Of a stretch of 64,000 nt of DNA, positions 1 to 64,000 are shown piece by piece. Positions within the stretch are counted from its first letter, which is position 1; the number at the start of each line of letters is the position of its first letter. Origin of the DNA: Agelas oroides (Eukaryota; Porifera; Demospongiae; Agelasida; Agelasidae); the NCBI GenBank assembly GCA_949130485.1, contig OX422205.1, positions 2,462,415-2,526,414 of the forward strand, written 5' to 3'. Made by a program: the position numbers and the translations under genes. The notes beneath the pieces were generated by a model. That model was not told the origin of the DNA, made no database searches, and saw nothing but the letters and a program-made list of their open reading frames with translations.

Positions 1-1218
1 GTAAGGTACATCATTTTAGTTTGGTAGTTGAGTTTGTCCATACTGTGCAACTGCGCTCTTCCATGCCCTACAATTACATTGTTTTTCTGTATTCAAATGA
101 TGCCCACTTGTCCATACTGAAGTGCCTTCCATTGTGAAGAAAATTGCTTCTGATATAAGAGAATGCAAATCTCCAGGTAAAACGCTACCATTTTACAGGA
201 GGCATAGGGATAAGGGTCTGTACTGTGTATGCATGAATTTGTGCTATATCTCTCATGGGGCAGGATAGTAGAAGTAGGTATGGCGAACATCAAGAACGTA
301 CCCTAATCCATGCACCTCACAACATGACTCATGCCATAGGAGTAAGACTAAAGATAAATCTGCAGTGTGACAGCAACAGCCAACCCTGTTATCGTCAAAT
401 GCATATTATTCAACTGCTAGTAGTACGGCACACCTCGAGAAAGACTCAGATTGATGGCATCAGTTCTCATCTCATGCCAGCCCCCCGGCAAAAGTCTCAA
501 GGCTAATCTCCGATCGGAAACCAGTTAATAACTTTGTATGGACTGCAGTGGTGACAAGAAACAACCTAATGCTGGTTGGTAGTTCCATATCCCATTGTCT
601 CACCATATACTCAGAACAGTTAAGGCAGCATATGTACATATAAATCATATACCCATCAACTTTTTATATAGTAAATTTAATCTCATGAACCCATGGCAAC
701 ATGAACATGGGGTTTGTAACAATGACAACAATGATGCTTCCCAATTCTATAAATGAAAACAATTTGTTGTCATGGCAACTAACTAACAGCCGCGCTCATG
801 TAAACAAGCCGTTTGTAGCAATAAATACAGCAAAATGCGGAACTGAATACGTAGCTTGAGAGCTAAGCCACTTGTACTGTAGCCACTATTACTATTGGTC
901 ATGGTCTAACAGAAACACAGTGGCATGAAACAGCAATCCTTTTCACGGGTGCTATATAATCGTAAATAGGCAAAAATTGGGGCATATTTGGGTAGTCCTT
1001 AACATCTAAACATTAAGGCTTTCGCAGCACAGCATTAACAGCACTAATGCCACTTGGTTATGAAAACTTCAACTCCTCCTGTACACAGAAAAGCCATCAG
1101 ATCTTGGTTCCAAGGCTGGCGAGTGTTCCGCATAAACCGCCACAGACAATCGGTCATCGTTGCTCGAAATGACTTGAGCCTTCTGTCTTCTGCTCGCAGA
1201 AACACGCAGCTCTCGGTC
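1..1218. other. stretch without a recognisable gene
   Basis: I see no conserved coding region here. Short open frames exist on both strands but show no family motif, and no tandem repeat or long inverted repeat stands out. It is probably intergenic or decayed transposon DNA. Confidence 0.5.
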
Positions 1219-1311
1219 TCAGTGATACCTCTTCTGAAACAAAGCTATACAGAAAAGACTAACGGTCAGAATAACGATGACAAAGTTAAGAAGCCTACAC
1301 TCGGCAGCCAT
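1219..1311 (-). CDS. short ORF with a signal-anchor-like segment (possible first exon)
   Basis: A 30-residue frame begins MAAECRLLNFVIVILTVSLF and is almost entirely one hydrophobic segment after six residues, as in a type II membrane anchor or signal peptide. An AG/GTATCA splice donor lies just before the stop, so it could be a first exon of a membrane protein reading toward coordinate 1. I find no convincing downstream exon in the window. It may be chance; the only support is hydrophobicity and a plausible start. Confidence 0.2.
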   Translation of the reverse strand: MAAECRLLNFVIVILTVSLFCIALFQKRYH

Positions 1312-1930
1312 TCAATTTCTGTAAACTATTACACAATACCTTCGCGTACTTCCGTGTTACGAATAATAAATTTAAGGCCTCCTTAATCGTTCTGAGTAGT
1401 AGAGTATTCTACTGTCTGTGGTCTCACACATACCTGCTATGTGCAAGCATCTGTCTAACGAGAATAGTGGTTCTCATTTTAAGTAAAGCACAAATTTGAA
1501 ACTAACTTTTTGTGTACCTGAACTTGACTGTGTAGAAGAGCAACTGGGAAATGTGTAAATGCATGGGAACTTGAATGAGAGCAAGGTGTACCACACCTTG
1601 CATGTACTGCAACGGTAACTCAGAGCATCCAAGGAGAGGTAACAGAAATGCTTGATATGAAGGGATGAACATTTAATTCACTCAACATATATTCCTGTGA
1701 GTATTTGGAGTATCCATGTCCACAACAAATAGCAAAAAGAACAACTCGAAACTGAAGGGTTCTGGGCTTTCAACTATAAACTGAACTTCTAGCTGCGCAC
1801 ATGTTGTTAGATCACGCACATATTGTCCATACGCGGTGTACATACGCATGCATTGTACGTACGGCGTACAATACATGCATATATAAATAAATCAATATAT
1901 CAGAAAAATGCTGCCATTCAAATGACTAGG

Positions 1931-1956
1931 TTGGGGCTCGCTCACGCTCACCCCAA
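1931..1956. repeat. isolated inverted-repeat end (GGGGCTCGCTCA family)
   Basis: A near-palindrome reading TTGGGGCTCGCTCACGCTCA and ending in CCCCAA. The GCTCGCTCA-type core resembles the ends of the dispersed repeats at about 16,690-17,240 and 43,930-44,450, so it may be a solitary end of that family. Confidence 0.3.
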
Positions 1957-2059
1957 TTACCAAGTGTGTTCGTATGAACAATCAATCTGACTTGTAGTTT
2001 ATCTTAGACCGTCCAATAGAATACAAGACTGCAGTCAAGTTTAGGTACAAAAAACGCTG

Positions 2060-2926
2060 TTTTCAAATTTGTGCAATTGGTTTGCTCCCTCTATTTTTTT
2101 AGCTGCCAAGGGTAATTATAATGTTGGTACTGCTCACATCCAAGGGGCAAATAACACTCTTGCTGACCATCTTTCCCACTTTTCCATTCAGGCTTTCTGT
2201 ATAGCAGCACCACAAGCAGAACAGCTTCCATGCCCATTCACCACCCCTGCCAACTTGACCCAGCACTAACAACCAGCCTCCAATGGTTTCAACAACTTGG
2301 AGTTACCCCCCGCACCATGCACACATACCCCAATATGTCAACAAGGGAATCAGGGTGAGGTCCAGCACCCAAGACTGCCCATCACTACTTCAATCCGATG
2401 GTAACTCAAAACTCAGCTGCATCACTGCAGTGATCTGGAATACCATGACAAATGCATGCATTTTGCCTGGCCTTCTATGGGTTCCTTCGGTCTAGTGAGT
2501 TCGTCTCCCCAACCCCACACAGCTTTGACCCCAGCACAACCCTACTTCGTAGTGATGTTACCATACTCCCCACAACCATTTTGTTGACACTAAATCTTCC
2601 AAGACATACCCATTCCGGGAAGGCTGCACACTATACATTGGCAGTACAGGTAACTCAATTTGTCCATCTCTGCAATGCAAAAGCACAAAAGTCTGACAAG
2701 TAATGCACCACACAAGCTACTCTTCCACTTCAGCGATGGCTCCTACTTAACTCGCACAGCAGTCACAGCAAGGATTCGAACCTTGCTAAATGCAGCTGGC
2801 CACCAGGCTTCCTCATTCAGCAGCCACTCATTCCACATCAGTGCAGCCTCGACCCCTGTAGAGCCAGTCGGGGAGCCCTGCATCTGCAGCGGTTTGTATA
2901 CAAACCCTTGGCAGGTGGTCCAGTAA
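2060..2926 (+). pseudogene. tyrosine-recombinase retroelement remnant (RNase H end plus recombinase)
   Basis: Several overlapping plus-strand frames together read like the 3' part of a DIRS/Ngaro-type retroelement. At about 2,120-2,180 the RNase H end is visible (AHIQGANNTLADHLSH, where the family has HIPG...ADALSR). From about 2,440 the tyrosine-recombinase core follows (AFYGFLRSSEF), and at about 2,820-2,900 the conserved box near its end reads SHSFHISAAS. The family motif is HxFRxGAAT-like, so the catalytic arginine is a histidine here. Frameshifts and stops break the ORF at least three times. It is a dead copy. A short duplicate of its 2,181-2,214 segment recurs at 4,163-4,199. Confidence 0.7.
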
Positions 2927-2929
2927 GGC

Positions 2930-3680
2930 CACTTCAAATTGATACATGTTCACAGCCCGACCGACCTATAAATTTCCTTGAAGTGCTTGAAAACAAAATT
3001 ACGCCACAGAGTTGCACGTGACTAACGCTGTTACAGCATTTTGCATGCAAGATGGATGCTAGTTTCACTTAGTCTGTCCACTAGACAGAGTTCAACAGTT
3101 ATAGTTAGTAGAAAAATAGTAAAGTGTGATTGGTTTACTATGTATGGAGAAGCTCTTGACAAGTTAGATCCTCGGTTGAGCAATGTCACGGTTAAAAAGT
3201 GATGTTGTCTTCAAACGAACAGTTCAAGGACCCTGTACATGAGGCACCGTTGAACGCGCTGGTACAGCTGTGCCAATCATATGGTTCCAACATCTGCCAT
3301 TAAGATGCTGAAGCTATGTCCCAAGATCAGGTTGGTAGGCCTACTCGTAATGCCTTCCAGATTCTCATGCCAAGTCTTCAAAACCGTGCACGCAAAGGAT
3401 CCTTCCTAGTCGCATTAAAGGTAGTTCCCTGTTTCTGCCTTCATCAGAAATTTTCTGAGACACAACCATTGTGAGACAAGCTATGGAGTGCACATACGTG
3501 ATAACAGATGGTTTGGAATGTTTCATGCCAATACACCACTTCATCTGACCGTGCCTGGGTATGAGGCTAGATGTTGGCATGTTTGGAGATGAAAGTAGAC
3601 AGGCTACGTAGCCAGTGAGCTGATTTGTGGAGATAGTGTGTGTAACTAGACTCAGCTATTTTACTCTAAATAGCTGATCA
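2930..3680. other. stretch without a recognisable gene
   Basis: No conserved motif, RNA gene or strong repeat was seen between the YR remnant and the RecQ-like pseudogene. It may include unrecognised 5' parts of the latter. Confidence 0.4.
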
Positions 3681-3689
3681 CTGCTAAAC

Positions 3690-4640
3690 ATCTTGTCACC
3701 TTGTACCCGGAGAACTTAGCTGCTCTTGCTGTTGATGAAGCCCACTGCATTAGCAAATGAGAGATGAATTTTGAGTTGCTTTTGCAACAATTGGAGATTT
3801 GAGCAGTATTGCACCTACTCACGTCAGCAATGCTACTCAGGAGACTTTACAGGTGGTGTCGCACTGCCTCCTAGCTGGAGGAAGTACATTAAGATCAGTA
3901 ATAGCCACCACATAAATCACCCCCATGTAGATGTTTGATGTAGAGTTTACAAAAATTATTCAAGGTTGAACGTTTCCACCAGACATCACATGTTGATCTC
4001 TTGGTGCACACTCTCTAATTTTGAGCTGTATTCATCTTGCTGCGGTATGTTAGCATTCAGTATTCATTAGCTGCAGTAACCTTCAAAGGGAATTAACTTT
4101 TAACTCCTATTTCCATGCATGAATATGAGTGTAAATTATGTTTACTTAGTGTTGGCTAGCCCCATTTGCCATTCAGGCCTTCTGCATAGCAGCACCAAGT
4201 ATTATGTACAAAGGTCAGCCCCTACAGAACTTGGAAGAGTTTAGCATCGGTCTCAGTACTGATCTCGGGATTGCTTTGCTGGAAATAGTTACCTTCAGTG
4301 TGAAGTATACTGACTGTTCCCAACTGTACCTGATGATTCGAAAGAAGTTGGGTGGGGTATTTACTTATCCTCCAGACTACCCTGACCTTCCATCAGTTCA
4401 GAGTAGTTGATTTGTACACAAGGGTTTCAACTATAGAGACTACAGAACAAAATTCTCCACTCATTTGAACAGTGCTCTAAGACTTCTGATCGCCACAACT
4501 GCCATTGGCATGGGTGTTGACTGCCGAGATATCCGCACCATTATACATTGGGAGGTTTCTGGTGTATGTTCAGGAGATGGACAGGGCTGGGTGTGCCAAT
4601 TGAGGTGTACTAATGTACATTGTTACCAGGAGACTTCTTT
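3690..4640 (+). pseudogene. RecQ-like DNA helicase pseudogene
   Basis: Helicase motifs appear in order on the plus strand in different frames. Motif II reads LAVDEAHCISK at about 3,720-3,756. A linker near 4,300-4,380 reads YTDCSQLYLMIRKKLG (family-like 'x-DCSxLY'). Motif V reads RLLIATTAIGMGVDCRDIRT at about 4,479-4,540, and beyond it is a degraded motif VI (QEMDRAG in another frame; QETGRAGR in the family). RecQ helicases unwind DNA 3'-5'. Here stops separate the pieces and motif VI is lost, so the gene is broken. A second, different fragment lies at 46,815-47,408, which suggests a multi-copy or transposon-associated family. Confidence 0.7.
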
Positions 4641-4649
4641 CTACATTAG

Positions 4650-5900
4650 TAAGTGTAAGTGTTGTGATATCTGTGCTAGAGTTTGTATATGTATTATGTA
4701 TTACCCAGTTGGTGATGGTGACATTTCATTAAAGATTAACATAAAGCAGACAGTAACATCAATACAGAATCTTGTCAATTTTTCTCCTTAGTGTGTGGAG
4801 GCCTGACTCCAAGATTATTCACTGTATACATTATTACATGCATGTAGGCAATATTGGACAACAGTGGGACACACTAGAGGGTACTCTTCCCACTGAGAGG
4901 GATCTGGCGGTGGACCAGAGCCACTGTCCCCACTCACAGGTACACACATTAACAGCATTTCCAACTTTATATCACATACTCTGGCTTGTGTTCTCTACCC
5001 TTCCAGAGCTCGTTTCACAGATGAACATCAAACTGGCATAGCCCCTCAAAGTACACCAGTAAGATAGGTGGATAGATAGATTAGCAGGTAGGTAACCAAT
5101 ATCAGGGTTGATACAGATTATTTTCCTGGGGGGGGGAAGGGGGGAAGGGTGGGGGGGTGGGGGATGTAGATGGATGCAAAGGGTGCATGTGTAAATCCAT
5201 GCACCCATTAAGGGTTTTGTAGATTTTTAATGAAATTTGACACCTATTCAAGACTTCTGCTTCTGAAATCACCCCCAGTTTGTTCCCTCAAGGATGGCAG
5301 ACATACCTCCTCCAGTGAAGTGGTGCTGGGCACGACACAGCACATGTTAAGATTTTCCATAGATTATCTTGCCACACATAGTGGCACAGCAACGATGACT
5401 AGACTACTTCATACTTACAGGAAGGACATTTCATCTTACAAAACAAATGTTTTGGTTAGAGTCAGAATTTTTTCCCGCCCATTCCAACATTTTTGAAGTA
5501 GAGACATCACCAGATGACAACATTTTAATAAAATTGATACCAACCTAAGTGTTATAGTTCTGCCTATTGTGCTATTAATTCTCTAATTAAGGTGACACGC
5601 TGGTCACTCCGAGGAGGTTAACAAAACATAAACTAGAGTTACAGTCGGGACCAGAGTTACTCCTAGTGCCAGGGTTAGGGTGTTGGCTTTCAAGAAAAAT
5701 TCGACACACCTCCACTCAAACCAACCAAAACTGAACCCAGTTTCAGAAAGCTCAACTCATCCACCAGCTACAAAACTATAGGTAAGCTTTTTCCCGCTCA
5801 CCTCCAGGCCAGGGAGTTTTGTCCACAAATCTACTTCCTGTCATTGCCCCTAGAATGGAGCTAAGTTACACACATTCCCGCTAGCATAAAAACAGGCGGG
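4650..5900. other. non-coding stretch with a G-rich tract
   Basis: No supported gene. At about 5,127-5,164 the plus strand carries several runs of four to seven guanines separated by A or T, a possible G-quadruplex or mispairing-prone tract. An 88-residue frame at 5,230-5,496 shows no recognisable motif. Confidence 0.4.
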
Positions 5901-5901
5901 C

Positions 5902-7661
5902 CTACACTGTAAAAACGGGAGTGTGCATAGCACACCTAACTAGTCTCACACCATTGGTGTGTCACCCACAGGAGTGTGCAAGGCACACCTCTTCTGTGTG
6001 TCCATCACACCATTTCAGTGGGTGTGACAATTATTAAGTGTGTTACACACACCATGGTAGTAAATAAAGTGTGTCATCCACACCCATTTAGCACATCACA
6101 ATAATATTGGTGACAGACAAAGCCTGCACACCGACCTGTTAAACCAAATAGCACCAATGAGTCATGCAAGCTATTCACATACAGAGAATGGGTATGGATT
6201 GGAACTGCACTCATGTCCAGCCTTGCCACGAACTGGCTAAATATTAAATGGAACTGGCTGGGATCCTTCATGCTGATGCCCTATATAGCTACTTTGAGAG
6301 TTGTTAGGAGTGTTACATGCATGTGTTTGAAGTCATGCAGTAATTTTCTACTCATTTAGCTAGTTATAATCATCACAGAAGGCTAATAGCTAGGTGTTGA
6401 TCCAAGAAAGACAAGAAGTATAGCAATCAACTAGCACAATTTTGGAAAGACACAAAAGAGGAAATGATTTAGCTACTGATGGTGGAGAAACCATGAGAGC
6501 AGTAATATAATACTGCTGCAATTAATGAGTGAAATACAGAAATGACTGAAGGTATGCATCTCTATAGTGTCTCCAGAGAAAAGCACAGCTATCAGTTATG
6601 CACAAGGAAGACGGTAAAGCTATAACACTATACTTGTGAATATAAAAGTGAAAGCCCCATGTGACTTTTGGAGGAAGTGCTTGTGAAGGTTGCAGTAGGT
6701 CAGGCCAGTAAAATAATTTATGACAAAGGCATTAACCATTATGCAGTAGATTTACAGTTACTGGGAAACTAAGAATGTTATCACAGAAATTTTAGATACA
6801 TAGTTCAGTGTTCATTATCAGATGCAGTATAGCTACCAAACACATATTGCATGATAACGGTACAATTTGGTAAGATACACTATATAAACCGTGTGGTGGT
6901 TTGACTCCTCCGAACCCCGCTTCTTCATGTGAGCCGATCGTTCCCTGCGCGCGGAAGGGTCTGGGCGGGGTCTGGGCACGAGATCGAGATCGAACGAACA
7001 AGGGCGCAGGGCTCATTCATGCTTCGTAGATGCATCAATATCTAATGAGTCTACGAAGCATGATATAAGCCCTGCCCTTAACTCTTAGCACGCGATGCGC
7101 CAATATATTGGCGCACGGGCTATACACGCGTAGCGCGATATGCCAATATATTGGTTGTGGACAAGAAGGTTGTAGATGATGTGTCATTTGAGGACATACC
7201 CTACATTTTAATGGCAGCGTTCTTTGTTTACAACATTTGCTACCCTAAAGGGTGTATTAATTTGTATTCTTTCTTAGAGGTTGTTTTGTTAAAGTTTAGA
7301 TCTGACAAAGCTTCACCTACTGTGAAGCATCTTCTAGCAAAACTTAATGTGCATTGAGTATTTCTTATCTTTGTACCTTCATTGTTATTATCTTTTATAC
7401 CGTCAATTGTTGAACAAAGTATTTCTATTCTAATTTTGTGTGCTATCCACACACATTTTGGTCTGCATGTATGTGTACTATCCACACACACTTTGGTGTG
7501 CAAAGCACACTAACTAGAGTGTTAGTTGCACACCACTGTTGGTGTGCAACTAACACTTCCCCATAAGGTGCGATTAGCACACTCGTTTTGGTGTGCGTAT
7601 AGAGACATTGCTAGCACACCCTATTTGGTGTGCTCTCCACACCAAAATTTTTACAGTGTAG
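5902..7661. mobile_element. TIR element with GTGTG/CACAC subterminal motifs
   Basis: Perfect 14-bp inverted ends, CTACACTGTAAAAA at 5,902-5,915 and its complement at 7,648-7,661, bound about 1.76 kb. Inside both ends lie many short motifs of the type GTGTGCATAGCACAC or TGGTGTGCAA, some palindromic, at 5,918-6,090 and 7,436-7,640. This is the layout of transposase-binding subterminal repeats. I see no clear target-site duplication. A compact hairpin (CATGCTTCGTAGA at 7,018-7,030 and its complement at 7,050-7,062) lies inside. The superfamily is not assigned. Confidence 0.6.
7151..7357 (+). CDS. short uncharacterised ORF, probable terminal exon
   Basis: A 68-residue frame with ordinary amino-acid composition (contains DDVSFEDIPYILMAAFFVYN and ends KHLLAKLNVH). 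It lies inside the 5,902-7,661 TIR element. Its first codon is TTG, so it is more likely an exon or fragment than a complete gene. It could be part of a carried or captured gene. I do not recognise a family. Confidence 0.3.
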   Translation: MVVDKKVVDDVSFEDIPYILMAAFFVYNICYPKGCINLYSFLEVVLLKFRSDKASPTVKHLLAKLNVH

Positions 7662-8530
7662 AAGACCGAAGTCAGCTTTCTACTGTACATTTGCCAGACA
7701 ACTGTGTGATGACACCCATCTTCCAGGATATGCCTTTCCAGCACACTCACAAGCCCACTGCATCCAGCAAGCTTTATGGTCACATGACAAACCCCCGCCC
7801 ATCAACTGCAAAGTGTGTGTCTGCAGACTGTGCTTCCTCGGTGTGAACAGTCTGTCAGTTGATATTTCTAGCTAATAGAAGTAGTTCGCTACCAGAAACT
7901 TGTAGCTAATAGATGTAGTTTGTTGTCAGTGTGCCTACTGTAGGTTGTATACAAGGTTCCAGAGCTGCAAGTTGGGATGATGCGCGTGTGGTCACTTGAA
8001 GTGTCAACACTTTTGGTCATAACTCAGGTCAGCAGTTGTTCATTCTCAAAGTTAATGAAATAAAATTACCTTCATGCTAAGATAGTTAGTTTGGCCATTC
8101 AAAAATCCTGTGTCACCACAGGTAAAACTTGTTGATAGCAAATGTTAGGTTCCATGTAGTCACCATGGGTTGGCTCTCAGCTTGCAATGTAGGTACTTCA
8201 ATGATTACTGCTTCCAGCTGTACTATCAAGCTTGAATAAGTCCCGTTAGGCTCATAGAGAAACGCTACAATAGTAGGGTGGTATTTATTTCAGATATTTT
8301 CTGCTCAAGCATCTCGCGCACACGATGCACTAACTCAAGTGACTTTCTAGCCCTGGAAATGGATGTTGGTGGATCCTAAATCAAAGAGTACAGTCTTGAT
8401 TTTCTAATTTGTATGCTCCATGTGGAGTTCACATGGGATGTTACACCCAGCGTGACCATCAGCATGAGCTCCATATGCTTCATCCTGAGAGGACATACTT
8501 CTCTACATTTGGATGATAAACCCTGGAAGT
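7662..8530. other. stretch without a recognisable gene
   Basis: Nothing supported on either strand; no RNA gene or clear repeat. Confidence 0.4.
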
Positions 8531-8534
8531 AATT

Positions 8535-8712
8535 GCTCCATTTGAATGGTGAACTTCTATATTCAGATTCTAAGGAGAAACTTTCTACGTAGATGTAGTC
8601 ATTTGAAAGGTGAATATCTATATTCAAATTAGAATGAGGAATTTTCTACGTATGTAATCTAGATGCAGTCATTTGAAAGGTGAATATCTATATCCAAATG
8701 TATGATGTATGA
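8535..8712. repeat. three-copy tandem repeat of about 70 bp
   Basis: The unit includes TGAAAGGTGAATATCTATAT and TTTCTACGTA and occurs at about 8,541, 8,607 and 8,677 with point differences. A decayed fourth copy may follow at about 8,735. The units contain ATATAGATAT-like palindromic character. No coding role is seen. Confidence 0.6.
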
Positions 8713-8989
8713 CGTAGTTACTTGAATAGTAGATGCAGCTATCTGAAGGTTAATGGGAACTATGGGAACTATTAACAGGGTAAATTAGGAGGCGGGAGGA
8801 GGCTAGCAGGCCTGCTGGCTAGCAGACTCAAGAACATCGGTGCCCTCAGACCCTCCAGCTCACGGGGTTGAGCAAGCCACTTCGGAGCAGATCAAGGTTT
8901 ACACAATCTATTTGGCTCACTACAAGCCCAGGTATCCGCAGTCTCGGCCCCCAAGTTTAGGATGCCTATAAGCTGCTGGGCATGAGAAT

Positions 8990-9580
8990 GGGTCTGAGCT
9001 TGAAAGAATGTTCCTAGGTGGCGGCCTTCTTCCAGTACCAGCGAAACTTGCTGATAGAATTCGTCGATGGGATACATCACATGTTTGAGCTCCTGCCTGA
9101 ATTCTGGCTGAACCATAAGCAGACGAGGGGACAGCCAAATGGTTGAACCGGTTGACAGCCAACGACTGAACCGCCTTTCGAGACAAAGCAAGGAAGGCTA
9201 TCCAATACGTCCTACGCTTCAGGACAGCTAACAAGACAACTGAGTGCTCTCTGGCAATAGACAAGGACCCAGACAGGGAAAGTAATTGAAAGCCATTGAA
9301 TCCGCAGTGATAGCCTTTTCAACCAGTTCACAAGGCAAAAAGCCACCTGAGTCAACCGCTCATCGAAAGTGTGCCAGCTCTTCAACGAAAAACAGTACAA
9401 AAGTTTCATAACTACAAGTACCGTCATGTCTGCCGGACATGTGAGGGCAAACATACAGCACTAGAATGCTCTTGTACCGTCAGATCAGGCACTGAGCTCA
9501 AGGCTAAGCACGATATGCCAGGACATCCAGTTCAACAAAGTTCTACATTTATAATGAAAGGCAGCACCAGGGCTTGCAGC
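8990..9580 (+). pseudogene. retroelement gag-like remnant with zinc knuckle
   Basis: Plus-strand frames read GGGLLPVPAKLADRI, then after a frameshift HHMFELLPEFW. This is the pattern of ORF1/gag-like proteins from YR or similar retroelements in marine invertebrates (GGGLPxVPxKLVxRI...DMxELLP). At about 9,408-9,460 a zinc-knuckle-like box reads YRHVCRTCEGKHTALEC (CX2CX3HX4C). Stops and frameshifts interrupt it. It probably belongs with the RNase H/recombinase remnant at 10,255-10,630. The minus-strand frames over the same DNA are shadows. Confidence 0.5.
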
Positions 9581-9772
9581 TAGACTATAGAAATCAGTAC
9601 AGGTGTCGGGTGCTGGGTTTCCAACAGCATCAATACGTGGGTGCATGTGTAGGGCGCCATGCTAGTAGCTCATTAGCTAATTAGGTATTCCATAGTAGCT
9701 CTGACCAGTGTTAGCAGCTGGGAAAAGTGCAATATTGCTGTAATTATGATCTGACACTGAACCAGTCTTTGA

Positions 9773-10190
9773 TTCAAGTACCTGGGCTTGTGGATTACTG
9801 ATGACCTGACTTGGTCCTATCATATCGAGTCTGTGTGTTGTAGGGCAAGGCGACAACTTGGATCTTTTTCCCCACATTGTGATGCTGGTACCATACTTAC
9901 CCTGTATAAGGCCCATGTTCTCCCAATTTTAGACTATGCATACATTGTCTGGGACCCTCATTTGAGGAAGGATCAACTCCTGCTCGAATCGGTTCAGCAT
10001 TTTGCACTGAAAATTGCCAGTCGATCATGGAACTTGGACTACCAGACTCTTCGTACTCGTTATGATTTGGCTCCCCTTTCTTTCGAAGTCCCTTACACTA
10101 GCCATCGGCTATGGGACCGACTGTACCCACTTCAACCAATCTGTGGTCAGTTCTATATAAAAATATAAAAATAAAAAAAAATCAGTCTTG
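9773..10190 (+). pseudogene. non-LTR retrotransposon (LINE) 3' end, reverse-transcriptase C-terminus
   Basis: Starting at FKYLGLWITDDLTWSYHIES the frame runs about 130 residues through YKAHVLPILDYAYIVWDPH and LLESVQHFALKIAS. This is the typical region after the catalytic core of Jockey/CR1-type LINE reverse transcriptases (YLGV...SxDLxWxxHI; LPxLEYxxxVWDPH). A stop immediately precedes it, so it is 5'-truncated as most LINE copies are. The sequence ends in an A-rich tail (AAAATATAAAAATAAAAAAA) at about 10,160-10,182, which marks the 3' end of the insertion. Confidence 0.8.
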
Positions 10191-10254
10191 CTACGATAAA
10201 AATAATTATCCACTTCCAATAAACAAACTTCAATCTAACATGAACCATCATTGT

Positions 10255-10630
10255 CTCTGTTAAGGTAGCCCATATTGCGGGACATAGGAATACAGGAGCA
10301 GACGCTCTGTCAAGAAATAGTATGCACCTCTTCTTTTTGTAGGTCCCTACACCAGACAAGACCTCAACTGCCATCCCAATGGCACTGACTGAGCTTCTGG
10401 TCCACCAACAGCCAGACTGGACATCACAAACCTGGTCCCTACTGCTGTTTGTAGCAGGTCTAGCTCTAGCTACCAAGAGAGTTTACAAGTCAGGGGGAGT
10501 ATGATATCTAAAGTAGTGTGCTGATGCCAAGGTCACACCTTTCCCAACAGCCAAGAAGATCCTGCTGGTGTTTGTTGGTTTTCTGCACCAGCATACCCCA
10601 TACAAAAATGACAAGGTTGCACAAGCACGT
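10255..10630 (+). pseudogene. YR retroelement remnant: RNase H end and recombinase N-terminus
   Basis: The frame reads VKVAHIAGHRNTGADALSRN (end of RNase H). It is followed by LLVHQQPDWTSQTWSLLLFV...ATKRVYKSG and, after a stop, VTPFPTAKKILLVFVGFLHQ, the N-terminal SAM-like DNA-binding part of the tyrosine recombinase. It stops abruptly near 10,605 at a block of GACAAGGTTGTGACAAG motifs. The next segment of the same kind of protein appears at 24,860-25,034, so the two may be halves of one element split by later insertions. Confidence 0.65.
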
Positions 10631-10765
10631 GACAAGGTTGTGACAAGTTTGTATACAAGAAACATGCTATCAACAACCTTGCTTCCAGGTTATGACAATC
10701 TGGTAAAACCTGGTGGCAAACTAGCTGGTATTTTTGCATGAGGTTGTGACAACCTCAGTTGATCA
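10600..10765. repeat. cluster of GACAAGGTTGTG-type motifs
   Basis: Motifs such as GACAAGGTTGTGACAAG, ACAACCTTGC and GGTTGTGACAACC recur in both orientations. The same motif family appears at 24,720-24,850. This looks like the subterminal region of a transposon end. Confidence 0.45.
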
Positions 10766-10769
10766 GAAA

Positions 10770-11585
10770 TCTGCTGACTGTGTTTTTCACCCCGTCAGTC
10801 CTGGCAGCTGCAAGCTGTTTGGGCACGAGCCAGCTGTTAAACCCCGACATTATTGGAGCATGCTCTATTCCTAAGTTAATTATGGTACAGGTAAATGTAA
10901 TTACGTACCTTGCCTGGCTGGTGGTAATAAGACTGCATGTGCAACCATCAGGCAGATTTCTAAGTATTATATGTACCGCTATACCTATATAGCCAACACC
11001 TATTGCACAATGGAGATCGATGTTGATTATAACAATTACCTAATGTGTTGCCCAGGTATATAATGATCATGTATCTATACTAGATCATCATTCCTAAAAT
11101 GTTATGTCGTTCAAATCTGGGATCTGTTCTGTCCAAGCATTCAACGATGTTTTTGTACTTTTTTTTTGATGTTAATCTCAGTTAGACCTAAGCCTAAGAA
11201 GAATATTTCGAGTGTAACCACAACACCAGAACTTGAAACAGCATTGACAGTTTAGTAGTGGTTCCAGGCATGTAATAATTATGTGTAATATTGCCAGCTA
11301 GAACCTGGTGAAGGGCCAACCACTCGCCGTACCAAACTCTGTGAAACCAATTTCCTGATTCAGTTCAATCATATGACGACTGACCAGCTGCAGCACAGAA
11401 AACTATACTGACAACTGATCATCCTAGCTTTACAGTTCAATAACGTTGTCAGTAGGCTATTTTTTAGTGTAGCTACAAGTAGGCAGCTGAATGCAGTGCC
11501 TTATCTACATGGCGTTCATAAGCCTTGCCCAATGCTGCGGCGGGAAAAGACCGTGCCAGTCATGCATACTGCCCGCTGGCAATTT
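10770..11585. other. stretch without a recognisable gene
   Basis: No supported coding region, RNA or repeat. Confidence 0.4.
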
Positions 11586-11589
11586 CGCT

Positions 11590-12110
11590 TGTGTACTAGT
11601 CTCGCTTCCAGACCAATGACCGTGGTCTTTGGTCTGGCAACGAGACTTCGTCTGCGCATGCGTACAAAGTTAGAAAATGGCGCCCTACACAACAGACAGC
11701 AGCCACAGTGTTGTGAATGGCTTTTATTGACCAGAGTAAATTTAAGCTATAAGGACGCTGAGTGGTCTTAGAGCTCCGCGCTATGATAAGCATCAGTTTC
11801 GTGCTGAAATTACGGTGAGTGCTTAAACCGTTCTCGAGATATCGTTGTTGAACAAAGTGGTCTGAACAAAGAAAGAATACGAAAAATTCCACTTTCGCTA
11901 CCGCACACTTTTGCGTTTAGCTGTCTTCCGTGAAGCTTTTGGGCAACTATATGAGTCTTGCTGATCATACAGGCACTCAGAGAGGAAGGCTAGGTGCTTT
12001 TAGCGTATTTGTGGTGAAGTTATACGGCTTTTGCTTAAGTATTGCATATATTGCACGTCGGTGCCATCCCTACATAGAGAGTCTACCGACTCTCTGATAG
12101 TATCTATGGA
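11590..12110. repeat. dispersed repeat, copy 1 (second copy at 49,263-49,763)
   Basis: About 480 bp shares a collinear core with 49,263-49,763. It begins TGTGTACTAGTCTCGCTTCC, with a hairpin of TCTCG...CAGACC around a GACCGTGGTC centre. An ATG follows near 11,717 with an exon-like frame and a GTGAGT donor, and the repeat ends GCCATCCCTACAT at about 12,062-12,074. In this copy the exon-like frame is broken by a stop; in copy 2 it is open. The sequence after the GCCATCCCTACAT end also recurs at 14,450-14,490. Confidence 0.6.
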
Positions 12111-12259
12111 AATAGTGGATGGGATGCATGTATACATGAGCTGATTTACGTGCGTGCACAACACACAGGTATCCGCTTGTGAGGAAGAGTTCGTCACACT
12201 CCTCTACTTTGAACTGATTTTCATGTGGTTGGATGCCAAAATAGCCAAGGGAGTAATAA

Positions 12260-13063
12260 TTTTTGCCGTTTCGAAAGGTAAAAGAACTGTGTTCACAGTT
12301 TGCAGACAATATAGCTGAGGACATTCGCCATTTAAATGACTGTAACTTTGGGAGGAAGTTTACTGCCGCAACACAGTCATTTAAGAAAGTTCCTAAGTCA
12401 CCTGTTTTTGTGTTTGAACATTCTACGCATATGGCATGTTCATCAGTTACTTACACTGCCGTTTTGAAAGGGATGAGACAATTTGAACATATTCCAGGAC
12501 ACATTCGGTGCGATGTAAAAAATGATATGGTACATCATCTATTGCAACCATTCTTTGGATGCAATGAACAGGTGTGCATGGTTTACCACTCACTGTTGCG
12601 GGATGAGTCTACTACTACTGAAGAAAAATAAATCCTTCAGAGCAGTATTGACCAACTGGATGAAAAGATTGATAAGAACAAGGGTGCCAACCTTTGCTAC
12701 GAAACAGGAGCGCAAGGTGATGTTGTGGCTACTATGATAAGTGAAAACTTATGGTCGAAAAGACTGGTCGGCTGTTTAAGAAACATCCTTCCAGGATTGA
12801 AAGATCACATCCACTACACTGGAGATGATGGACTGGAATTCGCAAGCATCCAAAGTAAAGTCAGTACTCTTGCAGCTAACTTGAGTGGATGCTACCCATT
12901 TCAAGGTGCACCAGATATCACAGTACATCATAGTATTGGTATTTGCAACGTTCTTTGTTGTAGGTCTGATGAGGAAAAAGGCAGTGATGAGAGTGGTGAC
13001 TCTGAAATGATAGAACATGGTCTTAGTAAGATTCCAGAGGAACAGCATTGGGCACAAGACTAA
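12260..13063 (+). pseudogene. uncharacterised ORF interrupted by one stop
   Basis: One reading frame is open from 12,260 to 13,063 except for a single TAA at 12,629-12,631, giving about 266 codons. The first half contains NCNFGRKFTAATQSFKKV-like and FGCNEQVCMVYHSLLRDEST-type sequence. The second half contains GANLCYETGAQGDVVA, LKDHIHYTGDDGLEF and YPFQGAPDITVH. The GAPDI box after an upstream acidic residue could suggest a PD-(D/E)XK nuclease fold, but I cannot show the second catalytic motif. No family is recognised. It follows repeat copy 1, whose exon-like start could once have been spliced to it. Confidence 0.4.
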
Positions 13064-13885
13064 TAGCCTTGTCCCCATTCTTTGGTCGGTGTCCATTATA
13101 GAAGCAGGAGATCTGTTCTCTTCCGATATATACAAAAGCAGAAGAGCTACTATCTTCTGGTTCCATGTATTATAGTGAATGCAGATAAAAGAACAAAAAT
13201 GAGGAAGCCCTAATAATGAGGCTATGCATTGCATGTATTCCTTTCCGTTGGTCAGGTAACTTTAGATAGCATGCTAGTTGTGTTACATATTGATAGTGGC
13301 GTCAATGATGCCAGGGCCCAAGCAGCCAGTGAACTGAAATCGTTGTATATGTGAGGTACGCGCCTAAGGGAATTTAGATGCTGGAAGGTTGCATTTTGGT
13401 GGCAAGTTCTGAGGAAAGTTTGCACAAATCTTCTATAGCCAAAAACTTAACTACGCTGTGAAACACCGCATTTGTCACTTACGGTGCATGCATGCAGACT
13501 ATACTTTGCGGCAATATCTCAGTCTTGCACAGTGAGCAGTCTCTGTTTCTTATTTCTGTTTCTGACCCCTCACATTGACAGTGGCCACCGCTAGATGTGA
13601 ACACCCAGACCTAGATGTGGGCGTGGTACTACTGCATATTGCATTTAAGTTGGGAATAATAGATAGTGGGAAGGTATTATGTTGTAGTTTAGTTGCCGAG
13701 CACCTTAGCATGAGGCTACTAATTGTGAAGTGTGGTCAGTTCGCGTTTGTATGTATATATATATATCCGTCACACTGTAATTGTGTGGGCACAGTTTCTG
13801 TGGTCTCGTCCCCAGACTACTAGCCATATTGTACTGGTCCAACCAGGAGGCGATCGACGTGTAAAAAGATCATGCGAGAGCCGAA
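13064..13885. other. stretch without a recognisable gene
   Basis: Scattered short frames only; nothing supported. Confidence 0.4.
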
Positions 13886-14011
13886 ATGGAGCAGGAGCAG
13901 TCCAAGCGTGATCGTGCTAGAGAGCGAAAACAGAAACAAAGTGACACTGCATCAGAAGAGAGTAAGGCAAAGGAGAAGGAGGCAGAAGCGATGTATACAG
14001 GGGGAGTCTAG
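13886..14011 (+). CDS. small charged ORF, 41 residues
   Basis: It starts MEQEQSKRDRARERKQKQSD and continues with an E/K-rich, probably helical stretch. Composition is strongly biased to charged residues and its function is unknown. It could be an exon or a chance purine-rich frame. Confidence 0.2.
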   Translation: MEQEQSKRDRARERKQKQSDTASEESKAKEKEAEAMYTGGV

Positions 14012-14154
14012 TGGAGACGGGTAGGACAAACAACCGCTTTGCCATCTTCACTGCTATACCTCGTCCTACACGTGGTTACAACGGATATCTACTTGCATAT
14101 TTTTCTGCGCGAGGCATACTCTGCACATGCGTATTCCTAGTATATATCCTATCC

Positions 14155-14213
14155 TGTGTGTGTGTGTGTGCGTGTGTGTGTTTGTGTGTGAGTGTGTGTG
14201 TGTGTGTGTGTGA
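14155..14213. repeat. (GT)n microsatellite
   Basis: Interrupted GT dinucleotide array. The histidine/threonine or cysteine/valine frames over it are artefacts. Confidence 0.9.
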
Positions 14214-14605
14214 CAGATACAAAGGGTGACAGGGTCTAATTTTTTTCAGTTCAAAGGGCAGAAATGTTGGCAAGTAGCCTCGTTCCCAGGCCCAAAGAGG
14301 AGGAGGAGAAGAAAGGCCTGGTTTCAGCCATTCGTGCATGCGCTTAATTATCTTGGTGTTGATCAGTGGGAGGGTGCCAATGACGCCTTCAAAGTCACAC
14401 GGTTGATTGTATGACATTGCTATCCACCGTTTCAAACCAGCCTAGCCAGCGCCATCCCTACATAGAGAATCTACCAGCTCTGATAGTGGTCACCAGGCCT
14501 GTGTAACCAGACCAGTTTTTCTGGCGGGGTTTGGTTAGGGGCAGAGACTAGGAGTTCTAGGCTTTTTGTAATTCACAATAATGGTAGTTGCCCAGGCTTG
14601 TGTCA

Positions 14606-15065
14606 GAGGTTGGAAGCTAGTAATTAGTGATGCGCATGGGATAGCAATTAGTGCTACGTACGTGAGATAACATTATCATATGAACTGCCATTGAGGCCCA
14701 CAGTGAAATGTGAAATCGATTTACACAACGGCGCCCTCGCTTGTTTGGAACGAAATTTGCTCAGTGGACACCGCCAACTCTAGATCGCCTGCTATAATCC
14801 TTAGTTATAAGTGAAGCATTCGAGCGATTCCTTGGGACTCCCCTTGATCAGACTACTCTGCCCATCATCAAATGCCATAGCGGGCGATCTAGCTTTCACC
14901 TGACAGTATCTACTGAGCGAGTTTCGTTCCGAACAAGCGAGGGTACCGTAGTGTAAATCGACTTCACATTTCAGTATGGGCCTCAATGGCAGCCCGTATG
15001 ATTACGTCATCACGTAGCACTAATTGCTATCCCGCGTGCATCACTAATTACTAGCTTCCAACCTC
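14606..15065. mobile_element. foldback element with long inverted arms
   Basis: The arms begin GAGGTTGGAAGCTAGTAATT at 14,606 and are matched by the complement ending at 15,065, with 28 bp perfect at the tips. Imperfect pairing continues inward through TTAGTGCTACGT..., TGCCATTGAGGCCCA and GTAAATCGA. The element is about 460 bp with a short central loop and no ORF. A diverged copy of the right arm lies at 31,100-31,205. Confidence 0.75.
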
Positions 15066-15329
15066 CTCTGGGTTTGTGTAATCCACTGTGGAGGGTTGGA
15101 GACTAGGATTAATAGGGTAAGTCGTCTCTATTCTTTTTGACCTCGAACTTACAATCTAGTTTTATATTCAGCCATTCAGCTAATACGTATCCCAATACGT
15201 TTACAAGCTAGATGTTTGGTTTACCATTTCCCTCTAATGGTTGCAGGTTCTTCAGCTTCGGCCTCAAGTTCTTCAAAGCCATTTCTCCTAGCTTTGAGTC
15301 ACCCACTCGTTGACACTCTCAATGAACCA

Positions 15330-15732
15330 CTGGGATACCTTAGATGTGTTGGAAAAGGTCGTTACACCTTATAACCTTGAAGATTAGTTTGACCAGGTTG
15401 GCTTTATGGAGAGAGAGACATTCTTAGAATCAGTGCAGTGTTCATGTAATCTGGGACGTGGTCGTCATTACATTCCATGGGTGAAGAGCTTGATTGACAG
15501 ACGATATTCTACCACTGGGTTATCTTACACAGCAGATCTTTCACTTGATGCATTTAAAGAGGGCCTAGTGACCTTTTTAGGGTCACTAGACCATCGACCT
15601 GATGGAGTGGTACTTCATTCTACACTCAATGTTAAAGTGCGGAAGCTGCCCCTTTTCATCTTGGAAATGGACTTAAGCCCCTATGTGGACAACATGGCAA
15701 AGACAGCTATAGATGTGATTGACCAACTATGA
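15330..15732 (+). pseudogene. uncharacterised ORF fragment
   Basis: A frame reads from about VLEKVVTPYNLED through one TAG into FDQVGFMERETFLES and then runs 108 residues to a stop at 15,732 (SLIDRRYSTTGLSYTADLSL; LFILEMDLSPYVDNMAK). Composition is that of a normal soluble protein. I do not recognise it. It lies just outside the left end of the 15,871-24,590 transposon and may be the interrupted host sequence or another decayed element. Confidence 0.4.
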
Positions 15733-15894
15733 TTACTGCGGTGTTTTGATCGGAACATTGAAAAATGTGTCGGGTTCACTTTCCAAAACATCCGATTGGT
15801 GAAAACTTCAATAACACCTGTGTCATGAAAGTGACTGTATCCTTTCAGGTGCTCAGGTTTGTTATTGAACCCTTATGGAAATGTTCACAAGATC

Positions 15895-16110
15895 ATGTAA
15901 GAATCTTATAAGAACAGTTAAATCTTATAAGATTCACTAAATTCTTATAAGGAAAAAAATGTTGTAGTGATATACAGGTTTTCTTACAAGAAACTCATGT
16001 TTCTTATAAGAGCCTTGTAACAACCTTGTAAGATTTCTTGGAGGAAAAATTCTTGTAAGACGACAACTGCATGAATTCTAACAAGAATATATATCATGCA
16101 GTTTTAAAAT
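15895..16110. repeat. left subterminal palindromic motif array
   Basis: Repeated motifs such as GAATCTTATAAG, AATCTTATAAGATT, TTCTTATAAGG, TTCTTACAAGAA and CCTTGTAAGA follow the left TIR. Most are perfect or near-perfect inverted repeats of about 10-14 bp. They are candidate binding sites for a transposon-encoded protein. Confidence 0.7.
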
Positions 16111-16311
16111 TGTTATAAACTAATATTAATGCAATTATATTTTTAACAGAAGTCAGCACTTAGAAAGTGATGATGTGATTCAAATAAGTACATGATGGAA
16201 TAATGTTTGATTTCTACATGATGGCATGGCCATGCACATGGCTGTGTATATAGTATAAATACGTACATATATACACATATAATATACCAGCACATATTCT
16301 TGAGACATAAA

Positions 16312-18169
16312 TTAATCTTTCTCATATGTATTAGGAAGTATGCACACATAAGGAGAATCTATTTCAATGTACAAGCATTTCCTATAAATTTGAGTTATTG
16401 GTACAACAACAGTGGTAGTGCTCTTTTGCACTGGTATGAAGATCTTGTCAACCAAACCCCTTAACTCGTAACTACCAAGATGAAGTCCAGATGATGGTAC
16501 ATTGGGTAGAGGTAGTACAAATGCTACGTACAATAGTTCATCCTTTCCTGGAACTACTGCATAGAACTCAATTTGCCCAAAAGAAGAGCTTGCAAATTGT
16601 ACTGTGTAACTGTTCCTCTTTTTCACTTTTTGGTACCTGAGGGAAAGGTTATGTATGTACCATGTATACACTACTAATAAGATGCTAAATCATCCTGGGG
16701 CGAGCCTGAGCGAGTAACAAATTGCATTTGGAGTGCCCACACAGACATGCAGCTATTCGTCCAGCCAGACTGCTATGGCTACAAGGGCATGGGCTAAGCT
16801 TCACAGTCAAACCATGAGCTAGCAGGAGAATCCTATGAGCGGTCATGCCAGGAGTGTACCTGAAGCCAGTGTACACTGGGCCCTGCTGTCCGACTGTCAC
16901 TTGCAGCCTGCCTTAATTGTCACGCGATCGTCAGACTCGTACCATGGTTCAGAAAGTACGTTGCCTGCATACTGCCAATGCATTCAACTTGAATAGTCTT
17001 CACTCTCACTCTCTTTCACACTGACCCTGGAGTCTGGCAGTAGCTCTTCGTGCTCGTTTTCACGGCTTCAATCATCGTGAAATATTTGAATGCGCTGATT
17101 TAAAATTTATGGTAAGTGGTCAGTCCTAACAAGCATAGATAGATAGACAGATACACACACGTGTGCGCAATGCAGTCTTCGCTCGCTGACGGCCCGTGAA
17201 CAGGATAGGCAGAGAAGAGCACAGCATCGTAGTAGGGAGACTACACAACAAAGGTGAGCTTGCATAAACAGGTTGGAACGATGCCAAGGGCAGTGAGAAC
17301 CATGTAGCAGCTAGAGGTAATTTTGGCCATTAAAAATGTGGTTTAACTAGATTATACTCACGTCCTCAAAATCGTCGACTTCGTCAAGACTACGCTTTGC
17401 TATAATTTCTGTCCAGACGTCCACTACCAACTTCCCACGTGCTCTGCGTGAGGCACATCATGCACATGCGTATACCTAGTAACTCAATCAATTGTAATAC
17501 CTGGAGCTATAGTACATAACTCCATGCAGATGCACTCTGGTGAAGTACATGATCTCATGGCCAGTGGTTAGCGTTGGAGCACCCATTGCACTAAGGAACT
17601 CATTCAAAGCCCTTTGACAATCTCCTTCAATTCTCATCTTTTTCCTCTTGCCCACACTGAAACACCGATCAAACAGGGTCTCCCAGTTGTTCCTATGCAT
17701 ATAGTATTGTCAGAATCATGTCAATAATGAAGGCCACACTACAAACTGATCGTACAACAATTCACTACCTCACCGAAGGTTGTGTCCGTTTAACTGCCTG
17801 AGCAGTATTTTGGCTGAGTCAGAATCACTGTCGAAATGGTTGCTGCTACGGAGCAAATGCCCATTCATACTTTCAAACCAAAAGCAAGTAAAACTGGTCA
17901 AGCAAACTTTGAGTAGCATCTAGGCGGTGAACAGGAATCTTCTCACTGAGCAGAATGTGCATACAGCAAACCAGTAGAGCAAAATGCTCATACAGGGCAG
18001 CTGGGAGAATATCCTTCAGCACAGGCAAGGAATAGAAAAGCATCCATGCCCAGTACTCGGAAGCTGTGTACAGGGTATACACAAATAAATGTAATACCAA
18101 ATGCTCGTTTGTTTTTTTTGTGTTGTTTATTTATATACACAATAGATACACAATATATATGTATACATG

Positions 18170-18206
<37 letters not shown>

Positions 18207-20329
18207 AATGAACCTTTCCAGTGTTTGCGGCTGGTGACTTTTCGAGGTGTCCTTGTAATGGTGTCTGGAGGTTTGATTGACAGGAGACGCTCATTGGCTA
18301 ACTCAGCAGCATGGGCACCAACATAGTACCCATTTCGTGAAGGTGTGAACCAAAGGGCACACAACTTCTTCCCAATGCCCTCAAGAAGACAGTGCATGTA
18401 ATCAATAACCATGCCGTTGATTATGTTAAATGAGGGCAGGATATGGAGTGCTGACAACCCCTGGACACCAACACAGGGCTACACATGAACAAGAGACACG
18501 TTACATAATGGAAAACTATGTTTGGGTTTATATTGATTGCATAGTTACCATCTGTGTTCTGAGTGCTTGTTTGCCATGTGCATGGGGTTCCCAGTGGGTT
18601 CGGAGTGGTGCTGGGGGATTCATGCATTGATATACTCAGGCATTTCCCCTCCCAACTGCAACAACTTCACCTTCCTGAGTACACACAGAACACCCATACT
18701 GTCCATTATACTGATTGAAAGCCAAAACCTTAGCTTTTCCTGGAAGATCTGCAGTAACGCACAGCACCATTGCCCTGCATGTTGTCATTGTCTGTCCTGG
18801 ACCAACTGGAACAGCAATTCCTGTAGTTGTCATAATGGTATTAACATGTGGCAGCATATCCTCTTACGTCACTTAAGGTATACCTTTAAGCTGTAACAGC
18901 TTGCATCGCTCAATAACTGGTCGAAGGAACTGAAACACTGGAGGCTGCTTCTGAGAGCACCACAGACCCACTAGAATGGTATATTTCTTTGTGAATCTAT
19001 GAATAATAATGTCATGGTGGACATAATCTACTTGCACCAATACATAGTTGTTCAGAGACATAGTGCTGCCGTAAGAGATTGTACTGTGATTCACTGGACT
19101 AACACACAGCTGAATAGAAATTTTAATTTCGAACAGTCTGTACAACTATTCATTAGGCCACGCAATGAAGAGCATCAGACTGTTTGAAACATTATTTCTG
19201 TTCGGCCATGTGTTAGTACAGTAAATCATGGTACATAATATTTGTTGTAGCTGATTTCACTTACCTCAAAGGTGGTGCTAGCTCATTGATTACTAAGTAG
19301 ACTGGCCACAGAGTCACATTTGACGACTTGAATACTTGGGCTCCATCAGTGTTGATCACAAATGACAAATTCATCGGATTTGCAAGAAACCCATCTGCCT
19401 CCATGTGCTGCTTGTAGGCCTCCTCATCGTAAATATCTCTGATGTACACTTCCTCTCCTGGTGCTGTTCTTTTGAATCTCCCAAGCAGTAAAGAGTGAAA
19501 TTCCTTGTCCACTGGGATTACAATTATAACTTAAGGTATGTTTAATAGTAGTATCTAGTGCCACAACTTACTTTCAAACAAACGCTTGACCTGCAAGTCA
19601 ATGGGAAGTTCAAGGAAGAAGTCATCAGGCTCATTGCTTGCAACAGGGCAGCTAGGATTTTGGCAGTAGGCCTGATCGTTCTGAAGGTAACCCTGACATT
19701 TTCCACACAGCCTGTACGTAAGTATACCAATACATCATTAGATTTTGCAACAATATGAGTCCCTGCAAATTTAATATCACTGCATGGTATTGGTAAATAA
19801 TTCTAAATCTTCACCTGTGTGTAACTGTGGCAGTGCTGATGCTGCTCCCCACTGTAGCAACTTTTTTCAGGAGTCTGTACACAAACTTGTAGGCTGTGGG
19901 TACAGGTGTGCCAGCTGGAATGTGCATGCACAACACTTTGAGAATGTCAGCTAGAGCAGAGAAGCTAAGTTTATGCTTTGTAGCCATGCTCATCAACAAT
20001 GCCACTCCCATATCCTCGCTAATCTTGGCCCCAGGGTATAGCAAAGCGCTGCTGTCAGCCACACCTTCCCCTGACTCGCTCTCGCTGCCAGCATCCTTAG
20101 GGGATCCTTCAGTGCGATCGCTGTGACTGCTAACGTCTTCAGGGATTTCTTGTTCTCCGCATGCTCCGTCATTTTCTTGGTTGCTATTAGCGCTAGCTCA
20201 ATCGGTACTATCGTGGGTGGAGCTCAGTGGCCTCGACCGCACTCTCCAGTTGTATCGTGTTTGTCTCGGAATCCATCGGCCTGGTTCCGTCAAGTAAGAC
20301 CTGTATGGTCCCCGTTTACGACCAGACAT
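16312..20329 (-). CDS. Tnp2-like (CACTA/EnSpm) transposase, nine exons, two in-frame TGA
   Basis: Exons: 20,329-19,815; 19,711-19,572; 19,511-19,265; 18,996-18,884; 18,860-18,549; 18,478-18,214; 18,063-17,774; 17,692-17,501; 16,636-16,312 (about 800 codons). The start MSGRKRGPYRSYL is typical. Exon 2 has a zinc-ribbon-like box (LCGKCQGYLQND...CQNPSC). Exon 3 has FLANPMNLSFVINTDGAQVF (catalytic N/D-TDG region) and LWPVYLVINELAP. Exon 5 has DLPGKAKVLAFNQYNGQYGC (substrate-binding CxxC region). Exon 6 has MVIDYMHCLLEGIGKKL, and exon 7 TASEYWAWMLFYSLPVLKDI. Together these match the Tnp2 transposase family, which cuts and pastes the element. A TGA at 20,200-20,198, a second TGA at 18,638-18,636 and a frameshift near 17,890 indicate recent inactivation. 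The splice sites are otherwise canonical. Confidence 0.85.
16690..17240. repeat. dispersed repeat, copy in Tnp2 intron
   Basis: Shares collinear blocks with 43,930-44,450 (TAAGCTTCACAGTCAAACCA; CTCTTTCACACTGAC; TTTATGGTAAGTGGTC; GTGCGCAATGCAGTC). The ends carry GGGGCGAGCCTGAGCGAG-like sequence. About 550 bp, no ORF; probably a non-autonomous transposon inserted in the last Tnp2 intron. Confidence 0.55.
18173..18204. repeat. (GT)n microsatellite
   Basis: Dinucleotide run in the Tnp2 intron between exons 6 and 7. Confidence 0.9.
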
Positions 20330-20599
20330 ATCTCTCCGGTAGTCTTTCGGTGTACAGTCTACTGTGCATGTGTGTTCAGGCCTCAGGCCTAGCTCACCAG
20401 ACATTTAGCTTACTGTATACTGTAGATGATGTTTGCACGTTGATGCTTCAGCCAATAGAAACCCACTGTGCATGTGCAAATCGCGCAATGAGGGGAAGGG
20501 CAGCTGCAGAACACTCACTTCAAGCTAACAAGAGCTCGTCGGTTGGTTTTGCTGCATGCGGAGACAATTAAAGTTCGCTGGTTCAACAGCGCAAAAAGA
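20330..20599. promoter_or_regulatory. shared divergent promoter region, Tnp2 and BEN genes
   Basis: The two start codons (20,329 minus, 20,600 plus) face away from each other with 270 bp between. No other gene fits between them, so both promoters must lie here or overlap the first exons. No TATA box is evident. The role is inferred from position only. Confidence 0.5.
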
Positions 20600-23500
20600 A
20601 TGGAAGACGGTGCAACGCGGGTTACAAAGCGTAAAAGAACGTCTTTGGATAAACTGAGGGATGCCCTGTTTAACGAGCGCCAACCTGATACGCTGCAAAC
20701 GTGGAGAAAACAGCACAAGAACGGTAAGTGTGTGTGTGCGTGCGAGGTGCTTGTATAAACTCCACTCTCAAGCGCTTGTAAGTTCCACCCTTAATTAAGT
20801 GCATGCTTGTAAGTAAAGTGCTACATAGCACCACAGGTTGTTGTAAGTTCCTCCCCTAAGTGCTTGTAAACTAACCAAGCAATTCTGCATAGCGCCTCAG
20901 GTATTTGTCAAGCCAGCCGCACGTCCAATAATTATTTTGAGCATTGGGGTGCTTGTAAGTTCCTCCCCTAAGTGCACGACTGTAAACTAACTGTATAGCG
21001 CCTCAGCTATCATTTATTTTATTAGGCAACCACATAATATTAGTTTAGGCATAAGTGCACTGTACTTACTGTTTAAAAATTTAAATTCACACAGTGAAAC
21101 TTAAAGTTTTGTACAGAAATGGTGAGGAGGGCTGTGTGGACATAACAAAGGTGGAGCCAGGTGATGACTTTGAGGCGCCAAAAGAAGGCAACAAAGTTTG
21201 TTGCAAAGTCAGTGGGGCATGCTATGGAGCAACTGTGCTGGAAGTTCTTACCAAAAAGTCTGCAACAGGTGCCGAACTGGTATGTGTGTTATAGAAGTGG
21301 TATGCAACTGAAACACTGAATTAAAAGTGCTACATATTAATTTTAGGGTAAAACACCAGCAACAAAAGCACAACAAAAATGCAAGGTCTATAAACATATA
21401 TATACACATATATATATTTACCTCAAGACTTGCAGTCCTTAGCCCTTTAAACACTGAATTTTTTCACTGGAGATTAGTTTTAGCCTAAACATGCCTTTAA
21501 CGCACTGTATCTCCATTTGTGTCAAAGCTCTGACTCCAAAACTGAGCCCAACTCCACTTCCAGCCTTAGCAAGCAGACACGTGACCTTAACCACGCCCCC
21601 TCATTAACGAGCATGCAATGGTCAGCACTCTCGATTGGCAAACACCCGCTTAGAGCCCAAGAAGCCTTCCCTGCCAGAAATGAACCCCCTGAAAGGTGAG
21701 AGTAGCATTTTCTAAGCCTGCTCATGCAGCCAGGCCAAGAGTTGGCCCACCCGGTGCCAACCACGGTCCTTTTGCAGCCAAGCCTAGCAGCTGCCATGTG
21801 CACAGCACCCTGCGGGTGACCCCACCCACCTCCCCCTGTCCCACCCTTTCTGCTGACGCAGAACCTGCGCGCCAGCGCGCAGAGACTATCTTTTCTGCGC
21901 AGTGCGCAGTATGACGTTATCAAAAGTGTACTATAGGGTTTAAAGGGTTAACAGTGAAGTGAGTCAAAACAAAAGGCAGCATTTAATGATATTCATGAGG
22001 GCTCTGTTGACCACTACAACCGGACAGTGTCGAGTAAGGGCTTAGAATACTGAGTTGGCCACTGCTGGTCTCTGCAAGGCTGTAATGATATTCATAACCA
22101 GTCCCAATGTGCCAAACTGTATCCAACTGCTTGTTAATGAGATTCATAGCCCATAATGAGACTAATGGCCCACTTGGAGCGGGTTACAACTCAGGCAGGG
22201 TCAGACAAAGGCTTAGGGCTCAAATGCACTTCAGCCACACAAACTATTCCCCCCAGATTTCGGCCTTCACACGGACCATTAGCCCTTTAAACACTGAATT
22301 TTTTTCACTGGAGATTAGTTTTAGCCTAAACATGCCTTTAACGCACCGTATCTCCATTTGTGTCAAAGCTCTGACTCCAAAACTGAGCCCAACTCCACTT
22401 CCAGCCTTAGCAAGCAGACACGTGACCTTAACCACGCCCCCTCATTAACGAGCATGCAATGGTCAGCACTCTCGATTGGCAAACACCCGCTTAGAGCCCA
22501 AGAAGCCTTCCCTGCCAGAAATGAACCCCCTGAAAGGTGAGAGTAGCATTTTCTAAGCCTGCTCATGCAGCCAGGCCAAGAGTTGGTCCACCCGGTGCCA
22601 ACCACGGTCCTTTTGCAACCAAGCCTAGCAGCTGCCATGTGCACAGCACCCTGCGGGTGACCCCACCCACCTCCCCCTGTCCCACCCTTTCTGCTGACGC
22701 AGAACCTGCGCAGTGCGCAGTATGACGTTATCAAAAGTGTACTATAAGGTTTAAAGGGTTAAATTAACCACATCATATTATGTTTTAGAAAGCATCCCAG
22801 AATGTAAAGAAGGCACGATTGGATGTTGCTCGACAGGAGCAACTGAAGTATTTCAATATCATCAACGATGATGCCGACGATGATGAGAGCAATTCCAGCT
22901 GGGATGCATCCATCATGGTATATGCAAACTATATGCATTTAGTGGTTACATGACCACGATTGAATTGTACTTTTCTCTGTACAGCTGCCAAATGAAACTG
23001 TCCAGACCAGGGTAGGGTATTCTTGTGTAGTAACATAATTTAGATTCTGAGACCAGCGACTTTATACTAATATGTCTTCTTGAAAACAGGAATCCATCAC
23101 TAAACAAATTCAAATGCTGCTGGCTCCTATCCAGAGGAGCTTAGACAGCATTAGTGACAAATTGGTAATTATATGTGTACAATTACATAATTGTTGTGGT
23201 GGATCGAAGTACTGAGGTTTTTCGTGTTTACGTACAATAGGATGATATACTATTCCAGTCACCACCAACTCTCCCAGCTCCCTCTAAACTGACATCGTTA
23301 ATACAGTTGAGCAAAGAAATGGTGCAGGTACACTACTTCAAGTGACTGTGTGCATGTGCTTGGTATTAAGCTGTACAATAATATCCCATGTTGTAGAAAA
23401 CCAAGGCAGATACACATATAGCACCATCACTGCAGCAAACATCAGCAATATCTCCAGAACATGGGACCGAACCTATCCTGGGTGTCCAGGAGGTGGTTTG

Positions 23501-24156
23501 TGAAACATCACCACCACTACCGCCACCGCCACCATCACCACCAAAGCTGGTGAGCTTACATACTGAAGTCAGTTTATTATGTGCAGTGAGAACTGTATTT
23601 TACATAATTATTTCACAGCCTCCTGCTGAAGATCACACACACACACCTGGCCCAAAGCCACAGTTTCCTGTGAGTGTCAACAATATAATCCCTCTGCAAA
23701 CCTTGAGTTGGATATGATAAGGAGCATTTTTTTTTCACCCTCCTTTAAGGTGCAATATTCCACGGTGGGCTCCATCAAAGTCAACATAGCTAAGCTTACG
23801 ACTGCTTCAAAGGCTCCCAATCCATACAGGATGGCCAGGAAACTACTTCCTGAATTTTTTACAAAGGAGGAACTCTCCACTTGTACGTGTGCTCCCCCCA
23901 AACCAGGTGCCAAAGTTAAGCGCCCACAAGCGGACAGCGAAAGGATGAAACTACTTCTTGGTATGTAATTAACGCTTACCATTCCTGCCAAAATTCAGCA
24001 TCAAAATAACTTGATCCTGAAGAATCAGATTCGCTCTTTTCTTGCTTTCTCCTTGTAGAGGAAGTAGCAAAGGTGTTTCCCGGAGGATGGGACAACAAAA
24101 ACATGCTCAGCAATCTCAATCAAAGCTTTATTGACTATCGTAACAAGCATAATTAA
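20600..24156 (+). CDS. BEN-domain protein, ten exons, intact
   Basis: Exons: 20,600-20,723; 21,095-21,279; 22,789-22,917; 22,985-23,011; 23,090-23,164; 23,241-23,327; 23,397-23,549; 23,619-23,669; 23,750-23,960; 24,059-24,156. All junctions are GT/AG and stay in phase, giving 379 residues. The start MEDGATRVTKRKRTSLDKLR is basic. The middle has an acidic patch (NDDADDDESN), a coiled region (KQIQMLLAPIQRSLDSISDK) and a proline run. The C-terminal ~90 residues (APNPYRMARKLLPEFFTKEE ... VAKVFPGGWDNKNMLSNLNQ ... FIDYRNKHN) have the BEN pattern 'ARxLLxxLFTKEEL...INxxFxDYR'. BEN domains bind DNA, often palindromic sites, in chromatin factors. Inside this transposon it may play the role of the second CACTA protein; that is inference. 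No stops or frameshifts, unlike its Tnp2 neighbour. Confidence 0.8.
21439..21951. mobile_element. piggyBac-like MITE, copy A
   Basis: 513 bp with inverted ends TTAGCCCTTTAAA and TTTAAAGGGTTAA, consistent with TTAA-targeting piggyBac-type non-autonomous elements. It lies in intron 2 of the BEN gene. Nearly identical to copy B except for a block of about 29 bp near the right end (repeated GCGCAG motifs), present here only. Confidence 0.7.
22279..22762. mobile_element. piggyBac-like MITE, copy B
   Basis: 484 bp, same orientation and ends as copy A and about 327 bp downstream. It lacks about 29 bp between short GCGCAG repeats, as expected of replication slippage. The high identity implies recent local duplication or insertion. 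Confidence 0.7.
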
Positions 24157-24289
24157 CTAGCAAACAAACACATGCAGAAAGGACTGAGTGCATGCATGAC
24201 CGAGATTGTGATTGTATCAGGATGACCTGCAAGTATTTCATTGTGTGACTAACATACGACTGACTGGAAGTGAAACAAGATTCTTGCTT

Positions 24290-24566
24290 CTCTATAAGAA
24301 TCTTATGAACAAGCAAGATTCTTATGAGATTTAATTCCATAAAAGTTTCATAAGATTCTTGTTGGAATCTTGTAAGAAAATATTCTTACAAGAGATTTGG
24401 GACAGTTATGTAAGATTCTTACAAGATTCTTATAGCATTCTTGTAAGATTCTTATATGAATCTTATGTAGCCGTCCCAAATCTCTCGTAAGAAACAATAC
24501 ATACAGAATACCACCATCACACAAGAATTTGTATTTTCTTATAAGAAACTTATAAGAAATACGTAA
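24290..24566. repeat. right subterminal palindromic motif array
   Basis: Dense motifs such as ATAAGAATCTTATG, GTAAGATTCTTACAAG, TTCTTATAAGAAACTTATAAG precede the right TIR. They mirror the left array in motif type but are more numerous. One long inverted pair, GAGATTTGGGAC and GTCCCAAATCTC, encloses part of the array. Confidence 0.7.
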
Positions 24567-24699
24567 GATCTTGTGAACATTTCCATAAGGTGTAGTCCAA
24601 AACTGCTGCAAAACCTGTTGGTTTCCTTTTTCATATATGGAAACCTGTAAGATAAACTTGTTATTTTTTCTTTGGTTGTTTTTTTTGTCAACTATCAGA

Positions 24700-24855
24700 G
24701 TATTTATGAATTTGAAATTAAGTTGTACAACCTTGTCAGAATGAAATTCGGCAGCCTGTGACAAGGTTGTACATAAATGGTTATCTAAAGTACTGGCAAG
24801 GTTGTTGTGACATGGTTGTGACAAGATTGTAGCATCCTTGTACAAGCTTGACAGT
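24700..24855. repeat. GACAAGGTTGTG-type palindromic motif cluster
   Basis: An inverted pair TTGTACAACCTTGTCA / TGACAAGGTTGTAC is followed by more direct copies (GACATGGTTGTGACAAG). Same motif family as 10,600-10,765; both clusters abut recombinase-remnant coding sequence. Confidence 0.5.
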
Positions 24856-24859
24856 ATAC

Positions 24860-25034
24860 CTATAAAGAGCAATTTAGCAGCAGTTAGGTATGAGCAAATT
24901 GCCCAGGGTATGGGTAACCCCAACATTAGTGCAATGCTGAAACTGGAGTATGTACTGAAGGGTGTCAAGGCAACCCCAGCCAGTGCTAGACACTGTCTTC
25001 CCATTAATAGCCAGTACTGTCTCACAGGTATCAA
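24860..25034 (+). pseudogene. YR recombinase fragment (core-binding region)
   Basis: The frame reads IKSNLAAVRYEQIAQGMGNP then LKLEYVLKGVKATPASARHCLPI. This is the segment of retroelement tyrosine recombinases that directly follows the part preserved at 10,255-10,630 (LAAVRxxQ...LxxVLKGVKRxQ...RLPIT). The continuing frame to 25,158 loses similarity. It may be the displaced second half of that element. Confidence 0.6.
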
Positions 25035-25670
25035 CAACTGCATAGCTTTTGAAATAGCTTCAAAAAGAGAAGTTAGGCCACTTCAGAATGGCATGGATGG
25101 AACAAGAGTCATTAGAATTGTAGAGTTCTATCTTGATGAATACTTGGTGGGAGAGTAATTCTTGCCAGATGTTTGCTTGTGGCCCAAGGAGCCCATACGA
25201 GCCTTGAGTTGGCAGCAAGTACAGTCATGTACTTGAAGTAAGACAGAAGAACCTGTGCCCCTAGGGCTGCGAGGTCTGCTTCAAGTACCCTGAAATGCAA
25301 AATTTGCCCCATAATTGCCAAGCCTCAAATTACCTTGGCAAAGTGTTGCCGAATGATTCTTGGGTGTGAGAGCTATGTTAATTGGTGGTACAAGGGAAGT
25401 GACGTTCTGAAAAAACTTTGTCGCAGACATAAGGTTGTACGTGAAAGAAAAAGATCAACTTGATCAACTCAGGAACTCGAAATGCTCAAATGGATAGAAT
25501 TAAATGTCAAAAGTTTGCAGCAAAGTTTTCTTCCCAGGAACTACTGTATGATTTTACAGATGCTTGACAGCAGATCAAGCCATGGAGCCATATTGTTTCA
25601 GCATAGCCACACTCCCCTTGGCAATGTGGTTCTTAAACTTGAAATGATTGTGGAGGCTGGTGGTTGTCTG
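25035..25670. other. unassigned stretch
   Basis: Open plus-strand frames continue from the recombinase fragment but carry no family motif I recognise. Confidence 0.3.
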
Positions 25671-25744
25671 GTGGTCATAGCTCAGTGGTCTAGTGCACTG
25701 CCAGCTCAAGCCAGGGACCCTGGGTTCGATTCCCGGCGAGTGCC
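25671..25744 (+). tRNA. tRNA-like sequence (pseudogene or SINE head)
   Basis: An A-box-like TAGCTCAGTGGTC and a perfect B-box GGTTCGATTCC are spaced as in a tRNA. The T-arm folds well (CTGGG/CCCGG), and a T-run follows at 25,747-25,751 as for a Pol III terminator. The anticodon arm has a mismatch and lacks the invariant T33 (loop AGCTCAA), and the acceptor stem has two mispairs. This is therefore a degraded tRNA gene or a tRNA-derived SINE promoter rather than a working tRNA. Confidence 0.5.
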
Positions 25745-26010
25745 GGTTTTTCACTTTCCTCTATTTCACATCAAAAACATCTCTTTATTTCCAGCTGAAG
25801 AAGGGTGCTAATTCAAAGCTTAAGGTATGCTTTCTTAATTTTCTTCACTCCATCTTTGTTTATTCAGTGTATGATTGCATGTTGTATTCATACAGAAAAC
25901 TTCTAGCTACAATACACTCACAATGCTGTGTATCAAGAGCATAGTATTCCTGGCTATTAACACCCATGAGAAAAATATAACTGTCTATACTTTGTTCACT
26001 TGAACTTTTA

Positions 26011-26137
26011 GTTTTGGGATTATATGGAGGTGCCCTCAGATGAAGAGAAAGATCCTGACCCGGTGCTGTACAGTAAGAGAAGGCATGTAGCTAAGAGATT
26101 GTGGTCTGACAGAAGAATATTTGAGGATGGAGACTAA
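26011..26137 (+). CDS. possible terminal exon, 42 residues
   Basis: After a pyrimidine-AG acceptor the frame reads FWDYMEVPSDEEKDPDPVLY then SKRRHVAKRLWSDRRIFEDGD and stops. The charged composition looks protein-like. No partner exon is identified, so it is an orphan exon at best. Confidence 0.25.
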
Positions 26138-26399
26138 ACATTATTCTGTTTTTGTGTGGTAGTTGCTTACATTGCTACATTTTCCCTCCAACATGGTTGT
26201 TCTGGGAAAGCTGAAATACAGTAGGATGCAAAAAAAAAAAGAGTTTGCGATACATTCGCAAACAATATGCAAAGTTTCGCGAGAGCTTCCTTGTCGCATA
26301 TCACACGCGACGATGGCAAAGTATGTTACGCAAACACGTGTGCGCGAAGCAACACGCGAAAGTCGTGTGTCATAATCGTACGGTGGCCGAGAGTGGCTA

Positions 26400-26482
26400 T
26401 CGCGTTCACGTTCCGATTCACGTTCAGGTTCACGTTCATGTTCCGATTCACATTCATGATCCGCAATCACATTCCTGATTCG
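26400..26482. repeat. degenerate 12-bp CGTTCACGTTCC-type array
   Basis: Six or seven imperfect units (GTTCACGTTCCGATTCACGT and similar) lie just upstream of the gene at 26,568. The repeated CACGTT core could be a promoter element array. Confidence 0.4.
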
Positions 26483-26567
26483 TGTGTACACTTTTGAGTT
26501 TGTTCACGCAAGTGGCTGTTTGGTGATTTGCTTTCTGAAGTCCGTACCTGTAGGTTCTAGGCTGTCA

Positions 26568-28230
26568 ATGGAAAGCCAGTTAGCAAAGCTTCTTGAGGAT
26601 GGTGGTGTTAATCACACCACGCTTTCTGTCTTGGAGGCAGAAGATATTGTTAGTCGTGGTATTTTTGTTGCTCTAAGGAAAGAGCACTTAGAGAGTCTTC
26701 AACAGAGGGTTACGGTTGGGCAGCACGCATGTCTAATGAAAGTGTGGGAAGATTCTTGTGGTAAGTATTTTGATATTATAGTTAATTAACGTGTAGCCTG
26801 ACTGGTTGCTAATGTAAACTAATTTTCATCTTGTGATGTCACAGTCTCTAATTTGGTTGCTAATGTAAACTGGGGGGGGGGGGGTGGTCTTGCATAGCCC
26901 TATACCGATGTGTAAAACGACCACCCCCAGGGAGGGATTTAACTATTCCAACTTGAGTCTTTTAGGATATCATCATATATTTTTAACTTAATCCTAGAAA
27001 TGTCGGCCAAGATGAAGGAGGGTAAGTGAAGATAAGCATCTTGTATGCTAGCAACGTACCTAGTCCCCTGAAAGGGCCTGATATCTATTGGTTCGCACGT
27101 GCAATTCATTTATATTCTTGCAGATATGGTACATTCTTGTTGTGCCTTTTACTTGTTACTTGTTTAAAATGCCAGCATCTGTTAGAGTGACTGCATCAGT
27201 TTCCTAATTAAGGGTTGCTTTTCTTTCAGCAGTTGAAGATCTTAGAAGAAAGCCAAAAATAGTTGCAAGAACTAAGCCTCCATTTCTTAAGAAGTCTCCG
27301 AGAAAGGTCACACCAAGAAGGTCTTCCAAGTCACCACCAACAAGGTCCTCTAAATCACCATACAAAGCAAGAAGAACTGCACTGTTTACTGAAGGTACAA
27401 TCATTTTTCCTCTAAGGGTTTTTTAAACTAAATTCATTAATGTTACATGTACGTGTATAGGGAAGAGCTGGAAAGAACTATGGAAGAACTATAAGGGATT
27501 AGCAAAAGCAAAAGCTCGAAAACTAAAGGACACAGCGAAGGTGAGATTGACGCTTCTGAGAGTACATAAAGTACTATAAATAGCTCAAGGGAGTCATTGC
27601 TTTTACCTTATACAAATCAATCATAAGGGTAAAGCACTCATAAGAGTAAAAAGATGCTGGATAATGTCTTTAGTATGTTCTTGTGTTACACAGTTCAATA
27701 TAGGTGCAATGGTGTACAAGGAGGAGGAAGGGATGGGTGTTAGGAGTGGAAAACTCCCTGCTCCCAGGAAGATAGAACTTTCATTCAGTTCTACCCTAAA
27801 GGATATACGTACTAACGCTAGGAAGGGAGACGTTCTTCCCAAAATCGAAACCACCATTACACTTCTTGTGTTTAGCCGACAGCAGTGGGCAGGCGATAGA
27901 CATATCCAGTGATGAGTGGACGATAGGGAATTTCTATGAACAGAATTGTTACCAGCCAAGCCGTTTCAAACTTTACGTCATGTATAAGCCATCAGTAAGT
28001 ATATATTGTTCAACCCATAAAGCCCACACACATTATCATACAAGTACTATTTTTCCTCAGGATTCATCTGAATCAGACTCAGGTACAGCAACTAGTGTGC
28101 AAATGTCTGAAAGAGAACACTCAGATGAAGAAGAGCAAGTGGACATCAGTAGGGGTGAAACACCACCAGGACCACCACCAGGACCACCACCAGGACCACC
28201 ACCATTAGTGCCTTGCAGGACATGTATGTA
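26568..28230 (+). CDS. uncharacterised spliced gene with SAM-like N-terminus
   Basis: In-phase exons: 26,568-26,760; 26,998-27,021; 27,230-27,394; 27,461-27,540; 27,694-27,995 (one frameshift near 27,875); 28,061-28,224 or a stop at 28,230. The start MESQLAKLLEDGGVNHTTLS is followed by VLEAEDIVSRGIFVALRKEH and TVGQHACLMKVWE, which has the helix pattern of a SAM domain. A basic SP-rich linker (SPRKVTPRRSSKSPPTRSSK) comes next, then an unrecognised conserved-looking block (SFSSTLKDIRTNARKGDVLP; DSSGQAIDISSDEWTIGNFY), an acidic S/E tract and PPGPPP repeats. Downstream exons at 30,244-31,550 may continue it across the minisatellite. Function unknown. Confidence 0.5.
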
Positions 28231-28325
28231 GCTGTCATGAGGCACGTGTACACCTACATGTACGTGGCGGCTAGGCTATGTAGTTGAAAATTGAGCAGTC
28301 CTGTGAGCAAGTCGCCATGTGTCAT

Positions 28326-30199
28326 GGAACACCAGGAGACCAGCCACTGTGCAGGGGACCAGGAGACCAGCCACCGTGCCATGGACCAGGAGACCAGCCA
28401 CCGTGCAGCGGACCAGGAGACCAGCCACCGTGCCGCGGACCAGGAGACCAGCCACTGCGCCGTGGACCAAGGAGACCAGCCACCGTGCCGTGGACCAGGA
28501 GACCAGCCACCGTGCCGTGGATCAGGAGACCAGCCACCGTGCCGTGGACCAGGAGACCAGCCACCGTGCCGTGGACCAGGAGACCAGCCACCGTGCCGTG
28601 GACCAGGAGACCAGCCACCGTGCCGTGGACTAGGAGACCAGCCACTGTGCCGCGGACCAGGAGACCAGCCACCGTGTCACGGACCAGGAGACCAGCCACC
28701 GTGTAGCGGACCAGGAGACCAGCCACCGTGTAGCGGACCAGGAGACCAGCCACCGTGTAGCGGACCAGGAGACCAGTCATCGTGCCGTGGACCAGGAGAC
28801 CAGCCACCATGCAGCGGACCAGGAGACCAGCCACCGTGCCGCGGACCAGGAGACCAGCCACCGTGCTGCGGACCAGGAGACCAGCCACCGTGTAGCGGAC
28901 CAGGAGACCAGCCACCGTGCTGCGGACCAGGAGACCAGCCACCGTGTAGCGGACCAGGAGACCAGCCACCGTGCAGCGGACCAGGAGACCAGCCACTGTG
29001 CAGGGGACCAGGAGACCAGCCACCGTGCCGTGGACCAGGAGACCAGCCACCGTGCCGTGGACCAGGAGACCAGCCACTGTACCACAGACCAGGAGACCAG
29101 CCACCGTGCCGTGGACCAGGAGACCAGCCACCGTGCCGTGGACCAGGAGACGAGCCACCGTGCCGTGGACCAGGAGACCAGCCACCGTGCCGTGGACCAG
29201 GAGACCAGCCACCGTGCCGTGGACCAGGAGACCAGCCACTGTGCCGCGGACCAGGAGACGAGCCACCGTGCTGTGGACCAGGAGACGAGCCACCGTGCCG
29301 TGGACCAGGAGACCAGCCACCGTGCCGTGGACCAGGAGACCAGCCACCGTGCCGTGGATCAGGAGACCAGCCACCGTGTAGCGGACCAGGAGACCAGCCA
29401 CTGTGCCGCGGACCAAGAGACCAGCCACCGCGTAGCGGACCAGGAGACCAGCCACCGTGCAGCGGACCAGGAGACCAGCCACTGTGCAGGGGACCAGGAG
29501 ACCAGCCACCGTGCAGCGGACCAGGAGACCAGCCACCGTGCCGTGGACCAGGAGACCAGCCACCATGCCGTGGACCAGGAGACCAGCCACCATGCCGTGG
29601 ACCAGGAGACGAGCTACCGTGCCGTGGACCAGGAGACGAGCCACCGTGCCGTGGACCAGGAGACCAGCCACCGTGCCGCGGACCAGGAGACCAGCCACCG
29701 TGCCGCGGACCAGGAGACCAGCCACCGTGCCGCGGACCAGGAGACCAGCCACCGTGTCACGGACCAGGAGACCAGCCACCGTGTAGCGGACCAGGAGACC
29801 AGCCACCGTGCCGTGGACCAGGAGACCAGCCACCGTGTAGCGGACCAGCAGACCAGCCACTGTGCCGCGGACCAGGAGACCAGCCACCGCGTAGCGGACC
29901 AGGAGACCAGCCACCGTGCAGCGGACCAGGAGACCAGCCACCGTGCAGCGGACCAGGAGACCAGCCACCGTGCAGGGGACCAGGAGACCAGCCACCGTGC
30001 AGCGGACCAGGAGACCAGCCACCGTGCAGCGGACCAGGAGACCAGCCACCGTGCCGTGGACCAGGAGACCAGCCACCGTGCCGTGGACCAGGAGACCAGC
30101 CACCGTGCCGTGGACCAGGAGACCAGCCACCGTGCAGCGGACCAGGAGACCAGCCACCGTGCAGTGGACCAGGAGACCAGCCACCGTGCAGCGGACCCT
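28326..30199. repeat. 27-bp minisatellite, about 70 units
   Basis: The unit is CCACCGTGCCGTGGACCAGG plus AGACCAG, with C/T and CCG/AGC variants in the middle. As 27 is a multiple of three, every frame keeps its register: plus frames read PPCRGPGDQ, HRAVDQETS or TRRPATVPW repeats, and two minus frames are open too. One plus ORF spans 28,291-30,216. Whether any is translated cannot be told; the surrounding gene's PPGPPP tract just upstream makes the first frame the most interesting. Otherwise it is an intronic VNTR. Confidence 0.95.
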
Positions 30200-30243
30200 C
30201 CTGTCATGGAAACTAGCCCTTCCGCCAATACTATGAAATATTG

Positions 30244-31550
30244 CGTAAGGTAACGAGGGAAATGGGTACAAGAAGTGGGACGGAAAAATGATATGGTTGG
30301 ACGGAGAGTGGCTGCACAGCCTGTATGACCATTCTCAACTAGTACCCGGAAATAAACTCAGCCTGCCCTGGATGGGCAAAGGTGGAAGAGTGAGTTACTG
30401 GAGTGCTGTACTAGTTGATCCATCTCAAGAGCTGAGCTCTGATAAGAGTGCTTCAATGCAGAAGCGTCAAAAGGGTACGTACATGCACCTAGCTGTGTTA
30501 GTAGGATTGCAACTAATTAATTTCTGTACAGGTCTAGGTGAAGGCAAAGGTAAAAAGCAACAGTGAGCTGCCCCCACAAAAATCACGAAAAGAAAAAAAG
30601 GATGTTTCAACCAAGTTGGTAGTGTGTATATTTGGATGATTGTGTCAGTATTACTGTAGTATTACCTCATTTGGCAGTATTAGTAAGCAAAGTTTGTATT
30701 TTGCAGGTGAGGGCAAGGCCAAAGGAAGCATCATTAGTGTTACGTAGCTGTGAATCCCAACAAAATACAGGTATCTGCATGATTGCCAATTAATAGCTTA
30801 TGCATTGTCTGTTGCTTAGTAACCAAAGTTTCAACAGCAGAGAAGCTAGTAGTAGTTGGTGGTATGAGCAAGGTAACTACTGCCATAGTGGACCCATAGT
30901 ATGATTGACAATAACAAGGGCTTGAACAAAACTTACTTGATGGATACTGCCAGGTGAGTTCTAGATGGACAGCTATAGTTCTTCCCTTATTTGCGAAGTG
31001 TCCTTGGAAATCCTGTGAAAAATTCTGTAGAAAATTCTATGCATCAAAAAATGCCATAGCTGTCTATCTACAACTCATCTGCCAGTGTCCACTGAATTTC
31101 ATTCAAAGGGCATATCGATTTCACCATTGGGCTATTCATTATGGCAGCCCATGTGATTATGTAATTTTTCATAGCTACCTTGCATTAACTACTAGCTTCC
31201 AATCTCCTCACCCTAACAAGAGTTAGAATGGGCAATGTGTGTGGCAATGTGGTGTTAAGTAATATAGACCAACAAGCAAACCCCATACACAACAGCATTC
31301 ACCCTAGTCTCCAAGCCAAACTATGAAGCTACAATGCATTGCAATACTGGCTTAGGATTGTACAGCAACAGAAAGAAATAATTAACTTGCTATCTGATCT
31401 GGTACAGCTGCAGTCCAAACAATCAGCTATACAGTCCATTCCCACTCAGCAATCAGCCATGCAGCCCCTCATGCAGCCCCTCCCGTCCCAGCAGAGTGCC
31501 ATGCAGACAAGACACAATTCATCTGTTTCGGTCAGTCCAAGTTGTTGGGT
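30244..31550 (+). CDS. exon series, possible continuation of the SAM-like gene
   Basis: Open blocks with plausible acceptors and donors. About 30,250-30,476 reads WDGKMIWLDGEWLHSLYDHS then LPWMGKGGRVSYWSAVLVDP. About 30,541-30,618 is lysine-rich. About 30,707-30,770 reads VRARPKEASLVLRSCESQQN. About 30,820-30,870 reads VTKVSTAEKLVVVGGMSK. About 31,369-31,540 is glutamine-rich (QQKEIINLLSDLVQLQSKQS). They are all on the plus strand and spaced by short introns as in 26,568-28,230. The link across the minisatellite is inferred. Confidence 0.35.
31100..31205. repeat. diverged foldback-element arm
   Basis: Matches the right arm of the 14,606-15,065 element (TATGGCAGCCCATGTGATTA; ACTACTAGCTTCCAATCTCC). 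The left arm is absent. Confidence 0.5.
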
Positions 31551-31567
31551 AGTCAAGGTAGTGTGTA

Positions 31568-31760
31568 GTGGTACAGGTAACTTTCAGCAAGGCCATTTTA
31601 CTGGCAGGTACATGTGACTTACCTGTCAAGTGCTTGGTACTGAACTTTCGCCAGTTCAATGGCTTCATGGGATGTAGCAGATGTTTACAGCCAGGAAAAA
31701 CCTTGAAACTAGGCCCAAGAGCACACACTATATGGTGGATGTGTATGGAATTTAGGGGCT
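31568..31760 (+). pseudogene. Tnp2 transposase fragment
   Basis: The frame reads ILLAGTCDLPVKCLVLNFRQ then FNGFMGCSRCLQPGKTLKLG. This is the same substrate-binding segment as exon 5 of the full transposase (DLPxKxxVLxxxQFNGxYGCxxC), including its CxxC. No other Tnp2 exon is seen nearby, so it is an isolated remnant of a third Tnp2 lineage. Confidence 0.65.
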
Positions 31761-31764
31761 AGAG

Positions 31765-33810
31765 AGGAAATTACATTTAAAAACATTTTTTGAAGGATTT
31801 GGTCCCTTCCGTATAATTGCCATACAACCATTCTTCATTCAGTTGCTAATGTATGTAGTCTGTACAATGTTTTGTACAAGAGGTTTGTATAAAACATTAC
31901 AATCACACAGTTTGTACAAAGTCATAGCTCGTCCTCTATTCGTTCTGTTTTTAAAGACTCAGCTGATTGCTGAACGACTTTCTTTGACTATAATCTTCTG
32001 TGTGGCCAAGATTTTATTATCCTGAATCTCATTATGCTGTTGGTGGCATTGTACGAGAGATCAGAACTGAGGATCTTATGAGTTTCTGGGTGTTATCATT
32101 CAGAGTTGAGCTACCTGGTTCATAGTATTTGTACTGCCCAACTTAATTTCTGTACATTCTTGTGCACTTTTGTTGGTGTGTTATCAATAATAATAATGGA
32201 GCAGATCCCCTACTGGACCCCACAGTGTGGTGTACTTGATCATGCAGACACATCAGACATATACCCATCCATTTCAGTGACTTCTCTGCTGGATCCTACA
32301 TACGTAAATAGGAAGATGATTCTTTGACCTCCAATGATGTGTGTACTTGTAGTAGTGACAGTATGTGACAGTGAGAAGCATGTGTAGTGTGCGGAGATAA
32401 ATTCAAGAAGTTTGCAAACTCTGGGTCTCCCTACAATGATGCTGGCTGCCTCCAGCTCTAGCAGGCCATGTGAGAGCATTAAGCACATGAATCTTGATAG
32501 TCTAACCAAAACCAATTGTCAAACCATGCTGCCTTGAAAGATTACGACTCTTCTTTGCTCCAAAACGAACGCCCGGGAAAATTGTACTTTCTCGGTTAGT
32601 GTGGGTTTTCACCAGTAGAAAATGGCGTGCTTCGCGTAAGCTTCTTGTTGTCCATGAACAAATCAGCAGCTGCACGCAAACACGTGGTGAGAGTGGGTGG
32701 GCAATAGTCATAATCATTAATGAGTTTGGGTGCCCACACCCATGCAAAGCGACGTAGCCAAAACGAAATAGAACTGAGTTGCTTCTTCTGCTGAAATGAT
32801 TGGTCCGGTGACTGCCAGACCTGCTGGACCGCCTGCTACGCTTATGATACATACATACATACATACATACATACATACATACCAGCATAGACCTCGGACT
32901 AAGACCACACCAGTAACCGCCATGGTCGCACAATCATGTGTCTCACGTTAAGGTGCTTGGCAATGAAGTGTTCTGGTTATATCACAAGGAAGACTGGCTT
33001 GTTACACTATCCTTAATGAGTGGTTTTTACCACTATTGACAAGTTCCAGACATTAGTTAGCTGTAATATGATAATTTCATGCTTGGCAGATGCATGAGAC
33101 AAGGTTTAGTTGCTTTTATTATTCTTTTCATAGCTCTGGTAATAGGTAAAATATCTCAAGATATTACATGAGTGAAGCCTAATGGCTGAAAAAGATTAAT
33201 AATTTTCCATGCAGCCAGACCACTTTCAAGTAGGTGGGCCACCCCTGAACCACTTGTAATCTATGCATCCAGGCCATTGGCGTTTGTTCCTTCTCCAAGG
33301 TTTGGTTCCTGAATTTTTATTGGCAATTAATATTAGAGGACGTAACTAATCCACAGTTAGCTCTGACTCTCAGTATTCCCACCACAACACAGGGTTGAAG
33401 CTTTGACTGTCATACCATTCTTCTGTAAGATGTGCAATACATGTACAAAGTCCGTCTCGCCATATCTAAGTTATTGATGTGTATTAAAATGGCAGATGAC
33501 ACCAATGTTAAATAGGAAAGAGCTGAAGAACAAAACTACTTGTGCCTCCGTGAGGAAGACATACCTAACTCTTTCTTGTCAGCTTCAATATTATTGATGG
33601 GGTTAGCAATTGGGTAATTAGCCTGCAGATTTAATCCATGGACAGATGGATGGATATGCACATGATCACACTTTGTGCATACGCTCGCAGTGTAATAACT
33701 TGCTAGTCAAGCAATGCACTGGCTCAATACATCCTTGTCTAGATAATCACTCCCATTCCAATTCTCATAGGTCTGGAAATGAAACTTGTTCAAAACGTAG
33801 CACGTATGTA
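31765..33810. other. stretch without a recognisable gene; (CATA)n at 32,846-32,883
   Basis: A 143-codon minus-strand frame at 32,502-32,933 runs through the (CATA)n tract and has no motif; I treat it as chance. No 3' exons of the 5-oxoprolinase gene were found here although they would be expected. Confidence 0.4.
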
Positions 33811-33811
33811 C

Positions 33812-46026
<12,215 letters not shown>

Positions 46027-46080
46027 CTGCAATGAAAACAGACGACTTAATGTGACACTGGCACACACACACACACACAC

Positions 46081-46660
46081 CGGTTGCAGTACGGAATAGC
46101 GGGGAGAGCCTGGTATCTTTTCTCACGTGAGTGGCATCATGACTGATGAAAAATCAATGAATGTAGCCGGGCTAAACCACAACGGTGTTATTGCCCACAT
46201 GCTAGTTCCCACGAGATTCTCGCAGAGATGGTCTGAGAATTTGTGTGTTTCATGCCTTCGAACAGAGCTTTTCAACTTTCGTGTGAAGTGTACATATTTT
46301 GGCTAATGCCCAAAGATGGGGAAGCATGAGCGGATTGAGTGAGCACAAGCCCTTCCGCTGTACGCTCCCTTTTCCTGTTGAGTGAAAGAGTGATATGTAT
46401 GAATGGTAATCAACGTGCAGGGAGACCGTCATTTATACATCTGTGACAGATTGTTGCTGTTGTTGTGTAGTACGACAACAGCAACACAAGGCTGTCTCTA
46501 TACTGCTGAAATAGCAAAAAGTTGTAATTGGGTAAAAAAAAAATTTAACTTGCGTTTGAAGTGTTGGTGTGCAAAGTTCTGTGCAAGGTTTTGAACGGTC
46601 TCTGCTTGTAGTACGTGTGTAAACAGTGAGTGTGGTTACTCCGGTATGTTGTGTACCTGT
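46081..46660. mobile_element. partial Mutator-like MITE beside the last visible OPLAH exon
   Basis: Begins inside the family's left arm (GGTTGCAGTACGGAATAGCG; TCTCACGTGAGTGGCATCAT) after a CA run, with the outer end missing and no clear right end. It lies 55 bp beyond the most 5' 5-oxoprolinase exon found. Its insertion or a rearrangement there may explain the missing upstream exons. Confidence 0.5.
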
Positions 46661-46814
46661 CCATTAGCAGTAGGAAATTGTGAATGAGTGTGCAGTGCAT
46701 TGCAAAAGTGAAGTTGGAAGAGGCTCTTCACAAGATTTCAGTTTTCCTGTTTTGTTTTTTTTTGTGATGGCCAACTTGATGCTTTACTACCAGTCTTGAG
46801 ATGTGTTTGTACAG

Positions 46815-47408
46815 ATGGCAACTGGTGTTGGGAAATCCCTCCGTATGTTTCTAGCCCCACTAGCCATCAGTGAATTAGCAGTTGGTGTTGTAATCAGTCC
46901 CCTCAATGGTTTGATGGAGCAACAGGTTAGTAATTTATTGTTCTGTGTAAGCCACCTGTTGGCAATGACATATGTTTAGCCTAAGTGTAAAATGTAATAT
47001 TGTAGGTGAAGAGCCTCCTTGACGTTGGTGCGACTGCAAACTTTTGGCCCTACTGCAGTTTGTATGGTTCCCGAAATTAACAGCTTTGAGTCCTCAGTGG
47101 GTAGACATTTTTTCTACTATTTTGTTCAGGAAGAACCTTGTTCTGGTTGCCATTGATGAGGCACACTGCATTTGCGAGTGGTTAGCTGTCATATGTGCTG
47201 TAGATTGTTGAAGGTCAAACTTAATAGGGGCAAGGATTTCCGACCAGCATTTGCCAATATTGGGGGACTGAGAGCCTTGACTGATGTTCCATTCATGGCA
47301 TCAACAGCCTCTGCAACTGCAGACACTGAGTCTACTATTGTTAAGTCCATGCAGCTGAAAAAAACAGCTATCATCACACGCCAACTTGACAGGGCAAACA
47401 TATATTGA
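46815..47408 (+). pseudogene. RecQ-like helicase fragment, N-terminal half
   Basis: The exon 46,815-46,924 reads MATGVGKSLRMFLAPLAISE then VVISPLNGLMEQQ (Walker A as ATGVGKS, motif Ia) with a GTTAGT donor. A short exon near 47,008 reads VKSLLDVGATANFW. About 47,131-47,179 reads NLVLVAIDEAHCICEW (motif II, DEAH). About 47,229-47,408 reads DFRPAFANIGGLRALTDVPF, MASTASATADTES (motif III) and LDRANIY. This is the helicase half that complements the 3.7-4.6 kb fragment. The middle shows in-frame losses, so it is probably not functional. Confidence 0.7.
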
Positions 47409-47539
47409 ATCATGCAAGGTCTTAAAGTAAGTTTTGTTGTCTTGAAAAATACAGGGATTAAAGGAGTTAATCTATGGGGACGGGCTACGCATGCGCAGCA
47501 GTTAGCAATGCGAGGGATAAGGACAAGCAGCTGGCTTCT

Positions 47540-48345
47540 AGCTAAGCTCAGAAAAAAGAGGGTGAGCTATTTGTGCCAAAATCTAGTCTAGCGGAAGAAG
47601 TCAGTGAAGAGAACGGAGAGGTGCAGCAACCCCCGTTCATGGAGGAGCAGGTGGGGTTTAGAAACCCTCCGCCAGAAGACCAGGTGAGCGTGGGATAGGG
47701 GGCTGGGGCCGAGCAGGGGGGGGGACGGCGACCGAGCTGCGGTCACCCAGCGCGCCAAGCATGGTGTCGACCGGACTAATGAGATCAAGGTTCACAGGGC
47801 ACCTGTGCGGGTGCGAGGGCGAGCCTGAGTGGTACAAGGGGCCAAGCACAGTGGCCAGGACTAGTCACATTAAGGTTTGCAGGGCACCTGAGTGAGTACG
47901 AGGACGAGCCTGGAGGGCCTGGAGGGTGCACACGGCCAGGCGCCGTGGCCAGGGCAACCTGTTCAAAGGCACATCGAGCTGAAACACAACGGTTGCATAC
48001 AGGGTACTAGAGAAGGCAGGTGCATGGGCCTAGCAGGTGGGCAGGGCACCTATTCAGCAGGCATCAGAAGATCAGAAGTAGGTGGGGGAGGCAGGGCGGG
48101 GGTAGTATACATCACCATGGAGACTGGCTATGGGATTACCCACCGCAGGTACGTCTTGGCTCGGCGTCATGCCTGATGCCAGTCTGCTGAAGCAGATTCA
48201 TAAGATAGGTCTTGAAGACCAGCAGGAGGACGTAAGGCAAGAGTCACTATGTGAGCATGTACCATGCCTCACTTACTCAGAGGACAAAGTCCTTTGTGAG
48301 ATGTTTAGTGGCAACCATAGCTTTTGGAATGGTAGGTTTGACTAA
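47540..48345 (+). CDS. two weakly supported exon-like ORFs
   Basis: 47,540-47,685 reads FVPKSSLAEEVSEENGEVQQ then QVGFRNPPPEDQ and a GTGAGC donor. 48,150-48,345 follows an acceptor and reads GTSWLGVMPDASLLKQIHKI then EHVPCLTYSEDKVLCEMFSG. Neither has a recognisable domain, and it is uncertain whether they belong together. GC content is higher than the surroundings at 47,600-48,150. Confidence 0.25.
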
Positions 48346-48589
48346 TTATAAATCTGTTAGCAGGAACGATGCCTGTTGTGATGTGTGCACACCAAGTGTT
48401 CCATATGCGGTGTTAGATATGTTAACCCCCAAAGGGTCACAAAACAAAAAGGCGCCCTTTAGTGCAGAGAATTGGGAAAGTAACAACTGAGCAACTGAGA
48501 CTGAGATTGGTAGTGGAGAGGGAAAAGCTGATGAGTGAATATTTGTGTACTAATAAAGTTGTAGTAACTGCGTATATCAACAAGGTATG

Positions 48590-48990
48590 TATACAGACAG
48601 CCTTGTCAGTGTGAATTGAAACTATGTCATAACGTTCATAGTCAAGATCAACTTCGCCCATCTCATCTTCTACCTCTAGGTCATCTGTGTTAGCTTTGAG
48701 CAGAGTCCCCTGTAACCAGTCTGTGCTAACAAGTTTCTTCCATCCTTGTTCAGTGGGATCAGAGAATTCTGGGGTCAAGGGGCCAATAACTTCAGTTGTC
48801 ACATCCTTCTGTATTAGGTGGTTTACCATCTTATCAATATCATTTTCAGCATTTCTAATTGTGTCTGTGGTGTCACACCAAATGCTCGATCAGCTTTTTT
48901 GGCTGCTTCCATCAAAAACAGGGCTGAAAGTGACACATCAACAATGTGCTGTTCAGTGACGTTTCCCCCACTTGAACATAGTGCTTGTTT
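48590..48990 (-). pseudogene. uncharacterised fragment with one frameshift
   Basis: The minus strand reads VTEQHIVDVSLSALFLMEAA then KKADRAFGVTP, and after a frameshift TDTIRNAENDIDKMVNHLIQ, VIGPLTPEFSDPTEQGWKKL and an acidic tail (DDLEVEDEMGEVDLDYE). It looks like a once-real protein, possibly from a transposon accessory gene. No family is assigned. Confidence 0.35.
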
Positions 48991-49166
48991 TCATGACCCT
49001 AATTCATTGTCTGAAGCTTATACTGTTGGCATTATAAAGCATTTTAACTTACAAATTGTAATGCTCAATGAGTTGATCAATTGGCTTTCCCCTTCCAGGC
49101 TTCTGTGTTTATGGTTCTGTGTTGCAATATAGGACAAGACTTAAAAAACATTAAAAATGTAAAAAG

Positions 49167-49763
49167 ATGTAGGGATGGCATGCCATAAAGTATGCAAACA
49201 AGGTAGGGATAATGCATGAAAGCAAAGTTCAACATATTGGCAAAGCCCTATCCCTACATCTTTGTGTACTAGTCTCGCTTCCAGACCAATGACCGTGGTC
49301 TTTGGTCTGGGAACGAGACTTCGTGTGCGCATGCGTACAAAATTATAAAATGGCATCTTAAGCAACGGACAGCAGACTCAGAGTGTTGTGAATGGCTTTT
49401 GTTGACCAGGGTGAATTTGAAGCTATGAAGACGCTGAGTGGTTGGGAAGCTGCGTGCTGTGATGAGCATCCGTTTCGTGCTAAAATCAAGGTGAGTACTT
49501 GAGCCGTTTAAGAGTTATCGTAATTACAAAGTGGTCTGAACAAAGAAAGAAAGAATAACAAAAATGGCACTTTAGCTATCGCACACTTTTGCGTTTAGCT
49601 GTCTTCCGCGTGGCTTTTGGCCACTTATATGAGTCTTGCTGATCACAAAGGCACTCAAAGAGGAAGCCTGGGTGCTTAAATAAGCTTTTAGCGTGTTTGT
49701 GGTGAAGTGATACGGCTTTTGCTTAAGTATTGCACATATTGCGCGTCAGCGCCATCCCTACAT
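49167..49763. mobile_element. TIR element with exon-like start (copy 2 of the 11,590 repeat)
   Basis: ATGTAGGGATGGC at 49,167-49,179 is mirrored by GCCATCCCTACAT at 49,751-49,763. Inside are the TCTCG...CGAGA hairpin, GCGCATGCG, and at about 49,392 an open frame MAFVDQGEFEAMKTLSGWEA ending in a GTGAGT donor. The promoter-plus-first-exon look may be chance or may mean a captured gene start. A nested CTATCCCTACATC lies at about 49,248-49,260. Confidence 0.6.
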
Positions 49764-49764
49764 A

Positions 49765-50090
49765 ACAAGATTGACGGATTCAGTTGCGACTGATTTGTGT
49801 CTGCCATAAGGGTTTTCTCAATCAGTGATTCAGCTGTTTCCTGTAGCCACTGGAGAGACTTTCATGATCAACGGGCTGGGTCATTTCTACTCTTCAGCTT
49901 TAACAGAGTGCAAATGGTGTAATATATGTACTCATGGTGTACTGCATTTAGTAGCGCACCAAGCGGGTATTGTAGTTTGGTGGACAGCCTGTAGCTCATG
50001 TAAGACCCAGCCTGAGTGCATGAAGAGATCTACAGTACAATCGCTCGGGCACTCTTGAGAGTATATGTGTTCCGTGCAATTTGAGAATTA
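49765..50090. other. stretch without a recognisable gene
   Basis: No conserved frame or repeat seen. Confidence 0.4.
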
Positions 50091-50091
50091 G

Positions 50092-50210
50092 CGCAATCTC
50101 GAGATTGCGTTGCGCATTCTCAGAATCCAAAGATTGCGTTCCAATCTCAAGATTGCGTAACACGTGCACAATCTCAAGATCGCATGATTTGCATGTGCAA
50201 TCTACGAACT
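50092..50210. repeat. cluster of CAATCTCGAGATTG palindromes
   Basis: A perfect 18-bp palindrome CGCAATCTCGAGATTGCG at 50,092-50,109 is followed by related CAATCTCAAGATTGCG, GCAATCTC, CCAAAGATTGCG motifs. Resembles a subterminal or promoter array upstream of the integrase gene. Confidence 0.6.
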
Positions 50211-50320
50211 TTGAACTTTGGCCAGACAGTGAGTGATCTACCGTGTAGCTCGCAGGATGGAAGACATCCTTGATAAAAGAAGTCTGCCTCCATAGGCGGC
50301 ATATTGCGATCTGGAAGGGT

Positions 50321-51549
50321 GAATAATGCTGTGTATTGATGAGCAACGGAAGGTTTTCGAGACGTTTTGTGTCGAGCGATACGAAGAGAATGGCTGCCAA
50401 ACTAGCAAGACCATAGCGAGAGAGAAGGGGCAGAATATCATCTGACTTCTATGGAATGATGCCGTGGCTGAAGTGTATAGCTCCAAGTTCAAGTTTTGGG
50501 TCAAGCAACGCGGGTTTAGTCTGATCAACTACTCCCCTCTCGGCTTGAAGGATGTGCTGTGCCTTCTGTCGTAAAAGCAGGTCAGCTACTAATAATAAGT
50601 TGTTTTCAGCTAGTAGGAAGAAATGTACTGTTGTATGCATGTCTTTACTGAAGGGCATGTCTTTACTGAATTGCTTCTCCAATGTAGGTATCGAAGGTGT
50701 ATGAGTGTGTGCCCCGGGCAGCAATTTACGATTTCATACAGCTCTGTGTAGTGTGCCATGCCCGCAAGCCTCAGAATACCCAGGCTCCACTGAAGCCAAT
50801 TGTAGCATCTGGCTTCATGTGCAGGAGAAAGATTGATCTCATTGATATGCAACATAGGCCTAATGGCACATTCAAGTGGATTGGTCATTACATGGATCAT
50901 TGGGCCAAATTTCATATATTGTTCGCTCTGATGAGAAAGTCCGCTGCAGAGGTTGCCCTCAACCTCCAAAACCACGTACTCGCCGTCCTTGGAACTCCAC
51001 GGATTCTCCACTCAGATAATGGCCGGAAATTTGTGAATGAAATGATTCATAGCATTGTCAAGGAGTGGCCAGGCCAAATCACAATTGTTAATGGCAGGCC
51101 AAGGAACCCTAAATGCCAAGGCCTTGTTGAGCAGGGCAACCACATGGTTGAAAAGGTCCTTGGAGCTCGCCTGCATGAGTACATGGGTGATGATCAGCAA
51201 ATCTGGACTGAGTGGTTACCATTCATTCAATGTAAGTTTTCTGGAGGGGATTCTCTATAATAACCCAAGTTCTCTAAACCATTATCAATATGTTTTGCTT
51301 CCTCATTCATCTACCTACAGATCAGCTCAATACCACTAAGCATGGTGTCATGAAGACTACTCCCTATGAGTTGGTGTTTGGGCAGTCTCCTCGCCAGAAC
51401 AGAGACAAGAGTCCAGACAGTGACGATAAGAACCAAGTCAGGATGGGAATTAGGAGACTCAAGACAAGAAATCTTTTGAACAAGGAAATATGAAACCATT
51501 TCCTGGATGGGAGTTACATGACCGCAGGATTGAAGAAGAACAGGTGATT
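50321..51549 (+). pseudogene. KRBA2/Ginger-like integrase gene, interrupted (continues at 63,250)
   Basis: Exon-like blocks: 50,321-50,580 (LCIDEQRKVFETFCVERYEE; SSKFKFWVKQRGF; two stops), 50,688-51,231 and 51,321-51,549. The second holds the zinc-binding tail (IQLCVVCHARKP) and an rve integrase core with an apparent full DDE triad: D in RKIDLIDMQHRP, D in ILHSDNGRKF, E in CQGLVEQGNHMVEKVLG. The third reads QLNTTKHGVMKTTPYELVFG. This is the pattern of integrase-derived proteins annotated KRAB-A domain-containing protein 2-like, related to Ginger transposons. After PFPGWELHDRRIEEEQVIKE the sequence is cut at AAGGAG by the 11.7-kb insertion. The frame resumes LKIKVHCSQDRKKMAQCIKC at 63,256. Confidence 0.75.
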
Positions 51550-51555
51550 AAGGAG
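51550..51555. repeat. target-site duplication AAGGAG, left copy
   Basis: Directly precedes GGTGCGTGCACTTTTCGTCC. The second copy is at 63,250-63,255 directly after the inverted end. Confidence 0.8.
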
Positions 51556-51888
51556 GGTGCGTGCACTTTTCGTCCAACTAAAAAATCAATTTTCAAAAAA
51601 AAAAAAAAGGATTTTAGCTGATTTCATCATCCTTTGACCTACCAGGAAATGAAATATCAAATTCACGTGGCATATTTCCTTTTTCCTTTCCGAGGCAAAA
51701 GAAAAACAGAATTCAGAAACGTTTTCATTTATCTGAAGAAAGCATAAAAGGAATTCAGACTGATGCATTACTTTTTCAGTTATCTGAAGAAAGCATACAA
51801 GGAATTCAGAATGATTGGTTCCTTTTTTATTTTTCTGAAGGAAACAAAAAAGGAATACAGGAAATTGGATTTGCCTGCAACCTCCAGG

Positions 51889-51943
51889 TAGCCTTGTTCC
51901 CAGGCTCTCCCCCACACATGAATGGGGATTGGGAATGAGGCTA
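51889..51943. mobile_element. 55-bp minimal Mutator-type hairpin with 9-bp duplication
   Basis: TAGCCTTGTTCCCAGG...GAATGAGGCTA folds almost completely on itself. Flanks ACCTCCAGG and CCCTCCAGG match at 8 of 9 positions, the duplication size of the larger family members at 37.5 and 42.6 kb. Its partner in the inverted arm is at 60,703-60,756, so it was already present when the arms were one sequence. Confidence 0.7.
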
Positions 51944-53796
51944 CCCTCCAGGAGTATCCAGTTGCACTTGATTATTGATCTTTGACCTCAAGATGTTCCC
52001 ATGTATGCATACATTGATTATTGATTACCTAGCCTCATGGTAGGGGAGAATGGGGGTCTGGGAGATCTTGTCACATGCAGCTACCAGATGGTATATCATA
52101 CCAGTGAGTAGGTATCAGAACACTGAGTTAGGCAAGTAACTATTCTTATTCCTTCAGGTTGGTCATATGGAAGAAAAACAATGGTAGGTGTATTGGCATC
52201 TCAAGGGATTCGTGCTGGTTTCTCATCGTGTGAGCCAATCACTTGCACGAGTTAACCCTGTGTCTCATGAAGAACCAGGACAGAGCGCCAGACCAACCCA
52301 ATTCCATACAGTTCAAAGTACTTTGGAAACGAAGTACATATTGATCAAAACGAGAAGCTGGTCTTATTTGGGGTAACCCATGTGTGTGCTGTTGATGGGT
52401 ACTCTGGAATGACAGTTGGTTTTGCAACCTTTCCAGTAAAGAACAATTCTCTTGTGTATGAGCATCTTTACAGGTGAGTGATGCAATGTATTGTTGTTGT
52501 CCTTTATATTAATCGGGCTAGCCCCATACCCAGGCTTCCCACACTCATAAAGCCTAGATATGAGGCTATAGAGAGTGAGGGTTGTGGGTAACTGGAAACT
52601 ATTTCACTTCAATAGACAGAACAGTACTGTCATTGTGTAGGGTCAGCATCAGCAGTGGTAGGCATTGTCCAATCAGTTGGATTGAAAACGTGCTTATTAA
52701 GAGTGTTATTGATATATCACCCAACACCAATGTATACAATGACCACCCTCAGGAAGGCCATTATATATAACACATTACCTAATTAATGACACCACTCGAA
52801 CCAGGTTGTCTAGTTGCATGGCCGTTTTCACTCACTTGCTCCATTATAGAAAGATGGTGTTACAGTATGGTTTGTGGTACCAGGTACGGACTGATCAGGG
52901 GAAAGAATGGAACCTCTCTTTGTTCATCAACGACTCTCTTTCGCACCTGTGAAACGACTGCTCCAAACCACCACACTTGCAATGCACATCTAAGCAGGTA
53001 CAGGTACAATAGCCAACACTGTTAGTATTCTACTGAATTTCATCAGATATTATAACTGTCTCATCACAGAATCACATGGTGGAACGCATTTGGGTGGAAG
53101 TGAATGCACGGGTGAACTATCCCATCAAAACTGTACTTATTGACATGATGAAGGGTGGGGACTTCTCTCTTGATGATGATCGTGACAGATTTTGTGTGTC
53201 CTGGTTTCCATTAAAGTTGCAGCAGTTGGAATTCAGCTTTTTGTTGCATCGTGGAATGAGCATCCAATACCAGGTAAGATAAGTTACATGTAAGTCAAGT
53301 CTAAGCCGCACCCCAAGATGCCTACAGAACCATGGGTTTAGTGCTGTAGATGTGCCTTAGCTGAAACGCTTACAGTTTGATACTATAATTATACAATTTC
53401 ACAAAGCTTTATCAGAAGGCTCTTATCAAACAAATTTGGTGTTACGTAGTTATTAGCTAGAAACGTTATCACCTAAATAAGTTTCAGCCTCATGTCAACA
53501 TGGCTATTGCTGGGTTGAGCTATAGAAAGGCCTTCGTTGGCAACGGATCGTACATATGTCTCTTGAAATGCATGAATGGGCTTAGAAAGTGGGAGGCAAC
53601 ATGGTGTTGCAAGACACTTATTGCAGCCTGACCTAACCTTAGGATCCATGACCATTGCCCTGTCTGTGTAGCCATTGTTCCCAGAGATTTGTTGCTCTTC
53701 TAACACCAAGGGTGAAACAAAGCTCATGTCCCCTTTTGTTGTTGTTTCCAGTTACCAAGAATGGTTGTCAACGTGGAGTACCAAGGATGCGCATGC

Positions 53797-53799
53797 TTG
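53797..53799. repeat. 3-bp target duplication TTG, left copy
   Basis: Abuts CACTGG at 53,800; the right copy is 59,796-59,798. Three bases is the standard CACTA-superfamily duplication. Confidence 0.7.
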
Positions 53800-54262
53800 C
53801 ACTGGGTGAAAAAGTACATTTACTTGTATTAACTGGCAATTGTAAATGTGGTGTAAACACTGACTGTCATATTTGTGAATACATTTGCATACTGGTAAAC
53901 ATGTGTTCAGGTTTGCCTTTGCATTTGATGCAGCTTTGCTTTCATTGCAAATGTGGATCATATTTACTTCGGTGTTTACAAACGGATTTACAAGCAATGT
54001 AAATGTATACTCACATTTGCATCATATTTGCATTAGATGCACATGGTGTGCAAACTTGCAAGTTTACACACCGTGTGCACCTACTGCATATATGATGCAA
54101 ATGTCAGCACACATTTACTACTGCTTGTAAATCTATGTGTAAATATTGGAGTCCAGGGTTTGCAGGGGAAGCAAAGGTGTACCAAATTTAAAATAAATTT
54201 TTGTCCAGCTATACTCACAATTTTATATGCACACATGTATAATGCATGTTACAAACAATATT

Positions 54263-57200
54263 TCAAAGGAAAACTTCCTGTTGGAGGGGACATACAAAGA
54301 GAACCTCTTCATCATCAAGTTTGCTAATAGCTGCAACAAACTGGGAATGAATTAGCTGAACAGGTAAGAAAGAAGCTGGTCCGAAAGATTCAAAGATCTG
54401 AGCACACCAAACCTCTACTGGTTTCGGGATACTCTGACGTAGGGGATGTTTCTGGTACCACTGGACACAAGCAAAGATGTGTGGCTTCATGACACCTCCT
54501 AATGAGACTGAATGTTTGAAGTAGTAGAGGACTTGTGCTGGGCGAAGATCAGTGGAGTCTATGTCTACTTGACCATCTTGTCCACACTATGCTGCTAGTA
54601 TGAATGAAGATCGCTTTGATCGACTTCCCAGAGATCCATAGGTGATGTTTCCAAACTTTACCTGAGAGTGTTTCCGTATAAGAGGTGAGGTGTTTTCTCC
54701 CTGTTGTTGTCCACTCTACATTGCTTTGTAAGACTTGGCTAGATAAGACACATGATCATCATCAAGGAACTCCAGTGACTTCTTACCACCAGTGATGTCG
54801 AGTTCAACAGCTGTCCAGACAGAACTACAGACATTAGCAGCTGGACTTACAGCTGAGTTGATAACTGGAAGGTAAGCCATACTGTGTTGCACAGGGACAT
54901 CCCTAAGAGTACCAGTTGAGGTGTCATGTAGGAAGTCATTGGCAATTTGGTACGCACTAGAGTATTCTTCAGGAATTGGTAGGTCTCCTATCTGTATCTC
55001 GCGCAAGAAATGTCGCATGAACTGTACCTCCACTAAACGATTGTTTGTTCTATAGCCACCAAGAATCCCATTATAGCGCTCAAAAGAAAAACACCAAAAA
55101 CCATAGACTGGACCAAAGTCTTCGATGCAATCAAAGAGGTGAGTATGTAGATGCATGTTTGGAGTTACCTTCTCACTGCCATACAGATGTTCAAATCTGG
55201 AACAAAACTCTACTAGCAACTTGTGGCCTTTCTTGGCCTCATCACCGGTGAGCATTGGAGTTACCAGAAGCTGGCAAGCTTGAACAAAGAGGGATCAGCA
55301 CTCGAAATCTGGTTCCTCAAGTACATCATGCAAAGCAAATAATGAAAGCACCATGGTCCATATTTTCCATTGATCAGCAGTGAACGAACTGAAAGATGAT
55401 GCTATTTTGTACGGAATTCGGCCCAAGGAGGATGGTACAATGCATTTGTCAACTTTCTCCTGTAAAGCACCATAGAGGTTCTTAGGAATGATGGGGTTCT
55501 CTTCACTTAGCCAAACTTTCTTCATTACATGCTTAGCCGTACCTAGGAATAAGTTGTGCATGGGGTCGATTAAGTGGAATCTCACACAGTCAAAGTACTC
55601 AAGGTGCATAAGGGCACTAAATCGGGATCCATACTTCACCTCCACCTTGTCTCTTGCTGAACGGCTCACCTGCCTCATACCTTTGTAAGCTTGTTCACGG
55701 TGCTCTTCTTTGTTTCGTAGTGGCCAAAACACATCAAACCCCCCAAAGGAAATACGACCAGTTATAGGGTGTTCATTGAATTCCTTGATGCACTTTGAGC
55801 AACCTAATCGAGCCATATGCCCATAATTTTATAGTAGCTGGAATGTCACATGAAGAGCACAGTAACGCAGAGAAGGTACATCTGGAGAATTTACTTGCAG
55901 TCCCTCTTGCCACAGAGTGTTCAACTCTTCAACCAGGGGATCAAGATAAGATGAACAGGAGGTTCAGTTGGACCAGGTATGAGGCCCACCAAGATAACAT
56001 TTTCTTGCTTAAACCTTTGTGACCGAGGAAGATTCATTACAATCAGATATATGGCACCTACACTATATGGCGTGTGCTTGTAAGGTGTAAACCAATCAAT
56101 ATTAAGCATGAAAGCCAGATTATAGGGAGCAGCCAAGAAGGGAGTACCACCAACATATTGAAATTCTTGCCATACCTGTCCATCGTAGATGTCACACATT
56201 GTATCTGGAGGGGGATTTCTAAGACGCCAAAGTTCACACGATGTCAAGAATCCTACACGACTAACCAGAGTACGAAGAGAGTCTTTCAGGAGCTTGTAGC
56301 AAAAAAACTTTACAAGGGTAATACTTCCTACAATTATTTGTTAAGGTCACTTCTGCCAGTAACTTTGCTCCACATGGCAACCGACGTGAACGGTGAGGAT
56401 GGTGTGGATACTCACATGCTGAGCAGAGTCGAGGGATTTTACAGGCACTATCACTGAAACACTCTTCAAATCTGTAAATTGCGTGGCATTTTGGACATAC
56501 GTACTACAAATCTGATGAAGTCATCTTCATTCAGCTTCAGAACATTTTTCATAGTGTGGAAAGACTTTGGGAATAATTCAGATATCTTTGCTATGGTAGA
56601 AGAGAAAGTTGCCAGGATTGTGAAAAGAACGCCAATGATTCGAAGTAAAGCAACCACAGCACTGGATGTTATATTGTGTCGTGATGACCATTTTGCGATT
56701 AGAAACTGACTAGCTTGGATGCCTTGTTAGTAACTGGCTCGTCATCAAGATCACCAGCTGGGAGGTGATGACTTTGGGAAGTCCTCACATTAGTGTCTAC
56801 AGTGTCATGGTCAATACTGAAGGGTATGGATGAATCTCCACAGATATCCTTATCAATCTCTGTGGGCTCAATATCATCCCATTGCTCACCATCGTCAATA
56901 ATCTCATCATCATGAAAGCAGTTCTCATGGGGTGTTTGTAATTGGTGAAAGAATGCCAAGTCCTCGTCAGTTAAGTCGAAGTAGTGTTCTTCCATCTCTA
57001 GCCCAGAGAATGATGAAGTGTCATCTGTGCGAAACATAGTCAGGTATAATAAGTGAAAGTCTTTTATATGATTCAACTGTGATGTACTTAGTCTTGTGTA
57101 GGGATGTAGTGATTATGTCTACATAATTTCAGGCAAAAGAGGGTGTTACTCCATCAAGCATAAAGCAGGGAAAATCATGACCATTCTAGGAACAATGCTA

Positions 57201-58009
57201 ATTGGCATAGCAAATGGACAAAAGTTGCTCAGTAGGACACTGAGCATGACTTATATTAACGCCATTGTAAGCCAGTCCACGAGAGAGAGTAGAGTAATAC
57301 GGACAGTGCCTGGATGTGCTAGAGACACCACCCCCCGTGGACAAAACTAGAAAATGCCGAGTCTATGTGGCAACTGTCAATCTTCTACTACCAATGCGAA
57401 AGGCATTACAAGGGAGTAATGGGCCCATGCTCAAAGCATAATCTAGTGTGTTGTTGAGAAGTGTGGAGCGGTGGCAAATTATGGAGCATAACTGCTGCAT
57501 GCTATAGTCTTGTCACCATACTATACTCATTTGTTCTCAGCAGTCTTGTTTGATTGCTCTAAAGCCCAATAATCCTCTGATTTTATTAAAAGCTAGCTAC
57601 CTGTCCTATAAGCTACCACCAGAAATTAAACTCACCACTTTGTAAAAGTATAGCTAATTTCACAATGTGTTAAGTCAGGAATTTTGCTTTCTGTCAACTT
57701 GACTAGGTGCATGGGTGTGATGAAATGGTACTCGCACAACCAGACTGAGTGCTGAACACAAGACTATGACAACCATGCTGTAAAGATGGCTTGCATGTTC
57801 AAATCCTCGTCACTGCTAATGGCTCGTGGAGACACTGATTCAAATTCAAGGTCACTGGCATTGTCCATTTCATCTGATGATGAAGCAATGGTGGAGTCTT
57901 TGGTCCATGTACATTCTGTCTCATTGTAGAAACGTTGCTTATGCCTCAGAAAGGTGGATAGAGAGACTGTTTCTTCACAATGTGGGCAAAACCGACGGGT
58001 CTCTGGCAT
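54263..58009 (-). pseudogene. Tnp2-like transposase of the CACTG element, near complete
   Basis: The first exon (58,009-about 57,780) reads MPETRRFCPHCEETVSLSTF then LRHKQRFYN, the usual zinc-binding start. An acidic exon follows (about 57,033-56,700; TDEDLAFFHQLQTP). Next come the zinc ribbon (YVCPKCHAIYRFEEC, CGAKLL; about 56,530-56,350), catalytic segments (MCDIYDGQVWQEF; NLAFMLNIDWFTPYKHTPYS; LIVMNLPRSQRF; about 56,200-56,000), LCSSCDIPAT and MARLGCSKCIKEFNEHPI, HLIDPMHNLFLGTAKHVMKK, and the DUF4218-like part (MHLHTHLFDCIEDFGPVYGF; FERYNGILGGYRTNNRLVEV). The C-terminus reads FACVQWYQKHP and VWCAQIFESFGPASFLPV. A few frameshifts (near 56,520, 55,970 and 55,820) and one stop (near 54,590) break it. 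Otherwise the family order is complete. Confidence 0.8.
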
Positions 58010-58306
58010 GATGACTCCGGGAGATGTGTAACAGTGAGTTGGCTATAGTGAAAGATGAGAACCATCACCTCGTAGCCATGCAGCATGTAATTTACGTGTA
58101 CTTACCTCACAGTCTATAGCTAGCTTCTCTGTGTACGGAAAGGTGTCCAGATTGGCCTCGTTCCCAGCAGCTCATGGAGACCTGGGAACGAGGCTACACG
58201 TGCAACTGCGCAAGCAGCTGCGTTTCACTACTAGGGAAACAGCTGCTCTCCACACAGTTAGCAATTAGCTGTACGCCATTGCATTCAATTCCGGATCGAG
58301 CAAAAG
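58010..58306. promoter_or_regulatory. divergent promoter region with hairpin insertion
   Basis: 297 bp between the two divergent starts. It contains a 45-bp hairpin (GGCCTCGTTCCCAG ... CTGGGAACGAGGCTAC at 58,153-58,197) of the Mutator-like family, without clear flanking duplication. Promoter role is inferred from position. Confidence 0.5.
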
Positions 58307-59531
58307 ATGTTTCGTACTCCCACTACTAGTACTGCAAGAAACGGAAATGGTGGGTCTCGTCGATCACTGTGGACTCCCACGATGATGAATCGCGCTCCTT
58401 CTCCCAGTCGGCCCAGCTCCGTGAATCAGCAGCGTGGCTCTAGTTCTTCCAATGAAACACAGCCTTCTCCTACGGATACCACCTCATCAATGGACGGCAC
58501 TGGTAACGGGGAGGTTCTTTCCATTTTGAGGAGCCTCCAACAAGTGTCTGTGCTTCAGGCGCAACAAGGACTACGCAGTAATTCTGAGAGCAGCAACACC
58601 ACACCACAGCATGGGACTAGAGACAAGGAAACCCCTCGCAAGAGGCTGCCGAAGGAACTAGTGGTAAGAACTCTCTACACATATATTATGCTTGGGCTGA
58701 CCTATTTATGATCTCCTTTACAGACCATGGTTCATGATGCTGTAAAACATTTGAAACAACGTTTGAGTGACCCACTTGAGTGGAATATCTCCATGAGGTA
58801 TATGTTCTTATTGATATCTGTGATACGCATGCATTTAATCTAACCTTTATTCTCCAGTTTTGCTGAAAATGAGAATGAGAAAGTCACCAGTGAGGTTGTG
58901 ACAGCTGTCTCAAATGAGAACTATTCCCCTGTCATGGTCCGAAGTAAGTCTATTTTGTGTTGACCAGATCTGTACTTTATTGTGTGGGTTCCTTGCAGAA
59001 GCTGCTAGAACATACTTCCTGACACTCAAAAGACGTTCCAAGCAAATAAGTGCCGGAAAGCTTCAAGCCTCACAGAAGAAACAGAGAAAAATCCAGAGGA
59101 AGCACAACGTAAGTATATGATTGTGCTATGATGTCATTGAACAGCAGTGACAACATCCCTTTTTGTTATAGAAACTTCACATGCGTCGAAGTGCACGTGC
59201 TGCTTCAACCTCCTTAACACCAGAAGAGAAGTCCCAGTGGAGTAAGATTCTAATCATGGAGTTTATGTCATCTGAAGAGAGTGGCTCTGAGTCAGGATCA
59301 GGAAGTGAAATGGGAACACAAAGGAAAGTATTCATCCAGCATCCACTGAGTTGGAGGAGTAATGAAGCCAATCACATGATCGAGAGCCTTGATCGCAAAA
59401 CGTTACGGCGTCGGTCAGAGTGTGCTAAAGAGATGTGTCGCTGCCGTCGTACTGGAGAAGCTTCGCCTCATACTACTCCTCCTGCATCTGCACCAGCCTG
59501 GGCAGTTGCTGATGAACATGATGACTCTTAG
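58307..59531 (+). CDS. partner gene of the CACTG element, five exons, intact, unknown family
   Basis: Exons 58,307-58,663; 58,724-58,797; 58,858-58,943; 58,999-59,108; 59,172-59,531, all GT/AG and in phase, 328 residues. The N-terminus is S/T/P-rich and low complexity (MFRTPTTSTARNGNGGSRRS; RAPSPSRPSSVNQQRGSSSS). The middle reads MVHDAVKHLKQRLSDPLEWN and ARTYFLTLKRRSKQISAGKL, a basic, helical region that could bind DNA. The C-terminus has an acidic-serine patch (EESGSESGSGSE) and SWRSNEANHMIESLDRKTLR then a Cys/Arg box CAKEMCRCRRTG. I do not recognise a domain family. Position and divergence from Tnp2 suggest the accessory (TnpA-like) protein of the element. It is undamaged while its transposase is broken. 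Confidence 0.7.
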
Positions 59532-60082
59532 TTTAGTTGTTATGAGGGCGTTCTTATGAACTGGTTGGTTTATGTACTTATGCTCTCGTTAATCGCTGAC
59601 TGCTTGAATGGCACTACCAAGCAAATATGTAGCAATGTTTCATTCCGGCTTTACCACCTTTACACCGTGCATTGCATATGATCTAAATATTGGATTTGTT
59701 CATGTGTAAAGCTGAGTAAATATAAGCAAACCTGATATGTACAGCACATTTTCTAGCCTTTTGCATACACAGTAAAACCACCTTTTCTTCCAGTGTTGGT
59801 AACAACCACGCCAAAGCTATTGACCAGAGACTGCTACCCAGCACTACAGAAGCTGTTCAACAGTATCAGCGGCAAGGAGGTCAGCTAACTGATCCCTGGC
59901 AAGTGGGAAAGGATCCACTGGAGGTAAATGCTTATGAGTATGGAGTGAGGCAAACAGCTTTTTCAGAAAAGTATCCCTCTTTTCCGGATATTTTTTCTAA
60001 GTTAGTGAATGGTGATCAGACTACTTTCAAGCATGCTTTAAAGTTTTATATTGATATTACGCATCGTATTTCCTCTACATGA

Positions 60083-60565
60083 GATGCATTACCTGTTGTT
60101 TCCTGTTAATAATCATCATTGGTCATTGCTACCTAATCTAGAGCATGTCTACATGGGAGGATTATGGAAAGAGGTCGCAATTTCTAAGTGAAACTTAACT
60201 TCATATACAAGACAGTAATGGGACGGGTATTTATGAAGAGGAGCTTCAGAATGATGTTAATGGGCATGGGAATTAATATACTGCAGATTAGCTACATGTT
60301 CTGATTGGTATCTTTATGAAGGGAGTCAGCGGGTAGTTACTATAAGAGTTGTTATGGATGATGTCAGTACTGTGGGAAGGGCATGAACGAACCCTATAGG
60401 GGGGAGATGATATAAAAGCTCAACATAGTTAATGTCTGTCCAAGGACTGAACGCCACATAAAAGGGAGTAGCTATCGCTGCAGCTCTTCATTTGGCAATA
60501 AAAAGTTAATGGTGGGGAACCACCCACCGCATCTACCTTCAGTCCACCTGACATGACATCGTGCA
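60083..60565. other. 3' non-coding part of element L
   Basis: Follows the transposase stop at 60,080-60,082 and precedes the inverted arm. No ORF of note. Confidence 0.5.
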
Positions 60566-61022
60566 CTGCATGTGACAAGATCTCCCAGACCCCCATTCTC
60601 CCCTACCATGAGGCTAGGTAATCAATAATCAATGTATGCATACATGGGAACATCTTGAGGTCAAAGATCAATAATCAAGTGCAACTGGATACTCCTGGAG
60701 GGTAGCCTCGTTCCCAATCCCCATTCACGTGTGGGGGAGAGCCTGGGAACAAGGCTACCTGGAGGTTGCAGGCAAATCCAATTTCCTGTCAGATAAAAGG
60801 AAAAAGGAATTCATCATTCTGAATTCCTTTTACGCTTTCTTCAGATAAATGAAAAAGGAATGCATGATTTAGAATTCCTTTTTTGCTTCCTTCAGAAAAA
60901 GAAAAAAGGAACCAACCATTCAGAATTCCTTTCATGCTTTCTTCAGATAAATGAGAAAGGAATGCATCATTCTGAATTCTGTTTTTCTTTTTGCCGCAGA
61001 AAGGAAAAAGGAAATATGCCAC
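60566..61022. repeat. right inverted arm of element L
   Basis: Inverted match to 51,667-52,080, from CTGCATGTGACAAGATCTCC through the hairpin copy at 60,703-60,756 and repeated GGAATTC/AGATAAA motifs to GGAAATATGCCAC. Confidence 0.8.
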
Positions 61023-61469
61023 CCGGGTCTGTGTACTGTTGGTCCATCCATCTTTTGTACCTGCACCCAGCACAAGAAAACCACACACGGCCCCGTTTAC
61101 CATGCTCTGTATACTTCAGAATGACAACAAAATGCAGAGAACACTTTGGTTTGTTCTTCCCTCACCTTCATTACCACATTGGCAATGAAAAATCAAATCG
61201 TTTTTCATATTCCATTTTTCCAGTTACATTGGCAGTGAAAAATTGAAAATCAATCTGTTTTCCGTTTTTCATGCTTCCAGAATGGTAATCCATGGTTCCT
61301 TATTAAAACTCCACCCCAAGTTTACCTGACATAATATTGTATAACTGTTGCACCCACACATACTCATGCAGTGGCCGTGCTTAGACACTTTGATTGTCTT
61401 GCCATGCACTGATCTGTTGATATCTGTCTGCCTATTTATCAAATACTCTGTCATCCATCAATTAATCAA

Positions 61470-62356
61470 TCAACCAATCAATCTTTGTAATTGGATAGTG
61501 GTCTGGATCATGAACTGCAGGGACTGTGCAAAAGGTGCATAGTCACCATTAACAGTAAAAGCAAACAATTCTTCTGGAGCTGGGATGTTCTGCTCTAATG
61601 CCCTTTGGCGCTGCTGAATCAGCTCAGGTGAAACAGCCAACGGGTCTGATCCAAACTGCGTCATTGGTGATAGGTGACCACCTGCAGCAACATAAAAGGC
61701 TTCAGCTACATCTGCTGTTGAAACGATGTTCTGCCCAGCAGGTATCCTGGCAGCCTGATTGTTATTCTCTGCCAAAATGTCAGGGACACCTCGGTGAGAA
61801 CCTAATAGAATAGAGTATGTGTGAACATATAGACTAGGAAAATGCACTCCAAGAAGAGATAATGTTAATAATAAATATTCATTTACAGACGATACTACAT
61901 ACGTACTTGTTTCACAAAAGCTACAATGCTCTAGGGAATACAAGAATTCTTAACCAACTCATAGAAGTATCTCTGCACATTTCAACTGTTCACTGATGCA
62001 ACTAAAATAACTATGGTCGCAACAACACAATCTTTCTTAGAGTGCATGCGCAGTGGGTGACTTTGCATAACATCTAGGTCTGTTTTATAAGGGAGATGTG
62101 GTTCGTTGATTGTTCATGCATGCATGATGTATAGAAGTGAATATGCTTTACCTGGAATCCTGTGGCTATTCCAAGCACGAACATGCAGCTGTATTCCAAC
62201 TTGGCACAGTTTGCTACTCATCAATGACACACAGTATTTGGTGACTGGGCAGTCGAGGTCAATCACCATGTTTTGCTGCATCCATGTAAGGGCAGTTTTA
62301 ACTGGGTAATTCACACGTGTGTTAACTTCAACCCAGTGTCTCTCTGCCAAGTGGTT
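61470..62356 (-). pseudogene. integrase-like DDE transposase of element R, C-terminal half
   Basis: Exon 62,356-62,152 reads NHLAERHWVEVNTRVNYPVK (catalytic Glu) to AWNSHRIPG. Exon 61,801-61,470 reads SHRGVPDILAENNNQAARIP, YVAAGGHLSPMTQFGSDPLA and ELFAFTVNGDYAPFAQSL. Both exons are open and properly spliced. The N-terminal exons with the two Asp residues are missing between 62,356 and the right arm, so this copy is internally deleted. Confidence 0.75.
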
Positions 62357-62835
62357 CTGTTAGAAGGTGCATTTGCTGCAATAAGGTAAGAGACATGTCT
62401 AAGACATCATTACACCTGATCAAGTAGCAGCTCATAATTATGTTGTGGAATGATGAAGAAGAGGGTGCTATTGACCAAATTATTGAGATGTCCAATATTA
62501 CAGTCCTTCTTCTGCTCTTATGGGTTCAAGTTAATATGTGTGTAAATTACCCACTTATTATCAGACATCCAACTACACTCAATAACTCCCTTAATAACTT
62601 CCCTTTCTTCATCATCATACTTGTTTGGACTGTGTCTGCACATATGGTGCTCTCTGAGTGTTTGTTCAAAAAGGTGACAACCAATTCTGAATATAGAGGA
62701 TAAGTACAAACTCCAACAGTCCACACGCACTTAATCCCACAGTCCATGTTGCAATACAATAGGTCTGCATTAAAGTATAACGTACCATGTGCAAAGGCAA
62801 TTGAATGGTCATTACTCAGTATTGTTTCTCACCTA
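62357..62835. other. non-coding interior of element R
   Basis: Short chance ORFs only. Confidence 0.4.
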
Positions 62836-63249
62836 TGTCAGATAAACTTGGGGTGGAGTTTTAATAAGGAACCATGGATTACCATTCTGGAAGCATGAAA
62901 AACGGAAAACAGATTGATTTTCAATTTTTCACTGCCAATGTAACTGGAAAAATGGAATATGAAAAACGATTTGATTTTTCATTGCCAATGTAGTAATGAA
63001 GGTGAGGGAAGAACAAACCAAAGTGTTCTCTGCATTTTGTTGTCATTCTGAAGTATACAGAGCATGGTAAACGGGGCCGTGTGTGGTTTTCTTGTGCTGG
63101 GTACAGGTACAAAAGATGGATGGACCAACAGTACACAGACCCACCTGAGTTTGATTTTTCGTTTCCTGGTAGTCAAAGTACGATGAAATCAGCTGAAATT
63201 CTTTTTCTAGAAAATTAATTTTTTTATTTGGACGAAAAGTGCACGCACC

Positions 63250-63255
63250 AAGGAG
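63250..63255. repeat. target-site duplication AAGGAG, right copy
   Basis: Follows the inverted end GTGCACGCACC. Removing 51,556-63,255 restores a continuous coding frame in the integrase gene. Confidence 0.8.
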
Positions 63256-63401
63256 CTGAAAATCAAAGTGCACTGCTCACAAGATCGTAAGAAGATGGCT
63301 CAGTGCATTAAGTGCAATGACTGCAGACTTGTGAAAACATTGCTGCTTCTGTATTTAGGAAAAAAGAACTATTTACAAAAATGCAAACAGGTTGCAAAGT
63401 G
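63256..63401 (+). pseudogene. continuation of the interrupted integrase gene
   Basis: In frame with 51,549 after removal of the insertion: LKIKVHCSQDRKKMAQCIKC then NDCRLVKTLLLLYLGKKN to a stop near 63,401. The CX2C pair suggests a zinc site. Its register with the upstream part is the main evidence. Confidence 0.5.
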
Positions 63402-63521
63402 AAGCGTTTCAGAAACGCATCGAAAACGGTCTTCGACTAGACGCGAAAAACGGAAAAACGCTGCTCGTAATTGCAAACGGTCATGTGACAATCACGAGTT
63501 TGCGTACTCGTGTTTGGAAAA

Positions 63522-63853
63522 TGAAGAAAGTAGTTGCTGTGCAAGCTTTTTTGCTAGCCAGTTTGATTTCGGTTTATCAGTTGAATTGTCTGCCATATTA
63601 CTGTGTACCATCAAATTGTAAAACAAGTTTCCCAGAGTATAACCTTCTCCAGGCAATATTTTATCTCAAGAGGAAAAGTATGCAAAAAAGACGGCAGCGA
63701 AGATACTGGGTAAGGCCAGGGAGAACTCAATACCTTGTAGTTGTGAGTGACAGTTCTGCCTCATTGTCAGTCCATTTGAAGTTGCTTTTAGGTTGCTCGG
63801 TTTGCTTTCTACCACTGCCTGACATTTTGTTTGTACGTACGTCATGTGACTAG
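63522..63853 (+). CDS. ORF with a PIF/Harbinger-like N-terminal motif
   Basis: Starts MKKVVAVQAFLLASLISVYQ (hydrophobic) and contains KRRQRRYWVRPGRTQ, which resembles the RRxWVRPxL/R box at the start of PIF/Harbinger nucleases (HARBI1-like). It diverges afterwards and stops at 63,851-63,853. It could be a first exon cut off by the window or a decayed copy. Confidence 0.35.
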
Positions 63854-63883
63854 CGATATTAACGGTAAGTTATTAGAATTTTA

Positions 63884-64000
63884 TTAATGACCGCTTTGCG
63901 TTCGACGCCGTTCGTGTAAATGCTACGAAAACGGCAAGAAACGCTGGTCTTTTTCACCTTTCTACCCTCCTGATGTCACTCAAATAAGAAAAGATACCAG
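63884..64000. mobile_element. partial Mutator-like MITE end, cut by window
   Basis: The last 45 bp (TCTACCCTCCTGATGTCACT ... AAAGATACCAG) match the inner right arm of the 42,570-43,391 and 37,531-38,118 elements. The outer end would lie just past the window. Confidence 0.5.

Follow-up and report, generated by a model that had tools for sequence, protein, structure and literature searches.

A degraded two-gene transposon in Agelas oroides pairs a Tnp2 transposase with a BEN-domain protein, probably a binder of its subterminal palindromes

The window, i.e., the whole stretch of 64,000 nucleotides of Agelas oroides DNA analyzed here, harbors at positions 15870-24591 one degraded copy of a transposon with inverted ends and two divergent genes inside, which encode a Tnp2 transposase and a BEN-domain protein (Table 1). 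The pairing of Tnp2 and BEN is real, since it recurs in a second element of the genome between matching ends. The window copy is probably best described as a degraded two-gene animal transposon of the CACTA/EnSpm-like (CMC) type, in which the BEN protein would take the role of TNPA/TNP1 at the ends. A transposon combining Tnp2 and BEN was not found described in the literature searched.

Table 1. Features of the transposon copy, in positions of the window.
Feature	Position	Strand	Basis or remark
Left TIR (CCCTTATGGAAATGTTCACAAGATC)	15870..15894	+	24/24 complementary to 24567-24590; outer C as in related copies
Left subterminal palindrome array	15893..16080		7 motifs, left 330 bp
Tnp2 (Transposase_21), 10-11 exon pieces, broken	16312..20329	-	PF02992; alignment with homologues; C21 comparison
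Shared region, presumed divergent promoter	20330..20599		Gene models; promoter function deduced
BEN-domain gene, predicted 11 exons (392 aa) or 10 (379 aa)	20600..24156	+	GT-AG introns, open frame, PF10523
BEN exons 1-4	20600-20723, 21095-21279, 21347-21385 (optional), 22789-22917	+	
BEN exons 5-8	22985-23011, 23090-23164, 23241-23327, 23397-23549	+	
BEN exons 9-11	23619-23669, 23750-23960, 24059-24156	+	
BEN domain	23750..24153	+	Model exons 10 and 11; 65/96 residues identical to C21 protein
Right subterminal palindrome array	24288..24566		6 motifs, right 330 bp; inverted repeats
Right TIR	24567..24591	-	Outermost base T versus G in related copies

The perfect 24-bp inverted ends reported in the initial annotation are present (15871-15894 versus 24567-24590, 24/24), and the family end CCCTTATG...CATAAGGG lies one base further out. 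This outer base is found at the left end (C at 15870); at the right end, position 24591 is a T. The window copy shows no target duplication, neither with the family ends (AA left, GT right) nor with the 24-bp ends (flanks AC left, TG right). An inner boundary TGGAAATG...CATTTCCA, with TA on both sides of the window copy, was rejected as element end, because the same inner match is present in the second element, whose outer ends have their own duplication. A chance inverted repeat was ruled out as well, since these ends are found again elsewhere in the genome, flanked by 2-bp duplications.

Just inside the ends, the outer 330 bp contain seven palindromes of the type CTTATAAG, CTTACAAG or CTTGTAAG on the left and six on the right side, in comparison to three in the 8,062-bp interior and one in the remaining 55,278 bp of the window. 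Dinucleotide shuffles of the window ends (n = 1,000) yielded 0.05 motifs on average and one at maximum, versus 13 real motifs in 2 x 330 bp, so that the ends are indeed packed with palindromes, as had been claimed. The second element likewise contains 13 motifs in its outer 660 bp (shuffle mean 0.056, maximum 2). Clustered subterminal repeats, a trait of CACTA/EnSpm (CMC) transposons, are present in both elements.

This second complete element, 8,128 bp in length, is located at C21:4458382-4466509. It displays CCCTTATGG ends related to those of the window copy (CCCTTATGGAAAAAGTTGTAAG and CTTACGACTTTTTCCATAAGGG), the same palindromes, and the 2-bp target duplication CA on both sides. Here, Tnp2 is found on the + strand and BEN on the - strand, pointing apart as in the window. 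A segmental duplication was ruled out, because the DNA of both loci matches only in the ends and some coding stretches, and the C21 element has a target duplication of its own. The proposed test of the pairing, co-occurrence of Tnp2 and BEN between matching TIRs with a target duplication, was therefore passed once, at C21, the duplication being absent from the window copy. Between the two BEN proteins, 41 of 126 residues are identical in the N-terminal part and 65 of 96 in the BEN domain (core exons 68%). Over 64 aligned codons of the BEN core, 16, 10, and 46 differences fall on codon positions 1, 2, and 3, respectively, and 31 of these codons contain silent differences. This indicates that BEN has been kept under selection across the split between the two elements. 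The silent-site bias spans this whole split and is uninformative on the time after the window insertion.

Besides the two complete elements, 14 short-copy regions were taken, one of which (L030) was dropped as it shows one end only. The remaining 13 short copies carry both termini CCCTTATG...CATAAGGG, with a single change in one of them, and all have six to eight motifs at each end and none or one between. Exact 2-bp duplications flank 12 of the 13, and 11 are 96.7-99.9% alike, which indicates that the short copies were mobilized fairly recently and in trans. Tnp2 and BEN were both sought in the 13 copies and neither was found. According to the initial annotation, copies with these ends and without the BEN gene would refute the pairing. 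The short copies literally represent this case, but Tnp2 is absent from them too; they are ordinary non-autonomous derivatives.

The Tnp2 call itself is supported by PF02992, which scores 40.5 bits on the joined exon pieces (X at the two stops; cut-off 28.6), in comparison to 13.7 bits, below the cut-off, on one exon alone. At least 21 homologues were found at E ≤ 0.001 among 7,994 candidates scored, including proteins of Mercenaria, Pecten, and Ambystoma. The residues D270, D360, E574, C379, and C382 are invariant in the window Tnp2 and nine of the 21 homologues aligned, and we take D270, D360, and E574 to be the catalytic D, D, E of Tnp2. The catalytic D/D/E with C(2)C and H(3-4)H motifs, a further CMC trait, was scored as present; the H(3)H is found in the C21 copy and has been removed by a deletion from the window copy. 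The window gene is broken by an in-frame TGA at 18636-18638, where the C21 copy has an arginine, and, near 17880, by the loss of ~30-40 codons combined with a frameshift; the lost block is kept in the C21 copy. This decay had been overlooked before. In-frame stops are present in the Tnp2 of both elements. As annotated initially, Tnp2 and BEN face away from one shared region, with the modeled start codons ~270 bp apart.

For the BEN gene, the 11-exon model shows an open frame of 392 residues with GT...AG at all ten introns. The ten-exon, 379-residue model annotated initially, also with clean exons, differs from it by omission of the 39-nt exon 21347-21385. Since the donor of this exon looks weak, both models stand. 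PF10523 (Pfam BEN) matches the window protein with 25.4 bits for the full model and with 28.0 bits for its C-terminal part (cut-off 23.2), and the C21 relative with 18.4 bits, below the cut-off. An intron interrupts the BEN domain, and a coiled-coil-like stretch, seen by eye, is present ahead of this domain (residues ~170-198). Intron 3 houses two near-identical copies of another repeat, which had been overlooked. Database searches with the BEN protein revealed no relative at E ≤ 0.001 among 5,080 candidates and, in a second run, none among 39 candidates at E ≤ 10; solved structures searched by sequence gave no match.

The genome was searched for BEN loci exon-wise, using three protein queries. 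For counting, one coordinate per Tnp2 locus and only rows with E ≤ 0.001 were used, leaving out further exons of a locus, C2:5876556/5878901 (assigned to C2:5870118, 6-9 kb away), and the BEN rows with E > 0.001 at C17:5870673, C2:5809355, C23:3262259, and C2:5922410. A Tnp2 locus lies no more than 6 kb from four of at least 11 BEN-like loci, whereas uniform placing expects 0.02 pairs. Among the matches listed, no Tnp2 was found within 100 kb of the BEN-like matches at C12, C6, C14, C1, C15, and C2:6314957, and the nearest one lies 15 kb from C2:9221054. The view of BEN as a single-copy host gene is contradicted within the genome by the relatives at C21, C12, and C6. The locus on C12 is a remnant, in which the BEN-side subterminal stretch of the C21 element is matched at 2931148-2931225 (91%) and 2931858-2931935 (86%), without the outermost 15 bases of the element end, and the last BEN exon follows at 2933045-2933152 in the same relative orientation as in C21. 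A possible fourth remnant on C2 (L038), left uncounted, combines a stretch resembling the last BEN exon (50% over 30 aa, local E 0.002-0.005) with an element end and five motifs ~2.6-2.9 kb away. At E ≤ 1, neither of the two genes was detected at the other solo-end loci (L031-L036).

Conversely, the open-frame Tnp2 loci (>620 codons; C11:3162279 and C2:14707169) have no BEN within 6 kb among the matches listed, so that Tnp2 in this genome is not always partnered by BEN. A further pair is formed by a diverged BEN-like domain, without Pfam BEN match, and Tnp2 at C21:4453582/4454704. A separate element around this Tnp2 is not claimed, its ends being one weak candidate pair. Another BEN-like/Tnp2 pair is found, by coordinates only, at C2:10104601/10099465. 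Both pairs, as well as a BEN-like fragment adjoining another kind of repeat array (window 10610-10860), are compatible with a long shared history of BEN and Tnp2.

With regard to class membership, Transposase_21 (Tnp2) is a trait of CMC transposons, and here it is found together with an accessory protein encoded within the element, as for TNPA/TNP1-like proteins, in both the window and C21 elements. CACTA in the strict sense is a misfit, because the termini are CCCTTATG...CATAAGGG instead of CAC(TA)...(TA)GTG in the C21 element and the 13 short copies, and the duplication is 2 bp instead of the 3 bp of EnSpm. A duplication of 2 bp lies within the 2-5 bp range of the wider CMCT group, for which CA...TG ends are reported in most cases, versus CCC...GGG here; the accessible part of its description mentions no BEN gene. 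The plant CACTA elements En/Spm, Tam1, and Tgmt* encode a TNPD/TNP2 transposase and a TNPA/TNP1 subterminal-repeat binder (PMC2613891). Common to these and the present element are a Tnp2-type transposase, inverted ends with dense subterminal motifs on both sides, a second element-encoded protein, and non-autonomous copies retaining ends and motifs. In contrast, plant TNPA is a splice product of the transposase's transcription unit, whereas BEN has its own divergent gene. Fungal transposons including EnSpm and Plavaka also carry an extra DNA-related gene, TET/JBP; however, this encodes a dioxygenase thought to counter DNA methylation instead of a DNA-binding BEN protein (PMC12730594).

Among BEN-domain transcription factors, NAC1, BANP, Insv, and Elba1 are known; the window protein resembles NAC1 in its C-terminal BEN domain (PMC7764960, PMC11472053) and BANP, which has an N-terminal coiled coil, in the coiled-coil-like stretch. 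Unlike these four, it is transposon-encoded. Palindromic targets have been described, ACATGT for NAC1 and CCAATTGG for Insv and Elba1, whereas the site of the NAC2 BEN domain is non-palindromic (PMC7764960).

Mechanistically, the Tnp2 DDE transposase encoded by intact relatives would cleave the CCCTTATG ends and join them, resulting in a 2-bp target duplication. The BEN gene would be transcribed away from Tnp2 out of the shared 270-bp region, and its protein would most likely bind the CTTATAAG-type palindromes located immediately inward of the two termini. Like TNPA/TNP1 in plant CACTA elements, it would most likely also keep both ends together for Tnp2 and possibly dampen transcription of the element. 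Transposition would presumably depend on BEN. The hypothesis of BEN as subterminal-repeat-binding partner, already put forward initially, fits the anatomy of the element.

A BEN protein that belongs to the transposon but only regulates its transcription, as a repressor, insulator, or anti-silencing factor binding close to the ends or to the common promoter, is a less likely alternative. Animal BEN proteins have been described in repression, insulation, and chromatin (PMC11472053, PMC6911014), and plant TNPA additionally acts as a suppressor, so the two roles might coexist (PMC2613891). Against regulation alone speaks that the motifs are dense at the ends (13 in 660 bp) and not at the shared promoter (three in the middle 8,062 bp).

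That a host BEN gene was caught by chance in one copy, or happens to be flanked by these elements, the pairing being functionless, appears very improbable. The ends of the window copy are unique at high identity, and 35 of 39 Tnp2 loci have no BEN within 6 kb among the matches listed. However, in the C21 element related ends flanked by a target duplication enclose the same divergent genes, the C12 remnant joins a subterminal stretch and a BEN exon, and the BEN differences are biased to the third codon position. Equally improbable is a domestication of the window BEN gene by the host. Its frame is open over 10-11 exons next to a Tnp2 with stop and deletion, but as the longer Tnp2 shows only two clear lesions, their absence from BEN would be unsurprising, and the silent-site bias does not relate to the time after insertion.

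Most of what is understood about two-protein CACTA systems comes from plants. Their subterminal-repeat binders have little sequence in common with one another (PMC2613891). If BEN indeed acts as the end-binding partner of Tnp2, an animal element with a recognizable binder domain and solved relatives would be available, on which the "transposase plus end-binder" model could be tested directly. BEN proteins, otherwise encountered here as chromatin and transcription factors, would thereby be placed in a transposon context and given a possible origin. More speculatively, and with a low probability, BEN proteins may have arisen or spread as end-binding partners of Tnp2-type elements, the BEN variant of each family being matched to its own palindrome, and some animal BEN factors would be domesticated descendants thereof.

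The candidate transposon in the window is bounded by 24-bp ends, which are perfect inverted repeats of each other as proposed in the initial annotation. These termini bracket two diverging genes, as also described there: the transposase gene Tnp2, which is read from the minus strand, and, on the plus strand, a gene for a BEN-domain protein. The start codons of the two models are ~270 bp apart. The outermost 330 bp at the left and right end of the element contain 7 + 6 copies of the palindromes CTTATAAG, CTTACAAG or CTTGTAAG. In 1,000 dinucleotide shuffles, both ends jointly yielded a mean of 0.05 and a maximum of 1, which supports the earlier view of palindrome-packed ends. The same words occur three times in the middle 8,062 bp of the element and once in the 55,278 bp that the window holds outside it.

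The BEN gene model comprises 11 exons with GT-AG introns and encodes 392 residues. Omitting one 39-nt exon results in the ten-exon, 379-residue protein of the initial annotation. The suggested profile search bore out the domain, with a Pfam BEN (PF10523) score of 25.4 bits (cut-off 23.2). Ahead of the domain, residues ~170–198 appear coiled-coil-like by eye. Intron 3 contains a ~500-bp repeat twice, almost unchanged between the copies (99% over 300 nt). Both begin with TTAGCCCTTTAAAC and end with GTTTAAAGGGTTAA, and by eye they resemble a short piggyBac-type element that inserted two times.

Features of the window, with coordinates on the forward strand
Feature	Position	Remark
BEN-like fragment	10610-10860	
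Inverted repeat, left	15871-15894	perfect 24 bp
Repeat in Tnp2 intron region	17068-17480	
In-frame TGA in Tnp2	18636-18638	arginine in C21 copy
In-frame TGA in Tnp2	20198-20200	poorly conserved linker
Optional BEN exon	21347-21385	39 nt
Intron-3 repeat, two copies	21439-21951, 22279-22762	
Inverted repeat, right	24567-24590	perfect 24 bp
ACAAGGTTGT-type repeats	24720-24850	
Tnp2 fragment	31589-31747	plus strand
Tnp2 fragment	55927-56193	minus strand

Once joined, the Tnp2 pieces reach 40.5 bits against Transposase_21 (PF02992; cut-off 28.6), and at least 21 homologues were found among 7,994 candidates scored, the relatives including molluscs and an amphibian. Together with the BEN domain and the spliced genes, these relatives point to an animal host. 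An alignment with nine of the 21 homologues revealed the invariant columns D270, D360, D452 and E574 as well as a CxxC motif; the catalytic residues are presumably among the acidic ones. The window Tnp2 is broken. Besides the two in-frame stops (see table), ~30–40 codons are missing near 17880 together with a frameshift, and the missing block is the one bearing H(3)H in the homologues and in the element on C21 described below. The Tnp2 intron region contains stretches 85–90% like C2:6962-6974 kb, another repeat that was inserted or is shared. Further Tnp2 fragments lie elsewhere in the window.

A search of the 259-Mb genome with the element ends recovered short relatives, and 14 regions were fetched. 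Both ends, CCCTTATG...CATAAGGG, are present in 13 of them, in one case with a single change. In length, 12 copies measure 1,550–1,675 bp and one 3,225 bp. An exact 2-bp target duplication of variable sequence flanks all of them except L023. Mutual identity is 96.7–99.9% among 11 copies, the outlying L021 and L029 being 90.3–95.6% identical to the rest. Every copy carries 6–8 palindromic motifs at each end and 0–1 between. Neither BEN nor Tnp2 was detected in the 13 copies at E <= 1 (tblastn, both BEN and both Tnp2 queries). Ends without BEN, which according to the initial annotation would count against the pairing, do exist, but Tnp2 is equally undetected there. We infer that these copies are non-autonomous and were moved fairly recently by proteins produced elsewhere. 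At the window copy, whose right end is one base off the family end, no target duplication is visible when the family ends are taken. Directly outside this end lie ACAAGGTTGT-type repeats, and the element may have inserted into, or next to, another transposon's end.

A right-end match led to one further complete element with both genes between matching ends, the recurrence of which had been asked for at several loci. It spans 8,128 bp (L040 383-8510; C21:4458382-4466509), is flanked by CA on both sides, and its ends match each other over 63 bp (84%). It carries 7 + 6 palindromes at the ends and one in the 7,468 bp between, with Tnp2 on the plus and BEN on the minus strand, diverging. The Tnp2 pieces of both elements share 31–63% identity, the BEN domain 65/96 residues and an N-terminal part of the BEN protein 41/126. 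Since the two elements match as DNA only at the ends and in some coding stretches, a segmental copy was rejected. In a comparison of 64 BEN core codons, 16/10/46 changes fall at positions 1/2/3 and 31 codons differ silently, indicating purifying selection on BEN as the two elements diverged. The C21 Tnp2 likewise has in-frame stops, and the C21 BEN is a predicted gene whose frame may not be intact. A degenerate extra BEN core exon lies upstream of the good copy (L040 1849-2022, minus strand).

A single-copy host gene, which according to the initial annotation would refute the pairing, is contradicted within this genome. Besides the C21 gene, BEN has two same-subtype relatives: one at C12:2933045, with one stop and 81% identity in the last exon, and one at C6:2486249 (49%). 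At C12, two stretches of C21 BEN-side subterminal DNA, lacking the outermost 15 bases of the end, lie 1.1–1.9 kb from the BEN exon in the same relative orientation; no Tnp2 was found there among the matches listed. Judged by these matches, C12 is a remnant and a third locus linking end DNA with BEN. A more distant BEN-like domain at C21:4453582 (39% over 49 residues, E 0.005; no Pfam BEN match) lies 1.1 kb before another Tnp2 (C21:4454704) on the same strand. Querying with it revealed a match at C2:10104601 (plus), 5.1 kb from Tnp2 at C2:10099465 (minus), also divergent by coordinates. Among the matches listed, which comprise 39 Tnp2 loci and, from three BEN queries, 11 BEN-like loci, four of the latter lie no more than 6 kb from a Tnp2 locus and seven do not, and 0.02 pairs are expected under uniform placing; this count is only a guide, because it includes the window itself and two neighbouring C21 pairs, and transposons cluster. 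Since 35 of the 39 Tnp2 loci have no BEN among the matches listed within 6 kb, BEN is either limited to one branch of these elements, often lost or too diverged to detect. Even at C11:3162279 and C2:14707169, the Tnp2 frames are open for >620 codons, yet no listed BEN match lies within 6 kb. The Tnp2 relatives in L055, L061 and L062 have long tandem-repeat tracts, which encode low-complexity protein, ahead of the conserved part. In the window, just past a TTGTGACAAGGTTGT-type repeat array, a profile built from three sequences picked out a BEN-like fragment (E 0.007), which may be left over from another element that carried BEN and had a different palindrome.

By its predicted protein, the family is CMC/EnSpm-like. 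It is outside strict CACTA, because the ends are CCC...GGG and the duplication is 2 bp. According to PMC12730594, the fungal EnSpm families described there have CAC..GTG ends and 3-bp duplications, Plavaka has TGT..ACA with 2 bp or CATCA..TGATG with 2–3 bp, and the CMCT group overall mostly has CA..TG ends. In PMC full text, BEN domain and EnSpm were not found together; a checked co-mention with CACTA consisted of a reference title and an unrelated use of CACTA, and co-mentions with transposons did not concern such an element by titles and abstract starts. No earlier description of a Tnp2 and BEN pairing was found within this scope; a prior mention elsewhere, as in Repbase reports or subscription journals, is possible.

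In plant CACTA elements, according to excerpts of PMC2613891, the transposase TNPD/TNP2 and the subterminal-repeat binder TNPA are both required, such binders share little common sequence between elements, and non-autonomous copies retain cis sequences. Likewise, the cis sequences retained by all 13 short copies here are the end together with its palindromes. Short palindromes are the targets of certain BEN domains (ACATGT for NAC1, CCAATTGG for Insv and Elba1), whereas the reported NAC2 site is non-palindromic (PMC7764960, in part); the selectivity of BANP is raised through oligomerising (PMC11472053, in part). The best-supported reading is that the BEN protein would bind the subterminal palindromes and, once bound, would assist Tnp2 in pairing the element ends.
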